Below, piece by piece: positions 1-64,000 of a DNA stretch of 64,000 nt (position 1 is its first letter; each line of letters opens with the position of its first letter). A program made the position numbers and the translations under genes. The stretch is from Planctomycetota bacterium (GTDB taxonomy: Bacteria > Planctomycetota > Planctomycetia > Gemmatales > Gemmataceae): NCBI GenBank assembly GCA_021807595.1, contig JAKBCS010000004.1, positions 17,041 through 81,040 of the forward strand. Direction: 5' to 3'. The notes below the pieces were generated by a model, which saw only the letters and a list, made by a program, of their open reading frames with translations, was not told where the DNA came from and ran no database searches.

Positions 1-3
1 TGT

Positions 4-429
4 TTATCTCACATAAGACGGTTCGTCTTTGTCGTAGTACATGAAGAAATCGCGCGGACTACGAGCGTAGGGGTGCGTCGGAAACATCGGCGGACAGCTT
101 TGCGGGTTCGCTCCTGGAACAAAGCCGACCGAATTGGGCATGCCCGGCATGCCGGGTGCGCCGGAGACACCAGGCGCTCCAGGCGCGCCGGGCATTCGTT
201 GGGGGGGTGGGCCGGGAACCATGCCCTGAAACGGCGGATACGGCGGACGAAGACAGTACGCCGGCCCATAGGTTAGACCGCATGGGCTGGTCCAATAGAA
301 TCCCGGACCACAGGCATCTGGATTTTGGGGGATCGAGGGATAATAGCAACCTGCATAGTGTTGGGCCTGCGCCAGGCTCGCACCGAGCAGCAAGCTCACC
401 ACGGCCCCGTACACAAGGTTCCGTCTCAT
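4..429 (-). CDS. Small exported Gly/Pro-rich protein, function unknown
   Basis: The 141-aa product begins with a clear signal peptide (hydrophobic VVSLLLGASLAQA, likely cleavage near residue 22) and is therefore probably exported. The mature part carries several Cys and Tyr residues and then a low-complexity segment of collagen-like APG/GMP triplets around residues 70-97. A good ribosome site (AAAGGAG) lies 8 bases before the ATG. The next gene upstream on the same strand (644-1072) is also a small exported Gly/Pro-rich protein with an almost identical ribosome-site context, so the two may be related surface proteins. No function is recognised. Confidence 0.7.
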   Translation of the reverse strand: MRRNLVYGAVVSLLLGASLAQAQHYAGCYYPSIPQNPDACGPGFYWTSPCGLTYGPAYCLRPPYPPFQGMVPGPPPQRMPGAPGAPGVSGAPGMPGMPNSVGFVPGANPQSCPPMFPTHPYARSPRDFFMYYDKDEPSYVR

Positions 430-643
430 CTTTGCGACTCCTTTCGGAAGGAATGTGCGGATAGGGAAGCGCTTGGCTTCGTACCATAGCCTACCTCACG
501 AATGGGTTGTCGCGCGGCGAATGCGGATAGATTCGTCACTTTTTGAAGGCGGTGGCGCGGGTGGTGCGGGTGATAGGAAATGAAAGAGGCCAGCTCTCGG
601 TAGCCGAGAGCTGGCCCTGAAACCCGAATATCAGGTGGGCGAA

Positions 644-1072
644 TTAATAACCGCCCGGACCCGGCATCATGCCAGGGGCGCATCCGGGACCGGTCGGAGC
701 GCCGCTGAGGCAAGCGTTGGGGGCGGCCCATTGCATGCCCGGCACGACGAAGACCGGAGCGTAGTTGACGCGACCGCAGCTTCCGCCCGGGCCGCCGCAA
801 CCAGCGTTGATCTGATAGCCATGGTTCTTGTAGTACGCCACCCAATCGATATGATCGAGAGCGCAATAGTAGTTTTTCAGAGCGTCGTAGTAGTCGTGCC
901 AGAACTTTTGCAGGCGCTCTTCTTCGGCCGTTAGGCACTTGTAACGCTTGGCGAAGATGTTCCAGGTGGGTTGGTAGCCGCTGTAGGTCAGCGAACTCCA
1001 GCTCGCGTGCGATTGATTGGCGCTCAGAGCAAATCCCAACACGGCGCAAACCATCAAGCCGATCCGTTTCAT
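644..1072 (-). CDS. Small exported Cys/Gly-rich protein, function unknown
   Basis: The 142-aa product starts with MKRIGLMVCAVLGFALSANQSHA, a signal peptide, and ends in a Gly/Pro-rich tail with several cysteines. The ORF track starts five codons earlier at a GTG, but the AAAGGAG ribosome site lies between that GTG and the ATG at 1072, so 1072 is chosen. The family is not recognised; small exported proteins of this composition are common in planctomycetes and may belong to the cell envelope, which is inference only. Confidence 0.7.
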   Translation of the reverse strand: MKRIGLMVCAVLGFALSANQSHASWSSLTYSGYQPTWNIFAKRYKCLTAEEERLQKFWHDYYDALKNYYCALDHIDWVAYYKNHGYQINAGCGGPGGSCGRVNYAPVFVVPGMQWAAPNACLSGAPTGPGCAPGMMPGPGGY

Positions 1073-1383
1073 TGTGACTCCTTTCACAAGGAAGACCCCA
1101 GTCGTCCACGGGGCGGCTATCAGCCGGGGGGCGCTCCATCGTCCCCAATCCGATACCCGTGAAGGGGTGGTTTACTCGCGATGCGGCCTCGTCTTTTTAT
1201 TCCAACTCATCCGCATCCGGCACATTTAGAATCGTCCGACAAGGCAGAGAAGTGCGGACAAAACGACTGCAACAGACACACGCGGACTTTGCTCTTTGGG
1301 CATAACGGGCAAAATCGTTTCCGCTTGCCCATGTTCTCTCGCTTCTCGAAACCGAGCGCACGAAAGAGCAGTCTCCCCGTCGA
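1073..1383. other. Gap between dnaA and a small exported protein
   Basis: This 311-base stretch holds the 5' leader of the minus-strand gene at 644-1072 and the 3' flank of dnaA. No convincing ORF, RNA gene, hairpin or cluster of DnaA boxes was found in it. Confidence 0.5.
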
Positions 1384-2814
1384 TCAACGGAGCAGCTCGC
1401 GTTCGACGCGCTCGATCAGTTCGCGGATGCCGACGCTTCGTTGACCGAGTGCTAAATCGGCGTCGGCCTCGATCCATTGGCGCACTTTCTTCTCGGCGGC
1501 AACGGCGGTACTGTGATTGCGGCCGCCGAAGTGCTTGCCGATGTCACTGTACGAAGCGGCCGTGTGCTTGCGCGCCAGATACATCGCCGCCATGCGCGGA
1601 TGGCTGACCGCCCACGCCCGCGCTTTCGATTGCAAGATGCCATGCTCCAAACGCAGCACCGAGCAAACGGAGCGATCGATGTCGTCCAGCTGTACAACGC
1701 GCACGGCGTGGCGCAGCAGATCCGCCAACGCCTCGCGCACCAAGGGCACATCAATGGCGCGTCCGGTGACGCGGCTGAAATGGCGGATGCTGTGGATCGC
1801 GCCTTCCAACTCGCGGACGTTGCCGCGCAGCTGGCCGGACAGAAAACGCAACACCTCGTCGGGCAGCGGCTTCTCGTTCTTCGGAGATGCTTTGTGTCGC
1901 AAAATCTCCAGCCGAGTCGCGGCGTCGGGCGGCGTCAATCCCCAGACGACGCCGCCGAGCAAACGGTCGGTCAACTCCGGAGTGAAGTCGTCGGCCAAGC
2001 GCGGGTGGCAATCGCACGTCAGAACCATTTGCCGACCGTCTGCTTGCAGCGCGTCGAAAGTGTGCAGAAATTCGGCCTGCGTGGCCTTCTTCGAGGCCAA
2101 AAAGTGCAGATCGTCCACCAGCAACGCATCGCATTCGCGGAACTGCTTGCGAAACCCCGTCAGTTTATTCAGCCGCATCGCCTGGACGAAACGATTGGTG
2201 AAATCCTCGCTCGTCAGATAGAGAACGCGCCAATCGACATGGGCGCGGCGCAGGCCGGCGTAAATGCCTTCGAGCAGATGCGTCTTTCCCGTGCCGACAG
2301 GGCCGTGTAGAACGATGGGATTGGCTCCCTCTCCGGGAGATTCGATGACGCTCTGGGCGGCGGCAAAGGCGACGCGATTGCACGCTCCGACGATAAAATC
2401 GCTCAGGCGATGCCAACGCCTCGATCGGCTTGTGGTCTCGCGCGGCTTCTCGATTTCCCGTTCCGCTCCGGCCTTCTTCGTCTTGGGATCGGGATGGGGA
2501 ACGGGTTTGGGAGCGGGGGTCTCGCGGGCTTCGTCCTGTTCGCGCCGCGCCGCCTGGAATAGCTCTGGATCGATGACGAAGCGCACCTGCATGGTTTGCC
2601 CGAAGACTTCGTGCGCAGCTTCGGCGGTGGCCGTGCCGAAGTTCTTTTCCACCCACTCGGCAAAGTGACGATTGGGAACGCCGACCGTCAGCTGATCGTC
2701 GGCGCGATGGAAGCGCGTTCGTCCTTCAAACCAGAGTTTGTAGCGTGGTTCGCCGATGCGCCGGACGAGTGCTTTCTCCAGCGCCTGCATCAAGTTGCGT
2801 TCGCGGACAGTCAA
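1384..2814 (-). CDS. dnaA: Chromosomal replication initiator DnaA
   Basis: DnaA is the AAA+ ATPase that opens the replication origin. Domain I is visible at the start (LMQALEKAL...YKLWF), followed by a variable Pro/Lys/Glu-rich linker. The AAA+ core has Walker A GPVGTGKTH, Walker B ALLVDDLHF and the ELTDRL segment. The C-terminal DNA-binding domain shows SYSDIGKHFGGRNHSTAV, the DnaA signature. The track ORF starts at a TTG at 2961 with no ribosome site; a TTG at 2814 preceded by GGGGGAATCCC leaves domain I at its usual length and is preferred, and an ATG at 2790 is a second option. dnaN, recF and gyrB are not adjacent, and no cluster of DnaA boxes was seen, so the origin is probably elsewhere. 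Confidence 0.93.
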   Translation of the reverse strand: MTVRERNLMQALEKALVRRIGEPRYKLWFEGRTRFHRADDQLTVGVPNRHFAEWVEKNFGTATAEAAHEVFGQTMQVRFVIDPELFQAARREQDEARETPAPKPVPHPDPKTKKAGAEREIEKPRETTSRSRRWHRLSDFIVGACNRVAFAAAQSVIESPGEGANPIVLHGPVGTGKTHLLEGIYAGLRRAHVDWRVLYLTSEDFTNRFVQAMRLNKLTGFRKQFRECDALLVDDLHFLASKKATQAEFLHTFDALQADGRQMVLTCDCHPRLADDFTPELTDRLLGGVVWGLTPPDAATRLEILRHKASPKNEKPLPDEVLRFLSGQLRGNVRELEGAIHSIRHFSRVTGRAIDVPLVREALADLLRHAVRVVQLDDIDRSVCSVLRLEHGILQSKARAWAVSHPRMAAMYLARKHTAASYSDIGKHFGGRNHSTAVAAEKKVRQWIEADADLALGQRSVGIRELIERVERELLR

Positions 2815-3203
2815 GGGATTCCCCCGGCGCGCAGTCGGTCTGCGAAGGTGGATTTCGGTCGGCTGGGATGAGTCATCCGGATCGCGGACAGAACCGTCTC
2901 TCGTTCCGATGGAGCCTACGCTAGGACGGGCAATTCTAGTCCGCGAACGAGGGTTCGCCAACAGCCGTCACGCGCTTTTGTCCCTCTCCGACCGCTTCGA
3001 GTGCGGCATTCCCGGCACGATAGGCAATTCACATTCGGAGACGGAAATGGAGACGCCCTAACAAGGGGGCGTTTGGTAAAATGGGGCGATTGCGAAGAAG
3101 GCGTCAAAATGGCCGGAGCCGGAAGAATGGGCGATGGAAACGATTCCATCGCTCGCTTTTCCGGCTCCGGAGGTTGTATCCGATGGGTCTGTATCGGTTC
3201 GAG
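2815..3203. other. Gap upstream of dnaA holding a palindrome
   Basis: This is the dnaA upstream region and the 3' flank of the DUF2203 gene. Its only visible structure is the long inverted repeat at 3113-3170. No DnaA-box cluster (TTATCCACA) was found, so nothing marks it as an origin. Confidence 0.5.
3113..3170. repeat. Palindromic repeat, GGAGCCGGAA family (copy B1)
   Basis: Outer arms CCGGAGCCGGAA and TTCCGGCTCCGG pair perfectly, and inner arms GCGATGGAA / TTCCATCGC pair again, giving a long hairpin. The same GGAGCCGGAAGCG theme recurs at 27518, 43671 and 51571. It lies just past the 3' end of the DUF2203 gene and could also end transcription. Confidence 0.7.
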
Positions 3204-3713
3204 TTACGACTTCTGCCGGCGCGATTTGCCGCGGCGGGAACGCGGCGCGGGCGGACTCTTGGTCCACGATTCCGGGACGGCGTGGCGCACCGGATCGCCG
3301 GAGAAGTTCCAGAACACAACATCCTCTTCGCCGGGACGCCAGGAAAAGAAGGCGCGGCGATCGTTCACGATGGTCGGGAAACCGATGAGTCCCGACGCGC
3401 CGTGCAATACGGCCACGCCCAACACTTCGAGTTCGGCATACGCCTCCTGGAGATCCTTCTCCACGGCGGCGAGTTCCTCCTGAACTTGATAGCGCCGCGA
3501 TCGTTGCGGCCAGGACAGCGTATTCCGTTGGTTATCGAGACTTTCTCGTTCGGGGCGCAGCTGGGCGAGGCGTTCGTGACCGGCCATCATGTCGGCGACG
3601 ATGCGTCCCACCAAGGGCAGCATGGCATGAGTGGCCCCCCACGTCAGCACCAGATCATTTGGGCCAGGCCGTTCATATGCCCCCGGCACCCGATTTTCAG
3701 TGAAACCGTTCAT
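3204..3713 (-). CDS. DUF2203-like protein
   Basis: The 169-aa product matches the DUF2203 pattern as remembered: a helical N-terminal half (ATHAMLPLVGRIVADMM, then a charged coiled segment EELAAVEKDLQEAYAEL) and a C-terminal half containing GLIGFPTIVNDRRAFFSW and a W-R-x-GEED motif. The tail (APRSRRGKSRRQKS) is strongly basic. The ATG at 3713 follows an AGGGGGAAT ribosome site; the track start one codon earlier is a TTG. The function of the family is not known to me. It stands alone, divergent from the remnants downstream. Confidence 0.75.
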   Translation of the reverse strand: MNGFTENRVPGAYERPGPNDLVLTWGATHAMLPLVGRIVADMMAGHERLAQLRPERESLDNQRNTLSWPQRSRRYQVQEELAAVEKDLQEAYAELEVLGVAVLHGASGLIGFPTIVNDRRAFFSWRPGEEDVVFWNFSGDPVRHAVPESWTKSPPAPRSRRGKSRRQKS

Positions 3714-3884
3714 CAATCATTCCCCCTAAGCCATGGAGCCAGGTGTCCTTTATCCACCTGCTATTCTACGGTCGGAGATCAAGGGCGCGCGCCTGAACGG
3801 AATCGCAACGATCTGTGAGGGAAAAAAGGAAGGATGGGAGGGCGCAAAGCGGAGGGTTCGCCCCGTCCATCACCGCCAGCGTTT

Positions 3885-3941
3885 AGCCGCGACGCGGAGC
3901 GGAGCGCGGAACACTCATCCGCTCCGCTCCGCGTCGCGGCT
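3885..3941. repeat. REP-like palindrome, AGCCGCGACGCG family (copy A1)
   Basis: A perfect 22-base inverted repeat (AGCCGCGACGCGGAGCGGAG... and its complement) surrounds a 13-base loop. The same core recurs at 7931-7989 and 49123-49181, with half copies at 16650, 45539 and 53861. It is intergenic, between the DUF2203 gene and the ATPase remnant. Confidence 0.85.
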
Positions 3942-4001
3942 TGATGAAAAGTCTTCAGATAGCGCTACGTTCTGAACGAGGCTATCGGACTTGCCAAGCG
4001 C

Positions 4002-4292
4002 TTGAGAAGATGCAACGATCATGTAACGGCCTCCATGTTGAAGGTGTGCGATACCTCCCGCATGACTCAGAGGTCGTCTTTTGTTTGGCCCAGTTTCCCT
4101 AAACTGCCGCCGCCCATCGCGGAAACGCGGTTACATTCCGTTTCGGGAGTGGAAGTCGAAGTGAACACTTTGGGTTATGTAGAGCTACGTTTGCGCGAAG
4201 GAGACCGACTCATTCCGGCGCGCGTCGTCTCGGAAGGGACGCTTCGTATCTTGGGTCTGTCTGCGGGGAGACCTGGATGCGTAATGTCCTGA
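4002..4292 (+). pseudogene. Truncated AAA-ATPase fragment (COG4637-like)
   Basis: Within this 96-aa ORF the stretch VEVNTLGYVELRLREGDR and PARVVSEGTLRILGL resembles the segment just before Walker B in OLD/RecF-like AAA ATPases (COG4637-like), where VSxGTLRxLxL is followed by EEPENGxHP. Here the reading jumps straight to SAGRPGCVMS and stops, so Walker B and the C-terminal region are missing, and there is no Walker A upstream. It is therefore read as a deletion remnant. Its 3' end overlaps the start of the partner ORF by 16 bases. The true 5' boundary cannot be set. Confidence 0.55.
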
Positions 4293-4567
4293 TATTCGGC
4301 GAAGACTGTGGCCATGAAGTGGCGTTGCGCACACTCTTGGACCGTCTGGCCGCCGAGTATCAGGTTCCGCTCAAGGTCCAAGTGCGAAGCTCCGTCGGCG
4401 GGCATGGCCGCACGATCGGTGAGTTAACAGCGTTCCTGAGCGAATTGCAGCGGGATCGAGCAGCGCTTCCCGATTTGTTCGTCGTAGCGCGCGATGCCAA
4501 TTGTCTAGGCTGCGCCGATCGAGTCGAGGAAACTGGCTCCGCGCGGAAAAGGCGGACCCTTCGTTAA
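4277..4567 (+). pseudogene. Truncated partner gene of the ATPase remnant
   Basis: The 96-aa ORF starts MRNVLIFGEDCGHEVALRTL and continues to FVVARDANCLGC, which looks like the N-terminal part of the small nuclease-like or TOPRIM/DUF4276-like partners often encoded directly after such ATPases. The start is well formed, with GGGGAG six bases before the ATG. After about residue 85 the sequence turns into an unrelated basic tail and ends, so the gene appears cut short. Such pairs are often defence-type modules in other genomes; here it is most likely decayed. The assignment is inference from sequence pattern only. Confidence 0.5.
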
Positions 4568-4678
4568 CACATCTACTCCGGGATCATCGAGTAGCTTTTC
4601 AACGCTGGAAGTCCCAATAGATCGTTTGATTCGACGTACTCCAGGACTACCATTCAAACAGGAGTTTTAAGATATACC

Positions 4679-6055
4679 ATGAGCCATAAAACTTGGGGCG
4701 GGCGCTTCAGCGGGGCGACGGACACTCGCGTTGAGGCGTTCACCGAATCCATCAGCTACGATCGGCGTCTCTTTCGCCACGACATCCGCGCCAGTCAGGC
4801 ACACGCACGCATGTTGGCCGAAGTCGGACTGCTTACCGCCGAAGAGGCCGAGGCCATCGTCGCGGCGCTCGATGCCATCGGAGTCGAGATCGAACGCGAT
4901 GAATTCGCCTTCTCGATCCAACTCGAAGACATACACACGCACATCGAACGCGCGTTGATCGAACGTCTCGGCGATGTGGGGCGAAAGTTGCACACCGGAC
5001 GCAGCCGCAACGATCAGGTCGTCACCGATGTGAAGCTCTGGGTGCGCGATTCTCTCGACGCACTCGATGGGTTACTGAAGGAGCTTCAGCGCGCTTTGCT
5101 CGCTGCCGCCGAAGGGAATCGCACGCTCGTTTTGCCGGGGTATACGCACATGCAGCGCGCCCAGCCGGTGTTGGCCGCGCACTATTTCCTCGCTTATATC
5201 GAGAAATATCAGCGCGACCGCGAGCGTTTGGCCGACTGCCGCAAGCGCGTTAATGTTTTGCCGCTCGGAGCAGCCGCCCTAGCCGGTACCTCTCTCCCCA
5301 TCGACCGAGACAGCGTGCGCCGACAACTCGGCTTCGACGCCCTGGCCGCCAACAGTCTCGATGTGTCCAGCGACCGCGATTTCCTGCTCGAATTCGTCTT
5401 CGATCTCTCGGCCATCGCCTTGCATCTGAGCGGTTGGGCCGAGGAGTGGATCTTGTGGACGACGACGGAGTTCGGCTTCCTCGATCTGCCCGACGCCTTC
5501 TGCACCGGATCGAGCATCATGCCGCACAAAAAAAATCCGGATGTTCTGGAGTTGATTCGTGGGAAATCGGCGCGCGTAACGGCGGATTTGCAGCAATTGA
5601 TCGTGTTGGTGAAAGGGCTGCCGTTGGCTTATAACCGCGATTTGCAGGAAGATAAGGTTGCCCTGTTCGACGCCTTCGATACCGTGGCCGCCTCGCTGGA
5701 ATTGGCCGCCCCGTTGGTGCGCGAGAGCCGATTTCGCGCCGAAGCGATCGCCTCGCGTCTGGAAGACGGCTTCCTCGACGCCACGACATTAATGGAGTTT
5801 TGCATCCTCCAAGGCGTGCCGATGCGCGCCGCACACGAAGCGGTTGGCAAACTAGTGCGACTGTGCGAGGAACGCCGTTGTCGCCTCGCCGATTTGCCTC
5901 TCGAAGTCTACGAAAACGTGAGCGCGGGACTCAGCGACGGGGTATACAAGGTGTTAGGAGTCGCCAATGCCCTGGCGGCTTTTCGGAGCGTCGGCTCAAC
6001 CGCGCCGGCGGAGGTGGAGCGGCAATTGGTTGCGTGGCGAACGAGAATTGCTTAA
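4679..6055 (+). CDS. argH: Argininosuccinate lyase
   Basis: ArgH splits argininosuccinate to arginine and fumarate in the last step of arginine synthesis, in the cytoplasm as a homotetramer. The 458-aa length is typical. The N-terminus [15 protein letters not shown] and the signature [12 protein letters not shown] around residue 280, with the catalytic serine loop, are diagnostic. [10 protein letters not shown] near residue 105 is another fumarase-superfamily block. An AGGAG ribosome site precedes the ATG. No other arg gene is adjacent. Confidence 0.97.
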
Positions 6056-6079
6056 AATAAATCGATTTGTATTTTTCGG

Positions 6080-6475
6080 TTGCATTACCATTTGGTTCGG
6101 GCGACGCACGAACGGACACCCTCGCTGGTTCCCGAACTTCGCCCCGATGTCTTGCGCATTCAGGCCGAAGAGATCGCCCGGCGCGGAGGCATCCTGATTC
6201 GCCAAAATTGTGTGGCGGATCCCATGCACCTACTCGTTCGATTGACGCCGAGCGTTCTGATTTCGGATTTCATAGGCCAAGTTAAAGGAGGTGGATGTTA
6301 TCGTTTCAACCGCGAAGCAAATCCTAAATGGCGTCTCAAATGGCAAGAGGGATATGCAGTGCTGACCTCGCGCGAAGAGGAGGTTGAGAAGGTGTCTCGT
6401 TACATCGACAACCAAGAACGATTGCATCAACAAGGCAAATTATCGCGGATCCTTGAGATGCTGGCAGATATGTGA
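6080..6475 (+). CDS. IS200/RAYT-like Y1 transposase, HUH motif degraded
   Basis: The 131-aa ORF resembles Y1 transposases (IS200 or REP-associated type): YHLVRATHERTPSLVPEL, then VADPMHLLVRL, then WQEGYAVLTSREEEVEKVSRYIDNQERLHQQ. In active members the middle motif reads DHVHLLV, with two metal-binding histidines; here the first His is a Pro (PMH), so activity is doubtful. The tyrosine in YIDNQ that corresponds to the nucleophile is kept. No ATG is available; the TTG at 6080 is used, in the same frame as the argH stop 25 bases upstream. Hairpins at 6482-6565 follow the stop, as expected of an element end. Confidence 0.75.
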   Translation: MHYHLVRATHERTPSLVPELRPDVLRIQAEEIARRGGILIRQNCVADPMHLLVRLTPSVLISDFIGQVKGGGCYRFNREANPKWRLKWQEGYAVLTSREEEVEKVSRYIDNQERLHQQGKLSRILEMLADM

Positions 6476-6481
6476 ACGGTC

Positions 6482-6565
6482 GCGGACTGAAGTCCGCATT
6501 AAGCCGCTAAAGCGGCGAGGGCATTGTTTTTAGCGCTATTCGGCCCCAGCCAAAAGGGCTGGGCC
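6482..6565. repeat. Three tandem hairpins behind the RAYT-like gene
   Basis: GCGGACT-GA-AGTCCGC (6482-6497), GCCGCT-AA-AGCGGC (6503-6516) and the imperfect GGCCCCAGCC-AAAA-GGGCTGGGCC (6542-6565) follow one another just after the transposase-like stop. Tight hairpins beside Y1/RAYT genes are the usual recognition ends of such elements. They could be the 3' terminal REP sequences of this element, or could end argH transcription. Confidence 0.7.
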
Positions 6566-6634
6566 AACGAAAGCGGAGACGAGATAAGGCAACCCTAAGA
6601 AGTCGAGATTTAACGAAAGAAGACAGCAACGGAT

Positions 6635-7918
6635 ATGGACCATTTTCACTATCGCAATCGGATTCTTCACTGTGAGGACGTACCCGTCCGCCAGCTTGCC
6701 GACCTCTACGGGACGCCGCTGTTCGTGTACAGCAAAGCGACGCTGTTGCACCATCTCGGCGAGATTCAGAAAGCCTTTGCCGAAGTCGATCCGCTGATTT
6801 GCTACAGCATCAAGACTAACGGTAATTTGCACCTGTGCCGTCTTCTCAGCGAGGCGGGATCGGGGTTCGACGTGACCAGCGGTGGCGAGCTGTATCGGGC
6901 GCTCAATGCCGGAGGTAGCGGCGACAAGATCGTCTTTGCCGGTGTCGGCAAGACCGATTCAGAGATTCGTTACGCCCTGGAGAACGACGTATTTCTCTTC
7001 AATGTGGAGAGCGAAGCCGAGTTGCACAACTTGGCCGATGTGGCCCGCGGTGTCGGCAAGGCGGCGGGGGCGGCGCTGCGTGTGAATCCCGATCTGCCGC
7101 CCAAAACGCACGCCAAGACCGATACCAGCGTCAAAGGCGTCAAGTTCGGCCTCGATATCGATACCGTTCTCGACGTGGCCAAGGGGGTGGTCGGCAATCC
7201 GCACGTCCGCGTCGTCGGCCTGCACATGCACCTCGGTTCGCCGATTCTCAGCGCCAAGCCGTACCAAGAAGGAGTGGCCAAGGGGTTAATTCTCATCGAC
7301 CGTTTGCGAGACATGGGACATCCGATAAGTGTCTTGAATATGGGCGGCGGTTTTGGCATCCACTATCGCAAACGAGAAGCGCAGCCGGCGTCGGCGTTCG
7401 CCGAGGTCATCGTGCCGGCGGTTCGGAAGGCCAAATGCCGGCTCGTCCTCGAACCGGGCCGCTTCATCGTCGGCAACGCCGGCATCTTGGTCAGCCGCGT
7501 GTTGTTTCTCAAAGAGTCGGGCGGCAAACAGTTTCTCATTCAAGATGCTGCCATGAACGATCTCATACGTCCGACATTGTACGATTCGTTTCATCGCATT
7601 TGGCCGGCCGAGCCGCCGGAGGGACTGCCCGCGCCGCCGGACGATTTTGAAGCCGAAATTCCCCAGACTCTGAAACAAGATGTCGTCGGTCCCGTGTGCG
7701 AATCCGGCGATTTTCTGGCCAAGGATCGATGTCTGCCCGTCCTGAAACGCGGCGACGTGTTGGCGACGTTCAGCGCCGGCGCGTACGGCATGGCGATGAG
7801 TTCCAATTACAACAGCCGTCCGCGCGCCGCCGAGGTCTTGGTGGACGGCGGAAGGCATCGCTTGATCCGTCGCCGCGAAACACACGAAGATCTGATTCGC
7901 CCGGAACTCGAAGTGTGA
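6635..7918 (+). CDS. lysA: Diaminopimelate decarboxylase
   Basis: LysA is a PLP enzyme that converts meso-diaminopimelate to lysine, the final step of lysine synthesis. The 427-aa protein shows the N-terminal TIM-barrel part with YSIKTNGN (the PLP-binding lysine) near residue 55, SGFDVTSGGEL, then HMHLGSPI, GGGFGIHY (phosphate loop), EPGRFIVGNAG, and near the C-terminus CESGDFLAKDR and GAYGMAMSSNYNSRPR. All fit group IV decarboxylases. The ribosome site before the ATG is weak. A REP-like palindrome follows the stop. Confidence 0.95.
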   Translation: MDHFHYRNRILHCEDVPVRQLADLYGTPLFVYSKATLLHHLGEIQKAFAEVDPLICYSIKTNGNLHLCRLLSEAGSGFDVTSGGELYRALNAGGSGDKIVFAGVGKTDSEIRYALENDVFLFNVESEAELHNLADVARGVGKAAGAALRVNPDLPPKTHAKTDTSVKGVKFGLDIDTVLDVAKGVVGNPHVRVVGLHMHLGSPILSAKPYQEGVAKGLILIDRLRDMGHPISVLNMGGGFGIHYRKREAQPASAFAEVIVPAVRKAKCRLVLEPGRFIVGNAGILVSRVLFLKESGGKQFLIQDAAMNDLIRPTLYDSFHRIWPAEPPEGLPAPPDDFEAEIPQTLKQDVVGPVCESGDFLAKDRCLPVLKRGDVLATFSAGAYGMAMSSNYNSRPRAAEVLVDGGRHRLIRRRETHEDLIRPELEV

Positions 7919-7930
7919 ACGAAGTTTTCT

Positions 7931-7989
7931 CGTTTAGCCGCGACGCGCAGCGGAGGGCTTCGCGCTCCGCTGCGCGTCGCGGCTAAACG
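7931..7989. repeat. REP-like palindrome, AGCCGCGACGCG family (copy A2)
   Basis: A perfect 25-base inverted repeat with arms beginning CGTTTAGCCGCGACGCGCAG and a 9-base loop GGCTTCGCG fills most of the lysA to next-gene gap. It is the most complete copy of the family in the window. Confidence 0.88.
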
Positions 7990-8022
7990 AATCCCTTCCG
8001 CGTTTATTGAAGAGGCTCCGTC

Positions 8023-10416
8023 ATGCGTTCCCGTCTTTTGCGCATTAGCCTGTCGTTTTTAGCGCTCATTGCTTTCCTGACGCAATCGCCCGCTCAGGAT
8101 AAAGGGAAACCCCAGGCTCCGGCCAAAAAAGCGGCGGCCAACGAAGACGACGATTATCGTCATTTCTTCAAGCGACCCACCAATACGGCGGAATACTGGG
8201 ACGCCATGCAATTCGAGATCGAAGTCGGCAAGTACGATCTTGCCGCCACTCATCTGCGCAACCTGCTCAACTTCAAGCCGCCCGACGCCGACCTCGTGAA
8301 ACTCGCCGACGAATTCGGCGTTGCCGCTTTCCTCAAATTGCGCAACATTCGCACGTGGTCCAGCGATGCCAAGACCGACAAAGAAGCCCTGGCCAATGTC
8401 GAGCAACTCATCAAGCGCGCGACCGAGGCCGTCAACAAGGTCCGCCGCGATCCCGAACGCATCCAAGGTTACATCAAAAACCTCAACGCCACGCCCGAAG
8501 AGTACGCCTATGCTCTGAAGGAGTTGGCCAAGTCCGGTGCCGTCGTCGTTCCCTATCTGGTCGACGAGTTGAAGACCGCGCAGCCGGCGGAGCGCGTCCA
8601 CTATCTCGACGCGCTGGAACGCCTTGGCTCCGATGTCATCGAACCGATGGTCGCCGCCCTCGACAGCAATAACCCATCTTTGCAGATCGATTTTATCCGC
8701 ATATTGATGAAGCGCTACTCGCGCCGCACAGTCGAGCTGACCGTGCCGAACCTGTGGTATCTGTCCGCCTCGCCGTCTCAGCCCGAAGAGGTGCGCTCCC
8801 AGGCGACGGCGGCGCTGGCGTATTTCCTGGAGACGAAGCCCGGCAAACTTCCCCCCGCTCGATCGGAATTGACTCGCCTTGCCGAGCGGTATTACCTGCA
8901 TCGCGTCAAATTTCCCGATGCAAAGGCGGTGGCGGTCTGGCGCTGGGACGGTCAGCGCGTCGTCGAGGGTTGGCCCAACGCGGCGACCATCGGTGCCGAC
9001 AAGGCCGAGGAGTATTATGGTCTCCGCTATGCCAGTCAAGCGCTGCGGCTCGATCCGGCTTATCAACCCGCGCAGGTTGTCTTGCTCAGTTTGATTCTCG
9101 ATAAAACCCAATCCCATGCCGGCTTGGATCAAGAATTGGAGCGCGTCGCGCCCAAGGTTCACGATCTGCTCGGATCGGTACAGGCGGATCTAGTGAACGC
9201 CGTCTTGGAGCGCGCCTTGGAGGAACGGCGGGTATCGGTAATTCTGGGTGCGGTGCGCGACGTGGGCGAACGCAAGGAACACCGGGCGCTGCGGCCGTTG
9301 GGACGCCGTCAGTCGCCGTTGGCGCGCGCGCTGTACTACCCGGATCGACGGGTTCAGATGGCGGCGGCGGAGGCGTTGTTGCAGATACCCGACTCGGCCG
9401 GCGTTCAAGCGACCACGCGCGTCGTCGAAGTGTTGCGCCGAGCTTTGGCCGCCGAGCCGGAGTTGCGTCAACCGGCCAAGGTGGCGATCGGATACTTCGA
9501 TGAAGATGTACGCAACCAAGTCTCCGCAGCGGTCACTCAGGCGGGATTCGTGCCGGTGGCCGTCGGCAGCGGACGCGAGATGATGCAACGACTCGGGCAA
9601 GCCTCCGATATCGCTCTGTTGCTGTTCGAGGAACGACTGCCCAATCCCGGACTCGCCGAGTTATTGGGGCAGTTGCGCGCCGATCGCTTCGCAGGCTCCT
9701 TGCCGATCCTGATCGCGGCCACTCCTCCACCGACCGATGAAAGCGGGAAGCTGCCCGCCGATCCCGTCCACCGTCAAGCCTTGCTCGCTCAAGCCGCTCG
9801 CCGCGAAGACGCGCTGCGCCGCTACACCGCGCAATGGCCGAATATCACCGTCTTGTCCGCGTCGGCGGTTTTCGATGCCCGCGCTCTCAAACCGATGATT
9901 CAATCGCTTTTGGGCGATCCCGCAAATCCCACATTGTCCACAAAAGAGATGAAAGATTACTCCGAGCGCTCCATCGAGAATCTCGCGCGGATGGCGCGCG
10001 GGGAGATCGCCGGCTACGACGTGACCCCTGCGGGAGCCACAGTCCTCGAAGCGCTGCGCGCGCCGAGCAAATTGACGCCTAAGGGCCAAGGGTTCGCCGT
10101 GGACATTGCTTCCCGTCTCAAGGGGGAAGCAGCGCAGACGGTGTTGGCCAACGTCTTGGCCGACGCGAAGCGTTCCAACGCAGTGCGCATCGCGGCGGCC
10201 AGTGGGCTCGTTCGCTCCATCCAACAGTTTGGCCCCCTCGTCTCTCGCGCACAGGCAAGCGCGCTAGGCGATTTGTATCGACAGGAAAAACTAGACGAAA
10301 CTTTGAAAAACAACGTCGCGCTCGTTCTCGGCAGTCTGCGTCCCAGTGCAAGGCAAAGCGGCGATTTGCTGTTGCAATATCAACCGCCAACTCCTGGAGC
10401 CGCGCCGAAAAAGTGA
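8023..10416 (+). CDS. Exported HEAT-like repeat protein with pseudo-receiver domain
   Basis: The 797-aa protein starts with a signal peptide (LLRISLSFLALIAFLTQSPAQ). It continues as alpha-helical repeat material (for instance DLAATHLRNLLNFKPPDADLVKLADEFG, and HEAT-like VPYLVDELKTAQPAERVHYLDALERLG). About residues 485-590 read like a response-regulator receiver (acidic start YFDEDVRNQV, then DIALLLFEERLPNPG), but the phospho-acceptor aspartate position is Glu. More helical repeats follow to the end. A receiver-like fold in an exported protein cannot act in normal two-component signalling, so a binding or scaffold role is more likely. It seems a planctomycete-type protein of unknown role; the gene stands alone. 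Confidence 0.65.
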   Translation: MRSRLLRISLSFLALIAFLTQSPAQDKGKPQAPAKKAAANEDDDYRHFFKRPTNTAEYWDAMQFEIEVGKYDLAATHLRNLLNFKPPDADLVKLADEFGVAAFLKLRNIRTWSSDAKTDKEALANVEQLIKRATEAVNKVRRDPERIQGYIKNLNATPEEYAYALKELAKSGAVVVPYLVDELKTAQPAERVHYLDALERLGSDVIEPMVAALDSNNPSLQIDFIRILMKRYSRRTVELTVPNLWYLSASPSQPEEVRSQATAALAYFLETKPGKLPPARSELTRLAERYYLHRVKFPDAKAVAVWRWDGQRVVEGWPNAATIGADKAEEYYGLRYASQALRLDPAYQPAQVVLLSLILDKTQSHAGLDQELERVAPKVHDLLGSVQADLVNAVLERALEERRVSVILGAVRDVGERKEHRALRPLGRRQSPLARALYYPDRRVQMAAAEALLQIPDSAGVQATTRVVEVLRRALAAEPELRQPAKVAIGYFDEDVRNQVSAAVTQAGFVPVAVGSGREMMQRLGQASDIALLLFEERLPNPGLAELLGQLRADRFAGSLPILIAATPPPTDESGKLPADPVHRQALLAQAARREDALRRYTAQWPNITVLSASAVFDARALKPMIQSLLGDPANPTLSTKEMKDYSERSIENLARMARGEIAGYDVTPAGATVLEALRAPSKLTPKGQGFAVDIASRLKGEAAQTVLANVLADAKRSNAVRIAAASGLVRSIQQFGPLVSRAQASALGDLYRQEKLDETLKNNVALVLGSLRPSARQSGDLLLQYQPPTPGAAPKK

Positions 10417-10476
10417 GCGGCACAGGTCCTTGTGGCTAATGCCGCCGGTTCGCCAGGTATCGGCGGATCGGCGGCA

Positions 10477-11127
10477 TTATTGTTCGTCCGCGTGCAGTAC
10501 AACCATGGCTGGCATGGGATTGCCTTTGGAGTCGGGCTGCCTCGCACAGAGATCGACTTGCACCGGGCTGCCGTCGAATACCTCTCTCGAAATGCCTATC
10601 CTCAGGGTGCGGAAATCCTCCAATACATCTTCCTTCTTCCAGCTGCCCCACAGCAGTGCGAAGCCAACTACATAAACTTCGCCTTTCTTCGAGAGACGAA
10701 CGCTCTTGGCGGAAAGCTCGTTGAAATACCCGGTACGCTGAAGATATGCGCCCAAACATCTGACTTGTTGCTCGGAGATTTCATCGGTGTAATAAATCTC
10801 TTCTTCATCCTGCGCACCAAAACCCATTCGCTCGCCAAGAGGATTGGATAGAAGGGGAAGATTGATGAGATGGATGAGGTAAATCACCAAGGCTGCAAAG
10901 ATCGGTCCCAGGATTAGTCCAAGTGAGCAGCTGATCAACAGACGCCGCCTGCCTCGCCGGCGCTCTTCGGCTGACGAGGAGAGGAGCCAAGTGGGAACAA
11001 TGTTCAACCGCGGTTCCTCCACGGGTGGCGGAGGATTGGGAGGCTGGCCTCGATTCCAATGGGAGGTTACATCGGGATCGAGATCGGGTAGTTTAGGTTT
11101 TGGGTCGCGGGAACGTCTTCCGAACAT
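10477..11127 (-). CDS. Single-pass membrane protein, function unknown
   Basis: The 216-aa product has a proline-rich cytoplasmic N-terminus (MFGRRSRDPKPKLPDLDPD...PPNPPPPVEEP), a basic stretch EERRRGRRR, one membrane segment (LLISCSLGLILGPIFAALVIYLIHLI) and a soluble C-terminal domain of about 110 residues. The start at 11127 is chosen because AAAGGAAAACC precedes it; the track start 19 codons earlier has no such site. It converges on the HEAT-like gene. No family is recognised. Confidence 0.6.
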   Translation of the reverse strand: MFGRRSRDPKPKLPDLDPDVTSHWNRGQPPNPPPPVEEPRLNIVPTWLLSSSAEERRRGRRRLLISCSLGLILGPIFAALVIYLIHLINLPLLSNPLGERMGFGAQDEEEIYYTDEISEQQVRCLGAYLQRTGYFNELSAKSVRLSKKGEVYVVGFALLWGSWKKEDVLEDFRTLRIGISREVFDGSPVQVDLCARQPDSKGNPMPAMVVLHADEQ

Positions 11128-11240
11128 GGGCGGTTTTCCTTTCTGGACGATACCTGAGGCTACGGAGCGGCGGGTCGATCGCAATCTCGTTGAGAAGCAT
11201 TCGAGTCCCTCACAAAGCGGATACGCTCCATAGCCGTTGG

Positions 11241-11246
11241 TATGAT
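11241..11246 (+). promoter_or_regulatory. Possible extended -10 promoter element
   Basis: The sequence TTGGTATGAT carries TATGAT with an upstream TG, the extended -10 pattern, 70 bases before the start of the large membrane protein gene. No good -35 is visible, so this is tentative. Confidence 0.3.
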
Positions 11247-11316
11247 ATTCTGAAAGAGGGTACCCGCGAAGAGGCGCGTTACCCCTTCACGACGAGGTGA
11301 TCCCAGGAGCGTGTCG

Positions 11317-14300
11317 ATGCGATTGGCGGAATTGCAACAAGCCTTGCGAGCGGCGGACGCGGCGGCAGTCCTCGTTTCGCCTCGAATTCTCGATCGTTTG
11401 ATTCAAGCGCAGAATCAATTGTCGAGTTTTTTCGGCGAAGTACCGCATCGCCAATGCTATGTCGTGGATCGGCCTACGCTCTATCGCTATGTCGAGCCGG
11501 ACGAATTGGACCTCGAACCGGATCGCCTTTTGCCGTCGCCGGTAATTCTACTGGCGCGGCCATCGCCCAACTCATTGAACCATTCCGACGATGAGACGCT
11601 GCTGACTTATTGGCGGCGTTTGTTCCACGGAGCGATCCACCGCGCCCTACGCCAACAGGTAAACGAAGGGTATCTCAACGCGGCGGCGATCCACGAGCGC
11701 GTCGAACGGATCGGCCGCAGCGCCTTTGCCGAGATACGCATGGTTCTGAGCCAAGAGAACTATCTGACTCCCAGCACCGCCGAATCGAGCGACGCCGACG
11801 TTTACATCGAGTTTGCCGCCGTCTATCTGGAGCTGCACTACTTTGCCGCCAACTTGTTGCCGATCTACTTTCCCGGATTGTCCGACTTCGCCTCGATCCA
11901 TGCGATACTTGTGGGCGACGTGAGTGCCGAGCAACTGTTTGCCGCGACGCGCCTCGCCGGTGCTCCGCAACCGATCTTTCGCACCGATACCAGTTCCGAC
12001 GAATCGCACGATTACTATCGGCGTCTCATGGACGGCGCGGACAAGGCGGATCGAGAAGGCAACACGGTGCGCGCGTCGATTCTGCGGACCAAGGCGGCGC
12101 GCGTCGCGCCGGCGTCGCTCGAAGAGCCGACGCGGACCAAGGCACTCGACGACCTACGGCGTCTGACCCAGCGTTTGCAAGCCGCGCTCGAACTGAGCGA
12201 CGGCGAGACCGAGGAATGGCTCAAGGATCTGCCCGCTCTGTTGGATAAGGCCGATCAGGGCAGCTGGCCGGTCGAGGCGGCGCTGCTGTACGATTTGCAA
12301 AAAGTGGGAGTGGATCACGAATGCGATATTTACGCGCTCGATGTGGTGACGTGGGCCGCTTCTGGAGGGAGACGCCCCATCAAGCGCGCGCTGCCGAGTC
12401 AACGGCTGGTGCGCATCACCCGCCATTTGCGGATCGCCGCCCAACGATTGACGGAAGCGCGGTTAGCCGACGACGAACGCCAGCACCTCGCCCACCTTTT
12501 GCAGGCGGCCCTCCACAACTGCGAAGAACGGCTGCGAGGCCGCTTTCGCCCCGTCCTTGCCGACGCCTTCCTCATGGTCGGCCTGCAATCGAGCAATGCG
12601 CCCGAACGCACCGCCTTCGCCCGCATGATCGAAGAGATGCTCGATCGCATCGTCGAAGTGGGCTTCTTGACATTCAGCGACTTACGCGATGCCATTTCTC
12701 GCAATCAACTCAAGATGCCGGACTTGCGCGATCCCTACGAGTTCGCGCGCGGCGATCCGTTGCTCCGTTTGGACCGTCACCTGGCGACAGCGCTGGACGG
12801 CGTCTATCGCCCCGGCGAGATCTATCTCCGCTGGTTGGAACGAATGACCGCGCCGGCGTTTGGGACAGCCGTGGGACGCTGGCTGGTATTGTTCGTCTTG
12901 CTGCCCTTCGGCGGAGCGGCGGTCCTGCTCCAAGGCGCGAAGTTGCTGCTGGAGTTTGAGTTCGTTCAAGATTTTCTCGCCGTCCGGCCCTATCTGGAAC
13001 CGTATTTCAACGGTGCTTTCGATCCGCGCAGCGCGATTGCCGCGCTGCGCGCACCCCAACCGTACTTTCCCTCGTTGGCAGTTTGTGCTTTCCTTCTGTT
13101 GGGTTCCTTCTTACTCTCGCTGTTGCACCTGGGGTGGTTCCGGCAGTTCTGCAAGCAAGCGCTCGTCCTGTTTTTCCGCGAGTTGCGCCGCGCGCTTCTC
13201 GATGCCCCGGCCTACCTCGTGCAGCTTCCGGTAGTACAGCGCGCCTTAAAGGGCTGGCCGTTCCAACTGTTTTGGTCGTATCTGTTCAAGCCGGCAGTGG
13301 CGTGCCTGCTGCTATCGCAACTCTTGCCGGGGGCTTTTGCCAATCGAGCCGCAGGCAGCATCACCTTCCTGCTCATCAGTTTCATCCTCAACACACGGCC
13401 AATTAAAGAGCTAGGCGATGGGATATTACAAGGACTGGCCAACGTCTACGAATCGCTGAGGGCGGGACTCTTGCCGGGGCTGCTGCGCTGGATCATGTGG
13501 GCGTTCAAACAAGTGACGGATGGCTTGGAGTATCTCCTCCATGCGGTGGACGAGTGGCTGCGCTATCGGGAGGGAGACAGTCAGCTCTCCCTCGTGATCC
13601 GCACCGCGGTCGGCTTGCTGTGGTATCCCATCGCTTGGTTGATGCGCTTTTATCTGGTGGTATTGATCGAGCCGTGGTTCAACCCCCTTAAAGCGCCGAT
13701 CTCCTTGCTGGCGGCGAAATTCATGGTACCGATTTATGCCATTTACCTCAACGAACTGCGCGAATCGCTCAAAGACGAAACGATGCCAATCCTCTTCAAG
13801 GTGGGTTGGTTGATTCTCTTTTTGACGATCTGGCTTTTGCCCGACGCTTTCGGCTTCTTGTTCTGGGAGATGAAAGAAAACTGGCGCATGTATCGCGCCA
13901 ATCGACAGCTCCAATTGCGTTCCATCGGCATTGGACCGCACGGCGAAACGGTGCGTCAATTACTCCATCCAGGCTTTCATTCGGGGACGATTCCCAAGCT
14001 CTACACTCGACTGCGCGAAGCGGAGCGCGAAGCGATTCGCACCGGCAGTTGGCGAACGGCGCGGACCCTGCGCCGTTCGTTGGACGAAGTGGAACGAACC
14101 ATCCGCCGGCTCGTCGAACGCGAATTGATCAAAATCCTTCAGGAGAGCAACCGATGGAGCGGCGATCCGGTGCGTGTGGACAAGGTAATTCTCACACCGT
14201 CTCGCATTGGTATCGAGTTGGGACAGACCGTTGCCATTCGTCCGGTTCGCCTGGAATGGGAAGATCAATCCGGTTGGTTGGTGGCGAGTATTCGCGATCC

Positions 14301-14709
14301 CGGCTGGTTGGAGGCGCTCGGAGATGAGCCTCGGCAGGCCGTCACGACTGCGTTGGCCGGATTGTACAAACTGGCCGGCATCGACTTGGTGTCCGAACAT
14401 CTGCGCGAGTACCTGCCCGACGGAACGAACTTCGTTTTGACCGAGCGCGAACTTCTCGTTCGTTCGGGGCCGTTGCACGAAATGGCCGCGCGCTACGATT
14501 TAGAGCGCCTTCGAGGACCGCTGCGTCCGCGCTACCTGGATAGCGAATCGGCGGACGCTTGGCCGACGCTCGATCCCAATCGCGCTTTCTTTGCGCGCGT
14601 GCCGTTGACGTGGCGGCAATGGGTCGAAAGTTGGCAAGACGGTCCCGACGGCAAACCTTCGCCGCCTCCCCTCAGTTCCAGCGTCCGTCTTCTGCCCGTC
14701 CGATTATAG
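11317..14709 (+). CDS. Large polytopic membrane protein, family not recognised
   Basis: The 1130-aa protein has a soluble N-terminal half of about 510 residues rich in Arg and Glu. Several hydrophobic segments follow between about residues 515 and 860 (for example WLVLFVLLPFGGAAVLL, LAVCAFLLLGSFLLSLLHL, VGWLILFLTIWLLPDAFGF). A charged C-terminal domain of roughly 270 residues comes last (YTRLREAEREAIRTGSWRTARTLRR, then a beta-rich region IGIELGQTVAIRPVRLEW). The ATG at 11317 sits seven bases after AGGAG, so it is preferred over the GTG at 11311. The stop overlaps the stop region of the opposite ubiD-like gene by 6 bases. No catalytic motif was recognised; it may be lineage specific. Confidence 0.65.
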   Translation: MRLAELQQALRAADAAAVLVSPRILDRLIQAQNQLSSFFGEVPHRQCYVVDRPTLYRYVEPDELDLEPDRLLPSPVILLARPSPNSLNHSDDETLLTYWRRLFHGAIHRALRQQVNEGYLNAAAIHERVERIGRSAFAEIRMVLSQENYLTPSTAESSDADVYIEFAAVYLELHYFAANLLPIYFPGLSDFASIHAILVGDVSAEQLFAATRLAGAPQPIFRTDTSSDESHDYYRRLMDGADKADREGNTVRASILRTKAARVAPASLEEPTRTKALDDLRRLTQRLQAALELSDGETEEWLKDLPALLDKADQGSWPVEAALLYDLQKVGVDHECDIYALDVVTWAASGGRRPIKRALPSQRLVRITRHLRIAAQRLTEARLADDERQHLAHLLQAALHNCEERLRGRFRPVLADAFLMVGLQSSNAPERTAFARMIEEMLDRIVEVGFLTFSDLRDAISRNQLKMPDLRDPYEFARGDPLLRLDRHLATALDGVYRPGEIYLRWLERMTAPAFGTAVGRWLVLFVLLPFGGAAVLLQGAKLLLEFEFVQDFLAVRPYLEPYFNGAFDPRSAIAALRAPQPYFPSLAVCAFLLLGSFLLSLLHLGWFRQFCKQALVLFFRELRRALLDAPAYLVQLPVVQRALKGWPFQLFWSYLFKPAVACLLLSQLLPGAFANRAAGSITFLLISFILNTRPIKELGDGILQGLANVYESLRAGLLPGLLRWIMWAFKQVTDGLEYLLHAVDEWLRYREGDSQLSLVIRTAVGLLWYPIAWLMRFYLVVLIEPWFNPLKAPISLLAAKFMVPIYAIYLNELRESLKDETMPILFKVGWLILFLTIWLLPDAFGFLFWEMKENWRMYRANRQLQLRSIGIGPHGETVRQLLHPGFHSGTIPKLYTRLREAEREAIRTGSWRTARTLRRSLDEVERTIRRLVERELIKILQESNRWSGDPVRVDKVILTPSRIGIELGQTVAIRPVRLEWEDQSGWLVASIRDPGWLEALGDEPRQAVTTALAGLYKLAGIDLVSEHLREYLPDGTNFVLTERELLVRSGPLHEMAARYDLERLRGPLRPRYLDSESADAWPTLDPNRAFFARVPLTWRQWVESWQDGPDGKPSPPPLSSSVRLLPVRL

Positions 14710-16569
14710 GATGCGATACAACGGCCCGCCCGGCGCGCCCAACTCCTCGACGCGGCGAGCGATTGCCGGATCTTCTTCCAAGGGCGGCGCGTGGTGGGGT
14801 TTGATGCGCGCGTCGATTACCAAGGGACCACGACAGCCCCAATGTTTCTGGTGGGCGAACGCGCCGACGCCGTGGATGTCCGCCGCTGGATTCGAGCGCG
14901 TGAACGTGACCCACAACCAATTCTTCAACGAATGGGCCGTAAACTCGCTGTCGTCCACTAACACCACGAGCGGGAAATGGGCCAACGCCTCGAAGTCGGC
15001 CAACGCTTCGCACAACTCCTCCACCTCCGGCGGCACCTCGACATCGTGCCTTAAGACATAATTCGGAGCCTCAATGGCCATAATGCCGGGCAAACACAGG
15101 CGCGGTTCGCGGAAATCGTTCGGCAGAGGGATATGCGCAGGGATCTCAACGCCCAAAGCACGCCGTTTGCGACCCGCCGCCGCGATCGCCACTTTCGATC
15201 CCTCGTTCAAGCCGCTGCCCGAATAATCGAGTGTGTCGATGGTCGTCCGCGTTTGAAAGTGCAAGTCGTTCCGCCAATCGACGCGCTCCAGGATGTGCCG
15301 GAAAAACCCAGCGATGTCGTGAACTTCCAACTCGGGATCGTCCTCCTTGGCGGCGATGAAGAGATACTTGGCCAACGACAGCTGCCCTTGTCCGAGCAGA
15401 GCGTTGGCGCAGGTGAGCAACTCTTGCGGTCGTCGTTCGCCGGCATAGGGCACATAGCGCTCGCTGCCGACCGCCAACAGCAGCGGATGCACCCCCGCCG
15501 CATCGACGGCATGGACGGCGTGAATGCCGGGTACAACCGTGGGAACGATCGGTCCCGTTAACTCGTGAATGAGATCGCCGAAAGAGGTATCTTCTTGGGG
15601 GGGGCGGCCGACGACCGTGAACGGCCAAATCGCTCCCGGTCGATGATAGACGCGCTCCACGCGCAAGACGGGGAACTCGTGCGTCAAACTGTAATACCCG
15701 AGATGATCGCCGAACGGCCCTTCGGGCAAAAGCCGCCCTGGATCGACGGTGCCGACGATGCAGAAGTCCGCCTCGGCGGGGATCGGCAACCCAGCGGCGA
15801 ACGCGGAAGGCTCGCCGGGAGGAACCACTAAGTCGATGCGCCGACCGCCGAGCGCGCCGGCGAACGCCAACTCCGGCATCCCCTCCGGCAGAGGCATGAC
15901 GGCCGCCAACGCCATCGACGGAGGGCCGCCGACAATGACGTTGACGCGAAACGGCACGCCGCGACGGAGAGCCGCCGCATGATGCGCGCCGATGCCCCGA
16001 TGAATCTGATAGTGCAACCCCACTTCTCGATCCGGTTCGTATCGATTGCCGGACAGTTGGACGCGATACATGCCGAGATTGGAATGCCGCCATCCGGGAC
16101 GATCGGCGTCTTCGGTATAAACTTGGGGCAAGGTGATGAACGCGCCACCGTCGCGCGGCCAGCTGCGCAACTGAGGCAACTGGCTTATCGTTGTTTGATG
16201 GGCGAGAATCGGTCCCGATTGGACGAACCTCGGCAGGGCGTGCAACAGTGTGCCCGGCACGTCGCGGTAGCGCCAGGGTTTCTTCCAAAAGGAACCGGCA
16301 TCGAGTTTCAGTTCGACGAGGTGCCGCACGGCGCGGAGCGCGTCGCGGAACAGATAGCGGATGCGCTGAGGCGTGCCAAACAAGTTCGAGGCCATCGGAA
16401 AGGCACAGCCCTTGACGCGCGCGTAGAGAAGCGCCGGCCCGCCCACTTCATAGACGCGCCGCTGAATGGCGGCCATCTCAAGATTGGGATCGATCTCTTC
16501 CTCAATGCGAACGAGTTGTCCAGTGCGCTCCAAATCGAGGACACAATCGCGGAGATGGCGATAGCCCAT
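14704..16569 (-). CDS. UbiD-family decarboxylase
   Basis: UbiD enzymes decarboxylate aromatic or unsaturated acids with prenylated FMN made by UbiX. The 621-aa length and the blocks GGPALLYARVKG, PMASNLFGTPQR, GWRHSNLGMYRVQLSG, NRYEPDREVGLHYQIHRG, EGPFGDHLGYYSLTHEFPVL and NDLHFQTRTTIDTLDYSGSG fit the family. In planctomycetes a member may serve menaquinone synthesis, but no mqn, men or ubiX gene is nearby, so the substrate is not assigned. The start follows GAGGCAATGAAGC. The gene converges with the large membrane protein gene. Confidence 0.88.
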   Translation of the reverse strand: MGYRHLRDCVLDLERTGQLVRIEEEIDPNLEMAAIQRRVYEVGGPALLYARVKGCAFPMASNLFGTPQRIRYLFRDALRAVRHLVELKLDAGSFWKKPWRYRDVPGTLLHALPRFVQSGPILAHQTTISQLPQLRSWPRDGGAFITLPQVYTEDADRPGWRHSNLGMYRVQLSGNRYEPDREVGLHYQIHRGIGAHHAAALRRGVPFRVNVIVGGPPSMALAAVMPLPEGMPELAFAGALGGRRIDLVVPPGEPSAFAAGLPIPAEADFCIVGTVDPGRLLPEGPFGDHLGYYSLTHEFPVLRVERVYHRPGAIWPFTVVGRPPQEDTSFGDLIHELTGPIVPTVVPGIHAVHAVDAAGVHPLLLAVGSERYVPYAGERRPQELLTCANALLGQGQLSLAKYLFIAAKEDDPELEVHDIAGFFRHILERVDWRNDLHFQTRTTIDTLDYSGSGLNEGSKVAIAAAGRKRRALGVEIPAHIPLPNDFREPRLCLPGIMAIEAPNYVLRHDVEVPPEVEELCEALADFEALAHFPLVVLVDDSEFTAHSLKNWLWVTFTRSNPAADIHGVGAFAHQKHWGCRGPLVIDARIKPHHAPPLEEDPAIARRVEELGAPGGPLYRIL

Positions 16570-16649
16570 GCTTCATTGCCTCTTCTTGCCGCCTGCGATG
16601 GGGCGAAACGTCTTCGCTCTCATTGTAGGCGCGCAAGGGAAGCTCCGAG

Positions 16650-16670
16650 GTTAGCCGCGACGCGGAGCGA
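16650..16670. repeat. Half copy of the AGCCGCGACGCG repeat
   Basis: GTTAGCCGCGACGCGGAGCGA matches one arm of the REP-like family, with no complementary arm next to it. It lies between the DUF1559 and UbiD genes. Confidence 0.6.
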
Positions 16671-16697
16671 GGGACCGAGTTCTTTTTGGACGCGAAC

Positions 16698-17441
16698 TCA
16701 GTTATCGTAGAACAACGGCAGGTTCAGATCGCTCTGCGTGATGGCGGCAGAGTGGCCGTCGCAATAGAGGACGTTGAACACGTTGATGTGGCGTCGCTGC
16801 GGATAGTGGATGGCATCGGTGGGATCGTTGAAGGGGAGCCAGGGACCGCGTGGGGCGGCGATAACGGAATTGGCGCAGCCGGGTGTCTTGCCGTGATCCC
16901 AGACGATCAGGATGTTCGAGCTGCCGTTGCCCTGGACGAGATGGATGAGCGGCTGACCGTTGGGACCGCCGGTGACGTAGTTCATGCCATAACTGATTTG
17001 ATAGAGCTTGCCGGTCGCCGGATCGAAACCGTTGGGACACTGAAAGACTTTTTTGTTTCCTTCGACGAACGGCCACAACAAAGCGCGCGTGGGGTTGAAG
17101 TCGGGGAGGGGAGTATCTTCCGGGGACACGCGGTTGTCGTAGGGTGCCCACCAGACTTCGTTCGGTCCCGTGAAATGGATCGGCGAAGTGAGTTGGTCGC
17201 AGTATATGTCGTTACCCCCCTGCCACGGCGCGGGACAGAGGCGATAGCGCGGCAGGACGCCGAGCGTATCATTGTACATATGCGTGGCAATGCCGATCTG
17301 ATGCAGATTGTTGGCACACTGGATACGATTGGCCGTCTCTCGAACGCGCTGCACGGCCGGCAACAGCAGTCCGATTAGCACGGCGATGATGGCAATGACG
17401 ACCAAGAGTTCGATGAGCGTGAAGGCGGATCGCCGTCGCAT
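16698..17441 (-). CDS. DUF1559 pseudopilin-like protein
   Basis: The 247-aa product begins [31 protein letters not shown], a type IV pilin/pseudopilin leader cut before Phe, with the +5 Glu. After the N-terminal helix comes [17 protein letters not shown], the hallmark of planctomycete DUF1559 proteins, and near the end [17 protein letters not shown], close to the usual NVLFxDGxV motif. The track ORF runs much further upstream, but that part overlaps the opposite gene and is not real; the start is placed at 17441. It is divergent from the ModE-ModA fusion gene with 51 bases between the starts. Three DUF1559 genes are present in this window. Confidence 0.88.
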
Positions 17442-17492
17442 GGGTTGAATCCTTGCCGTGGGGAAGCGTTCTGGTGTGCGAGGAAGCGAACG

Positions 17493-18545
17493 ATGAACGA
17501 AGAAGCGCGAGAGTGGATGCGCGATTGGACGGTCGGCACGCGCCTGTGGCTGGAACGCTCCGGCGAGGCCATTCTGGGACCGGGGCGGTTGGAATTGCTC
17601 GAAGCGATCGACCGCTGCCACAGCATCAGCGCCGCAGCCCGCCAGTTGGGCATGTCGTATCGCCGCGCTTGGCTGCTGGTCGATAGCGTGAACCGGGCCG
17701 CGGGGTGTGAATTGGTTCGCCGACAAACCGGAGGGCGCGAGGGCGGCGGCGCGGCATTGACGGAGCGCGGGCGGCTCACCATCGACGTGTACCGCGAACT
17801 GCAAACGCGCGTCCGCCAGAGTGCCGGCTCGACCGCTTTGCTTCCACCTGTCGCGCGCGATCGCGCGGTCCACCTGGCCGTGGCCGCGAGTTTGGTCAAC
17901 GTGCTGGATTGTCTCCTCGCCGATTTCGCCATCGAGCAGCCCGGTCTGTCGGTGCGCACGCTCTGCGGGGCTTCCGACGAATTGGCCGATCAGATACTTC
18001 ATGGAGTTCACGTCGATCTATTCCTCAGTGCCGCGAAAGAACCGCTCGACCGCTTGGAGGCGGCGGGGCTTTTGGCTCCACCGAGTCGAACGGCATTCGG
18101 AGTCAACCGCCTCTCCGCCATCGTGGCGTCCTCCGATCTACTCGGTCGACGCGATCCTCAATCGTTGTTGCAAGCCGGAGTCCGGCACGTCGCGCTTGCC
18201 GATCCCTCTTGCCCTTTGGGACGCTACACCCGCTCCTATCTGGAGTCACTCGATCTTTGGGAGGCGATTCGACCCCGCGCGGTGTTTCTCGATAATCCGC
18301 GAGTCGTTCTCGCCGCCGTCGAATCGGCCAGGGCGGAGGTCGGAGTGGTTTATCGCAGCGATGTCCACGCTTCCCGCTCCTGCCACATCCTCTTTAGCAC
18401 GCGCCCCGAACGCCCTGCCATTCACTACACCGCGGCCTTGACACAGCGGGGCGAACATTCCGAAGCCGCCCGCTCCCTGCTTGCCTTCCTGACCTCGCCC
18501 GCCGCGCGGAAGCGACTTCCGAGCTTTGGACTCCTGAAACCGTGA
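17493..18545 (+). CDS. ModE-ModA fusion: winged-helix regulator with molybdate-binding-like domain
   Basis: The 350-aa protein joins two domains. Residues about 5-100 match the ModE DNA-binding domain ([40 protein letters not shown], then TERG). Residues about 115-350 resemble a ModA periplasmic oxyanion-binding protein ([69 protein letters not shown]), but with no signal peptide, so it acts in the cytoplasm as a sensor. It probably senses molybdate or a similar oxyanion directly. The start follows GAGGAAGCGAACG; the track start 16 codons earlier lacks a ribosome site. No modABC transporter genes are adjacent. A ModE-like box lies 38 bases past the stop. Confidence 0.82.
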
Positions 18546-18582
18546 ACGATTGTGAAACACCCTCTCGTCCCATTGTCGCCTT

Positions 18583-18606
18583 CGTTATATTCATCCGGAT
18601 ATAGCG
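18583..18606. promoter_or_regulatory. ModE-like operator
   Basis: CGTTATAT, eight spacer bases TCATCCGG, then ATATAGCG form a near-perfect inverted repeat. The known ModE site at Escherichia coli modA, as I recall it, has the same plan: CGTTATAT, eight bases, ACATAACG. It follows a gene for a ModE-domain protein, which strengthens the call. Which promoter it controls is not clear: it could act on the small exported protein gene downstream or on an unseen short transcript. Confidence 0.65.
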
Positions 18607-18790
18607 GGACAAGAATCCGAGGCCTTTTGTCGCCTCCCGATGGAAAACGATGTACGAAATCGCAACGGTTCGCTCGAAATGCGGCGGTCGAGATAGCTCA
18701 AGAGGGGATGGAAGGCCGGATAAAGCTCAATTTGTCTGAGCGGCATTGCGTTTGCAGTTATCTTACCTTGTGAAGATCGCCCGGTAAGTG

Positions 18791-18841
18791 TCTGTTCCAG
18801 AAGTTCCCTCTCCCCCTGTACTCGGGGGCTTCGGGAACAGA
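18791..18841. terminator. Compound hairpin in a leader, terminator or regulatory stem
   Basis: Outer arms TCTGTTCC and GGAACAGA pair, and inside them CCCCC pairs with GGGGG around TGTACTC. There is no U-run after it, so a classic terminator is uncertain. It ends about 30 bases before the start of the small exported protein gene, so it may shape that leader. The inner part resembles the CCCCTGTACTCAGGGG hairpins at 35501 and 63951. Confidence 0.45.
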
Positions 18842-18871
18842 CTCTAACTCGATTACCTTGGGAGGTAGATC

Positions 18872-19213
18872 ATGCGTTCGATGTTGCTTTCGTTGATGTT
18901 GGGGCTGGGCACGATCGGCCTGTTCGCGGCGACGCCGACACAAGGACATGCGGAGGAACGGTATGGCCGAGGGTACGGACGAGGGTTCGAGCGCGGTTAT
19001 GCCAATCGCGGCTTCTATCGCCGCGATTGGGACGATCGCCGCTACTTCAATCGCGGCTACTACGGCGGCAATCCCTATGGCGGGTTGGGCGTTCGCAATC
19101 TGTACGCTCCGGGCGTTTACGGCGGTGCCTATGCCCCCTATACGCCGTGGAACGGCGGCTACGGTCTGACACCTTATCCCAATTACTATTACACGCCTGG
19201 ATTTATCCGCTAA
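18872..19213 (+). CDS. Small exported Gly/Tyr/Arg-rich protein
   Basis: The 113-aa product has a signal peptide (MLLSLMLGLGTIGLFAATPTQGHA) and a low-complexity mature part rich in Arg, Gly and Tyr (RYGRGYGRGFERGYANRGFYRR, then Tyr/Pro-rich). The ribosome site GGGAGGTAGATC is strong. Proteins of this composition are frequent in Gemmata-like genomes; the function is not known. It lies downstream of a ModE-like box and a hairpin. Confidence 0.7.
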   Translation: MRSMLLSLMLGLGTIGLFAATPTQGHAEERYGRGYGRGFERGYANRGFYRRDWDDRRYFNRGYYGGNPYGGLGVRNLYAPGVYGGAYAPYTPWNGGYGLTPYPNYYYTPGFIR

Positions 19214-19243
19214 GACTTGTGCCGAACCGACCCTACCGCGAAC

Positions 19244-19708
19244 TCACGAGCGAGGTTCTTCCTCGCTCGTTTTCTTTTTTCCTTCCCCACCATCTCCGAA
19301 TGGGTTCGGATTGGCATCGAACCGTTCGAGATCGCGATCCGTCCAGCCGAAGTGATGCGCCAATTCGTGAACGACGGTTTTACGAATCTCGATCAGCAGC
19401 TGTTTTCGATTCGGAAAGGCATCTTCGAGCGGACGTTTATAAATCACCAGGCGATGGGGCATGGCATACACATCCACGGCGTCGCCGCTGAGAGGGGTCG
19501 GCAGAACCAGCGGATCGAACAGCCCCAGCAAGGTCTCCCCCTCGGCGATTTCCTCGGCCGTGAAGCCGACGCGGCGAAGCGTTTTCTCGTCCGGCTCTTC
19601 ATCCACCTCGACCGTCAGATTGTCGAGGTGGGGCAAGAACTCTGGCGGAAGCGAGTACATCACCCCGGCCACGATCCGGCCAAACTGACGGAGGGAGAGA
19701 CGTTTCAT
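19244..19708 (-). CDS. Zincin-type metallopeptidase family protein
   Basis: The 154-aa product contains VVHELAHHFG near residue 118, the HExxH zinc-binding motif, followed by WTDRDLERF. The layout (SLPPEFLPHLDNLTVEVDEEPDE, then LPDPLxLF-like and VVIYKRPL-like blocks) fits the small PF06262 metallopeptidase family, whose substrate is unknown to me. The track ORF starts at 19831, but that would overlap moxR and add 41 residues without family likeness; the ATG at 19708 is chosen although its ribosome site is poor. It converges with the small exported protein gene and is divergent from moxR. Confidence 0.8.
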   Translation of the reverse strand: MKRLSLRQFGRIVAGVMYSLPPEFLPHLDNLTVEVDEEPDEKTLRRVGFTAEEIAEGETLLGLFDPLVLPTPLSGDAVDVYAMPHRLVIYKRPLEDAFPNRKQLLIEIRKTVVHELAHHFGWTDRDLERFDANPNPFGDGGEGKKKTSEEEPRS

Positions 19709-19805
19709 GCCGTCATTTTCACCCGCCCCCGCGCCATTGTCAATCGGGCCGGCGCGACCGACAATGGTTACGGGAACGGGATCGATCTTCCCCTTGAGGT
19801 AGACC

Positions 19806-20795
19806 ATGACCGACAATGTGCAGGAACTCAACCGTAAGGCCCGCGAATGGCGCGCCGGACTCGATCCCCTTTACCGCGAGATCGAGCGGGTGATTGTCGG
19901 TCAACGAACGATGATCGATCGCCTCTTGATCGGCCTGATGACGGGGGGACACATTCTGTTGGAAGGCGTGCCGGGGTTGGCGAAGACATTGGCGGTGCGC
20001 ACGCTGGCGCGCGGGCTGCGCCTCAGTTTCAGCCGCATTCAATTCACCCCCGACCTCCTCCCCGCCGACGTGATCGGCACGCAGATCTACAATCCGCGCA
20101 CCGGCGAATTTACCATAAAAAAAGGTCCAGTATTCGCTAATCTCATCCTCGCCGACGAGATCAACCGCGCTCCGGCCAAGGTGCAAAGCGCCTTGCTCGA
20201 GGCCATGCAAGAAAAGCAAGTCACCATCGGCGACAATAGCTATCTACTCGAGTCGCCATTTCTCGTCATGGCCACGCAAAACCCCATCGAGCAGGAAGGA
20301 ACCTATCCGCTGCCCGAAGCTCAGGTCGATCGCTTCATGCTCAAACTCAAACTGAACTATCCGAGCAAAGAAGAGGAATTGACCATCCTCAATCGCATGT
20401 CCGTGGTCGAACCGAAACTGACCATCGACCCCGTTCTCGATCTCGGCTACCTGTTCGCGCTCCGCGCTGCGCTCGATGAGATCTACCTCGACGACAAGAT
20501 CAAGCGTTACATCGTCGATCTGGTTCACGCCACGCGCAAGCCAGGAGAGTATGGATTGGAGATTGCCTCGCTGATTCAATACGGAGCGAGTCCGCGGGCG
20601 ACGATTTTTCTGGCTCGCGCAGCCAAGGCCATGGCGTTGCTCGACGGTCGAGGCTACGTCACGCCGCAAGACGTGAAGTCGATCGGACACGATGTCTTGC
20701 GCCATCGCGTCAGTGTCACCTACGAAGCCGAGGCCGAAGACATCACCTCCGAGGCACTCTTGCAGCGCATCTTCGATTCGTTGAAAGTACCTTAA
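19806..20795 (+). CDS. MoxR-family AAA+ ATPase
   Basis: MoxR ATPases act as chaperone-like factors that help metal insertion or protein assembly. The 329-aa product has Walker A LLEGVPGLAKT near residue 45, FTPDLLPADVIGTQIYN, Walker B LILADEINRAPAKVQSALLEAMQE, sensor VMATQNPIEQEGTYPLPEAQ and the C-terminal RHRVSVTYEAE. All are typical of the MRP subgroup. GAGGTAGACC precedes the ATG. The usual partner genes (DUF58 and von Willebrand-A membrane proteins) are not next to it; the next gene is an acyltransferase after 141 bases. Confidence 0.93.
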   Translation: MTDNVQELNRKAREWRAGLDPLYREIERVIVGQRTMIDRLLIGLMTGGHILLEGVPGLAKTLAVRTLARGLRLSFSRIQFTPDLLPADVIGTQIYNPRTGEFTIKKGPVFANLILADEINRAPAKVQSALLEAMQEKQVTIGDNSYLLESPFLVMATQNPIEQEGTYPLPEAQVDRFMLKLKLNYPSKEEELTILNRMSVVEPKLTIDPVLDLGYLFALRAALDEIYLDDKIKRYIVDLVHATRKPGEYGLEIASLIQYGASPRATIFLARAAKAMALLDGRGYVTPQDVKSIGHDVLRHRVSVTYEAEAEDITSEALLQRIFDSLKVP

Positions 20796-20936
20796 AAGCG
20801 AAGAAGCGAATCGTAAGCACAAGCCCGGAGCGCCGGCGACCGGCTTGTCTCGTGTTGCGTCGAGCTGGTCTGGCATCGAAATCGACGGCAGAGTAAACTT
20901 TTTCAATGCCATCGCCGGAACAACGGGAGGACACGG

Positions 20937-22124
20937 ATGTCCGTCACCATCAACAGCAATGCTCGCCCGCCCGTCGATCCCCACGACGCCTATCTGCGCC
21001 GCGGCTACTTTCCGGAGTTGGACGGACTTCGTGGCGCGTGCGCCCTCTTGGTGGTTACGGCTCACCTCTATCTGCATAAGGAACGATGGACGTGGCTTGC
21101 CGGCGATCGCGGCGTAACCGTCTTCTTCGTCCTCAGCGGCTTTTTGATCACCGCCCTCGCGCTGCGCGAAGAAACGGCGCGCGGCGCGGTCTCGTTGGCC
21201 GGTTTCTATGTACGACGCTGCTGCCGACTCTTTCCGTTGTACTACGCCATTCTCGGCTTCTACAGTGTGTACCTTCTCATTCTCAACCGCGGCTCCTTGG
21301 AGCAACGAAGCGCGTTCGCCGAGGCGCTGCCTTGGGATCTCCTCTACTGTCAAGAGATTCCCTTCTACAAACTCCTCGTCCTCGACCAACGCGATTTGCC
21401 GTTCTTCCAGAGTTGGTCTCTAGGAATTGAAGAAAAATTCTATCTTCTTTGGCCCCTATTGGCGTTCGTCGTCTGGCAGGGGCGAAGGCTTTCGCGCATT
21501 CGCGGCACCGTCGGCTTGGCGGCGACGTGCGCACTCGTCTCGGCGATCCTGTGCCAACAACACGGGACGTTGAAAATGGCGGGGCGATTCGCGCAGAGTT
21601 TTTATCCCATTCTGATCGGCTGCCTGGCCGGCTTTCTGTTGCACGAACCGCGCGGCTATCATCGCCTGCGCCGTCTCGCCTGTCGTTTTCGCGGTCTGCC
21701 GGCGCTGGCTCTGTTCTGCGCCGTCCATTTTGCCGTCCCTTGGATCGAGGGTTGGACGCTCCAGGTTTTCAACATCCTCTATCCTTTGACGGCGACGGGT
21801 TTGTTGATCGTCCTAATCGACGGAGAAGGGCCGGCCTCATGGCTCTTTCGCCGACCTCCCTTGGTGTTCGTGGGGCGGCTTTCCTATGGAGTGTATCTCT
21901 TGCACCTCTTGGCAATGGGCATCACCTATCGCCTTTTGCCGACGCATCTCGCGCATCCCGCCTGGAGCATCGCGGCATTCGCGCTCTGTTCGGGGCTAAG
22001 CATTGGGGGAGCGTGGGTACTCTCTTGGTCTCTGGAGTTACCCTGCATTCGCCTGGGCCGTCGCTGGTCGGCACGACCGATTGCACCCACTCCGCCCGCC
22101 ATCGTGGGCGAACCGGCCGGTTGA
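20937..22124 (+). CDS. Acyltransferase 3 family membrane protein (OafA/YrhL type)
   Basis: The 395-aa polytopic membrane protein starts with YFPELDGLRGACALLVVTAHL and GVTVFFVLSGFLIT, the acyltransferase-3 signature in which the His of VVTAHL is thought to be catalytic. About ten hydrophobic segments follow, ending with GRLSYGVYLLHLLAMG. Such enzymes add acetyl or other acyl groups to surface sugars. GGGAGGACACGG precedes the ATG. It stands alone; a link to the glycan cluster 16 kb away is only a possibility. Confidence 0.9.
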   Translation: MSVTINSNARPPVDPHDAYLRRGYFPELDGLRGACALLVVTAHLYLHKERWTWLAGDRGVTVFFVLSGFLITALALREETARGAVSLAGFYVRRCCRLFPLYYAILGFYSVYLLILNRGSLEQRSAFAEALPWDLLYCQEIPFYKLLVLDQRDLPFFQSWSLGIEEKFYLLWPLLAFVVWQGRRLSRIRGTVGLAATCALVSAILCQQHGTLKMAGRFAQSFYPILIGCLAGFLLHEPRGYHRLRRLACRFRGLPALALFCAVHFAVPWIEGWTLQVFNILYPLTATGLLIVLIDGEGPASWLFRRPPLVFVGRLSYGVYLLHLLAMGITYRLLPTHLAHPAWSIAAFALCSGLSIGGAWVLSWSLELPCIRLGRRWSARPIAPTPPAIVGEPAG

Positions 22125-22309
22125 GCGCCCCATTAAAACCGATCCGGGAGAAGAAAAAGACACTTGCATCTCGTTGCTCCAACCTGCACAATAGGGGTTG
22201 AGAATAATGGTCCTGCCTTCCCGACCCTCCTGCCTGCCCCAAGCGATCGATGCCGATCTCCACTTCGATCGGTTCAATCGCGGTTGAATCGAATAGCAAG
22301 GAATCTGCA

Positions 22310-23920
22310 ATGCGGTCCCGCCATCTCACACTCCCGTTGCTTGTCCTCGGTCTGACGTGTTCTTTTGCTCGATCTGCGGAAATCACGCCGTCCGGTCAAA
22401 CCGTGGAACAGGTCGTCGATCGCTACATCGAATCGAGTCTCCAAGAAGCTCATGTCACGCCCGCTCCGCCTGCCGACGATGCCACGATCCTACGCCGTCT
22501 GACGCTCGATCTGGTCGGTCGCATTCCGACCGTGGAGGAGACCCAAGCATTCCTCGCTTCGACCAACCCCAACAAGCGCGTCGAACGGATCGATCGATTG
22601 ATGAACTCTCCCGGCTTCGTAAGGCATCAAGCGACCGAGTTCGATGCCATGCTGATGAACGGAACTAAGGGCAGCGTGCGAGCCTATCTGCTCGTCGCGC
22701 TGTCCGAAAGTCGTTCGTGGGATCGCATCTATCGCGAGTTGATGCTGCCCGATGAGAACGACGCCAAGCTCAAGCCCGCTGGGGAGTTTCTGCGCCAGCG
22801 CGTCCGCGATCTCGACAAACTGACCGCCGAGGTCAGTTGCCTCTTCTTCGGCGTCAACGTCAGCTGTGCGCGGTGCCACGATCATCCCCTGGTGGCCGAC
22901 TGGAAGCAGGATCACTTTTTCGGCATGAAATCGTTTTTCAGCCGCACTTACGAGAGCGGTGGAAAACTCGCCGAGCGCGACACCGGGCTGGTCAAGTTCA
23001 AGACGACCAAAGGGATCGAACGGCAGGCGAAAATGATGTTTCTGACCGGCAAAATCGTGCCGACCGACACGCTTAAGGAGACCCCCGCCGACACCTCCAA
23101 GAAAAAGAGCAAGAAGGAAGGTGAGAAGAAAGCTCCTCCTCCGCCCGCGCCGAAATTCAGCGCCCGCGCCGAATTGGTGAAATTGTCGCTGGAACCGGAG
23201 CAGCGCGACTTCTTTGCTCGATCCATCGTCAACCGCGTTTGGCATCGATTGTTCGGCTACGGACTGGTCATGCCGCTCGATCAGATGCACTCGGAGAACG
23301 CGCCCAGCCATCCGGAACTGCTCGACTGGCTGGCGCGCGACACGGCGGAACACGGCTACGATTTGCGGCGTTTGATTCGCGGTTTGGTGTCGAGCAACGC
23401 CTATGCCCGCGATAGCCGATGGGAGAAGGGCGAGACGCCTCGCGCCGCGTTGTTTGCTGTGGCGCGGGTGCGGCCGTTGGCACCGATGCAGTTGGCCGTC
23501 TCGCTGCGTTTGGCCGTCGCCGATCCCAAGACGTTCCCCGCCTCGCTCACGGCCGACGAGTTCGACAAACGCATGGCAGGGCTGGAATCCAATGCCAGTG
23601 GAATGGAGCGTCTGTTCGAGCAACCCGGCGACGACTTTCAAGTCGGCGTCGGCGAGGCGCTGCTGTTCAGCAACGGGGAGCGCATTCAGAAAGAGTTGTT
23701 GGCCGACGGCGGAGATCGCTTGCTTGGCCGAATGCAACAACTCAAGAACGATGAAGCCATCGATCTAGCGGTGCGGACGATCTTATCGCGCCCGCCGCGC
23801 GCGGAAGAAAAGAAGCTACTCGGAGACTATTTGCAGCAATGCGCCGCCAAACCCAAGGACGCACGGCAACAGATCGTGTGGGCGCTGCTGACGAGCGCGG
23901 AGTTTCGATTCAATTATTGA
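22310..23920 (+). CDS. Exported DUF1549/DUF1553 protein
   Basis: The 536-aa protein has a signal peptide (LTLPLLVLGLTCSFARSAE), the DUF1549 block (VDRYIESSLQ...ILRRLTLDLVGRIPT...RVERIDRLMNSPGFV), a haem-like CARCHDHP motif near residue 187, a low-complexity KKKSKKEGEKKAPPPP linker and a DUF1553 half (RSIVNRVWHRLFGYGLV, HPELLDWLARDTAEHGYDLRRLIRGLVSS). These proteins are planctomycete hallmarks of unknown biochemical role. The ATG at 22310 follows AAGGAATCTGCA; the track start is 20 codons earlier. It forms an operon with the DUF1501 gene 19 bases downstream. Confidence 0.9.
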   Translation: MRSRHLTLPLLVLGLTCSFARSAEITPSGQTVEQVVDRYIESSLQEAHVTPAPPADDATILRRLTLDLVGRIPTVEETQAFLASTNPNKRVERIDRLMNSPGFVRHQATEFDAMLMNGTKGSVRAYLLVALSESRSWDRIYRELMLPDENDAKLKPAGEFLRQRVRDLDKLTAEVSCLFFGVNVSCARCHDHPLVADWKQDHFFGMKSFFSRTYESGGKLAERDTGLVKFKTTKGIERQAKMMFLTGKIVPTDTLKETPADTSKKKSKKEGEKKAPPPPAPKFSARAELVKLSLEPEQRDFFARSIVNRVWHRLFGYGLVMPLDQMHSENAPSHPELLDWLARDTAEHGYDLRRLIRGLVSSNAYARDSRWEKGETPRAALFAVARVRPLAPMQLAVSLRLAVADPKTFPASLTADEFDKRMAGLESNASGMERLFEQPGDDFQVGVGEALLFSNGERIQKELLADGGDRLLGRMQQLKNDEAIDLAVRTILSRPPRAEEKKLLGDYLQQCAAKPKDARQQIVWALLTSAEFRFNY

Positions 23921-23939
23921 TGGAAACAGGAGCCATCCG

Positions 23940-25250
23940 ATGTCCCACCTTCGCCGTTCGCATTTTTGTGGTTCGCCGATGCACGCGCTGGATCGCCGCG
24001 GATTTCTTGGCCTCGCCGCCGGAGCCGCCGCCTTCGCCGCCGACATGACGCAGTTAAACGTCTTGCAGCATCCCTTGCTTGCCGGCGAGATGAAGAAGCA
24101 ACAGAAGCGTTGCATTCTTCTCTGGTTGGCGGGAGGAGCATCGCAGCTAGAAACTTGGGATCCCAAGCCTGGAGCGCCGACGGGCGGTCCGTTCCGCGCC
24201 ATTCCCACCTCGGTACCGGGCATCCACATCTCCGAGTTGATGCCCGAAATGGCCAAGCGGATGAAGCACACCTGCATCGTGCGTTCGCTGAATACGCGCA
24301 ACGGCGATCACGGCGGAGCGGCCCAGTTGATGATGCGCGGCCGGCGCGACGAGGCCAATTTGAAATACCCCGATCTCGGCGCGGTCCTGGCGCGCGAGTT
24401 GGGACAAGCCGACAGTCAGGTACCGGACTATGTCTCGTTCTATTTCGCCACGGAAGGGCGCGGCTCCGCTCCCGGTTCGGCGGGATTCCTCGGTTCGCGC
24501 TATGCGCCGATGGAACTGTACACCAGTATGATCCCCGAGAACATCCGCCGACTCGACGGCATCGACGACCTCGATCACAAGCGACGCGGCGAGTTGCGCG
24601 AGTCGTTGAGCAAACAGTTCGCCAAGGGGCGCGCTTCGTCCAGCCTCGGAAGTCACGGCGAGGCGTATCAGCGGGTGCGCGGCTTGATGGCCAGTGAAAA
24701 GCTGTTCGATGTGTCGCGGGAACCTCAGAAAATCCGCGAGAAATATGGCCCGACGCTGTTCGGCGAGCAGGCGTTGGCCGCGCGGCGCTTGATCGAAGCC
24801 GGCGTGCCTTTCGTCCGCGTGGGCCGCGCTTGGTGGGACAGCCACGGCGAAAACTTTGAGACGCATCGGGAGTTGGTTCCCGAACTGGATCACGTCATGT
24901 CCGCCTTGCTCGACGATCTGGAGCAGCGCGGCTTGCTCGAACACACGTTGGTGATCACGTTGTCCGAGTTTGGCCGCACGCCGGGTATCAATGCCAGTCT
25001 GGGACGCGATCACTTCGCCTCGGCTTGGAGCGCTACCTTGTCCGGTTGCGGCATTCAGGGCGGCAGCGTCTATGGCAAAACCGACGCCAAGGGCGAGCGC
25101 GTTGCGGACGGCGAAGTGGGCGCGGCCGAACTGTTCGCCACCATTTATCGCGCCCTCGGCATCAACCACCAGAAAAACTACCACGTCGGCTCTCGTCCCG
25201 TGCCGTTGACCGAGCCGGGGACCAAGCCGATCAAAGCGCTGTTGGCCTGA
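23940..25250 (+). CDS. DUF1501 protein, Tat-type leader
   Basis: The 436-aa product starts with a leader containing DRRGFLGLAAGAAAF, a twin-arginine export signal. It then shows CILLWLAGGASQLETWDPKPGAPTGGPFR, IHISELMPEMAKRMKHTCIVRS, GDHGGAAQLMMRG and near the end VITLSEFGRTPG and GRDHFASAWSA, all typical of DUF1501, a sulfatase/alkaline-phosphatase-like fold. It is the normal partner of DUF1549/1553 proteins. AGGAG precedes the ATG by eight bases. Confidence 0.92.
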   Translation: MSHLRRSHFCGSPMHALDRRGFLGLAAGAAAFAADMTQLNVLQHPLLAGEMKKQQKRCILLWLAGGASQLETWDPKPGAPTGGPFRAIPTSVPGIHISELMPEMAKRMKHTCIVRSLNTRNGDHGGAAQLMMRGRRDEANLKYPDLGAVLARELGQADSQVPDYVSFYFATEGRGSAPGSAGFLGSRYAPMELYTSMIPENIRRLDGIDDLDHKRRGELRESLSKQFAKGRASSSLGSHGEAYQRVRGLMASEKLFDVSREPQKIREKYGPTLFGEQALAARRLIEAGVPFVRVGRAWWDSHGENFETHRELVPELDHVMSALLDDLEQRGLLEHTLVITLSEFGRTPGINASLGRDHFASAWSATLSGCGIQGGSVYGKTDAKGERVADGEVGAAELFATIYRALGINHQKNYHVGSRPVPLTEPGTKPIKALLA

Positions 25251-25289
25251 TCCTTGACGCGCTCCGCTCACCGTATGAGGAAACTCGAC

Positions 25290-26270
25290 ATGAAAACGAT
25301 CAAAGAGATTTCGAGTAACGGATTCGCTTTCGCGCTGGCTCGCGTCCCCGGAAGCCCGCGCGTCCTATTCGGCGGTGCGGACTTCAAGGTGTACGATGTC
25401 GATTTCTCGGCGGCCAAACCGGAGGCCAAGGCGCTGGGAGAACACAAAAGCTACGTCACGGGCTTGGCGCTCTCCGGTAAAATCGCCGTCTCCGGTAGCT
25501 ACGACGGCCGACTCCTGTGGTGGGACATTGACGCACGCAAACAAATTCGCGCCGCCGATGCCCATGCCAAGTGGATACGCAAAGTCGCCGTCTCGCCCGA
25601 TGGCAAGACGATTGCCAGCGTCGCCGACGACATGGTGTGTCGGCTGTGGAAGGTCGCCGACGGCAAACTGTTGCACGAGTTGCGCGGCCACGAGGAAAAA
25701 ACACCGCATCATTATCCCTCAATGCTCTTCGCCTGCGCCTTCTCGCCGGACGGTCGCTTCGCGGCCACGGCGGACAAAGTCGGGCACATCGTCGTATGGG
25801 ATACCGTCGGCGGCAAACCCGTCAAAACACTCGAAGCGCCCGGCATGTACACCTGGGATCCGGTGCAGCGCAAACACTCCATCGGCGGCATCCGCGCGCT
25901 GGCTTTCTCGCCGGACGGTAAATATGTCGCAGTCGGCGGCATCGGCAAAATCGGCAACATCGACCACCTCGACGGCAAGGCCCGCATCGAGATTTTCGAC
26001 TGGAACAAGGGCGAGAAAACGATCGAGTTCGAAGACGACAAGTTCAAAGGTCTGATCGAACACCTAGCATTTCATCCTAAGGGCGAATGGCTGCTCGGTG
26101 GCGGCGGCGCGAACGACGGCTTCTTCCTCTTTTTCGATCTGAAGTCGAAGAAGGCGACCCGACACGAGAAAGCGGCCATGCACGTCCGCGCTTTCGTCCT
26201 CGACGAGAAAGTCGAGACGATCTATGCGGCGGGGCATGGAAAGATCCAGATTTTGGATGTGAAGAGTTAA
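25290..26270 (+). CDS. WD40 repeat protein
   Basis: The 326-aa product is built of WD40-type blades: GEHKSYVTGLALSGKIAVSGSYDGRLLWWDI, HAKWIRKVAVSPDGKTIASVADDMVCRLW, SMLFACAFSPDGRFAATADKVGHIVVWD, GGIRALAFSPDGKYVAVGG and others, probably one beta-propeller. There is no signal peptide, so it may stay in the cytoplasm. The start at 25290 follows GAGGAAACTCGAC. It is the third gene of the DUF1549-DUF1501 operon (40 bases after the previous stop), an arrangement often seen in planctomycetes. Confidence 0.88.
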   Translation: MKTIKEISSNGFAFALARVPGSPRVLFGGADFKVYDVDFSAAKPEAKALGEHKSYVTGLALSGKIAVSGSYDGRLLWWDIDARKQIRAADAHAKWIRKVAVSPDGKTIASVADDMVCRLWKVADGKLLHELRGHEEKTPHHYPSMLFACAFSPDGRFAATADKVGHIVVWDTVGGKPVKTLEAPGMYTWDPVQRKHSIGGIRALAFSPDGKYVAVGGIGKIGNIDHLDGKARIEIFDWNKGEKTIEFEDDKFKGLIEHLAFHPKGEWLLGGGGANDGFFLFFDLKSKKATRHEKAAMHVRAFVLDEKVETIYAAGHGKIQILDVKS

Positions 26271-26285
26271 TCGGAGACTCAGCGC

Positions 26286-26343
26286 TTAGCCGAGAGCCGC
26301 AGGCGAGTGGGGATTATTCACGCTCGCTTGCGGCTCGCGGCCA
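26286..26343. repeat. REP-like palindrome, GCCGAGAGCCGCAGGCGAG variant
   Basis: Arms TTAGCCGAGAGCCGCAGGCG... and ...CGCTTGCGGCTCGCGGCC pair with few mismatches around GGGATTATTCA. It sits between two convergent genes and may also serve as a two-way terminator. It is related in plan, but not in exact core, to the AGCCGCGACGCG family. Confidence 0.65.
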
Positions 26344-26386
26344 ATCATGAAGTCAAGCTGCAATGATTCTTTGGTGCGATCGGGAA

Positions 26387-27436
26387 TCATACGCGGCGCA
26401 GCAGCGTCACGCGGCCGGTCTGAACCCATTCGACCACGAAAATGTTGCCGTCGCGGTCGAAGCAGGCGTCGTGGGGATGCACGAATTTGCCCGGCAGCCA
26501 TTCGTCCGGCTTGCCGCGCACCTTGAATCCATCCAGGACTTTCTTGCGCCAATCCGCATCGTCGCCGAGATGCACAATCGGCTTGTTGTCCTTATCGAAT
26601 AGCGAGACGCGCGCATGGAGGTCGGGCACCAAAAGCACATCGTCGCGGATGTCGAAATGCGCGGGGAACAGCACGTCTTTGACCATTTCAATGTATTTGC
26701 CGTCGAGGGTGAAGTATTGCAGGCGAGCGTTGGCGCGATCGGCGACGACCAGAGACGGCGTGCGGCCTTTGCGATCGTCGAGCCAGAGTCCGTGCGGCGT
26801 TCGCATCTTGCCCGGCTCCGTTCCCGATCCGCCCCAGGTGCGGACCCATTTGGCGTCCTTGTCGTATTGATGGATGTAGTTCGAGCCGTAGCCGTCGCCG
26901 ACGTAGAATCCGCCATCCGGAGCGAACGCCACGTTGGTGGGCCGATATTGATTGACTCGCTTGTAGACCCCGGCCTCGACGGGATAGCACAACTTCCACA
27001 CTTCTTCGCCTTTGAGAGTCGTCTTAATAACGAGTCGATGTTCGATGTCGCACAGATAGAGAAACTGTTCGCTTCCCTCTTTGCGGATGTCGATGCCGTG
27101 GCCGCCGGGATAGTAGCCTTTGCCGAACGACCGGACGTATTTGCCTTTGGGATCGAACACGACGATGGTATCCATCGCCGCACGATTGAGTCCCTGATGC
27201 TTGATATAGATGAATCCCTCGTCGTCGACGGTGACGCCGTGCGTCGTTTCCCAGCGAATCTGGCGCGGCAATTCGCCCCAGTTGTGAATGCACTCGTAGC
27301 GATACTCGCCCTTGCCGATAATCGGATTCTTCGTCCCGCTTTTGTCTTCCGCACCGAGAATGGCCGGACCCGCACCAGCAGCCAAAGCCGCGGCGCTGGC
27401 CGCCGTCGATTGTTTGAGAAAGTCGCGTCGTCTCAT
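26387..27436 (-). CDS. Tat-exported NHL/beta-propeller protein
   Basis: The 349-aa product begins MRRRDFLKQSTAASAAALAAGAG, a twin-arginine leader. The rest is NHL-like propeller sequence with blades such as GVTVDDEGFIYIKHQG, TIVVFDPKGKYVRSFGKGYYPGGHGIDI, RPTNVAFAPDGGFYVGDGYGSNYIHQYDKDAKWVRTWGG, PHGLWLDD and HPHDACFDRDGNIFVVEWVQTGRV. It resembles the peptidyl-alpha-hydroxyglycine lyase-like propellers, but activity cannot be inferred. GGAGTATCTCCC precedes the ATG. It faces the WD40 gene. Confidence 0.85.
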   Translation of the reverse strand: MRRRDFLKQSTAASAAALAAGAGPAILGAEDKSGTKNPIIGKGEYRYECIHNWGELPRQIRWETTHGVTVDDEGFIYIKHQGLNRAAMDTIVVFDPKGKYVRSFGKGYYPGGHGIDIRKEGSEQFLYLCDIEHRLVIKTTLKGEEVWKLCYPVEAGVYKRVNQYRPTNVAFAPDGGFYVGDGYGSNYIHQYDKDAKWVRTWGGSGTEPGKMRTPHGLWLDDRKGRTPSLVVADRANARLQYFTLDGKYIEMVKDVLFPAHFDIRDDVLLVPDLHARVSLFDKDNKPIVHLGDDADWRKKVLDGFKVRGKPDEWLPGKFVHPHDACFDRDGNIFVVEWVQTGRVTLLRRV

Positions 27437-27517
27437 GGGAGATACTCCGTGGGTAGGTATTTATGGGGATCTCTGCCCACTCTACACTGCTTCGGTGGAT
27501 TCGGCAATGTCTGGGTC

Positions 27518-27558
27518 GGAGCCGGAAGCGCTTCTTCCGTCGCTAACGCTTCCGGCTC
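27518..27558. repeat. Palindromic repeat, GGAGCCGGAAGCG family (copy B2)
   Basis: GGAGCCGGAAGCG and CGCTTCCGGCTC form the arms, with CTTCTTCCGTCGCTAA between them. It lies between the divergent NHL and STAS genes. Confidence 0.7.
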
Positions 27559-27636
27559 TGTGAGATCGACTGCTTGCGGGGAATGAGGCCACAAGATACA
27601 GTGCGTGGAGTGGCCCACGAAATGAGGGAGTCGGCT

Positions 27637-28044
27637 ATGGCTCAAGATGCTTACGAACAGCTATTGGAAGTGGTGCGGATCGAGCAGACGACGGTAGTGC
27701 GGTTCAAAAGGCGCACGGTCTTGGAACCGGCTTCCATTCGAGCGGTCGGTGAAAAGCTGATGCATTTGGTGGGAGAACAACCTCGACGAACGATACTCGT
27801 CAACTTCCACGGCGTCGAAAGCCTGACCAGCGCGATGATCGGCGAGTTGGCCGCGATGCATCGAGGGTTGATCGGCAGCGGAGGAAGGATGGCGTTTTGC
27901 TGCGTTGAGCCGTTTCTCATGCAGGTGTTTAAAGTCGTGAAAATCCCCGAACGTATCGCCATTTACAACGATGAGACGACGGCTCTGCAAATGCTTGCTA
28001 TCGCCGAGGCCCAGAGCGACGACGCATCGGGCAAAACGCAATGA
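27637..28044 (+). CDS. STAS-domain protein, anti-sigma factor antagonist-like
   Basis: The 135-aa product has the STAS fold pattern: EVVRIEQTTVVRFKRRTVLEP, then PRRTILVNFHGVESLTSAMIGELAAMHRGLIGSGGRMAFC, then FLMQVFKVVKIPERIAIYND. STAS proteins usually bind an anti-sigma kinase and are controlled by Ser/Thr phosphorylation; the SLTSAMIGEL segment holds candidate sites. No anti-sigma kinase is adjacent. The start at 27637 is the best of several in-frame choices (GAGGGAGTCGGCT before it). Confidence 0.8.
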   Translation: MAQDAYEQLLEVVRIEQTTVVRFKRRTVLEPASIRAVGEKLMHLVGEQPRRTILVNFHGVESLTSAMIGELAAMHRGLIGSGGRMAFCCVEPFLMQVFKVVKIPERIAIYNDETTALQMLAIAEAQSDDASGKTQ

Positions 28045-28071
28045 CCGAGAGTGCGTTCTGCCCGATCGAAT

Positions 28072-28389
28072 CTATGGCTTCTTCGAGTCTGCCGAACGAC
28101 GGCGGAAATGGATGCGAGAGATCTCCTTGCTTTCGTTCGTGGTAGTCTCCAGCAGGATGATGGTCGCCGACTTGGGAATCCGCTCGTAGGAAGTGGGTCG
28201 GCCATCGAGCAGCACTTCGGTCGCCTTGGTGATGCGAAAAGTATCGAGATCGCCTGCCGCCGGCAGGGAACGAACCGACCTCAAGGGGATATTCTTCTCG
28301 GTCGAAAGAGCCTGTTTGTGATTCACGGAAGCGGTTGCCGACGAGATACCGGCGAGAGTGAGGAGAAGACCCAAGGCACAGCGAAGCAT
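28072..28389 (-). CDS. Small exported protein, function unknown
   Basis: The 105-aa product begins MLRCALGLLLTLAGISSATAS, a signal peptide. The mature part includes DLDTFRITKATEVLLDGRPTSYERIPKSATIILLETTTNESKEISRIHFR, apparently a small beta-rich domain. The ATG at 28389 follows GGAGTTTTCC; the track start 15 codons earlier is not supported. It converges with the STAS gene. Not recognised. Confidence 0.65.
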   Translation of the reverse strand: MLRCALGLLLTLAGISSATASVNHKQALSTEKNIPLRSVRSLPAAGDLDTFRITKATEVLLDGRPTSYERIPKSATIILLETTTNESKEISRIHFRRRSADSKKP

Positions 28390-28745
28390 GGAAAACTCCG
28401 TGACAGCGAGGGTGGAGAGTCGTACATCCCACAACAGTAAGTGGGCGAGGAACCCTCGAACTTAAGGCAAGGTTCGTGCCGTAAGGATCTCATCCCTTAA
28501 GAATGCCGTAACCGTTTAGAATTTATGGAGATAACCGATTCATCCTCGGCAAATCGGTAGCTTGCGCCCTGGCTTGTTGCACACAAAGCAGGCGTTTCGT
28601 GCCCAAAAAAGGAAAGAAACATCCGCTGAGGATACCCGCACTATTCGAGTACCGGTTTTGTCGTTCGTCGGTGGTGCCGCCTTGTATACTTGAAGCATGG
28701 GCGAAGGGCGAAACGGCCGCTGTCCGAGACGATGAGACCCCGTCG
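28390..28745. other. Gap upstream of the carboxylase gene
   Basis: This 356-base gap carries the leader of the small exported protein gene on the minus strand and the upstream region of the carboxylase gene. A TATACT hexamer at 28685-28690 could be a -10 element, but no -35 at proper spacing was found. The in-frame extension of the carboxylase ORF into this gap has no family likeness. Confidence 0.45.
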
Positions 28746-30353
28746 ATGAGCAACGAACTAAACCAGCTAATCGAAAACATGCACCGTGTTGAGGAGCAGA
28801 TCCGTCTCGGCGGCGGGCAGCGGGCCATCGAACGGCAACACGCCAAGGGACGATTGACGGCGCGCGAACGCATCGACCGACTGCTCGATCCCGGAACTCC
28901 TTTATTTGAACTGGGTTTGTGGGCTGCTTGGGGGATGTACCGCGAATGGGGCGGAGCGCCTTCAGCCGGTGTCGTAACCGGCATCGGGATCGTGTGCGGA
29001 CGGCAAGTGATGCTGATCGCCAACGATGCCACGGTCAAGGCGGGTGCCTTTTTTCCCATGACCTGCAAGAAGGTGTTGCGCGCTCAGCGGATTGCAATGG
29101 AGAATCGGCTGCCGTTGGTCTATCTCGTGGATAGTGCCGGCGTTTTTCTCCCTTTGCAAGACGAGGTGTTTCCCGACGAAGACGATTTTGGCCGCATCTT
29201 TCGCAACAACGCCGTCCTTTCGGCGATGGGTGTGCCTCAATTCGCCGCCATTCTCGGCAACTGCGTGGCGGGCGGCGGCTATCTGCCGGTGTTGTGCGAT
29301 AAGCTGCTGATGACCGAAGGCAGCGGTTTGTATCTGGCGGGTCCGGCGTTGGTGAAGGCAGCCATCGGTCAGAACGTAACCAGTGAGGAACTCGGCGGCG
29401 CGTCCATGCACGCCAGCATCTCCGGCACGATCGATTTTCACGAAAAAGACGATGCGTCTTGCCTGGAGCGCTTGCGCCGCCTCATCGACGCCTTGCCTCC
29501 TCCCGCCATGAGAGCCGGTATCGCACCGGACTTTTCCCGCGAACCGGAGCGTCCGACGGCGGAATTGCTGCAACGGGTTCCCGCCAATCCGCGCCAAGAG
29601 TACGACGTGCGCGATCTGTTGTCGTGCCTGTTCGATGCGGGGCCTTTCGACGAATACAAGGCGGAGTACGGCCAAACGCTGGTATGCGGCTACGGTCGGC
29701 TCGGCGGGGTGGCGGTGGGCGTGGTGGCCAATCAACACAAACGGTGCCGCCCGGCCGTCGGGCCGCTTCAGTACGGCGGCGTTCTGTACGTCGATAGCGC
29801 CGACAAGGGCGCGCGGTTCATCATGGACTGCAATCAAAGCCGTATGCCGATCTTATTTATCCAAGATGTCAACGGATTCATGGTCGGACGCGACTCGGAG
29901 CAAGCGGGCATCATTCGCGCCGGAGCGAAATTGGTCAACGTCATCGCCAACAGCGTGGTGCCAAAGATCACGCTCATCGTTGGCGGTTCCTTTGGAGCCG
30001 GCAATTACGCGCTGTGCGGCAAGGCGTTCGACCCGCGTTTCATTCTGGCTTGGCCGACGGCGCGCTGCGCCGTCATGGGTGCCGATCAGGCGGCGGGAAC
30101 GCTGTTGGAAATCACCATCAACGCCTTACGACGAGCCGGACACGAGCCGGACGTCGAAGAAATGGAAGACCTGCGCCGGACCATGGAAGGAAGCTATCAA
30201 GAACAGACGGACATTCGCTACGGCGCGGCGCGCTTGTGGGTCGATGCCATCGTCGAGCTAGCCAACACGCGGCAGGCGTTGTTGACGGCCTTGACGACGG
30301 CCACGCGGCACGATGAGGGTAAACCGTTTCGCACCGGAGTCTTACAGGTGTGA
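28746..30353 (+). CDS. Acyl-CoA carboxylase, carboxyltransferase (beta) subunit
   Basis: The 535-aa product matches the biotin-dependent carboxyltransferase family of propionyl- or methylcrotonyl-CoA carboxylases. It has the N-terminal QRAIERQHAKGRLTARERIDRLLDPGTPLFELG, the acyl-CoA site region AIMENRLPLVYLVDSAGVFLP-like with IFRNNAVLSAMGVPQFAAILGNCVAGGGYLP, and the C-terminal half LFIQDVNGFMVGRDSEQAGIIRAGAKLV, GGSFGAGNYALCGKAFDPRF, AWPTARCAVMGADQAA. It transfers carboxyl from biotin to acyl-CoA. No biotin carboxylase/carrier gene is adjacent, so the exact substrate is open. The ATG at 28746 matches the family start; its ribosome site is weak. Confidence 0.93.
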   Translation: MSNELNQLIENMHRVEEQIRLGGGQRAIERQHAKGRLTARERIDRLLDPGTPLFELGLWAAWGMYREWGGAPSAGVVTGIGIVCGRQVMLIANDATVKAGAFFPMTCKKVLRAQRIAMENRLPLVYLVDSAGVFLPLQDEVFPDEDDFGRIFRNNAVLSAMGVPQFAAILGNCVAGGGYLPVLCDKLLMTEGSGLYLAGPALVKAAIGQNVTSEELGGASMHASISGTIDFHEKDDASCLERLRRLIDALPPPAMRAGIAPDFSREPERPTAELLQRVPANPRQEYDVRDLLSCLFDAGPFDEYKAEYGQTLVCGYGRLGGVAVGVVANQHKRCRPAVGPLQYGGVLYVDSADKGARFIMDCNQSRMPILFIQDVNGFMVGRDSEQAGIIRAGAKLVNVIANSVVPKITLIVGGSFGAGNYALCGKAFDPRFILAWPTARCAVMGADQAAGTLLEITINALRRAGHEPDVEEMEDLRRTMEGSYQEQTDIRYGAARLWVDAIVELANTRQALLTALTTATRHDEGKPFRTGVLQV

Positions 30354-30406
30354 CAAAAACCGCGAGACGGAGGCTCTCTCCGTCTCGCGGTCGAAAAGCT
30401 CGGACG

Positions 30407-30811
30407 CTACTTGACGGACGGCTTTGTCGTCGTCTTGGGAGGCGGCAGATTCTCTGGCAGCTTTTCCAGAGGTTTTATCGGCAGCTTCTCCGGAGCCTTT
30501 AACTCCTCGGTTGGAGAATACGGCGTAGGCACAATCCGAGGCGTCGGGCAATGGGCATAGTTGGGCGGAAACGGCCAGGCTTGCCAGCACGTTGGATAGT
30601 AGCCGTAATTGTCCAATCCGCAGCAGGGGCAAATCTTCTTCGGACAGACACGTTTGTAGAAGATGAACGGGGGTTTCGGACGGGTGAAAACCGTGACCGG
30701 GCAGAACAAACAATCGCCCGCCGAAGCGCGATTTCCCGCCATCAACAGGCAACAGGGCGCTAGGCAACAAGCTAACGTAAAGACCGCAAATCTCGTTGTC
30801 GTCGTCGTCAT
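30407..30811 (-). CDS. Small exported Cys/Pro-rich protein
   Basis: The 134-aa product begins MTTTTTRFAVFTLACCLAPCCLLMAGNRASA, a signal peptide. The mature part has several Cys (GDCLFCPV, RVCPKKICPCCGLDNYGYYPTCW) and a Pro/Lys/Glu-rich tail. AAGGAGGGACACC precedes the ATG at 30811, so the much longer track ORF is rejected. The function is unknown. Confidence 0.7.
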   Translation of the reverse strand: MTTTTTRFAVFTLACCLAPCCLLMAGNRASAGDCLFCPVTVFTRPKPPFIFYKRVCPKKICPCCGLDNYGYYPTCWQAWPFPPNYAHCPTPRIVPTPYSPTEELKAPEKLPIKPLEKLPENLPPPKTTTKPSVK

Positions 30812-31007
30812 GGTGTCCCTCCTTGGACATCCCAGGTGGGGCGTCCCGTCTCCATCCTTGGCGATGGGACGCCGCGGAGCGATCGAGTGGATCGAAACCA
30901 CTTCACGGCGCGTCTGGCGACGCGCCACTCGGATTATCGGCGCGTTAAGGACGGTAAGCTCAGAAAATCGCGTCATTTTGGACGACTCGCGCTCCGGGAG
31001 AGCCGAA

Positions 31008-31916
31008 TCAATACTCCGACTCGTCGACCACTTCGCCTCCCGCTCGCGTCCCCAAAGCCAGCAGGACCGACCGATCGATTTGTTGGTGCAAAAAGCGGAC
31101 GCCGCCGTCGGCGAAGAGCATATTCAGGCCTCCCGTATGCCGGCTGAAAAAATCGTCCAAGCTGCCGTCTCGGTCGGCAAGGTCGTTGATCCGGTTGGCC
31201 TGTACGAGTGGAAAATTCGCCGACGGATAGACGGCGACGGGGGACGATCGCCACGGATTCAACGGGCCGCCGCGAAGGACGGCGCGATTGATGGCTCCAG
31301 CCCAGGGTGCCATGGCGTGGCTCCATGCCCGATCGCCGATCAGGATGGTGTTGCTCGTGCCGTCGGTGATGTCCGTGATGCGAATGGAACTGTTGCGATA
31401 GAAAACGCCTTCCTTGGGACCGGGCACTTCGTCGAGATCGCCGCTGCCGAAACACGCGCCGTAGCCGATGGGTGCCGCCTCTGTCAGCACGGTTCCCTCG
31501 GCGTTGGTTATCGGGAAGACATCGGGTACTCCCGGATCGGAAGGGCAGAGGTAGACGGGCACTTTCGTTCGCCGCGCCTCATTTGCGGGATTCTCGATGT
31601 GCAAATGGAGGTCGAGGCGATTAAACAGATTTTGCTGCTCTAAATAGGGCAATAGGTAGGCGGCCCATCCCCACCCCGGCTGGGTGGCCAGCGGATCGGG
31701 ACTCTGGCACGCGCGATAGCCCGAAGGAAAACAACCGGAAACTCCATGATAGGAGTGACAGGCCAAGCCGATTTGCTTGAGGTGATTGAGACAACGGGCG
31801 CGGCTGGCGCTCTCCCGCGCGCGCTGTACGGCCGGTAACAGCAAGGCCGCCAGGACGGCGAGGATCGCCAACACGACCAGTAGTTCAATCAACGTCAAGG
31901 CCGAGCGCCGTTTCAT
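31008..31916 (-). CDS. DUF1559 pseudopilin-like protein
   Basis: The 302-aa product starts [37 protein letters not shown], a pseudopilin leader, followed by CLNHLKQIGLACHSYHGV and later GGLNMLFADGGVRFL, the DUF1559 C-terminal motif. Its ATG overlaps the stop of the upstream kinase gene as ATGA, so the two are probably translationally coupled. Such coupling of a surface pseudopilin to a kinase is unusual. Confidence 0.9.
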   Translation of the reverse strand: MKRRSALTLIELLVVLAILAVLAALLLPAVQRARESASRARCLNHLKQIGLACHSYHGVSGCFPSGYRACQSPDPLATQPGWGWAAYLLPYLEQQNLFNRLDLHLHIENPANEARRTKVPVYLCPSDPGVPDVFPITNAEGTVLTEAAPIGYGACFGSGDLDEVPGPKEGVFYRNSSIRITDITDGTSNTILIGDRAWSHAMAPWAGAINRAVLRGGPLNPWRSSPVAVYPSANFPLVQANRINDLADRDGSLDDFFSRHTGGLNMLFADGGVRFLHQQIDRSVLLALGTRAGGEVVDESEY

Positions 31917-34900
31917 GGATCGAGTTCCTCACAGATTAAACCGGCCTCGGCAAAACGGTTGCGCAGGCGAGGCAATTCGCAGACGGCGACGGTGCCATCG
32001 GCATTCGACCAAGCTAGGTATCGACCGTCGCGGCTGAAAGCGGGTCGAAACGAGGGGATCGTCTCCATGCCGAGGATCAAACACGGCGTCGGACGATCGC
32101 GGCGACAGAGCGCATAGCCGCGCTCCTTCTCGCGCGGCGATCCGGGTCCGTAAACGATGAACAGATTCGCTTCTGGCCCCAGACAGGCGGGAGAAGGTTC
32201 GAGTTCGGCCAGCCTTTCTCCCGAAGCGATGTCCACCAACGCGCCCTTGGCCACGCGATTGTCGGTGCGCGCGGAGAGAAACCGTCCGGTCGGATCGAGA
32301 GCCAGCGTTCCGGTCATCGGCGTGCGCGTGGAATCGAGCGACCAGCGTTCGTCGCCCGTGCGGGCGACATAAGCCTTGACGCGGCGGCGCTGGGTATTCC
32401 CCTCTTGCATCGTTCCCTCGAGCAGCAGCGTTGCGCCGTCGGAAGTCAGCGCGGCATCGAGCAAACGACTGTTAAACTCGGTAATGGTGAATAGAGGTTG
32501 CAACGGCTTTGGACCGAGCAAATCGCGGACGCGGCACGCGCCGGGACGATTGGGATCGCTTCCCGGCGCACTCTCTTCGCGGAATAGCAAGAGGGCTTCG
32601 GACGAAGGAAAGGCCAGCAGATTTCTCGATCCCCTCGGTAGTTCCCAACGGCTGACTTTTCGGCACTTGGCCGTCTCCCACAGAATCGCTTCCGTCTCGG
32701 CGGCGCAAACGAGGCGTTGGCCGTCGGGGCTGAAGGCGAGGGCGGCCCGGTCGGCGTGGCCGCGCGGGGCGATCAACAAACGATGGAGCTTGCCCCTCTC
32801 CAGATTCCATAGGCCGATCGTTCCACTCGGAGTGAGTGCGGCAAGCTGTTTGCCGTCGAACGAGAAGCAAAGTTGGGTGGCCCGACAGTTCAGCCCGCGC
32901 AGCGTTTGAATGCCGTGGTTCGCCTCCAGTTCCCAGATTGCGACTCGGGAAGGAGACTGACTGCCGACGGCCAAGCGTTGGACGCCTGGAGCGAATGCCA
33001 ACGACGTGACGACGCCTTGATTGTGCAAGCCGAGGAGTTGCCGCCCCGTCGCCGCATCCCACAGCAGCGTGGGGCCTTGCCCTCCTGAGGCGAGCAGCGT
33101 GCCATCGCCGTTGAACGCCAAGGCGTAGATTTCGTGCTGCGCGCCGCGGCAGTGGGCCAACGGCATGCGTTCCTTCACGTCCCAAACGGTGAGCGAACGC
33201 GAGGCATCGGCCGCTCCCAAGCGCTTGCCGTTGGGCGAGAACGCCAACGTATGAATGGTCGAAGCGCTCATCTGGAATGCCCCCAGCTGCTTGCCTTCGG
33301 GAACCGTCCACAGCGCGACGCTACCTTGGTTGTCGCCGGCGGCAAGAAGATTCCCTCGAGGTGCCAGGGCTAGTGCCGTGGTTCGACAGTCGAAACAAAA
33401 CAGAGCCTCTCCCGTGGCATTGTTCCAGACGACAACGCTGCCGCGTCCGTCCGCCGTCACCGCCGCCGCTCCAACGTCACCGTGGCGCGACAGCGACAAC
33501 AGCGGGGATCCGAGGACGTTCTTACGCGGCTCCACGATGACATTCGGATCGGGCGACGGCTTCAAGGCGATCTCGCGGACGAGTTTTTGCTCGCTCAAGT
33601 TCCACAATATCAGCGAGCGCCCATCGCGTGCCGTCAACTGCAACGGCGCGCCCTTGCGATCGAAGGCGACCGGTCCAGCCCCCGCTCGCCACGACACGGT
33701 AACGCGCTCGGAGTCGATCTCCCAAAGTTTGGCCCCCTCCGACTTGCGACCGCCGTTATCGTTTTTCCCTCCGAGCAAAAGCGATCCGCCATCGTTAGAA
33801 AACGCGGACCACGAAGCGCTCACCCATTCGCGCGATTTTCCAGGCCGCGCGTCGAGATCGGAACTGGCAGCGGCGGCCAGGCTGCGCAGCGGCGCATCGT
33901 TGCGCAGTTGGGCGGCTTCACCGATCAAGCTCCACGCCTGTTCCGACCATCCATCGAGACGTTCGCCGGCTCGGACCAGTTGCAACTGTTGCAGCAACCC
34001 CTCGCGGCGCTGGCTGCGCTCGCGCGCCGTGCTAAACAAGGCCAGCAAGACGGAGGCCGCCAGAACCGTAAGAACCAAGGCCACGGCCATCGCCGTCAAC
34101 CCCGCCTGAGCCGGGCGGCGACGGCACCAACGGATGAATCGCTCCGCGCGACCGACGGGCCGGGCGCGAATCGGTTCGCCCTTGAGGAAGCGTTCCAGAT
34201 CGTCGGCCAACTCGCCCGCATTGGCATAGCGCTGGTTCGACGAGCGCGCCAACGCCTTCAGACAAATCGTCTCCAGGTCGCGCGGCACTTTGGGTAGCAG
34301 TTGCGAGGGCGGCACCGGCTCGCTCCGCCGCACCTGCTCTAAAATGTCGAGCAACGAGTCGCCCTGAAACGGAGGCCGACCCGTGAGCATTTCGTAAAGA
34401 ATCGCACCCAAGGCATAAATGTCCGAGGAGGGACCAACCTCGCGCGATTTGCCCGCGGCTTGCTCCGGTGCCATGTAGCTCGGCGTACCGACCACCGCGC
34501 CCGACCGCGAGAGACTCAATTCGTTCTCCAAAAGTTTAGCCAAACCGAAGTCGGTAATCTTGGCCGCGTATGCGCCCAGACGCGGCAGCGTCCCCGAACT
34601 TTTTTTGGGACGGGGCGGCCCCTCGCGCTCGGAAGGAGCGATCTGGAGGAGGATGTTGTCCGGCTTGAGATCGCGGTGAACGACGCCTTGTCGATGGGCG
34701 AAATCCATCGCCCGGGCCAACGAGACGACCAATTCCGCCGTCTGAAGGGGCGATTGCGGTTTGCCGCGCAGCCAATGGCCCAGACTGCCGCCTTCGACGT
34801 ACTCCATCACCAGATAAGGCACGCCGTCCCGATCGCCGATCTCGTACACCTGCGCGATGTTGGAGTGTTGGAGGCGTGCCGTCGCCTCGGCCTCGGTGCG

Positions 34901-35434
34901 AAAACGCGAGCGACGGGCGGAATCGGCGTGCGTCGCCGTGTGAAGAATTTTCAAGGCGACGATACGTTTGAGCCTTTGCTGCCGCGCTTTGAACACCGTG
35001 CCCATGCCGCCGTGGCCAAGTTCGCTCAGGATTTCAAACCCTTCGATGACGGGCCAATCGCGCCGTCGCGGCAAGAAACGACCGAGGGGAGGCAAGGCGT
35101 TTCGCTCCGAGGAGGAAGGAGCGAGGCGCGTCTCGCCATCCATCGAAAGAACGGCAAGCAGATCCTTCTCGACCGAACCCAATTCGGGATACGTCCGCAC
35201 ATACTCGTCCCACGAGCATTTCTCTCCCGCTTTAAGTCTCCGTTCGAGGTCGATTTTGGCTAATTCGCGCAGCAGGACGGAGCGGCGTTCTCCCGTTTCC
35301 GCGCCGAGGAAATCGAGAATGCGGGGAGAAGCGCCATTTTTCCACGCCGTCTCGAAACGATCGGCGACGGAATCGACCCACTCCAAGAGAGAGGTAAGCT
35401 CGGCACGATCCAGCGAGGGCGCTGTTGCATCCAT
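31913..35434 (-). CDS. Membrane Ser/Thr protein kinase with C-terminal WD40 repeats
   Basis: The protein of about 1173 aa has an N-terminal helical region and then a Hanks-type kinase domain at roughly residues 135-430: SELGHGGMGTVFKA (P-loop), VALKIL (Lys), VVHRDLKPDNILL (catalytic loop), KITDFGLAKL (DFG), VGTPSYMAPEQAAG and SSDIYALGAILYEMLTGRPPF. Between HRD and DFG there is an extra basic insert (ERE...PRPKKSSG). One membrane span (GLTAMAVALVLTVLAASVLLALF) follows, then about 650 residues of WD40-like blades (TIHTLAFSPNGKRLGAADASRSLTVWDV and others). The start is M6 of the track ORF because GGAGCGATT precedes it. The ECF sigma gene just upstream is its likely partner. Confidence 0.94.
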   Translation of the reverse strand: MDATAPSLDRAELTSLLEWVDSVADRFETAWKNGASPRILDFLGAETGERRSVLLRELAKIDLERRLKAGEKCSWDEYVRTYPELGSVEKDLLAVLSMDGETRLAPSSSERNALPPLGRFLPRRRDWPVIEGFEILSELGHGGMGTVFKARQQRLKRIVALKILHTATHADSARRSRFRTEAEATARLQHSNIAQVYEIGDRDGVPYLVMEYVEGGSLGHWLRGKPQSPLQTAELVVSLARAMDFAHRQGVVHRDLKPDNILLQIAPSEREGPPRPKKSSGTLPRLGAYAAKITDFGLAKLLENELSLSRSGAVVGTPSYMAPEQAAGKSREVGPSSDIYALGAILYEMLTGRPPFQGDSLLDILEQVRRSEPVPPSQLLPKVPRDLETICLKALARSSNQRYANAGELADDLERFLKGEPIRARPVGRAERFIRWCRRRPAQAGLTAMAVALVLTVLAASVLLALFSTARERSQRREGLLQQLQLVRAGERLDGWSEQAWSLIGEAAQLRNDAPLRSLAAAASSDLDARPGKSREWVSASWSAFSNDGGSLLLGGKNDNGGRKSEGAKLWEIDSERVTVSWRAGAGPVAFDRKGAPLQLTARDGRSLILWNLSEQKLVREIALKPSPDPNVIVEPRKNVLGSPLLSLSRHGDVGAAAVTADGRGSVVVWNNATGEALFCFDCRTTALALAPRGNLLAAGDNQGSVALWTVPEGKQLGAFQMSASTIHTLAFSPNGKRLGAADASRSLTVWDVKERMPLAHCRGAQHEIYALAFNGDGTLLASGGQGPTLLWDAATGRQLLGLHNQGVVTSLAFAPGVQRLAVGSQSPSRVAIWELEANHGIQTLRGLNCRATQLCFSFDGKQLAALTPSGTIGLWNLERGKLHRLLIAPRGHADRAALAFSPDGQRLVCAAETEAILWETAKCRKVSRWELPRGSRNLLAFPSSEALLLFREESAPGSDPNRPGACRVRDLLGPKPLQPLFTITEFNSRLLDAALTSDGATLLLEGTMQEGNTQRRRVKAYVARTGDERWSLDSTRTPMTGTLALDPTGRFLSARTDNRVAKGALVDIASGERLAELEPSPACLGPEANLFIVYGPGSPREKERGYALCRRDRPTPCLILGMETIPSFRPAFSRDGRYLAWSNADGTVAVCELPRLRNRFAEAGLICEELDP

Positions 35435-35500
35435 AATCGCTCCATCCACCGCTCACCATCTGGTTTACACCTTAGTACAGCGATACTCCCCTTACCCCAA

Positions 35501-35530
35501 CCCCTCTCCCCTGAGTACAGGGGAGAGGGG
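35501..35530. terminator. Hairpin CCCCTCTCCCCT/AGGGGAGAGGGG (copy C1)
   Basis: A perfect 12-base stem with a GAGTAC loop lies between the sigma factor stop and the kinase start. Outer sequence CGATACTCCCC and GGGAGTATCG can pair too. The same stem is at 63951-63980 after rpoC. It may end sigma factor transcription, but no U-run follows on the minus strand, so a repeat or attenuator role is equally possible. Confidence 0.6.
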
Positions 35531-35602
35531 AGTATCGCATCGCCTCGAATGAGCGGGCCTTTAGAAAGAGAATCAACGAAGCCGGGGTTCGGGCGACAAT
35601 TT

Positions 35603-36247
35603 TTAATCGTTGGGAAGGTCGCGGCTCAAATCGTTCTCGGCCTGTCGTCGCCAGTTCGCCTGGATCAAGGCCATCTTGCGATCCACGGTTCGCTCCGTGC
35701 AGTCCAACCGAGCCGCGATCTCTTGATAGGTCAACCCGGACAAATGGAGTTCGGCAATCTCGCGCAGATGAGCCGGCAAGGCTTGGACGTAATGATCGTA
35801 ACAATCGTTCAACAGCGAGGTTTCCAGCGGGGTCAGTTCGGAAGACGCAATCTGCTCCAATCCGCGCGGCGTCTCTTGGCCGTCGCCATGCGTCACGAGA
35901 AATACCGATTCGCCTTTAACCTGTCCTGCGCCGCGCCGCTGCACGCCCAGTTCGTGCTTAATCTGATTGACGGCCTGACAGGCCGTGATGTGGCTGAGCA
36001 GCGCGAGCAATTCGTGCCGATTCACCAAATGGGGGAAACCTCCGGCGCGAATACTCTTGCAAAATTGCCAGAACGCTTGCTGAGCCACGTCTTCTTCATC
36101 GGTGGCGCGGCGCGGGGCATCTCCCAATTTGCGCCGCGCCAGATCGACGAGGAACGGCCAATAGCGCGCGTGCAATTTGCCCAGGGCCGACTCTTCGTCG
36201 TCCTTGAGTTGCTGGATCCAAACGCTAACGGAACCTTTGCCGGACAT
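35603..36247 (-). CDS. ECF-type sigma factor
   Basis: The 214-aa product has a region-2-like part (SVSVWIQQLKDDEESALGKLHARYWPFLVDLARRKLG, DEEDVAQQAFWQFCKSI) and a region-4 part (LTPLETSLLNDCYDHYVQALPAHLREIAELHLSGLTYQEIAARLDCTERTVDRKMALIQ) with a clear helix-turn-helix. Planctomycetes have ECF groups encoded beside Ser/Thr kinases; the kinase gene lies 168 bases downstream on the same strand, so it may control this sigma factor. The start is placed at 36247 (GCGGAGTTC before it). Confidence 0.9.
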   Translation of the reverse strand: MSGKGSVSVWIQQLKDDEESALGKLHARYWPFLVDLARRKLGDAPRRATDEEDVAQQAFWQFCKSIRAGGFPHLVNRHELLALLSHITACQAVNQIKHELGVQRRGAGQVKGESVFLVTHGDGQETPRGLEQIASSELTPLETSLLNDCYDHYVQALPAHLREIAELHLSGLTYQEIAARLDCTERTVDRKMALIQANWRRQAENDLSRDLPND

Positions 36248-36554
36248 GAACTCCGCAACCTCGTGTCTCAAGAGGAACAAAGGCGATCCTGGCTTGCGGG
36301 GTGGAGATGCCCATCCCGATTTCTCATTTATTGATAGTAACGATCTTCCATCGAGAAGGGAACGGAGGGCGATGGAAGAGGCATTCTTGTCTTCTTTTAT
36401 TCTTCACATTGTTGAGTCGAAAAGTATCTTGAAAAAAATGTCGTACTCCGCGCTCGGCTGTTGATTCTCTTAGTGGAGACATGGCGAGCGTTGACACAGC
36501 GCTCGATATTTACGAGAGCCGAATCGCTCGGCGGTTCGCAAACGCGGAGGCGAG

Positions 36555-37424
36555 ATGAATCGGAAGCAGACAGAGAGATCGAGAGCGAGTGCATTTACGT
36601 TGATCGAATTGTTAGTCGTCATCGCCATCATCGCCATCCTGTTGGGATTACTCTTGCCGGCGGTCCAGAAGGTGCGCGAGGCGGCGGCTCGGTCGCAATG
36701 CGGCAACAATCTCAAACAGATCGGTCTGGCGTTCCACAATCATCACGACGTCATGGGCGGCTTTCCCACGGGAGGCTGGGCGGGTGTCTACCCGCCGAAC
36801 TACATTAACGGTAGTCCCGCTGTGGGAAGTTCGCAACAGGCCGGCTGGGCCTTTCAAATCTTGCCCTATGTGGAGGGCACGAATACTTGGAGAGCCGGAG
36901 CGCTGACCGCCATCGGCACGCCCAACAAGCTGTATTTCTGCCCGTCGCGGCGCGGACCTCAGATCGTGACCACGCCGGACGCGTACGTTCCTTCTTTGAC
37001 TGGTACCACGGTTGCGCATGCCCTGTGCGATTACGCCGCCAGCAACAAAGAAGGAACCGGCGTCATCAAGCGATTCTATACCACGACGATCGCCAATATC
37101 ACCGACGGCACCTCCAACACCCTGCTCGTCGCCGACAAGCGCCTCAACCTGCATTTTCTCGGCCTCGGCGCGGGCGACGACAATCAGGGGTACACAGCGG
37201 GGTGGAACAACGACACCATCCGTAAAACCACCCGCCGGCCGCAGCCCGACTACAACGCGCCGACGGGAGACGGCGCGGGGCTTTTCGGTTCGTCTCACAT
37301 CGGCGGCATCAACGCCTTGCTCGCCGATGGCTCGGTTCGCGTCATTAGCTATTCCATCGCCAAAAAAACCTTTCAACTCGTCGGCAACGAAAGCGACGGC
37401 TTGCCCCTGCCCTCCGATTGGTAG
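36555..37424 (+). CDS. DUF1559 pseudopilin-like protein
   Basis: The 289-aa product starts [65 protein letters not shown], the full DUF1559 N-terminal pattern, and ends with [26 protein letters not shown] precedes the ATG. It is divergent from the ECF sigma gene with 307 bases between the starts; that gap shows no clear promoter. Confidence 0.92.
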
Positions 37425-37497
37425 TGCGTAAGTTGGTACGTTCGATTCCGCCTCACGAATCGTGAAGCATGACTATTGACGACGAGGATTGAACCGA

Positions 37498-38796
37498 ATG
37501 AACGCTACACCCTACTTCTCTCCGACTCGCGCAGGGGCGTCGGCAGGAGTGCATTGCATCGCTCCGCCGACACGCAAACGGCGCGTGGCCTTGTACTCCC
37601 ACGACACCATGGGCATCGGCCACATGCGCCGGAACCTCCGCATCGCCCAAGCCTTGTCGTCCGGGCCGAATCCGTTGGTGATCTTGCTTATTGCCGGAGC
37701 GCGCGAGATCAATGCCTTCGGCATTCCCGACGGCGCGGACTATCTGAGTTTGCCGGCGTTGCACAAAGCCGGCAACGGCGACTATCAGTCGCGGCATCTG
37801 GACATCTCCATCGCCGAGATGGCGGAACTGCGCGGTCAATCGATCGCCGCCGCGCTGGAGGCATTCACCCCCGACGTGTTTATCGTGGACAAAGTGCCGC
37901 GCGGAGCGGTCAACGAGTTGGATCGCGCCTTGGCCATGCTGAGCCGCAAAGGCGAAACGCGCTGCGTGTTGGGGCTGCGCGACGTTCTCGACGAACCCGA
38001 CGTGGTACGCCGCGAATGGGAAGCGTTCGACGGCGACGCGACGCTGCGATCCCATTACGACGCCGTCTGGATCTACGGCGATCCGGCCGTGTACGACGCC
38101 ACAAAAGAGTACGATTTTTCTCCCGAAGTCGCGGCCAAGGTGTTCTTCACCGGCTATCTGGATCAACGGCGCGCCCAGCGCGATTCGGAGAAGGATACCA
38201 AACTCGATGGCGTCGTCGATTCCACAGATCGCCTCTATCTCTGTACCGTCGGCGGCGGACAAGATGGGGCTCGTCTGGCCGACGCTTTTGCCCACGCCGT
38301 TTTCCCCAAGGGCGCAACCGGCGTACTGCTCGCCGGCCCGTTCATGCCGGCGCAGACGCGGGAGCGCATCGAACGGTCGGCGGCGAACAATCCGCGTCTG
38401 AAAGTTCTGCCGTTCGTCAACGATTCCGAACGCTGGCTGGAACGCGCCGATCGCATTGTCGCCATGGGCGGGTACAACACAGTCTGCGAAGCGTTGTCGT
38501 TCGACAAACCCACCTTGATCGTGCCGCGCGTCGAGCCGCGCCGCGAACAACTGATTCGCGCCGAACGGCTCCGCGATTTGGGGTTGATCGATCTGATGCA
38601 CCCCGCGGAGCTGACCCCTCAATCGCTCGGCCAATGGCTGGCGCGCGACGTGCCGGCGCGCATTCCCTCGCGGCAACGCATCGACCTCAACGGGTTGGAA
38701 CGTCTGCCATTCTTGCTTCACGATCTTCTCTATCCTTCCACGGCGCGAACGGTTCGTCCTCGCGCGGACAAGAGGTACCACTGTGTCCCCATTTAA
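37498..38796 (+). CDS. MurG-like glycosyltransferase
   Basis: The 432-aa product resembles predicted glycosyltransferases with a GT28/MurG-like GT-B fold (COG4671 type): VALYSHDTMGIGHMRRNLRIAQAL at the start, PDVFIVDKVPRGA, LYLCTVGGGQDGARLADAFA, and the donor-binding end VAMGGYNTVCEALSFDKPTLIVPRVEPRREQLIRAERL. The ATG at 37498 follows GAGGATTGAACCG. It opens the glycan cluster and overlaps the next gene by 14 bases, implying coupled translation. Confidence 0.85.
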   Translation: MNATPYFSPTRAGASAGVHCIAPPTRKRRVALYSHDTMGIGHMRRNLRIAQALSSGPNPLVILLIAGAREINAFGIPDGADYLSLPALHKAGNGDYQSRHLDISIAEMAELRGQSIAAALEAFTPDVFIVDKVPRGAVNELDRALAMLSRKGETRCVLGLRDVLDEPDVVRREWEAFDGDATLRSHYDAVWIYGDPAVYDATKEYDFSPEVAAKVFFTGYLDQRRAQRDSEKDTKLDGVVDSTDRLYLCTVGGGQDGARLADAFAHAVFPKGATGVLLAGPFMPAQTRERIERSAANNPRLKVLPFVNDSERWLERADRIVAMGGYNTVCEALSFDKPTLIVPRVEPRREQLIRAERLRDLGLIDLMHPAELTPQSLGQWLARDVPARIPSRQRIDLNGLERLPFLLHDLLYPSTARTVRPRADKRYHCVPI

Positions 38797-40054
38797 TGAT
38801 TTTCGGGTCGGTTATGTCGTCAAACGCTATCCGCGCTATTCGGAGACGTTCGTGGTCCGCGAGATCTTGGCCCACGAGCGCGCGGGACTGGACATCGAGA
38901 TTTTCTCGCTCCGTCCTTGCAACGACGGTCATTTTCAAGATCTGATCGCTCGTGTGCGCGGGCGGGTGAACTACTTGTATTTTCCCTCGGAAGGGGCGAT
39001 GCCAGAGACGCTGGCCTCGTCGACGATCTTGGCGTCCCATCTGTGGAACGCCGTCCGCCAGGCGGCTGAGTTCTTACCAAACGTATGGTCGGCGCTGGAC
39101 GAGTCGCGCGACGAAGAGGCCCGCGACATCTATCAGGCGTTGGCCTTGGCGGTCGAGATCCAGCGTAAGAATATCGCGCATTTACACGCGCCGTTTGCCA
39201 GTGACTGTTGCACGATTGCCCGCTTGGCGGCGCGCTTCGCCGGCATCACCTACAGTTTCACCGCCCGCGCCAAGGACATCTTCCATCGCAGCGTTCAATC
39301 CGACGATCTGCGCCGCAAACTGCGCGATGCCGCCGGCGTGGCCACGATCAGCAAATTCCATCTGAACTACCTGCGGCAAACCTACGGCTCGTTGGCCAAG
39401 CATGTGATGCACGTTTACAACGGCCTGGATCTCGATGAGTTTCCCTACCGTTCGCCGGAGGATCGGCCTCCGGTCGTGTTGGCCGTCGGACGTTTGGTCG
39501 AGAAGAAAGGGTTCGCCGATCTGGTGGACGCCTGCGTTCTGTTGGCCCAGCGCGGACGCGATTTCCAGTGCCGCATCGTCGGCGCGGGAACCGGACGAGC
39601 CGAGCTTCAGACGCGCATCGACCAGCACGATTTGGGGGATCGCGTCGAATTGGTCGGTCCTCTGCCGCAAAACGAAGTCGCTCGGCTGATGCACTCTTCC
39701 GCGGTTTTGGCCATGCCCTGCATCGTCGCCGACGATGGCGACGCCGACGGCTTACCCAACGTCATCCAAGAAGCGCTGGCGTTGGGGACGCCGGTTGTCA
39801 CCACCGACGTAACGGGAATCCCGGAAGTGGTGCGCCACCAACAAACGGGATTGCAAGTCCCTCAACGCGATCCGATGGCGTTGGCGGAGGCGCTCGACCG
39901 CTTGTTGACCGACGCGGACCTGCGCGTGCGCTTGGCCGAACAGGCTCGGCAACTCATCGACTCCGAGTTCAACATTCATCGCAACACCGAACGGCGGCGC
40001 GCCATGTTCCGTGCCGCCGTCCACGGCTGTCGCACGATGCAGGAGGTCGGATAA
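38783..40054 (+). CDS. Glycosyltransferase family 4, WcaL/ExoL-like
   Basis: The 423-aa product has the GT-B pattern: VGYVVKRYPRYSETFVVREILAHERAGLDIEIFSLRP (as in colanic-acid type WcaL enzymes), HLHAPFASDCCTIARLAARF, FTARAKDIF, VLAVGRLVEKKGFADLVDA and DADGLPNVIQEALALGTPVVTTDVTGIPEVV with the donor-binding Glu. The start is a GTG inside the 3' end of the preceding gene. The stop overlaps the next start (TAATG). Confidence 0.92.
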   Translation: MSPFNDFRVGYVVKRYPRYSETFVVREILAHERAGLDIEIFSLRPCNDGHFQDLIARVRGRVNYLYFPSEGAMPETLASSTILASHLWNAVRQAAEFLPNVWSALDESRDEEARDIYQALALAVEIQRKNIAHLHAPFASDCCTIARLAARFAGITYSFTARAKDIFHRSVQSDDLRRKLRDAAGVATISKFHLNYLRQTYGSLAKHVMHVYNGLDLDEFPYRSPEDRPPVVLAVGRLVEKKGFADLVDACVLLAQRGRDFQCRIVGAGTGRAELQTRIDQHDLGDRVELVGPLPQNEVARLMHSSAVLAMPCIVADDGDADGLPNVIQEALALGTPVVTTDVTGIPEVVRHQQTGLQVPQRDPMALAEALDRLLTDADLRVRLAEQARQLIDSEFNIHRNTERRRAMFRAAVHGCRTMQEVG

Positions 40055-41238
40055 TGCGGATCGCTTATGTCTGCGCCGATCCGGGCGTGCCGGTCTTCGG
40101 CACGAAAGGCTGCTCCATCCATGTACAAGAAGTGATCCGCTGCCTGTATCAGATGGGCCACGCGGTCGATTTGTTCGCGCCGCGCTGGGAAGGTACCCGC
40201 CCGGCCGGACTCGATTCCGTTCGCGTCCACCGGCTGCCGATCTCGGATTCCTGGGAGGCCGCCGCTCGGGAGCAGAGCGCTCTCGCTTGCAACGCCTCGC
40301 TCCGCTCCGCGCTCGAAGGGCTTGGCCGCTTCGACTTGGTGTACGAGCGCTACTCGCTGTGGAGCTACGCCGCCATGGAGTTCGCGCGAACGGAGGGAAT
40401 ACCGAGCGTGCTGGAAGTCAACGCCCCGTTGATCGACGAACAGGCCAACCATCGCATCTTGGTGGATCGTCCCAGCGCCGAGGAAGTGGCCCGCCGTGTT
40501 TTTGAATCGGCGTCGGTTCTCGTCGCCGTATCGGAGGAAGTGTCGGCGTACTTGAGGCAATTTTCCACCGCCGCCGATCGCGTCCACGTCGTTCCCAATG
40601 GTGTAAACACCGAGCGCTTTCGACCGGGGTTGCCTCCGCTCTTGCCGCGCGATGCTGCGACGTTCACCATCGGATTCGTTGGCTCGCTCAAACCGTGGCA
40701 CGGACTGTCGGTATTGGTCGAGGCGTTCGCCTTGCTTCACGCGGCTTATCCCCACGTTCGGCTCGTGATTGTCGGTGAGGGACCGGAACGAGCGCACGTT
40801 CTGGAAGGTTTGGAGGCCCGAGGATTGTCGGGAACCTATCATCTCACCGGGGCAATCCCGCCGGATGAAGTGCCGCGCATGTTGGCGAGTTTCGACGCCG
40901 CCGTCGCGCCCTATACGGATGGCGAAGGGTTCTATTTCTCGCCGCTGAAAGTCTACGAATACATGGCGGCCGGTTTGCCGGTCGTCGCCAGCCGTCTCGG
41001 TCAGTTGAGGCAACTGATCCAAGACGGCGTCAATGGCCTTCTCTGCCCGGCGGGAGACGCTCCGGCTCTGGCCGCCTTATTGGCGAGGTTGCACGACGAG
41101 AGAGACTTCCGTCGCCGCCTCAGCGATCGAGCGCGCCGTACCGTGCTGGAAGATTGTACTTGGAGTTCGACGGTGCGGCGAATTCTTGCCTTGGCGGAAG
41201 CGTCGGAAGTGAACGATCTTCAAACCGAGAGTCGATAA
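40054..41238 (+). CDS. Glycosyltransferase family 4
   Basis: The 394-aa product begins MRIAYVCADPGVPVFGTKGCSIHVQEVIRCL and contains VPNGVNTERFRPG, TIGFVGSLKPWHGLSVLVEAF, LVIVGEGPERAHVLEG and FSPLKVYEYMAAGLPVVASRLGQLRQLIQDGVNGLL, a complete GT4 pattern. AGGAGGTCGGATA precedes the ATG, which overlaps the previous stop by one base. The much longer track ORF (from 39568) is only an open extension through the preceding gene. Confidence 0.92.
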   Translation: MRIAYVCADPGVPVFGTKGCSIHVQEVIRCLYQMGHAVDLFAPRWEGTRPAGLDSVRVHRLPISDSWEAAAREQSALACNASLRSALEGLGRFDLVYERYSLWSYAAMEFARTEGIPSVLEVNAPLIDEQANHRILVDRPSAEEVARRVFESASVLVAVSEEVSAYLRQFSTAADRVHVVPNGVNTERFRPGLPPLLPRDAATFTIGFVGSLKPWHGLSVLVEAFALLHAAYPHVRLVIVGEGPERAHVLEGLEARGLSGTYHLTGAIPPDEVPRMLASFDAAVAPYTDGEGFYFSPLKVYEYMAAGLPVVASRLGQLRQLIQDGVNGLLCPAGDAPALAALLARLHDERDFRRRLSDRARRTVLEDCTWSSTVRRILALAEASEVNDLQTESR

Positions 41239-43094
41239 TGGCCAAGAACACGACCGCGACGATTCTCGAACGCGGAGCCACTCTGCGTCGTCTTTCGACC
41301 TACTTGCTCCCGGCAATGCGAAAACATCGGTCGCTGGTCGCGGGCGGATTTGCGGCTCTTCTGCTCGATGTCGTCTTGCGCGCGCTGGAGCCGTGGCCGC
41401 TCAAGTTCATCTTCGACCGCGCGTTTCACGGTCCTCGTCGCGGCAAATGGTCGGACTTCGCCGGCTTGGGAAACGTCGATTCCAGCACGTTGATCGTCTA
41501 TGCTGGATTGGCCCTTCTCGCGGTTGCGGCGGCGCGCGCCGTGGCCGCCTATGCCAGCACCATGACCTTCGTTCGCATCGGCAACCGCGTCCTGACCGAA
41601 GTGCGCGCCGACGTGTACCGCCACCTCCAAGGTTTATCGCTGTCTTTTCATCGACGGGCGCGGAACGGCGAACTGGTTCTGCGCATCATGGGCGACGTGA
41701 ATCTTCTCAAGGATGTGGTCGTCACTGCCGCGCTGCCGCTTTTAGCTAATTTCCTCGTCTTAATATGTATGTTTGGGGTCATGTTCTGGTTGAATGCGCG
41801 GTTGGCGTCGCTGGCGCTGTTGGTATTACCCCTGGTCGGCGTGTGGACGATGCGTCTGGGTGGGAAAATCCGGGACACGGCGCGGAAACAACGCAAGCGC
41901 GACGCGGGCTTGGCGGGGGCGGCGGCGGAGACATTCTCGGCCATCCAAATCGTGCAGGCGCTGTGCTTGGAAGGCTGGTTCGCCGCCAACTTTCTTCGCC
42001 GCAACCAAGACAGCAACAATAGCGATTTCCAAGGCGCGCGTTTGAGCGCGGCGTTAGAACGAAGCACCGCTTTTTTTGTGGCGGCCGGTTTGGCGGCGGT
42101 GGTGTGGTACGGCGCTACACTGGTATTGCGCGGCGAACTGACTCCGGGCGAACTGTTGGTGTTCATGGCCTATTTGAAGACGGCCTTGCGTCCGGTGCAG
42201 GATTTATCCAAGTTCACGGGGCGGCTGGCCAAGGCAACCGCCGCCGGCGAGCGCATTCTGAACCTGTTGCACACGCCTGCCGAGGTGCGCGATCTTCCCT
42301 CCGCGCGGCCCGCACCGACTTTGCGCGGCGCGATCCGTTTCGAGAACGTTTCCTTCGCCTACGAACCGGGCCGCCCCATTTTGGAGGCGCTCGATTTCGA
42401 GGCCAGGCCCGGCCAGCGCGTCGCCCTCGTCGGACCTTCGGGGATCGGCAAATCGACCATCGTCAATCTGTTGCTTCGATTCTACGATCCCTGTGGCGGA
42501 CACATTCTTTTCGACGGCGTGGAGGCGCGCGAATACACCCTGGCTTCCCTGCGGGCGCAGATCGGCGTCGTCCTGCAAGACACCGTACTCTTTGCCGCAA
42601 GCGTCCGCGAGAACATCGCTTTTGGCACCGTCGAGGCGACACCTCAAGAAATCGAGTCCGCCGCTCGGTTGGCCAACGCGCACGAATTCATTTGTTCGCT
42701 GCCGCAGGGATACGACACCGTACTGGGCGAACGCGGTCTGACGCTGTCGGGCGGTCAACGCCAACGCATCGCCATCGCCCGCGCCGCCATTCGCCGCGCG
42801 CCCATTCTCGTACTCGACGAGCCGGCGACCGGACTGGACCGTGAAAACGAGCGCATGGTACTCGAAGCACTGGAACGCCTGAGCGCCGGTCGCACGACGA
42901 TTCTCATCACGCACGATCCGCTCGCGGCGGCGCGGGCGGATCAGATCCTCTTTTTAGATCGAGGGCGCGTGCGCGAACGGGGCAGCCACGACGAATTGAT
43001 GCGCGCGGGCGGACATTACGCGCATCTGTACCTTCGCCATCATCCGATGGTCGTGCCGCCCGCTCTCCGCTTGGCTTGCAATGGAAAGGAGTGA
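41238..43094 (+). CDS. ABC exporter, fused membrane and ATPase domains
   Basis: The 618-aa product has an N-terminal six-helix exporter domain (HRSLVAGGFAALLLDVVLRALEPWPLKFIFDRAF, LPLLANFLVLICMFGVMFW, FFVAAGLAAVVWYGATLVL) and a C-terminal ATPase domain with Walker A LVGPSGIGKSTIVNLL, Q-loop GVVLQDTVLFAAS, signature LSGGQRQRIAIARA and Walker B ILVLDEPATGLD. It is a type I half-exporter that would work as a homodimer. Its place between glycosyltransferases and an epimerase suggests export of a glycan or glycolipid. The start overlaps the previous stop (TAATG). Confidence 0.95.
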   Translation: MAKNTTATILERGATLRRLSTYLLPAMRKHRSLVAGGFAALLLDVVLRALEPWPLKFIFDRAFHGPRRGKWSDFAGLGNVDSSTLIVYAGLALLAVAAARAVAAYASTMTFVRIGNRVLTEVRADVYRHLQGLSLSFHRRARNGELVLRIMGDVNLLKDVVVTAALPLLANFLVLICMFGVMFWLNARLASLALLVLPLVGVWTMRLGGKIRDTARKQRKRDAGLAGAAAETFSAIQIVQALCLEGWFAANFLRRNQDSNNSDFQGARLSAALERSTAFFVAAGLAAVVWYGATLVLRGELTPGELLVFMAYLKTALRPVQDLSKFTGRLAKATAAGERILNLLHTPAEVRDLPSARPAPTLRGAIRFENVSFAYEPGRPILEALDFEARPGQRVALVGPSGIGKSTIVNLLLRFYDPCGGHILFDGVEAREYTLASLRAQIGVVLQDTVLFAASVRENIAFGTVEATPQEIESAARLANAHEFICSLPQGYDTVLGERGLTLSGGQRQRIAIARAAIRRAPILVLDEPATGLDRENERMVLEALERLSAGRTTILITHDPLAAARADQILFLDRGRVRERGSHDELMRAGGHYAHLYLRHHPMVVPPALRLACNGKE

Positions 43095-43098
43095 AGAA

Positions 43099-43659
43099 AT
43101 GGTCTATTTAAGATCGAAAATAACGCAATTACTCGTCCCGGCTTGGTGCTGTTTGATACTGGGCTGCGGCGACGGCAGATCGGTGGGCAAGCTGATGGAA
43201 CGACTTCAGGACGCCAACGTCGGCGTTCGACAGCAAGCCGCACGCGAATTGCGCGATCGCGGACCAACTGCGACGGCCGCCGTTCCCGCCTTGGCCAAGG
43301 CGCTGAAAGACTCCGACGCCACCGTTCGCATGCGCTCCGCTCAGGCATTGCGCGAGATGGGCAGCGCCGCCAAAAGTGTCGTGGCCGAGCTTACCGAGGC
43401 TTTGAGCGACACCGACCCCAAGGTGCGCGAGCTATCCGCCTCTTGTTTGGCTCGCATCGGTTCCGACGCGCGCCCAGCCATTCCGACTCTGCTGACGACT
43501 GCGCGCGACAGCGTGCCGGACGTGCGCCGCGCCGCCGTCAACGCCCTGGGACGCATCGACCCCTCGGCTCAGGAAGCCATCCCGACTTTGAGGTCCGCCC
43601 TCAACGATGGCGATTTCCACGTTCGCACCGCCGCCGCCGAAGCCCTGCGCGGCAAGTGA
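43099..43659 (+). CDS. HEAT-repeat lipoprotein
   Basis: The 186-aa product has a lipoprotein leader with lipobox LILGC near residue 23, followed by four or five HEAT/PBS-like repeats of the form DSDATVRMRSAQALREMGSAA, DTDPKVRELSASCLARIGSDA and DSVPDVRRAAVNALGRIDPSA. AAAGGAGTGAAGAA precedes the ATG at 43099, so the track start at 43081 is rejected. It is five bases after the ABC exporter gene, so it probably serves the same system as a membrane-anchored binding protein. Confidence 0.82.
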   Translation: MVYLRSKITQLLVPAWCCLILGCGDGRSVGKLMERLQDANVGVRQQAARELRDRGPTATAAVPALAKALKDSDATVRMRSAQALREMGSAAKSVVAELTEALSDTDPKVRELSASCLARIGSDARPAIPTLLTTARDSVPDVRRAAVNALGRIDPSAQEAIPTLRSALNDGDFHVRTAAAEALRGK

Positions 43660-43670
43660 CAATACGCTTC

Positions 43671-43724
43671 GGAATCGGAAGCGTTAACGACGATAACTTC
43701 ACCGTCGCTTACGCTTCCGGCTCC
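43671..43724. repeat. Palindromic repeat, GGAGCCGGAAGCG family (copy B3)
   Basis: GGAATCGGAAGCGTTAACGACG and CGTCGCTTACGCTTCCGGCTCC pair at 18 of 22 positions. It separates the HEAT lipoprotein gene from the epimerase gene. Confidence 0.7.
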
Positions 43725-43772
43725 GATCGAGAAACAGCGAAACACCTTGTTGAGTCTATGGGAGGAATTGAC

Positions 43773-44699
43773 ATGAACTGTCTCGTCACCGGCGCAGCCG
43801 GGTTTATCGGATCGCATCTGTGCGAGCATTTGCTGCAAGCCGGCCACACCGTCGCCGGGTTGGATGCCTTCATTCCGTACTATCCGCGCTCTCTGAAAGA
43901 GTTGAATATCCAGGACGCGCTGCGCCACCCCAACTACACCTTTCACGAACTCGATCTGCGCACCGATTCGCTTGCGAAGCCTCTCGAAGACGTGGAAGTG
44001 GTGTTTCACTTGGCCGCCGTTCCGGGTTTGTCGAGAAGTTGGGTCGATTTCGATTTGTACGAAAGCTGCAACGTCACCGCCACGCAGCGTTTGCTCGAAG
44101 CGGTGCGGCGGCAGGGCGGTTTGCGCCGTTTTATCTACGCCTCGACCTCGTCGGTGTATGGGCGCTATGCGTCGGGCGATGAGTTGATGCCGGCGCGGCC
44201 GATTTCTCCCTACGGCGTCACGAAATTGGCGGCAGAGAATTTGTGCCGCGCGCATGCCGAGGAGTTTGGCCTGCCTTTAGCCGTCCTCCGCTATTTCTCG
44301 ATCTACGGCCCGCGCCAACGTCCGGACATGGGCTACTATCGTTTCATTCACGCAATGCTGCGCAATCAACCCGTCACGGTCTGCGGCGATGGTCTGCAAG
44401 CGCGGGGCAACACGTTCGTGGACGATTGCGTCGAAGCCACGATAGCGGCGATGGAAGCGCCGTTGAGCGAAGTGTACAACGTCGGGGGCGGTGAGACGGC
44501 CAACGTCTGGGAGATTCTCGGTAAACTGGAGACGATTCTCGACTGTCGCGTCCAGGTTCAGCGCGAGCCGCCCCGCCCCGGCGATCAACGCTTTACCAGC
44601 GCCGACACTTCTCGGCTAACGCGGCATCTGGGTTGGCGGCCCCGCGTCGGTCTGGCCGAAGGATTGGCGCTCCAAGCGGCGTGGCAGCGAAGCCTTTGA
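43773..44699 (+). CDS. NAD-dependent sugar epimerase/dehydratase
   Basis: The 308-aa product is an extended short-chain dehydrogenase: GAAGFIGSHLCEHLLQAGHTV (NAD loop), FHLAAVPGLSRSW, IYASTSSVYG (catalytic Ser) and ISPYGVTKLAAENL (YxxxK). FSIYGPRQRPDMGYYRFI and FVDDCVEATIAAM are typical of UDP-glucose or UDP-glucuronate 4-epimerases. It probably supplies a nucleotide sugar for the upstream glycosyltransferases. GGGAGGAATTGAC precedes the ATG; the 518-aa track ORF is an out-of-frame extension through the HEAT gene. Confidence 0.92.
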   Translation: MNCLVTGAAGFIGSHLCEHLLQAGHTVAGLDAFIPYYPRSLKELNIQDALRHPNYTFHELDLRTDSLAKPLEDVEVVFHLAAVPGLSRSWVDFDLYESCNVTATQRLLEAVRRQGGLRRFIYASTSSVYGRYASGDELMPARPISPYGVTKLAAENLCRAHAEEFGLPLAVLRYFSIYGPRQRPDMGYYRFIHAMLRNQPVTVCGDGLQARGNTFVDDCVEATIAAMEAPLSEVYNVGGGETANVWEILGKLETILDCRVQVQREPPRPGDQRFTSADTSRLTRHLGWRPRVGLAEGLALQAAWQRSL

Positions 44700-44803
44700 C
44701 CGGCGGCGATGTCGTCTTGGCTTGCCTTCTCCTTGTCGCCGCGCGAAGGACGGCTTACGATAGACCACGGGTTCTGACATCGGCGGAAAATCGGGGAAAC
44801 GAT

Positions 44804-45481
44804 ATGCGCGGCGACAATCCAGACCAGGAAAACGGGACGGCACGCCTTTGCACGATGGGAATGGCCGTCGCCGCAGGGTTGTTTCGGCTCGTGCCCCATC
44901 CGTGGAACTTCACGCCGGTCGGCGCGCTCGGCTTATTCGGCGGGGCCAAGTTGCGAGCGTGGTTGGCGTATGGGCTGCCTCTGGCCGTCATGGCCGCATC
45001 CGATTTGTTGTTGTGGGTCAAAGATGGAAGCGAGCCGTTCAATCCTTGGGTTTACGGCTGTTTCCTGCTCGCCGTAACCTGGGGACGTTTGTTCCTGCGA
45101 AACGGAGGCGCGAAGCGGATGGTCGCCGTCAGCGTGCTGGTGAGCGCGCAATTTTTCTTGGTCACGAACTTCGGTGTCTGGCTGCACGGCATCCGCAATC
45201 ATCCCGCGCCGCCGGAGGGAACCGCCGTCGTGTGGAAGGACTATCCCGGCCTGCCCACGCCGGTACCCGTCGCCTTTGCTCCGAACCTATCGGGGTTGCT
45301 CGCTTGCTATGTCGCCGCCCTGCCGTTTGTCGGCACGAATGCTCCGCCGTTGGGCTTTTTCGGCAATCAATTGCTCGGTGATTTATTTTACACCATGCTG
45401 ATATTCGGATTGTCTGCGGCCATCGTCTATGGGCGGACTTCCGTCGGCCAAAAGCCCCTGCCGATGGTCGAGAGACGATAG
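44804..45481 (+). CDS. DUF6580-like membrane protein
   Basis: The 225-aa product has about five or six membrane segments. It includes NFTPVGALGLFGGAKLRAWLAYGLPLAVMAASDLLLW near the start and FFGNQLLGDLFYTMLIFGLSAAIVYG at the end, the pattern I associate with DUF6580, which resembles substrate-binding subunits of ECF transporters. No transporter ATPase is adjacent. The start at 44804 is the first ATG that leaves the conserved part whole; the ribosome site (GGGGAAACGAT) is moderate. Confidence 0.72.
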   Translation: MRGDNPDQENGTARLCTMGMAVAAGLFRLVPHPWNFTPVGALGLFGGAKLRAWLAYGLPLAVMAASDLLLWVKDGSEPFNPWVYGCFLLAVTWGRLFLRNGGAKRMVAVSVLVSAQFFLVTNFGVWLHGIRNHPAPPEGTAVVWKDYPGLPTPVPVAFAPNLSGLLACYVAALPFVGTNAPPLGFFGNQLLGDLFYTMLIFGLSAAIVYGRTSVGQKPLPMVERR

Positions 45482-45492
45482 GGGAACCCGAA

Positions 45493-45522
45493 TTGCCGCG
45501 CGAACCGAGTTTCTGGTATGAT
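45493..45522 (+). promoter_or_regulatory. Candidate promoter of prfB
   Basis: TTGCCG (45493-45498), 18 spacer bases and TATGAT (45517-45522) with an extended TG one base upstream fit a housekeeping promoter about 95 bases before the prfB start. A half copy of the AGCCGCGACGC repeat lies in the leader. Confidence 0.5.
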
Positions 45523-45538
45523 TGTCTCGTGAACTGTG

Positions 45539-45565
45539 GTTAGCCGCGACGCAAAGCGGAGCGCG
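45539..45565. repeat. Half copy of the AGCCGCGACGC repeat
   Basis: GGTTAGCCGCGACGCAAAGC... matches one arm of the REP-like family, in the prfB leader, with no opposite arm. Confidence 0.6.
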
Positions 45566-45617
45566 TTTTAAGCCCGATTCGATTTTTTCGCGAGACGATT
45601 ATCCCAAGAGGAATGTA

Positions 45618-46731
45618 ATGAACGCCGAATTACGACGCCGAAGCGATGAGGTCTTGAGCCGTTTGACGCAGTTGCGGGACTCTCTTTGACATCGCGGCCA
45701 AACAGTCCCAGCGCGAACAGCTGAACGCGCGGATGGGGCAACCGAATTTCTGGGACAACCCCGAAAAGGCGCAGCAAATCATTGCTCAATTGAAACCGCT
45801 CAACGGACTGCTCAAGCCTTACGAGGATTTGGAGTCCGTCGCCGGCGACGTTCAAGCTCTCGTCGAATTGGCCGACGAAGACGCGGGTTTGGAAGCCGAA
45901 CTCGAAAGCGAGTTGACTCCGTTCGAGAAACGGCTCGACGATTTCGAGATGCGCGCCATGCTCGATGGTCCGCAAGACGCCAGCAACGCCTACCTGCGCA
46001 TCCAAGCGGGAACCGGCGGCACCGAAGCCTGCGACTGGGCCGCGATGCTCATGCGCATGTATGCGCGCTGGGCCGAGCGAAACAGGTACGAGGTCGAAAT
46101 CGTCGACGAATTGTCCAACGAAGAAGCGGGCATTCGCAACGCCACCCTGCACATTCGCGGCGATTACGCCTACGGCAACCTCCAGAGCGAGGCCGGGGTG
46201 CATCGACTGGTGCGCATCAGTCCGTTCGACGCGAACGCGCGACGGCAAACGTCGTTCGCGGCCGTGGACGTGATCCCGGAAATCGAAGGGACAATCGAGA
46301 TCGAAATACGCTCCGATGAGTTGCGGCGCGACACGTTTCGCAGCGGCGGCCCCGGCGGCCAGCATCAGAACAAGACCGAGAGCGGCGTGCGCTACACCCA
46401 TCTCCCGACGGGCATCGCCGCCGAAAGCCGCAGTCAACGCAGCCAGCATAAAAACGACGAAATGGCTCTAAAAATGCTCAAGGCCAAACTCTATCAGGTC
46501 GAGGAACAGAAGCGCAAGGCCGAGGTCGACAAGCTGTACGACGAAAAGGGCGAAGTGGCGTGGGGCTATCAAATTCGCAACTATGTCATGCAGCCATACA
46601 CACTGGTCAAGGATGTGCGCACCGAAGTGCAAACGCCGCAAGTCGGAAATGTCCTCGACGGCGAGATCGACGATTTCATTCAGGCTTATCTGCGTCTGAA
46701 GGCCGAACGCCGGCACAAGAAGGCGAGATAA
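45618..46731 (+). CDS. prfB: Peptide chain release factor 2, with +1 frameshift site
   Basis: RF2 ends translation at UGA and UAA. The first 23 codons from ATG 45618 (MNAELRRRSDEVLSRLTQLR...) end at CTT TGA C; skipping one base continues as DIAAKQSQREQLNARMGQPNFWDNPEKAQQ and runs to 46731, giving about 370 aa in all. The catalytic GGPGGQHQNKTESGVRYTH and RSQRSQHKND are present. In the recognition region the usual SPF tripeptide of RF2 is present in RISPFDANARRQTSF. The track ORF at 45733 is only the part after the shift. Confidence 0.96.
45684..45690 (+). promoter_or_regulatory. Programmed +1 frameshift site of prfB
   Basis: CTTTGAC is the conserved slip site by which RF2 controls its own synthesis: when RF2 is scarce, ribosomes pause at TGA and shift to GAC. 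The usual upstream AGGGGG element is replaced by the weaker GCGGGA four bases before CTT. Confidence 0.92.
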
Positions 46732-46989
46732 CCGCTACGCGGACCTCAAGGAACGGAGCGCCGTGGGTCTCTCGATTCGTCTCGAATCGGGAGATTTACG
46801 TCGTCCCGTTCGTCGATTTTTGTGTACTGAATTTTCGTTCAGATACCGAGTGCCCCCTCCGTCGCTACCTTGGTGAGAGATGAACTTTCCGAGTCGTCGA
46901 AGTGTCTTTGCTCGGAGAGACGGAGGATAGCGGGAAAACATGCGGCGAACAACGAACGCGAATGAGGCGTTGGGAATCAGAAAGAAGAC
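46732..46989. other. Gap between prfB and the tRNA promoter
   Basis: No ORF with family likeness, no RNA gene and no strong hairpin was found. The minus-strand 86-aa track ORF here has no ribosome site or recognisable sequence. The promoter at 46990-47018 follows. Confidence 0.5.
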
Positions 46990-47018
46990 TTGCAACGCTT
47001 ATGCCGCCTTCCTATACT
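46990..47018 (+). promoter_or_regulatory. Promoter of the tRNA-tuf operon
   Basis: TTGCAA (46990-46995), exactly 17 spacer bases and TATACT (47013-47018) form a strong sigma-70-type promoter 23 bases before the first tRNA. This is the best promoter match in the window. Confidence 0.75.
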
Positions 47019-47041
47019 TACTCTTTCCGCTTGCCGGGTCC

Positions 47042-47115
47042 GCTAGCGTAGCTCAATCAGGCAGAGTACCGGTTTTGTAAACCGGTGGTTGCGGGTTCGA
47101 TTCCCGCCGCTAGCT
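47042..47115 (+). tRNA. tRNA-Thr (TGT)
   Basis: The acceptor arms GCTAGCG and CGCTAGC pair fully. The anticodon arm CCGGT-TTTGTAA-ACCGG gives anticodon TGT, and the T arm GCGGGTTCGATTCCCGC is complete. CCA is not encoded. It is the first member of the tRNA cluster before tuf. Confidence 0.95.
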
Positions 47116-47185
47116 TCCGCACGAAGATGTTCGTCGGCGAGCCGATTGCGCCAGGTTAGTCTGGTGATGGGGGCAAGAGATAAAC

Positions 47186-47269
47186 GGGCAGATGGCCGAG
47201 CGGCCAATGGCACCAGACTGTAAATCTGGCGAGGTCTCCTCTACGCAGGTTCGAATCCTGCTCTGCCCA
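47186..47269 (+). tRNA. tRNA-Tyr (GTA)
   Basis: The acceptor arms GGGCAGA and TCTGCCC pair. The anticodon arm CCAGA-CTGTAAA-TCTGG gives GTA. The long variable arm (CGAGGTCTCCTCTACG) marks a class II tRNA, as expected for Tyr in bacteria. Confidence 0.95.
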
Positions 47270-47322
47270 TCGGTTCACGCGAGGATGGATGACGAATAGA
47301 TGATGCAACGAGTATTGCTATC

Positions 47323-47395
47323 GCGGGTGTAGCTCAACTGGCAGAGCATCGGCTTTCCAAGCCGAATGTTACGGGTTCGATTCCCGTCACCCGCT
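47323..47395 (+). tRNA. tRNA-Gly (TCC)
   Basis: The acceptor arms GCGGGTG and CACCCGC pair. The anticodon arm TCGGC-TTTCCAA-GCCGA gives TCC, and the T arm ACGGGTTCGATTCCCGT is complete. Confidence 0.95.
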
Positions 47396-47480
47396 TTGCT
47401 CGATGGGAAGAAGTCGGGCGCGTTGCCGAATTCAAACCCTCGGATGCTCCGGAATTATCGATTCGCCTGCGATTTCTACC

Positions 47481-47553
47481 GCTGCTGTAGCTCAGCTGGT
47501 AGAGCACCTCATTGGTAATGAGGAGGTCTCGGGTTCAAGTCCCGACAGCAGCT
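47481..47553 (+). tRNA. tRNA-Thr (GGT)
   Basis: The acceptor arms GCTGCTG and CAGCAGC pair. The anticodon arm CCTCA-TTGGTAA-TGAGG gives GGT. It lies 77 bases before tuf, the usual last tRNA of this cluster. Confidence 0.95.
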
Positions 47554-47630
47554 TTCGTTTTGAGGATAAGTATCACCCCGAGTCCAGTGCGAAATCTGGG
47601 CCACTAGCTTTTGAAACGAGCGGAGGAACG

Positions 47631-48872
<1,242 letters not shown>

Positions 48873-48883
48873 GTTGGTTTGCC

Positions 48884-48919
48884 CATCCCGAACGGGGGTG
48901 TGCGCCCCCGCTCGGGATG
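48884..48919. terminator. Hairpin between tuf and rpmG
   Basis: CATCCCGAACGGGGG and CCCCCGCTCGGGATG pair with one mismatch around TGTGCG. There is no U-run after it and rpmG begins 20 bases later, so it may be an attenuator or an mRNA end/processing point rather than a full terminator. Confidence 0.65.
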
Positions 48920-48939
48920 AGCAAACGAAGGAATTCACC

Positions 48940-49092
48940 ATGCGCGAATACGTTTGGCTCGAATGTACGGTATGCGGCGCGCGGAACTACCGCACCGAGA
49001 AGGAAACGCGCGGTGCCGATCGCCTCGAACGAAAGAAGTTCTGCCGTAAAGAACGCAAACACACCCCGCACAAGGAAACGCGGAAGAAGTAG
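48940..49092 (+). CDS. rpmG: Ribosomal protein bL33
   Basis: The 50-aa product MREYVWLECTVCGARNYRTEK...DRLERKKFCRKERKHTPHKETRKK fits bL33 of the large subunit. The first zinc pair CTVC is present, while the second pair normally written CxxC is FCRKE, so only one Cys remains there and zinc binding is probably lost or altered. GAAGGAATTCACC precedes the ATG. Position between tuf and tRNA-Trp/secE is classic. Confidence 0.93.
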   Translation: MREYVWLECTVCGARNYRTEKETRGADRLERKKFCRKERKHTPHKETRKK

Positions 49093-49122
49093 CGAGAACC
49101 GCACCGACTAGCATCTATTAGA

Positions 49123-49181
49123 GTTAGCCGCGACCCGAAGGGGAGCGCGATACTTGCGCTCCCCTTCGGGTCGCGGCTAAC
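49123..49181. repeat. REP-like palindrome, AGCCGCGAC family (copy A3)
   Basis: A perfect 26-base inverted repeat (GTTAGCCGCGACCCGAAGGG... and its complement) with loop GATACTT lies between rpmG and tRNA-Trp. Confidence 0.85.
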
Positions 49182-49241
49182 CGACGAAGGGGAGCGCGTT
49201 ACTCGCGCCTCCCTCCGGGTCGCGGCTAACCGACGAAGGGG
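49143..49241. repeat. Tandem 49-base repeat entering tRNA-Trp
   Basis: Two copies with a 49-base period share GAGCGCG...CGGGTCGCGGCTAACCGACGAAGGGG, with a few differences. The second copy ends with the first five bases (AGGGG) of the tRNA-Trp gene, so the repeat unit includes the tRNA 5' end. Confidence 0.8.
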
Positions 49242-49309
49242 TGTAGCTCAATTGGTAGAGCACTGGTCTCCAAAACCAGCGGTTGAGCGTTCGAGTCGCT
49301 CCGCCCCTG
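49237..49309 (+). tRNA. tRNA-Trp (CCA)
   Basis: The acceptor arms AGGGGTG and CGCCCCT pair (one G-T). The anticodon arm CTGGT-CTCCAAA-ACCAG gives CCA, for Trp. It lies between rpmG and secE, the conserved position. Confidence 0.95.
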
Positions 49310-49337
49310 CTTTGCAACGGAGTTGGCGTCAGCGTGG

Positions 49338-49357
49338 GTCAGGCTTTCCAGCCTGAC
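49338..49357. repeat. Short hairpin GTCAGGCT-TTCC-AGCCTGAC
   Basis: A perfect 8-base stem with a TTCC loop lies between tRNA-Trp and secE. It may be a processing signal for the tRNA-mRNA transcript or a dispersed repeat. Confidence 0.6.
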
Positions 49358-49399
49358 GGTTGGATGTGGAAGTCCGACCGATGTGCTTTTTGAGTCAGG

Positions 49400-50698
49400 A
49401 TGGGAACTGTCATGGCTGTGGCCATTAAAAATACCCCGGAGGTCGCCTCCGCGAGCCTGTTCGGCCGCACACAGGTCGCCGCTCTCGTCGGAGCCGCTTA
49501 TCTGGTCGGCACGCTCGGAATCGTCTTCTATCTTTTGCCTACCCTCTGGCAAGTGCTGGGCTGGACCGGGAAGGCCGCCGCGATGATGCTCGGAGCGAGT
49601 CAACTCGCCGCGCTCGTCGGGCTGCTCGTCTTCGGTTCGCTCCTCCTCGGATCGAAGGCGGCGCACGGCATTCGCGCCGGCATCTTTGTCGCATTCCTCG
49701 GCTTCGTCCTGATTCTGTTGCTGACCCGTTGGGCGAGTTTGTGGATCGAATACTGGAGTTTTCATCGCTTATGGTTCGGCCCCTCCACCGGATCGATTCT
49801 CACGGTCATCGTCGGCTTGGCTTTGCTGATTTTGGGCGGACGGTTCTTTCTTCTCCCGGCCACCGAGCGCTATCTAACCCTCCTAGAGGATCAAGGCTGG
49901 TTCAGCGGTCGACCCTACAAGGCGCTGCAAGGGATGCGCGTTCGCCGCGGCACTATCTTCGGCATTCTTCTGCTCCTCGGTTCGGGGATCTGGTCGCTTA
50001 TGTCGCAGGGCACGCTGCGGAAGGGCGACCGCAATTGGGCGTTGGATGTCCCCTTTTCGGGACGAGTCAACATCGAATCGAAGGGCGATGTTCCCGTCGA
50101 GGTCTTCTCTCGCTATGTGAGCGATTGGGAGACGCGCTTCGCCGAACACGATCTGATCGTCGATCGCTTCCTCCTCCAAGAAATTAATACCAACGTCGAT
50201 CGTTCTCGCTACGTCAAGATTGTCGAACCGGGCGATTCCAAATACCAGCCGAATGATATCGTAGAGCTCGCGAAGTACAAGGAAGAAGAACAACGACTGA
50301 AAAAGAACGACGAAACCCCACCGGCGGTGGTCGCTCCGGAGCCGGCTTCGGGACCGTTAAGCTATCGCTCGATCACGCTATTGCCGTCGCTTCAGTTCAC
50401 GGTTCCTTTGTTGTTATTGGCGGGGGGTCTGTGGTTGGCTTGGCGCGTCGTCAATGTGCCTGCCTTTGCCGATTTTCTCATCGCCACCGAAGCCGAAATC
50501 AACAAAGTCTCATGGACCACACAACGGAGACTGGTTCAGGATACCATCGTCGTCCTCGTTACCGTACTCCTTACGGCATTCTACCTCTTCAGTATGGACA
50601 TCGTGTGGAAGTCCGTGTTGAGTTGGCCGCCCATCGGGGTTTTGAAAATATCCGAAAAACAAGATTCCTCACAACCCGTCGATGAACGACCTTGGTGA
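49400..50698 (+). CDS. secE: Preprotein translocase SecE with long N-terminal extension
   Basis: The last 75 residues (FLIATEAEINKVSWTTQRRLVQDTIVVLVTVLLTAFYLFSMDIVW) are a normal SecE: amphipathic helix, conserved VSWTT and one membrane span. The full protein is 432 aa, against 60-130 in most bacteria. The extra part has about five membrane segments (AALVGAAYLVGTLGIVFYLL, LAALVGLLVFGSLLLG, GIFVAFLGFVLILLL, ILTVIVGLALLILGG, TIFGILLLLGSGIWSLM), a soluble domain of about 130 residues (RVNIESKGDVPVEVFSRYVSDW) and another span before the SecE part. SecE clamps SecY in the membrane. Either the ATG at 49400 or at 49412 could be the start. nusG follows after 4 bases. Confidence 0.9.
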   Translation: MGTVMAVAIKNTPEVASASLFGRTQVAALVGAAYLVGTLGIVFYLLPTLWQVLGWTGKAAAMMLGASQLAALVGLLVFGSLLLGSKAAHGIRAGIFVAFLGFVLILLLTRWASLWIEYWSFHRLWFGPSTGSILTVIVGLALLILGGRFFLLPATERYLTLLEDQGWFSGRPYKALQGMRVRRGTIFGILLLLGSGIWSLMSQGTLRKGDRNWALDVPFSGRVNIESKGDVPVEVFSRYVSDWETRFAEHDLIVDRFLLQEINTNVDRSRYVKIVEPGDSKYQPNDIVELAKYKEEEQRLKKNDETPPAVVAPEPASGPLSYRSITLLPSLQFTVPLLLLAGGLWLAWRVVNVPAFADFLIATEAEINKVSWTTQRRLVQDTIVVLVTVLLTAFYLFSMDIVWKSVLSWPPIGVLKISEKQDSSQPVDERPW

Positions 50699-50702
50699 GT
50701 GA

Positions 50703-51560
50703 ATGGCAAGCAGCAGAGCGCGTTCAACGTTTCTCGCTCTCGACGAACAAAGAGTCTGGGTCATGACAGAACCTGTAACCAATCCTGAGTTTTCGGTCGT
50801 CGCGCCGCCGCCGGTACCGCCGGAAGCTGTCCGCGAAGAACCCGCGCCTTCCCCCGCGGAGACAATGGCCGAGCCTCCGTCGTCAGACGCCTCGCTCATG
50901 GAAGCTCCCGATTCGATGGATAGTCCAGAACCGGAAGCGGAATCCGAGCCAGCTGCATCCGAGCCGGAAGCCATCGAACCGGAGACGCCGGTCGAGCCGC
51001 CGAGCAAAAAACATTGGTACGTCGTCAAGGTGCAAAGCGGGCGCGAGGAGTCGATCAAGGACTCCATCGAACGCCGCGTCAAAATCGAAGGTCTCGAAGA
51101 GTATTACGGACAGATCGTCATTCCCGTGGAGCGCGTCACCGAGATGCGCAACGGCAAGCGCGTGCAGAAGGAACGTAAACTCTATCCGGGATATTTAATG
51201 GTCGAGGTGGAATACAACGACCATATTCTCTATCTATTTCGAGAGACCTCCGGCGTCGGCGATTTTGTGGGCGGTTCGGTGACGCGTGCCCCGCAGCCCA
51301 TGTCGGATCGCGAAATCGAACGGATGTTGCACGGGCAACAAAAGGGCGGAGAAACGAAGACCGAGGAAGGCAAAGTCGTCTACACCAAGCCGCGCTTCGG
51401 CCCCAGTGACCGCGTCAAAGTCACCGATGGCACCTTTGCCGGTATGGAAGGCGAAGTGAAAGAACTGCACGACCAAAAGGGCAGCGTCAGCGTCGAGTTG
51501 ACGATTTTCGGCCGTCCGGTGCAGGTCGAGTTTGAATATTGGCAAGTGGAACAAGCGTAA
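50703..51560 (+). CDS. nusG: Transcription factor NusG with acidic N-terminal extension
   Basis: NusG binds RNA polymerase, limits pausing and links to Rho or the ribosome. The 285-aa product has a disordered Pro/Glu-rich N-terminus of about 100 residues (PEPEAESEPAASEPEAIEPE), then the NGN domain (KKHWYVVKVQSGREESIKDSI...ERKLYPGYLMVEVEY...GVGDFVG) and the KOW domain (FGPSDRVKVTDGTFAGMEGEVKEL). The start at 50703 has GGTGAGTGA before it; the ATG at 50763 would shorten the tail by 20 residues. Confidence 0.96.
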   Translation: MASSRARSTFLALDEQRVWVMTEPVTNPEFSVVAPPPVPPEAVREEPAPSPAETMAEPPSSDASLMEAPDSMDSPEPEAESEPAASEPEAIEPETPVEPPSKKHWYVVKVQSGREESIKDSIERRVKIEGLEEYYGQIVIPVERVTEMRNGKRVQKERKLYPGYLMVEVEYNDHILYLFRETSGVGDFVGGSVTRAPQPMSDREIERMLHGQQKGGETKTEEGKVVYTKPRFGPSDRVKVTDGTFAGMEGEVKELHDQKGSVSVELTIFGRPVQVEFEYWQVEQA

Positions 51561-51570
51561 ATCGGTAAAT

Positions 51571-51634
51571 CGGAGCCGGAAGCGCAAGCGACGGAAAAAA
51601 AACGTTTTTGCCGTCGCTTGCGCTTCCGGTTTCG
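51571..51634. repeat. Palindromic repeat, GGAGCCGGAAGCG family (copy B4), possible terminator
   Basis: CGGAGCCGGAAGCGCAAGCG... and its complement pair over 24 bases, with AAAAAAAACGTTTTTG in the loop that can pair further. It separates nusG from rplK and is the strongest hairpin of this family. As the operon continues downstream, it may attenuate rather than end transcription. Confidence 0.75.
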
Positions 51635-51684
51635 AGTCCGACGAATGAGTTTTGTACGCGAGTGCGTCGAGAAAGGTTATATCC

Positions 51685-52149
51685 ATGGCGCGTCAGGTTA
51701 CCGCGCAGATTAAGTTGCAAGTCCCCGGCGGCACGGCCACGCCCGCGCCTCCCGTCGGCCCCGCGCTCGGCCAACACGGCGTGAATATCGGACAATTTGT
51801 GTCTCAATTCAACGAGCGATCGAAGGAGATGCGCGGAATCACCCTGCCGGTTGTGATTACCGTCTACTCCGACCGCAGTTTCGATTTCATCATCAAAAGC
51901 CCTCCGGCGGCGGTTCTCCTCAAGCAAGCGGCCGGCATCCCGCTCGAGAAGAAAAAGGGCGGCGAAGTCATCAGCGCCGAGGAAAAAGCCAAGGCCAGCG
52001 GCAAATACAAGGGCTTCAAAGTGACGCCGGCGCAAGTGCGCGAGATCGCCCAGAAGAAGCTGCAAGACCTCAACGCGCGCGACGTGGATCACGCCATGCG
52101 CATTATCGAAGGCACGGCCCGTAGTTTGGGGCTGGCCGTCGAGGTCTAA
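51685..52149 (+). CDS. rplK: Ribosomal protein uL11
   Basis: The 154-aa product shows [42 protein letters not shown] and KTPPAA-like [13 protein letters not shown], plus the C-terminal rRNA-binding helix region [23 protein letters not shown]. It binds 23S rRNA at the GTPase centre. AAAGG is nine bases before the ATG at 51685; the track start 11 codons earlier is not supported. Confidence 0.97.
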
Positions 52150-52266
52150 ACCAAGTAAGAAACTATCTGGTTCCCGTTCAGAACCAACCCGAAGCGTTGG
52201 CCAGAGCCATTCTCGCCGTACCTTCGTGCTGGTCTTGAGTGTTATTGACTTAGAATCGACAGGATC

Positions 52267-53181
52267 ATGGCCAAGAAAAAAACCGACGAGGCCGTCGCCG
52301 AAGCCGTAACGACACCGACCGTACCCGCCGGTGGCGAGGAAAAGAAATCGCGCCCCCCCAAGGCGAAAGCCCCCAAGGCCGAGAGCGAATCCGCGCCGCC
52401 GGTCGCTCCCTCTGCCGCCCCTGCTCCGGTCGCGACGTCCGCGTCGACCAAGAAAAAGGGGCAGCAACCCGGCAAGCCGCCGCATAAGGGCAAGAAGCTC
52501 CTCAACCGCCTTAAAAACGACCACCAAAAGATTGCTAAGGCTGGCATCGTTCCGCTCAAACAAGCGATTGGGCTGCTCAAGCAAATCAAGCGCGCCAAGT
52601 TCGACGAAACCGTTGAAGTGCATATGTCGCTCGGCATCGACACGACGCAGAGCGATCAGATGATTCGCGGCAGTGTGCCGTTGCCTCACGGACTCGGCAA
52701 GGTGAAGCGCGTGGTGGTTTTCTGTCAGGGCGACAACGTCGCCAAAGCCAAGGAAGCCGGAGCGGACTTCGCCGGCGGCGACGAACTCGTCGAGAAGGTG
52801 CAGAAGGAAGGCTGGCTCGATTTCGACGTGGCCCTGGCCACGCAGGAAATGATGGGCAAGGTCAGCCGCCTCGGCAAGGTTCTCGGTCCGCGCGGCCTGA
52901 TGCCGACGCCCAAGGCCGGCACGGTGGTTACCGCCGGACAAGATGTGGCCCAAGCGGTGCGCGAACAGAAAGCCGGCAAGGTCGAGTATCGCTCCGATAA
53001 GGGCGGCAACGTCCATGCCGGGGTCGGCAAGATCAGTTTCGACGAGGACAAGATCGCGGCGAATGTGGTCGCCTTCGTCGAACAAGTCCGCGCCGCCAAA
53101 CCGGCTGGCATCAAAGGTAATTATGTGAAGTCAATCACCCTCGCGGCGACTATGACACCTGGCATCCCCGTCACCATGTAA
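52267..53181 (+). CDS. rplA: Ribosomal protein uL1 with N-terminal extension
   Basis: The 304-aa product has a 75-residue Lys/Ala/Pro-rich extension ([12 protein letters not shown]..., [20 protein letters not shown]) before the normal L1 fold: [60 protein letters not shown] and [18 protein letters not shown]1 forms the stalk near the E site and in many bacteria represses its own operon. The extension is not in the usual 230-aa form. Confidence 0.96.
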
Positions 53182-53276
53182 GATCGGCTATTGGCGATCG
53201 GCGATCGGCTATCGGCTTAAGAGGCCGGATAGCGATTTGGACCGAGAGCCGAACGCCGATTGCCGAAAGCCGAAGT
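53182..53276. repeat. rplA-rplJ gap with GATCGGC short repeats
   Basis: GATCGGCTATTGGCGATCGGCGATCGGCTATCGGC is a run of related 7-14 base units, followed at 53245-53270 by partly complementary AGCCGAACGCCGATTGCCGAAAGCCG, so a stem can form. This is where the L10-L12 autoregulatory leader would lie. Confidence 0.55.
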
Positions 53277-53849
53277 ATGAGCAAATTCATCAAGCAGATG
53301 GAAATGGATGCGTTGCGGAGCGATTTCACGGGCGTCCGCGACGCAGTGGTGTTGAGCGTGAAAGGGCTGGATTGCCAACTCGAAGGCTCGCTGCGCGCCA
53401 CGCTTCGCAAGAAGAATATCCGCCTGAAGATGGTCAAGAATAGTCTGACCCGGCGCGTGTTCAACGACCTGGGGGTTCCCATTCCCGCCGAGTCTCCGCT
53501 CTGGGCTGGGCCGACGACGTTCGCGTGGGGTGCCAACAGTATCGCCGAGTTGAGCCGGGCTATCGACGACGAGTTGAAGAAGTCCAAAAACTCGGCGGCC
53601 TACAAAGACAAAGTCAACATCAAAGGCGCGCTGGCCGACGGCCAGGTAATCGGTTTCGATCTGGCGCTGAAGATGCCGACGCGCGAAGAGGCCATCGCGC
53701 AGATCGTCGGCACGATCCTGGGGCCGGGATCGGCACTGGCCGGCTGCTTGCTCGGACCGATTTCGCAAGTGGCCAGCCAGATTCAGACCCTCGCCGAGAA
53801 GACCGAAAGCGCGGCCGACGAGGCCGCCCCTGCTCCCGTCGCGGGATGA
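53277..53849 (+). CDS. rplJ: Ribosomal protein uL10
   Basis: The 190-aa product has the L10 pattern: FIKQMEMDALRSDFTGVRDAVVLSVKGLDCQLEGSLRATLRKKNIRLKMVKNSLTRRVF and GPTTFAW, with the C-terminal helix IAQIVGTILGPGSALAGCLLGPISQVASQIQTLAEK that binds L7/L12 dimers. It anchors the stalk on 23S rRNA. It precedes rplL, as usual. Confidence 0.95.
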   Translation: MSKFIKQMEMDALRSDFTGVRDAVVLSVKGLDCQLEGSLRATLRKKNIRLKMVKNSLTRRVFNDLGVPIPAESPLWAGPTTFAWGANSIAELSRAIDDELKKSKNSAAYKDKVNIKGALADGQVIGFDLALKMPTREEAIAQIVGTILGPGSALAGCLLGPISQVASQIQTLAEKTESAADEAAPAPVAG

Positions 53850-53860
53850 TTGAAGTCGTT

Positions 53861-53888
53861 CTCCGCGTCCCTTCGGGGCGCGGCTAAA
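53861..53888. repeat. Half copy of the GCGGCTAA repeat arm
   Basis: CTCCGCGTCCCTTCGGGGCGCGGCTAAA matches the right arm of the AGCCGCGAC family. It lies between rplJ and rplL. Confidence 0.55.
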
Positions 53889-53969
53889 ATGGGATTTACA
53901 CGATAGGCTATTACGCGAATCGCCGCACCGCTTCACGCGGCAAACGCATCAGGAAAGGAATAGTAGACC

Positions 53970-54389
53970 ATGTCAGAAGGGACCGGAACCAGCTTCGAGA
54001 GCGACATCATGGAGCTGGGCGATAAGATTGCGGCGTTGACCATCACCAAGGCCGTTCAGTTAAAAGATTATTTGAAAGAGAAGTACAAGATCGAACCCGC
54101 CGCCGGTGGCGTTGTGATGGCCGCCGGCCCCGGAGGCGGTGGTGCCGCCGCTCCCGCCGAGAAAGTCGAACAGACCGAGTTCACCGTCATCCTCGATGGC
54201 CTCGCGGACCCGGCCAAGAAGATCAACGTCATCAAGGTCGTCCGCGAAATCACCAACCTCGGTCTCAAGGAAGCCAAGGATTTGGTGGAAGGCGCGCCGA
54301 AGCCCGTCAAGGAGAACGTGGCCAAGGACGAAGCCGCCGCGATCAAGAAAAAGCTGGAAGAAGGCGGCGCGAAAGCCAGCATGAAGTAA
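53970..54389 (+). CDS. rplL: Ribosomal protein bL12 (L7/L12)
   Basis: The 139-aa acidic product has the N-terminal dimer helix ([29 protein letters not shown]), an Ala/Gly hinge ([15 protein letters not shown]) and the C-terminal factor-binding domain ([48 protein letters not shown]). It recruits translation GTPases. AAAGGAATAGTAGACC precedes the ATG. Confidence 0.97.
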
Positions 54390-54954
54390 GGAAATGGGCG
54401 AGCAGGGGGCGCAAGCCCCCTGACGTTTGATGGCGGGGAACTTAGGCCCCCAACTCGCTTGGGAAAAATTTTCCTTGCATTTCGCGTGCCTTTGTGGTGA
54501 AATAGCATAAGATTGTTATTCGCACTGCTGGACTAGAGGCGCGGCGACGATCGCTCGGCGGTTGTTTGGACAGGGCCGTCGAACGCGAATGGAAATGGAA
54601 CCGTGGACTGCACGCGTGCCACTTAACAGCCTTTTCCCTCGCCCCCGGATGAAAAAAGGCCAAGCCTTGAGCTTGGCTGCGCTCGCGCGCCGACAAACTA
54701 TGGAAGGGGCGAACATCCGGAACCGACCCGTTGGAGATCCCGTATCGACACCGCTTCGAACAGGGCCGTTCGACATGGTAACTCTTGGGACGACTCCATC
54801 AGCGATTCTTGCACCCTTGAACGATCATCCAAATACCGACCGGCGGCCCCGTGCCGAACCGACCCGGTGAGTTGACGCGGCCCTCAGCGATCGCACCGTG
54901 CCGGCTTGGCTCTTGCCGCTTCGTATCCGTTGCTTTTTGGGAGGAGCACCCGCT
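54390..54954. other. Long rplL-rpoB intergenic region
   Basis: This 565-base stretch has no ORF with family likeness. It holds a GCAA-loop hairpin at 54403-54422 and a 7-base stem GCCAAGC-CTTGA-GCTTGGC at 54659-54677. No convincing promoter was found, though one would be reasonable here. Confidence 0.6.
54403..54422 (+). terminator. Attenuator-type hairpin after rplL
   Basis: CAGGGGGC-GCAA-GCCCCCTG is a perfect 8-base stem capped by a GNRA loop, 14 bases after the rplL stop, with no U-run after it. In Escherichia coli an attenuator at this place lowers rpoBC relative to rplJL; a similar role here is inferred. Confidence 0.65.
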
Positions 54955-57900
54955 ATGCCCGTCCCCGTTGTTCGTACTCTTGTGCCCGAAAAAACCCGCA
55001 ACTTCGGTCGCTTCGGCGACACCGCCAAGGTGCCGCCGTTGACCGCCATTCAGACGCGCTCCTACGAGCGCTTTCTGCAGTTGGACCTGCCCCCCGACAA
55101 ACGGGAGCCGATCGGACTCGAAGGCGTTCTCCGCGAGATATTCCCCATAAAGAGCTACGATAACACTCTCTCTCTGGAATATCTACGCTATGAGTTGGGC
55201 AAGCCGCGCTACGGCCCCGACGAATGCCGCCAACTCCGCCTCACCTACGGCCGACCGTTCAAAGTTTGGCTCCGCCTCGTCAAGGAGCAGCCCGTCGAGG
55301 AAGAAGTCTACCTCGGCGACATGCCCATCATGATCGGCGGCGGCGAATTCATCATCAACGGTGCCGAGCGCGTCGTCGTCAGCCAGCTGCACCGCTCGCC
55401 CGGCGTTGATTTCGTGGTCGAAACCGAAGGCAGCGATAAAAAGCTCCATTCTTGCCGTATCATCCCCGAACGCGGCAGCTGGATCGAAGTCAACGTCACC
55501 AAGAAAGACACCCTCGGCGTTCGCATCGATCAATCCGGCAAGTTCTCGTCCATGACCTTGCTGCGCGCCATGGACCCCGCCTACTCCACCGACGCCGACA
55601 TCCTGCGCGCCTTTTACCCGACCGAGGCCATAAAAACCAATAGCAAAGACGCCCGCGCCAGGGTCAAGGGAGCGACCGCGGTCGGCGATGTCATCGACCC
55701 GGAGACCGGCGAAGTCTATCTCGACAGCGGCGAGACGTTTACCGACGAGAAACTCGACGTTATCTTCGCCAGTGCCACCACCGAAGTGACCATCCTCACC
55801 AAGGTCAAGGATCCGCTCATCCTCATGTCGCTGAAGGAAGATCCGACCAACACGCACGAAGAGGCGTTGTTGAAGATCTATCAGCGACTTCGTCCGGGCA
55901 ATCCGCCGCAGTTGGAAAAAGCCAAGGAACTGTTCAAAGAGAAGTTCCAAGATCCCAATCGCTATCGGCTCGGCAAGGTCGGACGGTTCCGCATCAACCG
56001 CAAATTCGACCAAAATATCGAAGAGTCGGAAATGACACTGCGGGCGCTCGATTACCTCAACGCCATTCGCTATGTGATGAAACTGCGCGCCAACGAAGGT
56101 CAGATCGACGACATCGACCATTTGGGCAATCGCCGCGTCCGCACCATCGACGAACTGGCCGCCGATGAGTTGCGCAAGGGTTTTCTCAAGCTTCGCCGCA
56201 CGGTGCAGGAGCGCATGTCGATCCGCGATCAGCAGGATATGACGCCGCGCTCGCTCATCAATCCCAAGTCGATTTCCGCCGCCATCGAGTATTTCTTCGG
56301 TCGCGGCGAATTGAGCCAGGTCGTCGATCAGACCAATCCGTTGTCGCAATTGACGCACGAACGGCGACTTTCGGCCCTTGGGCCGGGCGGTTTGAACCGC
56401 AAACGAGCCGGCTTCGACGTGCGCGACGTTCACATCTCGCACTACGGCCGCATCTGCCCCATCGAGACGCCGGAAGGCACGAACATCGGCCTGATTTCTC
56501 ACTTGAGCATTTATGCCGACGTGGATGAGTACGGCTTCCTCATCACCCCCTATCGCGCCGTGAAGCAGCGCAAGCTGACGGACGAGGTGAAGCAGCTGCG
56601 CGCCGATGAGGAATCGTTGGCTCACCTCGCCCCGGCCGATGCGCCGACCGACGGCCAAAAGGTGACGCAAGAACGCATCATCGCCCGATTCGGCGGCGAC
56701 TTCGCGTCGATTCCTGCCGATCAAGTGCAGTACATCGACATCAGCCCCAAACAAATGGTCGGTGTCTCGGCCGGTCTGATTCCGTTTTTGGAACACGACG
56801 ACGCCAACCGCGCCTTGATGGGTTCCAACATGCAACGGCAAGCCGTGCCTTTGCTCGTGACCGAACCTCCGATCGTTGCCACGGGTCTGGAAAAGGACGT
56901 GGCCTACAACAGCGGCATGGTCGTGAAAGCCCAGAGAAACGGCACCGTCACCCACGTCGATGCCCAGCGCATCCGCGTCGACGAGCGCGAGTACACGCTG
57001 CGCAAGTACACCGGCTTGAACGAGCATACTTGCCTCAATCAGAAACCGCTGGTGCGCGTCGGTCAAAAGGTCAAGGCGGGCGAAGTGATCGCCGACGGAG
57101 CGGCCACCAGTCACGGCGAACTGGCGCTGGGGCGCAATGTCCTCGTCGCCTTCATGTCGTGGGACGGGTACAACTTCGAGGATGCCATCATCATCAGCGA
57201 AAAGCTGGTGGAAAACGACACCTACACCTCAATCCACATTGAGGAGTTCGAGATCGAGATCCGCGAAACCAAACTCGGCAAGGAGGAGTTCACCCGCGAC
57301 ATCCCCAACGTCTCGCCCAAGGCGTTGTCCAACCTGGACGAGTACGGCATCGTTCGGGTCGGCACGTTCGTCGTGCCCGGAGACATTCTGGTCGGCAAGG
57401 TTTCGCCCAAATCCAAGAGCGAACTGACGCCGGAAGAGAAACTCTTGCACGCCATCTTCGGCCGCGCCGGCGAAGACGTGAAGAACGACAGCTTGGATGT
57501 GCCGTCCGGCGTCGAGGGCATTGTCATCGAGACCCAACGTTTCAGCCGCCGGGCTTCGATGACCGAGGACGAAAAGAAAGCCTTCGATAAAGAGCTAAAG
57601 GAGATGGATAATCGCTTCAATAAACAGATCGCCGATCAATTTCGGGCTATGGTCGCCGAGTTGGCCGCAGTGCTGGAGAAGCCGACGCTGAAGGACAACG
57701 TCAGCAACAAAACGCTGGGGCACGACAAGGACGACAAATCCGTCGCCGAGCAAGCGCAGTCGTTCCGTCTCGATCACTTGGACGTGCGTAGCCCCGAACG
57801 CAAGAAGCAGTGCGTCGAGATCCATCAACGGCACAAGGAAAGACTCGACTTCCTGTTCGACGAGAAGGAACGCAAGTTGAACTCGATGAAGCGCGGCGAC

Positions 57901-58653
57901 GAACTGCCGAGCGGCGTGCAACAGATGGTCAAGGTGTATGTGGCCACCAAGCGACAAATCTCGGTCGGCGACAAGATGGCGGGACGTCATGGCAATAAGG
58001 GCGTGATCTCCAAGATTCTGCCGGTCGAGGACATGCCGTACATGGCCGACGGTACGCCGGTGGACATCCTGCTCAATCCCTTGGGCGTGCCCAGCCGTAT
58101 GAACGTCGGCCAGATTCTTGAGACGCACTTAGGCTGGGCGGCGCAGAAGTTGGGCTTCAAGGCGGTGACGCCGGTGTTCGACGGAGCGACCGAAGAAGAG
58201 ATTCGCAAGTGCCTCAAGGAGGCCGGTATCTCCGAGACGGGCAAGACGTTTCTTTACGACGGTCGCACCGGCGACCGCTTCGAGCAGCCGGTGACGGTGG
58301 GCCACATTTACATGCTCAAGCTGCACCACTTGGTGGACGACAAGGTTCACGCCCGCGCCACGGGGCCTTACTCGCTCATCACGCAGCAACCGTTGGGCGG
58401 CAAGGCGCGTTTCGGCGGGCAGCGTTTCGGCGAAATGGAAGTGTGGGCGCTGGAAGCCTACGGCGCAGCCTTCATCTTGCAGGAATTGCTGACGGTCAAA
58501 TCCGACGATGTGGAGGGCCGAACCAAGATCTACGAGTCGATGGTTAAGGGCGAGAACACGTTGGAGGCCGGCACGCCCGCCAGTTTCGACGTGTTAACTA
58601 ACGAGATCCGCGGCTTGGCTTTGAACATGCAGTTGGAGAAGAAACGTCTGTAG
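54955..58653 (+). CDS. rpoB: RNA polymerase beta subunit
   Basis: The 1232-aa product is the beta subunit. Markers are RNFGRFGD at the start, the rifampicin region [28 protein letters not shown] near residue 453, [54 protein letters not shown] and [20 protein letters not shown] near the end. In Escherichia coli numbering, positions 514 and 515 are Val-Val instead of Phe-Met. The ATG at 54955 follows GGGAGGAGCACCCGCT; the track start 19 codons earlier lacks family support. Confidence 0.98.
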
Positions 58654-58666
58654 AGTGAAGGGGGAA

Positions 58667-58989
58667 ATGGCAACGGACTCCACTCTTGAGCGGGTGTACC
58701 GGGCGGTGAGTGAGAAGGAATATCAGCAGATCCTCACCACCGGTACGTTCGAGCTTGTGCCGCAGGGGTGCGAAGGGAAGCATTTTGCCGACACTCCCGA
58801 AGGTACCCGACGCTTTGGAGAAGCGCTGTTTGGCATCGGGCGTTTCCAGATCGTCGAAGCGGAAGTGCCTGCTGAAGCCCGGGCCTGTACCGATGGACAA
58901 ATTTGGACGGTTTCGGACCCGCCCGGTTTCTCCACATGGACGACTTGATTGAGGTACGCCCTCGACCTTACCGAGGAACGAAGTCATGA
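58667..58989 (+). CDS. Small ART/RES-like protein between rpoB and rpoC, needs -1 frameshift
   Basis: From ATG 58667 (AGGGGGAA before it) the frame reads VYRAVSEKEYQQILTTGTFELV, CEGKHFADTPEGTRRFGEALFG and FQIVEAEVPAEAR. This is a pattern I associate with small proteins resembling ADP-ribosyltransferase or RES-domain enzymes (YR at the start, KxFADT, later acidic motif). In the annotated frame it then ends as SDPPGFSTWTT at 58948. With a -1 slip near 58882 (CCCGGGCC) it continues GLYRWTNLDGFGPARFLHMD... and stops at 58989, overlapping the next start as ATGA; this frame looks far more natural. Full length is then 107 aa. The slip could be an indel, a sequencing error or programmed. It sits 13 bases after rpoB. 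Confidence 0.6.
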
Positions 58990-59351
58990 CAAGCCGGCCT
59001 GCACGAATCACCTGGTTAAAGCCCGAAGAAGGCGGGAGGCGCGTACCGCCTTCCGGCCCGCGCTATGTCGCGCCGGCTCGGTTCGACGCTCAAGCGGCCG
59101 GACTAGAGGGAGCCAACTGGAGTCTCGTTGTTGACCTCCAATCGCACCCCGCTGGGGCCACCGATTGGATCGCGGAGGTGCGCTACCTCGTCGGCGAGGC
59201 TCCGCATGAAGTCCTGCTACAGGGGGCTCGTTTTGAATTGTACGAAGGGAAAAAGTGCGTAGCGCGCGGCGTTATCATCAGCCCCGTGTCCGAAACGGTC
59301 AATCTGTCAGGCGTTCGGCCAACAGTTGAGCAAATCGACACGAAATGTTAG
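58986..59351 (+). CDS. EF-Tu domain III-like small protein between rpoB and rpoC
   Basis: The 121-aa product reads ARITWLKPEEGGRRVPPSGPRYVAPARF, then WSLVVDLQS...WIAEVRYLVGEAPHEVLLQGARFELYEGKKCVARGVII. This is close in pattern to free-standing proteins that resemble domain III of EF-Tu (FLPPEEGGRxTPxxxGYRP...GxxFxLxEGxxxVGxGxV). GAGGAACGAAGTC precedes the ATG, which overlaps the shifted stop of the preceding gene (ATGA), so the two should be co-translated. It has no GTPase domain. A role as partner or immunity protein of the preceding gene is inference. Confidence 0.65.
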   Translation: MTSRPARITWLKPEEGGRRVPPSGPRYVAPARFDAQAAGLEGANWSLVVDLQSHPAGATDWIAEVRYLVGEAPHEVLLQGARFELYEGKKCVARGVIISPVSETVNLSGVRPTVEQIDTKC

Positions 59352-59546
59352 GCAAACCGTTTCAACCAAGCGCAAAGAGCAAGCGGGACTGTCGGAAAGC
59401 ACTCGTTTACTCTTCGGGCTGGGTAGAAGCTGAGGATACATTTGTTTTCCGTTTTGTGAGGAACGAGAGAAACCGCAGCTGCGGTCGATTGTCTCTCTTT
59501 TTTGCAAAGCGCAGCTATTTGGACCCTGGAATCGGGGAGACCACTT

Positions 59547-63932
<4,386 letters not shown>

Positions 63933-63950
63933 GTTTCTGTCTTGAAGCTC

Positions 63951-63980
63951 CCCCTCTCCCCTGTACTCAGGGGAGAGGGG
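63951..63980 (+). terminator. Terminator hairpin after rpoC (copy C2)
   Basis: CCCCTCTCCCCT-GTACTC-AGGGGAGAGGGG is a perfect 12-base stem followed by CTTTT, 18 bases after the rpoC stop. It fits a Rho-independent terminator of the operon and shares its stem with the hairpin at 35501-35530. Confidence 0.75.
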
Positions 63981-64000
63981 CTTTTCGGATCGCTTCTTAC

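Follow-up and report, generated by a model that had tools for sequence, protein, structure and literature searches.

A putative ModE-type operator next to a ModE-ModA fusion gene in Gemmataceae and its occurrence before DUF1559 pseudopilin genes in related genomes

The window, which is the whole stretch of 64,000 nucleotides that was analysed, carries a gene for a ModE-ModA fusion regulator, a palindrome (the box) behind it, and a gene for a small, apparently exported protein. The features of this locus are as follows.

16698..17441, minus strand: gene for a DUF1559/SBP_bac_10 pseudopilin (WWAPYDNR subtype), transcribed divergently to the fusion gene (Pfam; orthologs have a box in other genera)
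17493..18545, plus strand: gene for the ModE(HTH)-ModA fusion regulator, 350 aa, without Mop/TOBE (Pfam, NCBIfam, and PDB matches)
17574..17825, plus strand: ModE-type winged-helix DNA-binding domain, residues 28-111 (TIGR00637)
17871..18530, plus strand: ModA-like substrate-binding domain, residues 127-346 (Pfam, PDB, and ligand-residue comparison)
18583..18606, no strand: putative ModE-type operator CGTTATAT-TCATCCGG-ATATAGCG with the core CGYTAT-N12-ATARCG (window match, conservation in relatives, and E. coli modA layout)
18784..18848, no strand: imperfect inverted repeat of ~60 bp in the spacer that separates the box from the small gene; the relative G003 lacks it
18872..19213, plus strand: gene for a small, putatively exported Arg/Gly/Tyr-rich protein, 113 aa (ORF; ortholog 3' of the box in G000, G001, G002, and G003)

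The fusion protein matches HTH_1 and SBP_bac_11 in Pfam. The NCBIfam matches are TIGR00637 (ModE_repress, 78 bits, which is under the curated cut-off of 98.5) and TIGR01256 (modA, 105.5 bits, cut-off 62.5). Residues 25-111 match the PDB structures 2ijl and 1b9m (1.1e-16 for 2ijl) and residues ~115-348 match ModA structures. The winged helix of full-length ModE is recognised by TIGR00637 below its cut-off and by 2ijl, and is homologous to the N-terminal winged helix of E. coli ModE. The C-terminal domain belongs to the ModA/SBP_bac_11 family. E. coli-type ModE consists of an HTH domain and two Mop domains. In contrast, no TOBE match was found in the fusion protein with Pfam or NCBIfam, and a ModA-like domain replaces Mop/TOBE in the fusions. 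The protein does not resemble an exported ModA with ModBC partners, as the ModA part lies behind the HTH domain with no preceding signal sequence and modABC is located elsewhere in the genome. The fusion would act as a cytoplasmic sensor in which the ModA-like domain takes the place of the usual Mop domains. Its ModE domain is the only TIGR00637 match in the window genome (G000), and a 93% identical fusion protein is present in Planctomycetota bacterium isolate BP6.bin110. The AlphaFold models of the fusion and of the DUF1559 protein (mean pLDDT 48 and 52) were too poor for structure search.

The ligand residues were compared with those of E. coli ModA, which are Ser12, Ser39, Ala125, Val152, and Tyr170. 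The side-chain ligands Ser12, Ser39, and Tyr170 are kept in the ModA-like domain, while Val152 is replaced by Pro and Ala125 by Leu. In E. coli ModA, Val152 contacts molybdate through its backbone amide, and a Pro at this position means that the ligand may not be molybdate. The ligand is thus probably, not certainly, molybdate.

The box is the 24-mer CGTTATATTCATCCGGATATAGCG, that is CGTTATAT-N8-ATATAGCG, and starts 37 bp 3' of the stop codon of the fusion gene. It was compared with the modA operator of E. coli K-12 from NC_000913, CGTTATATTGTCGCCTACATAACG, which lies 19 bp before the modA start and is the sole CGYTAT-N12-ATARCG match in the 7-kb E. coli mod region. Both sites share this 24-bp layout, although the inner arms differ from those of E. 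coli in most relatives (TTCCC...GG). The first-pass annotation had described the box as a site with the E. coli modA operator layout just after a ModE-ModA fusion gene, and both parts of that description hold. The published ModE consensus is ATCGNTATATA-N6-TATATANCGAT (PMC545781).

The full 24-mer is expected 0.08 times per shuffled window at up to 3 mismatches, and a scan of the whole window at that threshold found no second site. The 5.67-Mb draft genome contains a single full-length copy, and the remaining matches carry 3 mismatches. The bare 10-base core has two exact matches in the genome, where about one is expected by chance. The second of these, CGCTATTCCCTCTCGCCCATAACG at G000:C161:22620 (L069 5621-5644), was rejected as it fails the refined pattern given below and occurs at about chance level. 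CGCTATTCCCTCTCGCCCATAACG sits 12 bp before the putative start codon of a gene for a small protein with a BON domain, and the core match is also retained in G003 (G003:C97:4062, L160).

The occurrence of the box was then surveyed in a family sample of 95 genomes, mostly drafts, where genes were called with a simple script based on ORFs and codon usage. In 16 of these genomes (ModE+), a ModE domain stands out from the LysR background. The box starts 4-150 bp past the modE stop codon in 14 of the 16, with 13 exact matches and one (G063) with one mismatch. The exceptions are G088, where the box lies elsewhere, and G081, which has a diverged ModE outside the clade. The fusions are found in the four genomes of the window's genus (G000-G003) and in G025, and every one of these orthologous fusion genes has the palindrome beside it, as expected from the first-pass annotation. 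A refined pattern, CGYTATNNYNNNNNNRNNATARCG, consists of the core and two inner positions. It matches 14/16 ModE+ genomes versus 3/79 genomes without ModE (ModE-), with a Fisher p of ~4e-12. This value is flattering, given the relatedness of the genomes and the use of the ModE+ sites themselves to refine the pattern. As a yardstick, the control pattern that was read backwards matched 8/95 genomes. The operator thus occurs together with the ModE protein in the same genome. A good box, CGTTATATTGATACGGATATAACG, was also observed at G020:C493:14744 (L164), in a draft genome where ModE was undetected, ~136 bp before a gene for an exported protein.

In the tree, the ModE domains of the family group together, with the fusions next to stand-alone domains. 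No recognisable sensor domain was found in the stand-alone relatives, which thus differ from E. coli ModE by having nothing recognisable instead of Mop/TOBE. The fusion may thus predate the stand-alone form, although tree support is moderate and some branches are long. The gene order modE, modA, and modB is found elsewhere in the phylum (G483, G199, and G337), which suggests an obvious source for the fusion.

The gene that follows the box differs from the modABC genes that follow the E. coli operator, as it encodes a pseudopilin or a small exported protein. A DUF1559 gene lies directly 3' of the box in 11 family genomes outside the window's genus. The same-strand gene after the box opens with a DUF1559/SBP_bac_10 pseudopilin-type motif in G004, G011, G013, G025, G063, G064, G066, and G073. 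In G088, G072, and G035, a DUF1559 gene that is remote from modE is preceded by a separate box, at 11-18 bp from its start codon; the box of G072 ends 12 bp before that start. Pfam confirmed the DUF1559 assignment for the G073 gene and the remote G088 gene. Across the family, the box ends ~5-36 bp before the DUF1559 start codon, which resembles the 19-bp spacing of E. coli modA. DUF1559 proteins are pilin-like planctomycete proteins of an expanded family that combine an N_methyl prepilin motif with SBP_bac_10, and Tuwongella immobilis has 91 proteins with both (PMC8567305, PMC2754498). Both domains are present in the pseudopilin that is the putative target in the relatives.

The WWAPYDNR subfamily provides a direct comparison. 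All full-length orthologs from ModE+ genomes outside the window's genus have a box 41-60 nt before the start (5/5), and with G072, whose box ends 12 bp before the start, 6/6 have a box, whereas none of the 17 orthologs of the same subfamily in ModE- genomes has one. No box was found upstream of the WWAPYDNR gene of G000-G003, which is divergent from the fusion gene. The WWAPYDNR subfamily is thus distinguished from planctomycete DUF1559 proteins at large by standing under a ModE-type operator. The DUF1559 genes behind modE (L066 in G011, L067 in G013, L102, L104, and L105) are of at least two subtypes, one with the WWAPYDNR motif and a longer one that lacks it. The family has therefore apparently switched its target subtype but kept the box.

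An additional box of G002 lies 20 bp before a gene for a MOT1 molybdate transporter (G002:C38, L157; PF16983, 2.8e-44), again at a spacing like that of E. coli modA. No box was found at MOT1 of G001 or of ModE- genomes. A 2018 survey places MOT1 in eukaryotes only (PMC6147048). By sequence resemblance, a MOT1-type transporter also adjoins modE in G148 (L217, G148:C70).

The first-pass annotation had looked to an enrichment of the box near molybdenum genes in the window genome, and this was not borne out. No box was found upstream of modABC (G000:C149), and a genome-wide regulon that includes modABC was rejected for this genome, which has one full box and none at modABC. MOT1 of G002 is the one case of a box before a molybdate transport gene. 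Placement before molybdate transport or molybdoenzyme genes is common in known ModE regulons and is not strictly defining. The lack of enrichment does not sink the idea, because the sites of the relatives serve DUF1559 genes, probably the small exported gene in the window's genus, and once MOT1.

The product of the downstream gene had been described in the first-pass annotation as small, exported, and rich in Arg, Gly, and Tyr, which agrees with the 113-aa ORF. Its N-terminus resembles a signal peptide, and the protein has no Pfam or NCBIfam match. The box is followed by this small Tyr/Gly-rich gene in 4/4 genomes of the genus at a distance of roughly 95-265 bp (265 bp in the window). In the four-way alignment of G000-G003, where the rest of the intergenic region has diverged, no block is better conserved than the box. 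As it always follows the box, the small gene is the best candidate for the target of the operator in the window genome, and we consider this assignment probable. In the window, no sigma-70-like promoter was recognised in the stretch from the box to the small gene, and this counts against the assignment, as does the distance. An Rfam search of 16600-19400 gave no match at E <= 1, so that a riboswitch between the box and the preceding fusion gene was rejected. The inverted repeat at 18784-18848 is extra in G000 compared with the 93% identical relative G003, and is possibly a small mobile element.

Four other explanations of the box were considered. Firstly, the box could be a genuine ModE-bound element that acts on modE itself, through a roadblock or other 3'-end control or through an antisense promoter. 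Its closeness to the modE stop codon in 14 genomes would fit this explanation, and so would G072, where the box behind modE has no DUF1559 gene after it, and G035, where only remnants follow. However, boxes also precede DUF1559 genes that are remote from modE (G088, G035, and G072) and the MOT1 gene, and modE of G088 has no box at all. The closeness to the modE 3' end is accounted for by the gene that comes next, which is a DUF1559 gene or the small exported gene in 12 of the 14 genomes. Self-regulation is therefore unlikely.

Secondly, the box of the window's genus could be a relic that now regulates nothing, having served a DUF1559 gene downstream of modE before that gene moved to the divergent position. 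The WWAPYDNR gene of this genus is indeed divergent and without a box, and G035 offers a parallel, with a box behind modE that is followed only by fragments of the start and the C-terminus of a DUF1559-like gene. A relic is nevertheless hard to reconcile with a box that is strongly conserved in four genomes, amid surroundings that have largely diverged, and that always has the small exported gene next to it. We consider this explanation improbable.

Thirdly, the palindrome could be an intrinsic terminator or an RNA hairpin of the modE transcript, as the window box folds as RNA at -11.5 kcal/mol (z -2.8) and the boxes of G002 and G073 also fold. This was rejected, since neither a U-tract nor a terminator was detected on the plus strand, and the folds of the G064 and G004 boxes are no more stable than those of shuffled sequences (z -0.2 and -0.6). 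Moreover, conservation falls on the ModE half-sites, and elsewhere this box stands before start codons, so that a hairpin is very improbable. Lastly, a chance palindrome has a negligible probability: two exact matches to a core that is expected about once per genome would allow it, but the low expectation for the full-length match and above all the conservation at an equivalent position in 14 genomes refute it.

The palindrome can thus be regarded with high confidence as a real ModE-type operator, with binding predicted from the comparison of sequences. The fusion protein is very likely to be the regulator that reads it. We give a probability of roughly 80% to the overall reading of a functional ModE-type operator that is bound by the adjacent fusion as a one-component sensor of an oxyanion, probably molybdate. 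The target is most likely a gene for a surface protein and not modABC. The first-pass annotation had suggested a one-component molybdate sensor that acts locally, perhaps on a new target, and the comparison of genomes supports this, with a ligand set that is only partly conserved. In the proposed mechanism, the oxyanion-loaded fusion would bind the box. In the relatives, the molybdenum-loaded regulator would repress the DUF1559 gene, and molybdenum shortage would release the surface protein. Repression under molybdenum sufficiency is suggested by the position of the box close before the start codon, as in E. coli modA. That molybdate is the signal and that the regulator represses are predictions, and the second of them is made for the relatives.

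It is tentatively proposed, as a rather speculative extension, that the ModE-linked DUF1559/SBP_bac_10 pseudopilins are surface proteins induced by molybdenum starvation that capture molybdate or bind molybdate chelates. This would represent pilin-based metal acquisition under a ModE-ModA sensor, and the small Tyr/Gly-rich protein might serve a similar purpose in the genus of the window. DUF1559 is a heavily expanded planctomycete family of unassigned function; the conserved operator before one of its subfamilies provides a link to molybdenum status, and the role of this subfamily becomes directly testable through the operator link. No earlier link of DUF1559 proteins to a metal regulator, no ModE-regulated pilin, and no ModE-ModA fusion were found in the literature searched.

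The closest known counterparts of the stand-alone relatives are the stand-alone ModE DNA-binding domains of Desulfovibrio, whose sites CGGTCACG-N14-CGTGACCG lie before mod operons (PMC545781). They are Mop-less HTH proteins like the planctomycete family members. However, the planctomycete family retains the E. coli-type site and has a new target. The fusion of ModE with a solute-binding domain, together with the stand-alone relatives that have no recognisable sensor domain, bears on how molybdate is sensed by a Mop-less ModE. Elsewhere in the phylum, the core is found ~100 bp before the ModE domain match. In the distant family f50 (phylum relatives L109-L137), the box resembles CGTTATGTC-N6-GAYATAACG and lies ~95 bp before the ModE domain match, and a second copy frequently lies 500-1300 bp 3' of modE.
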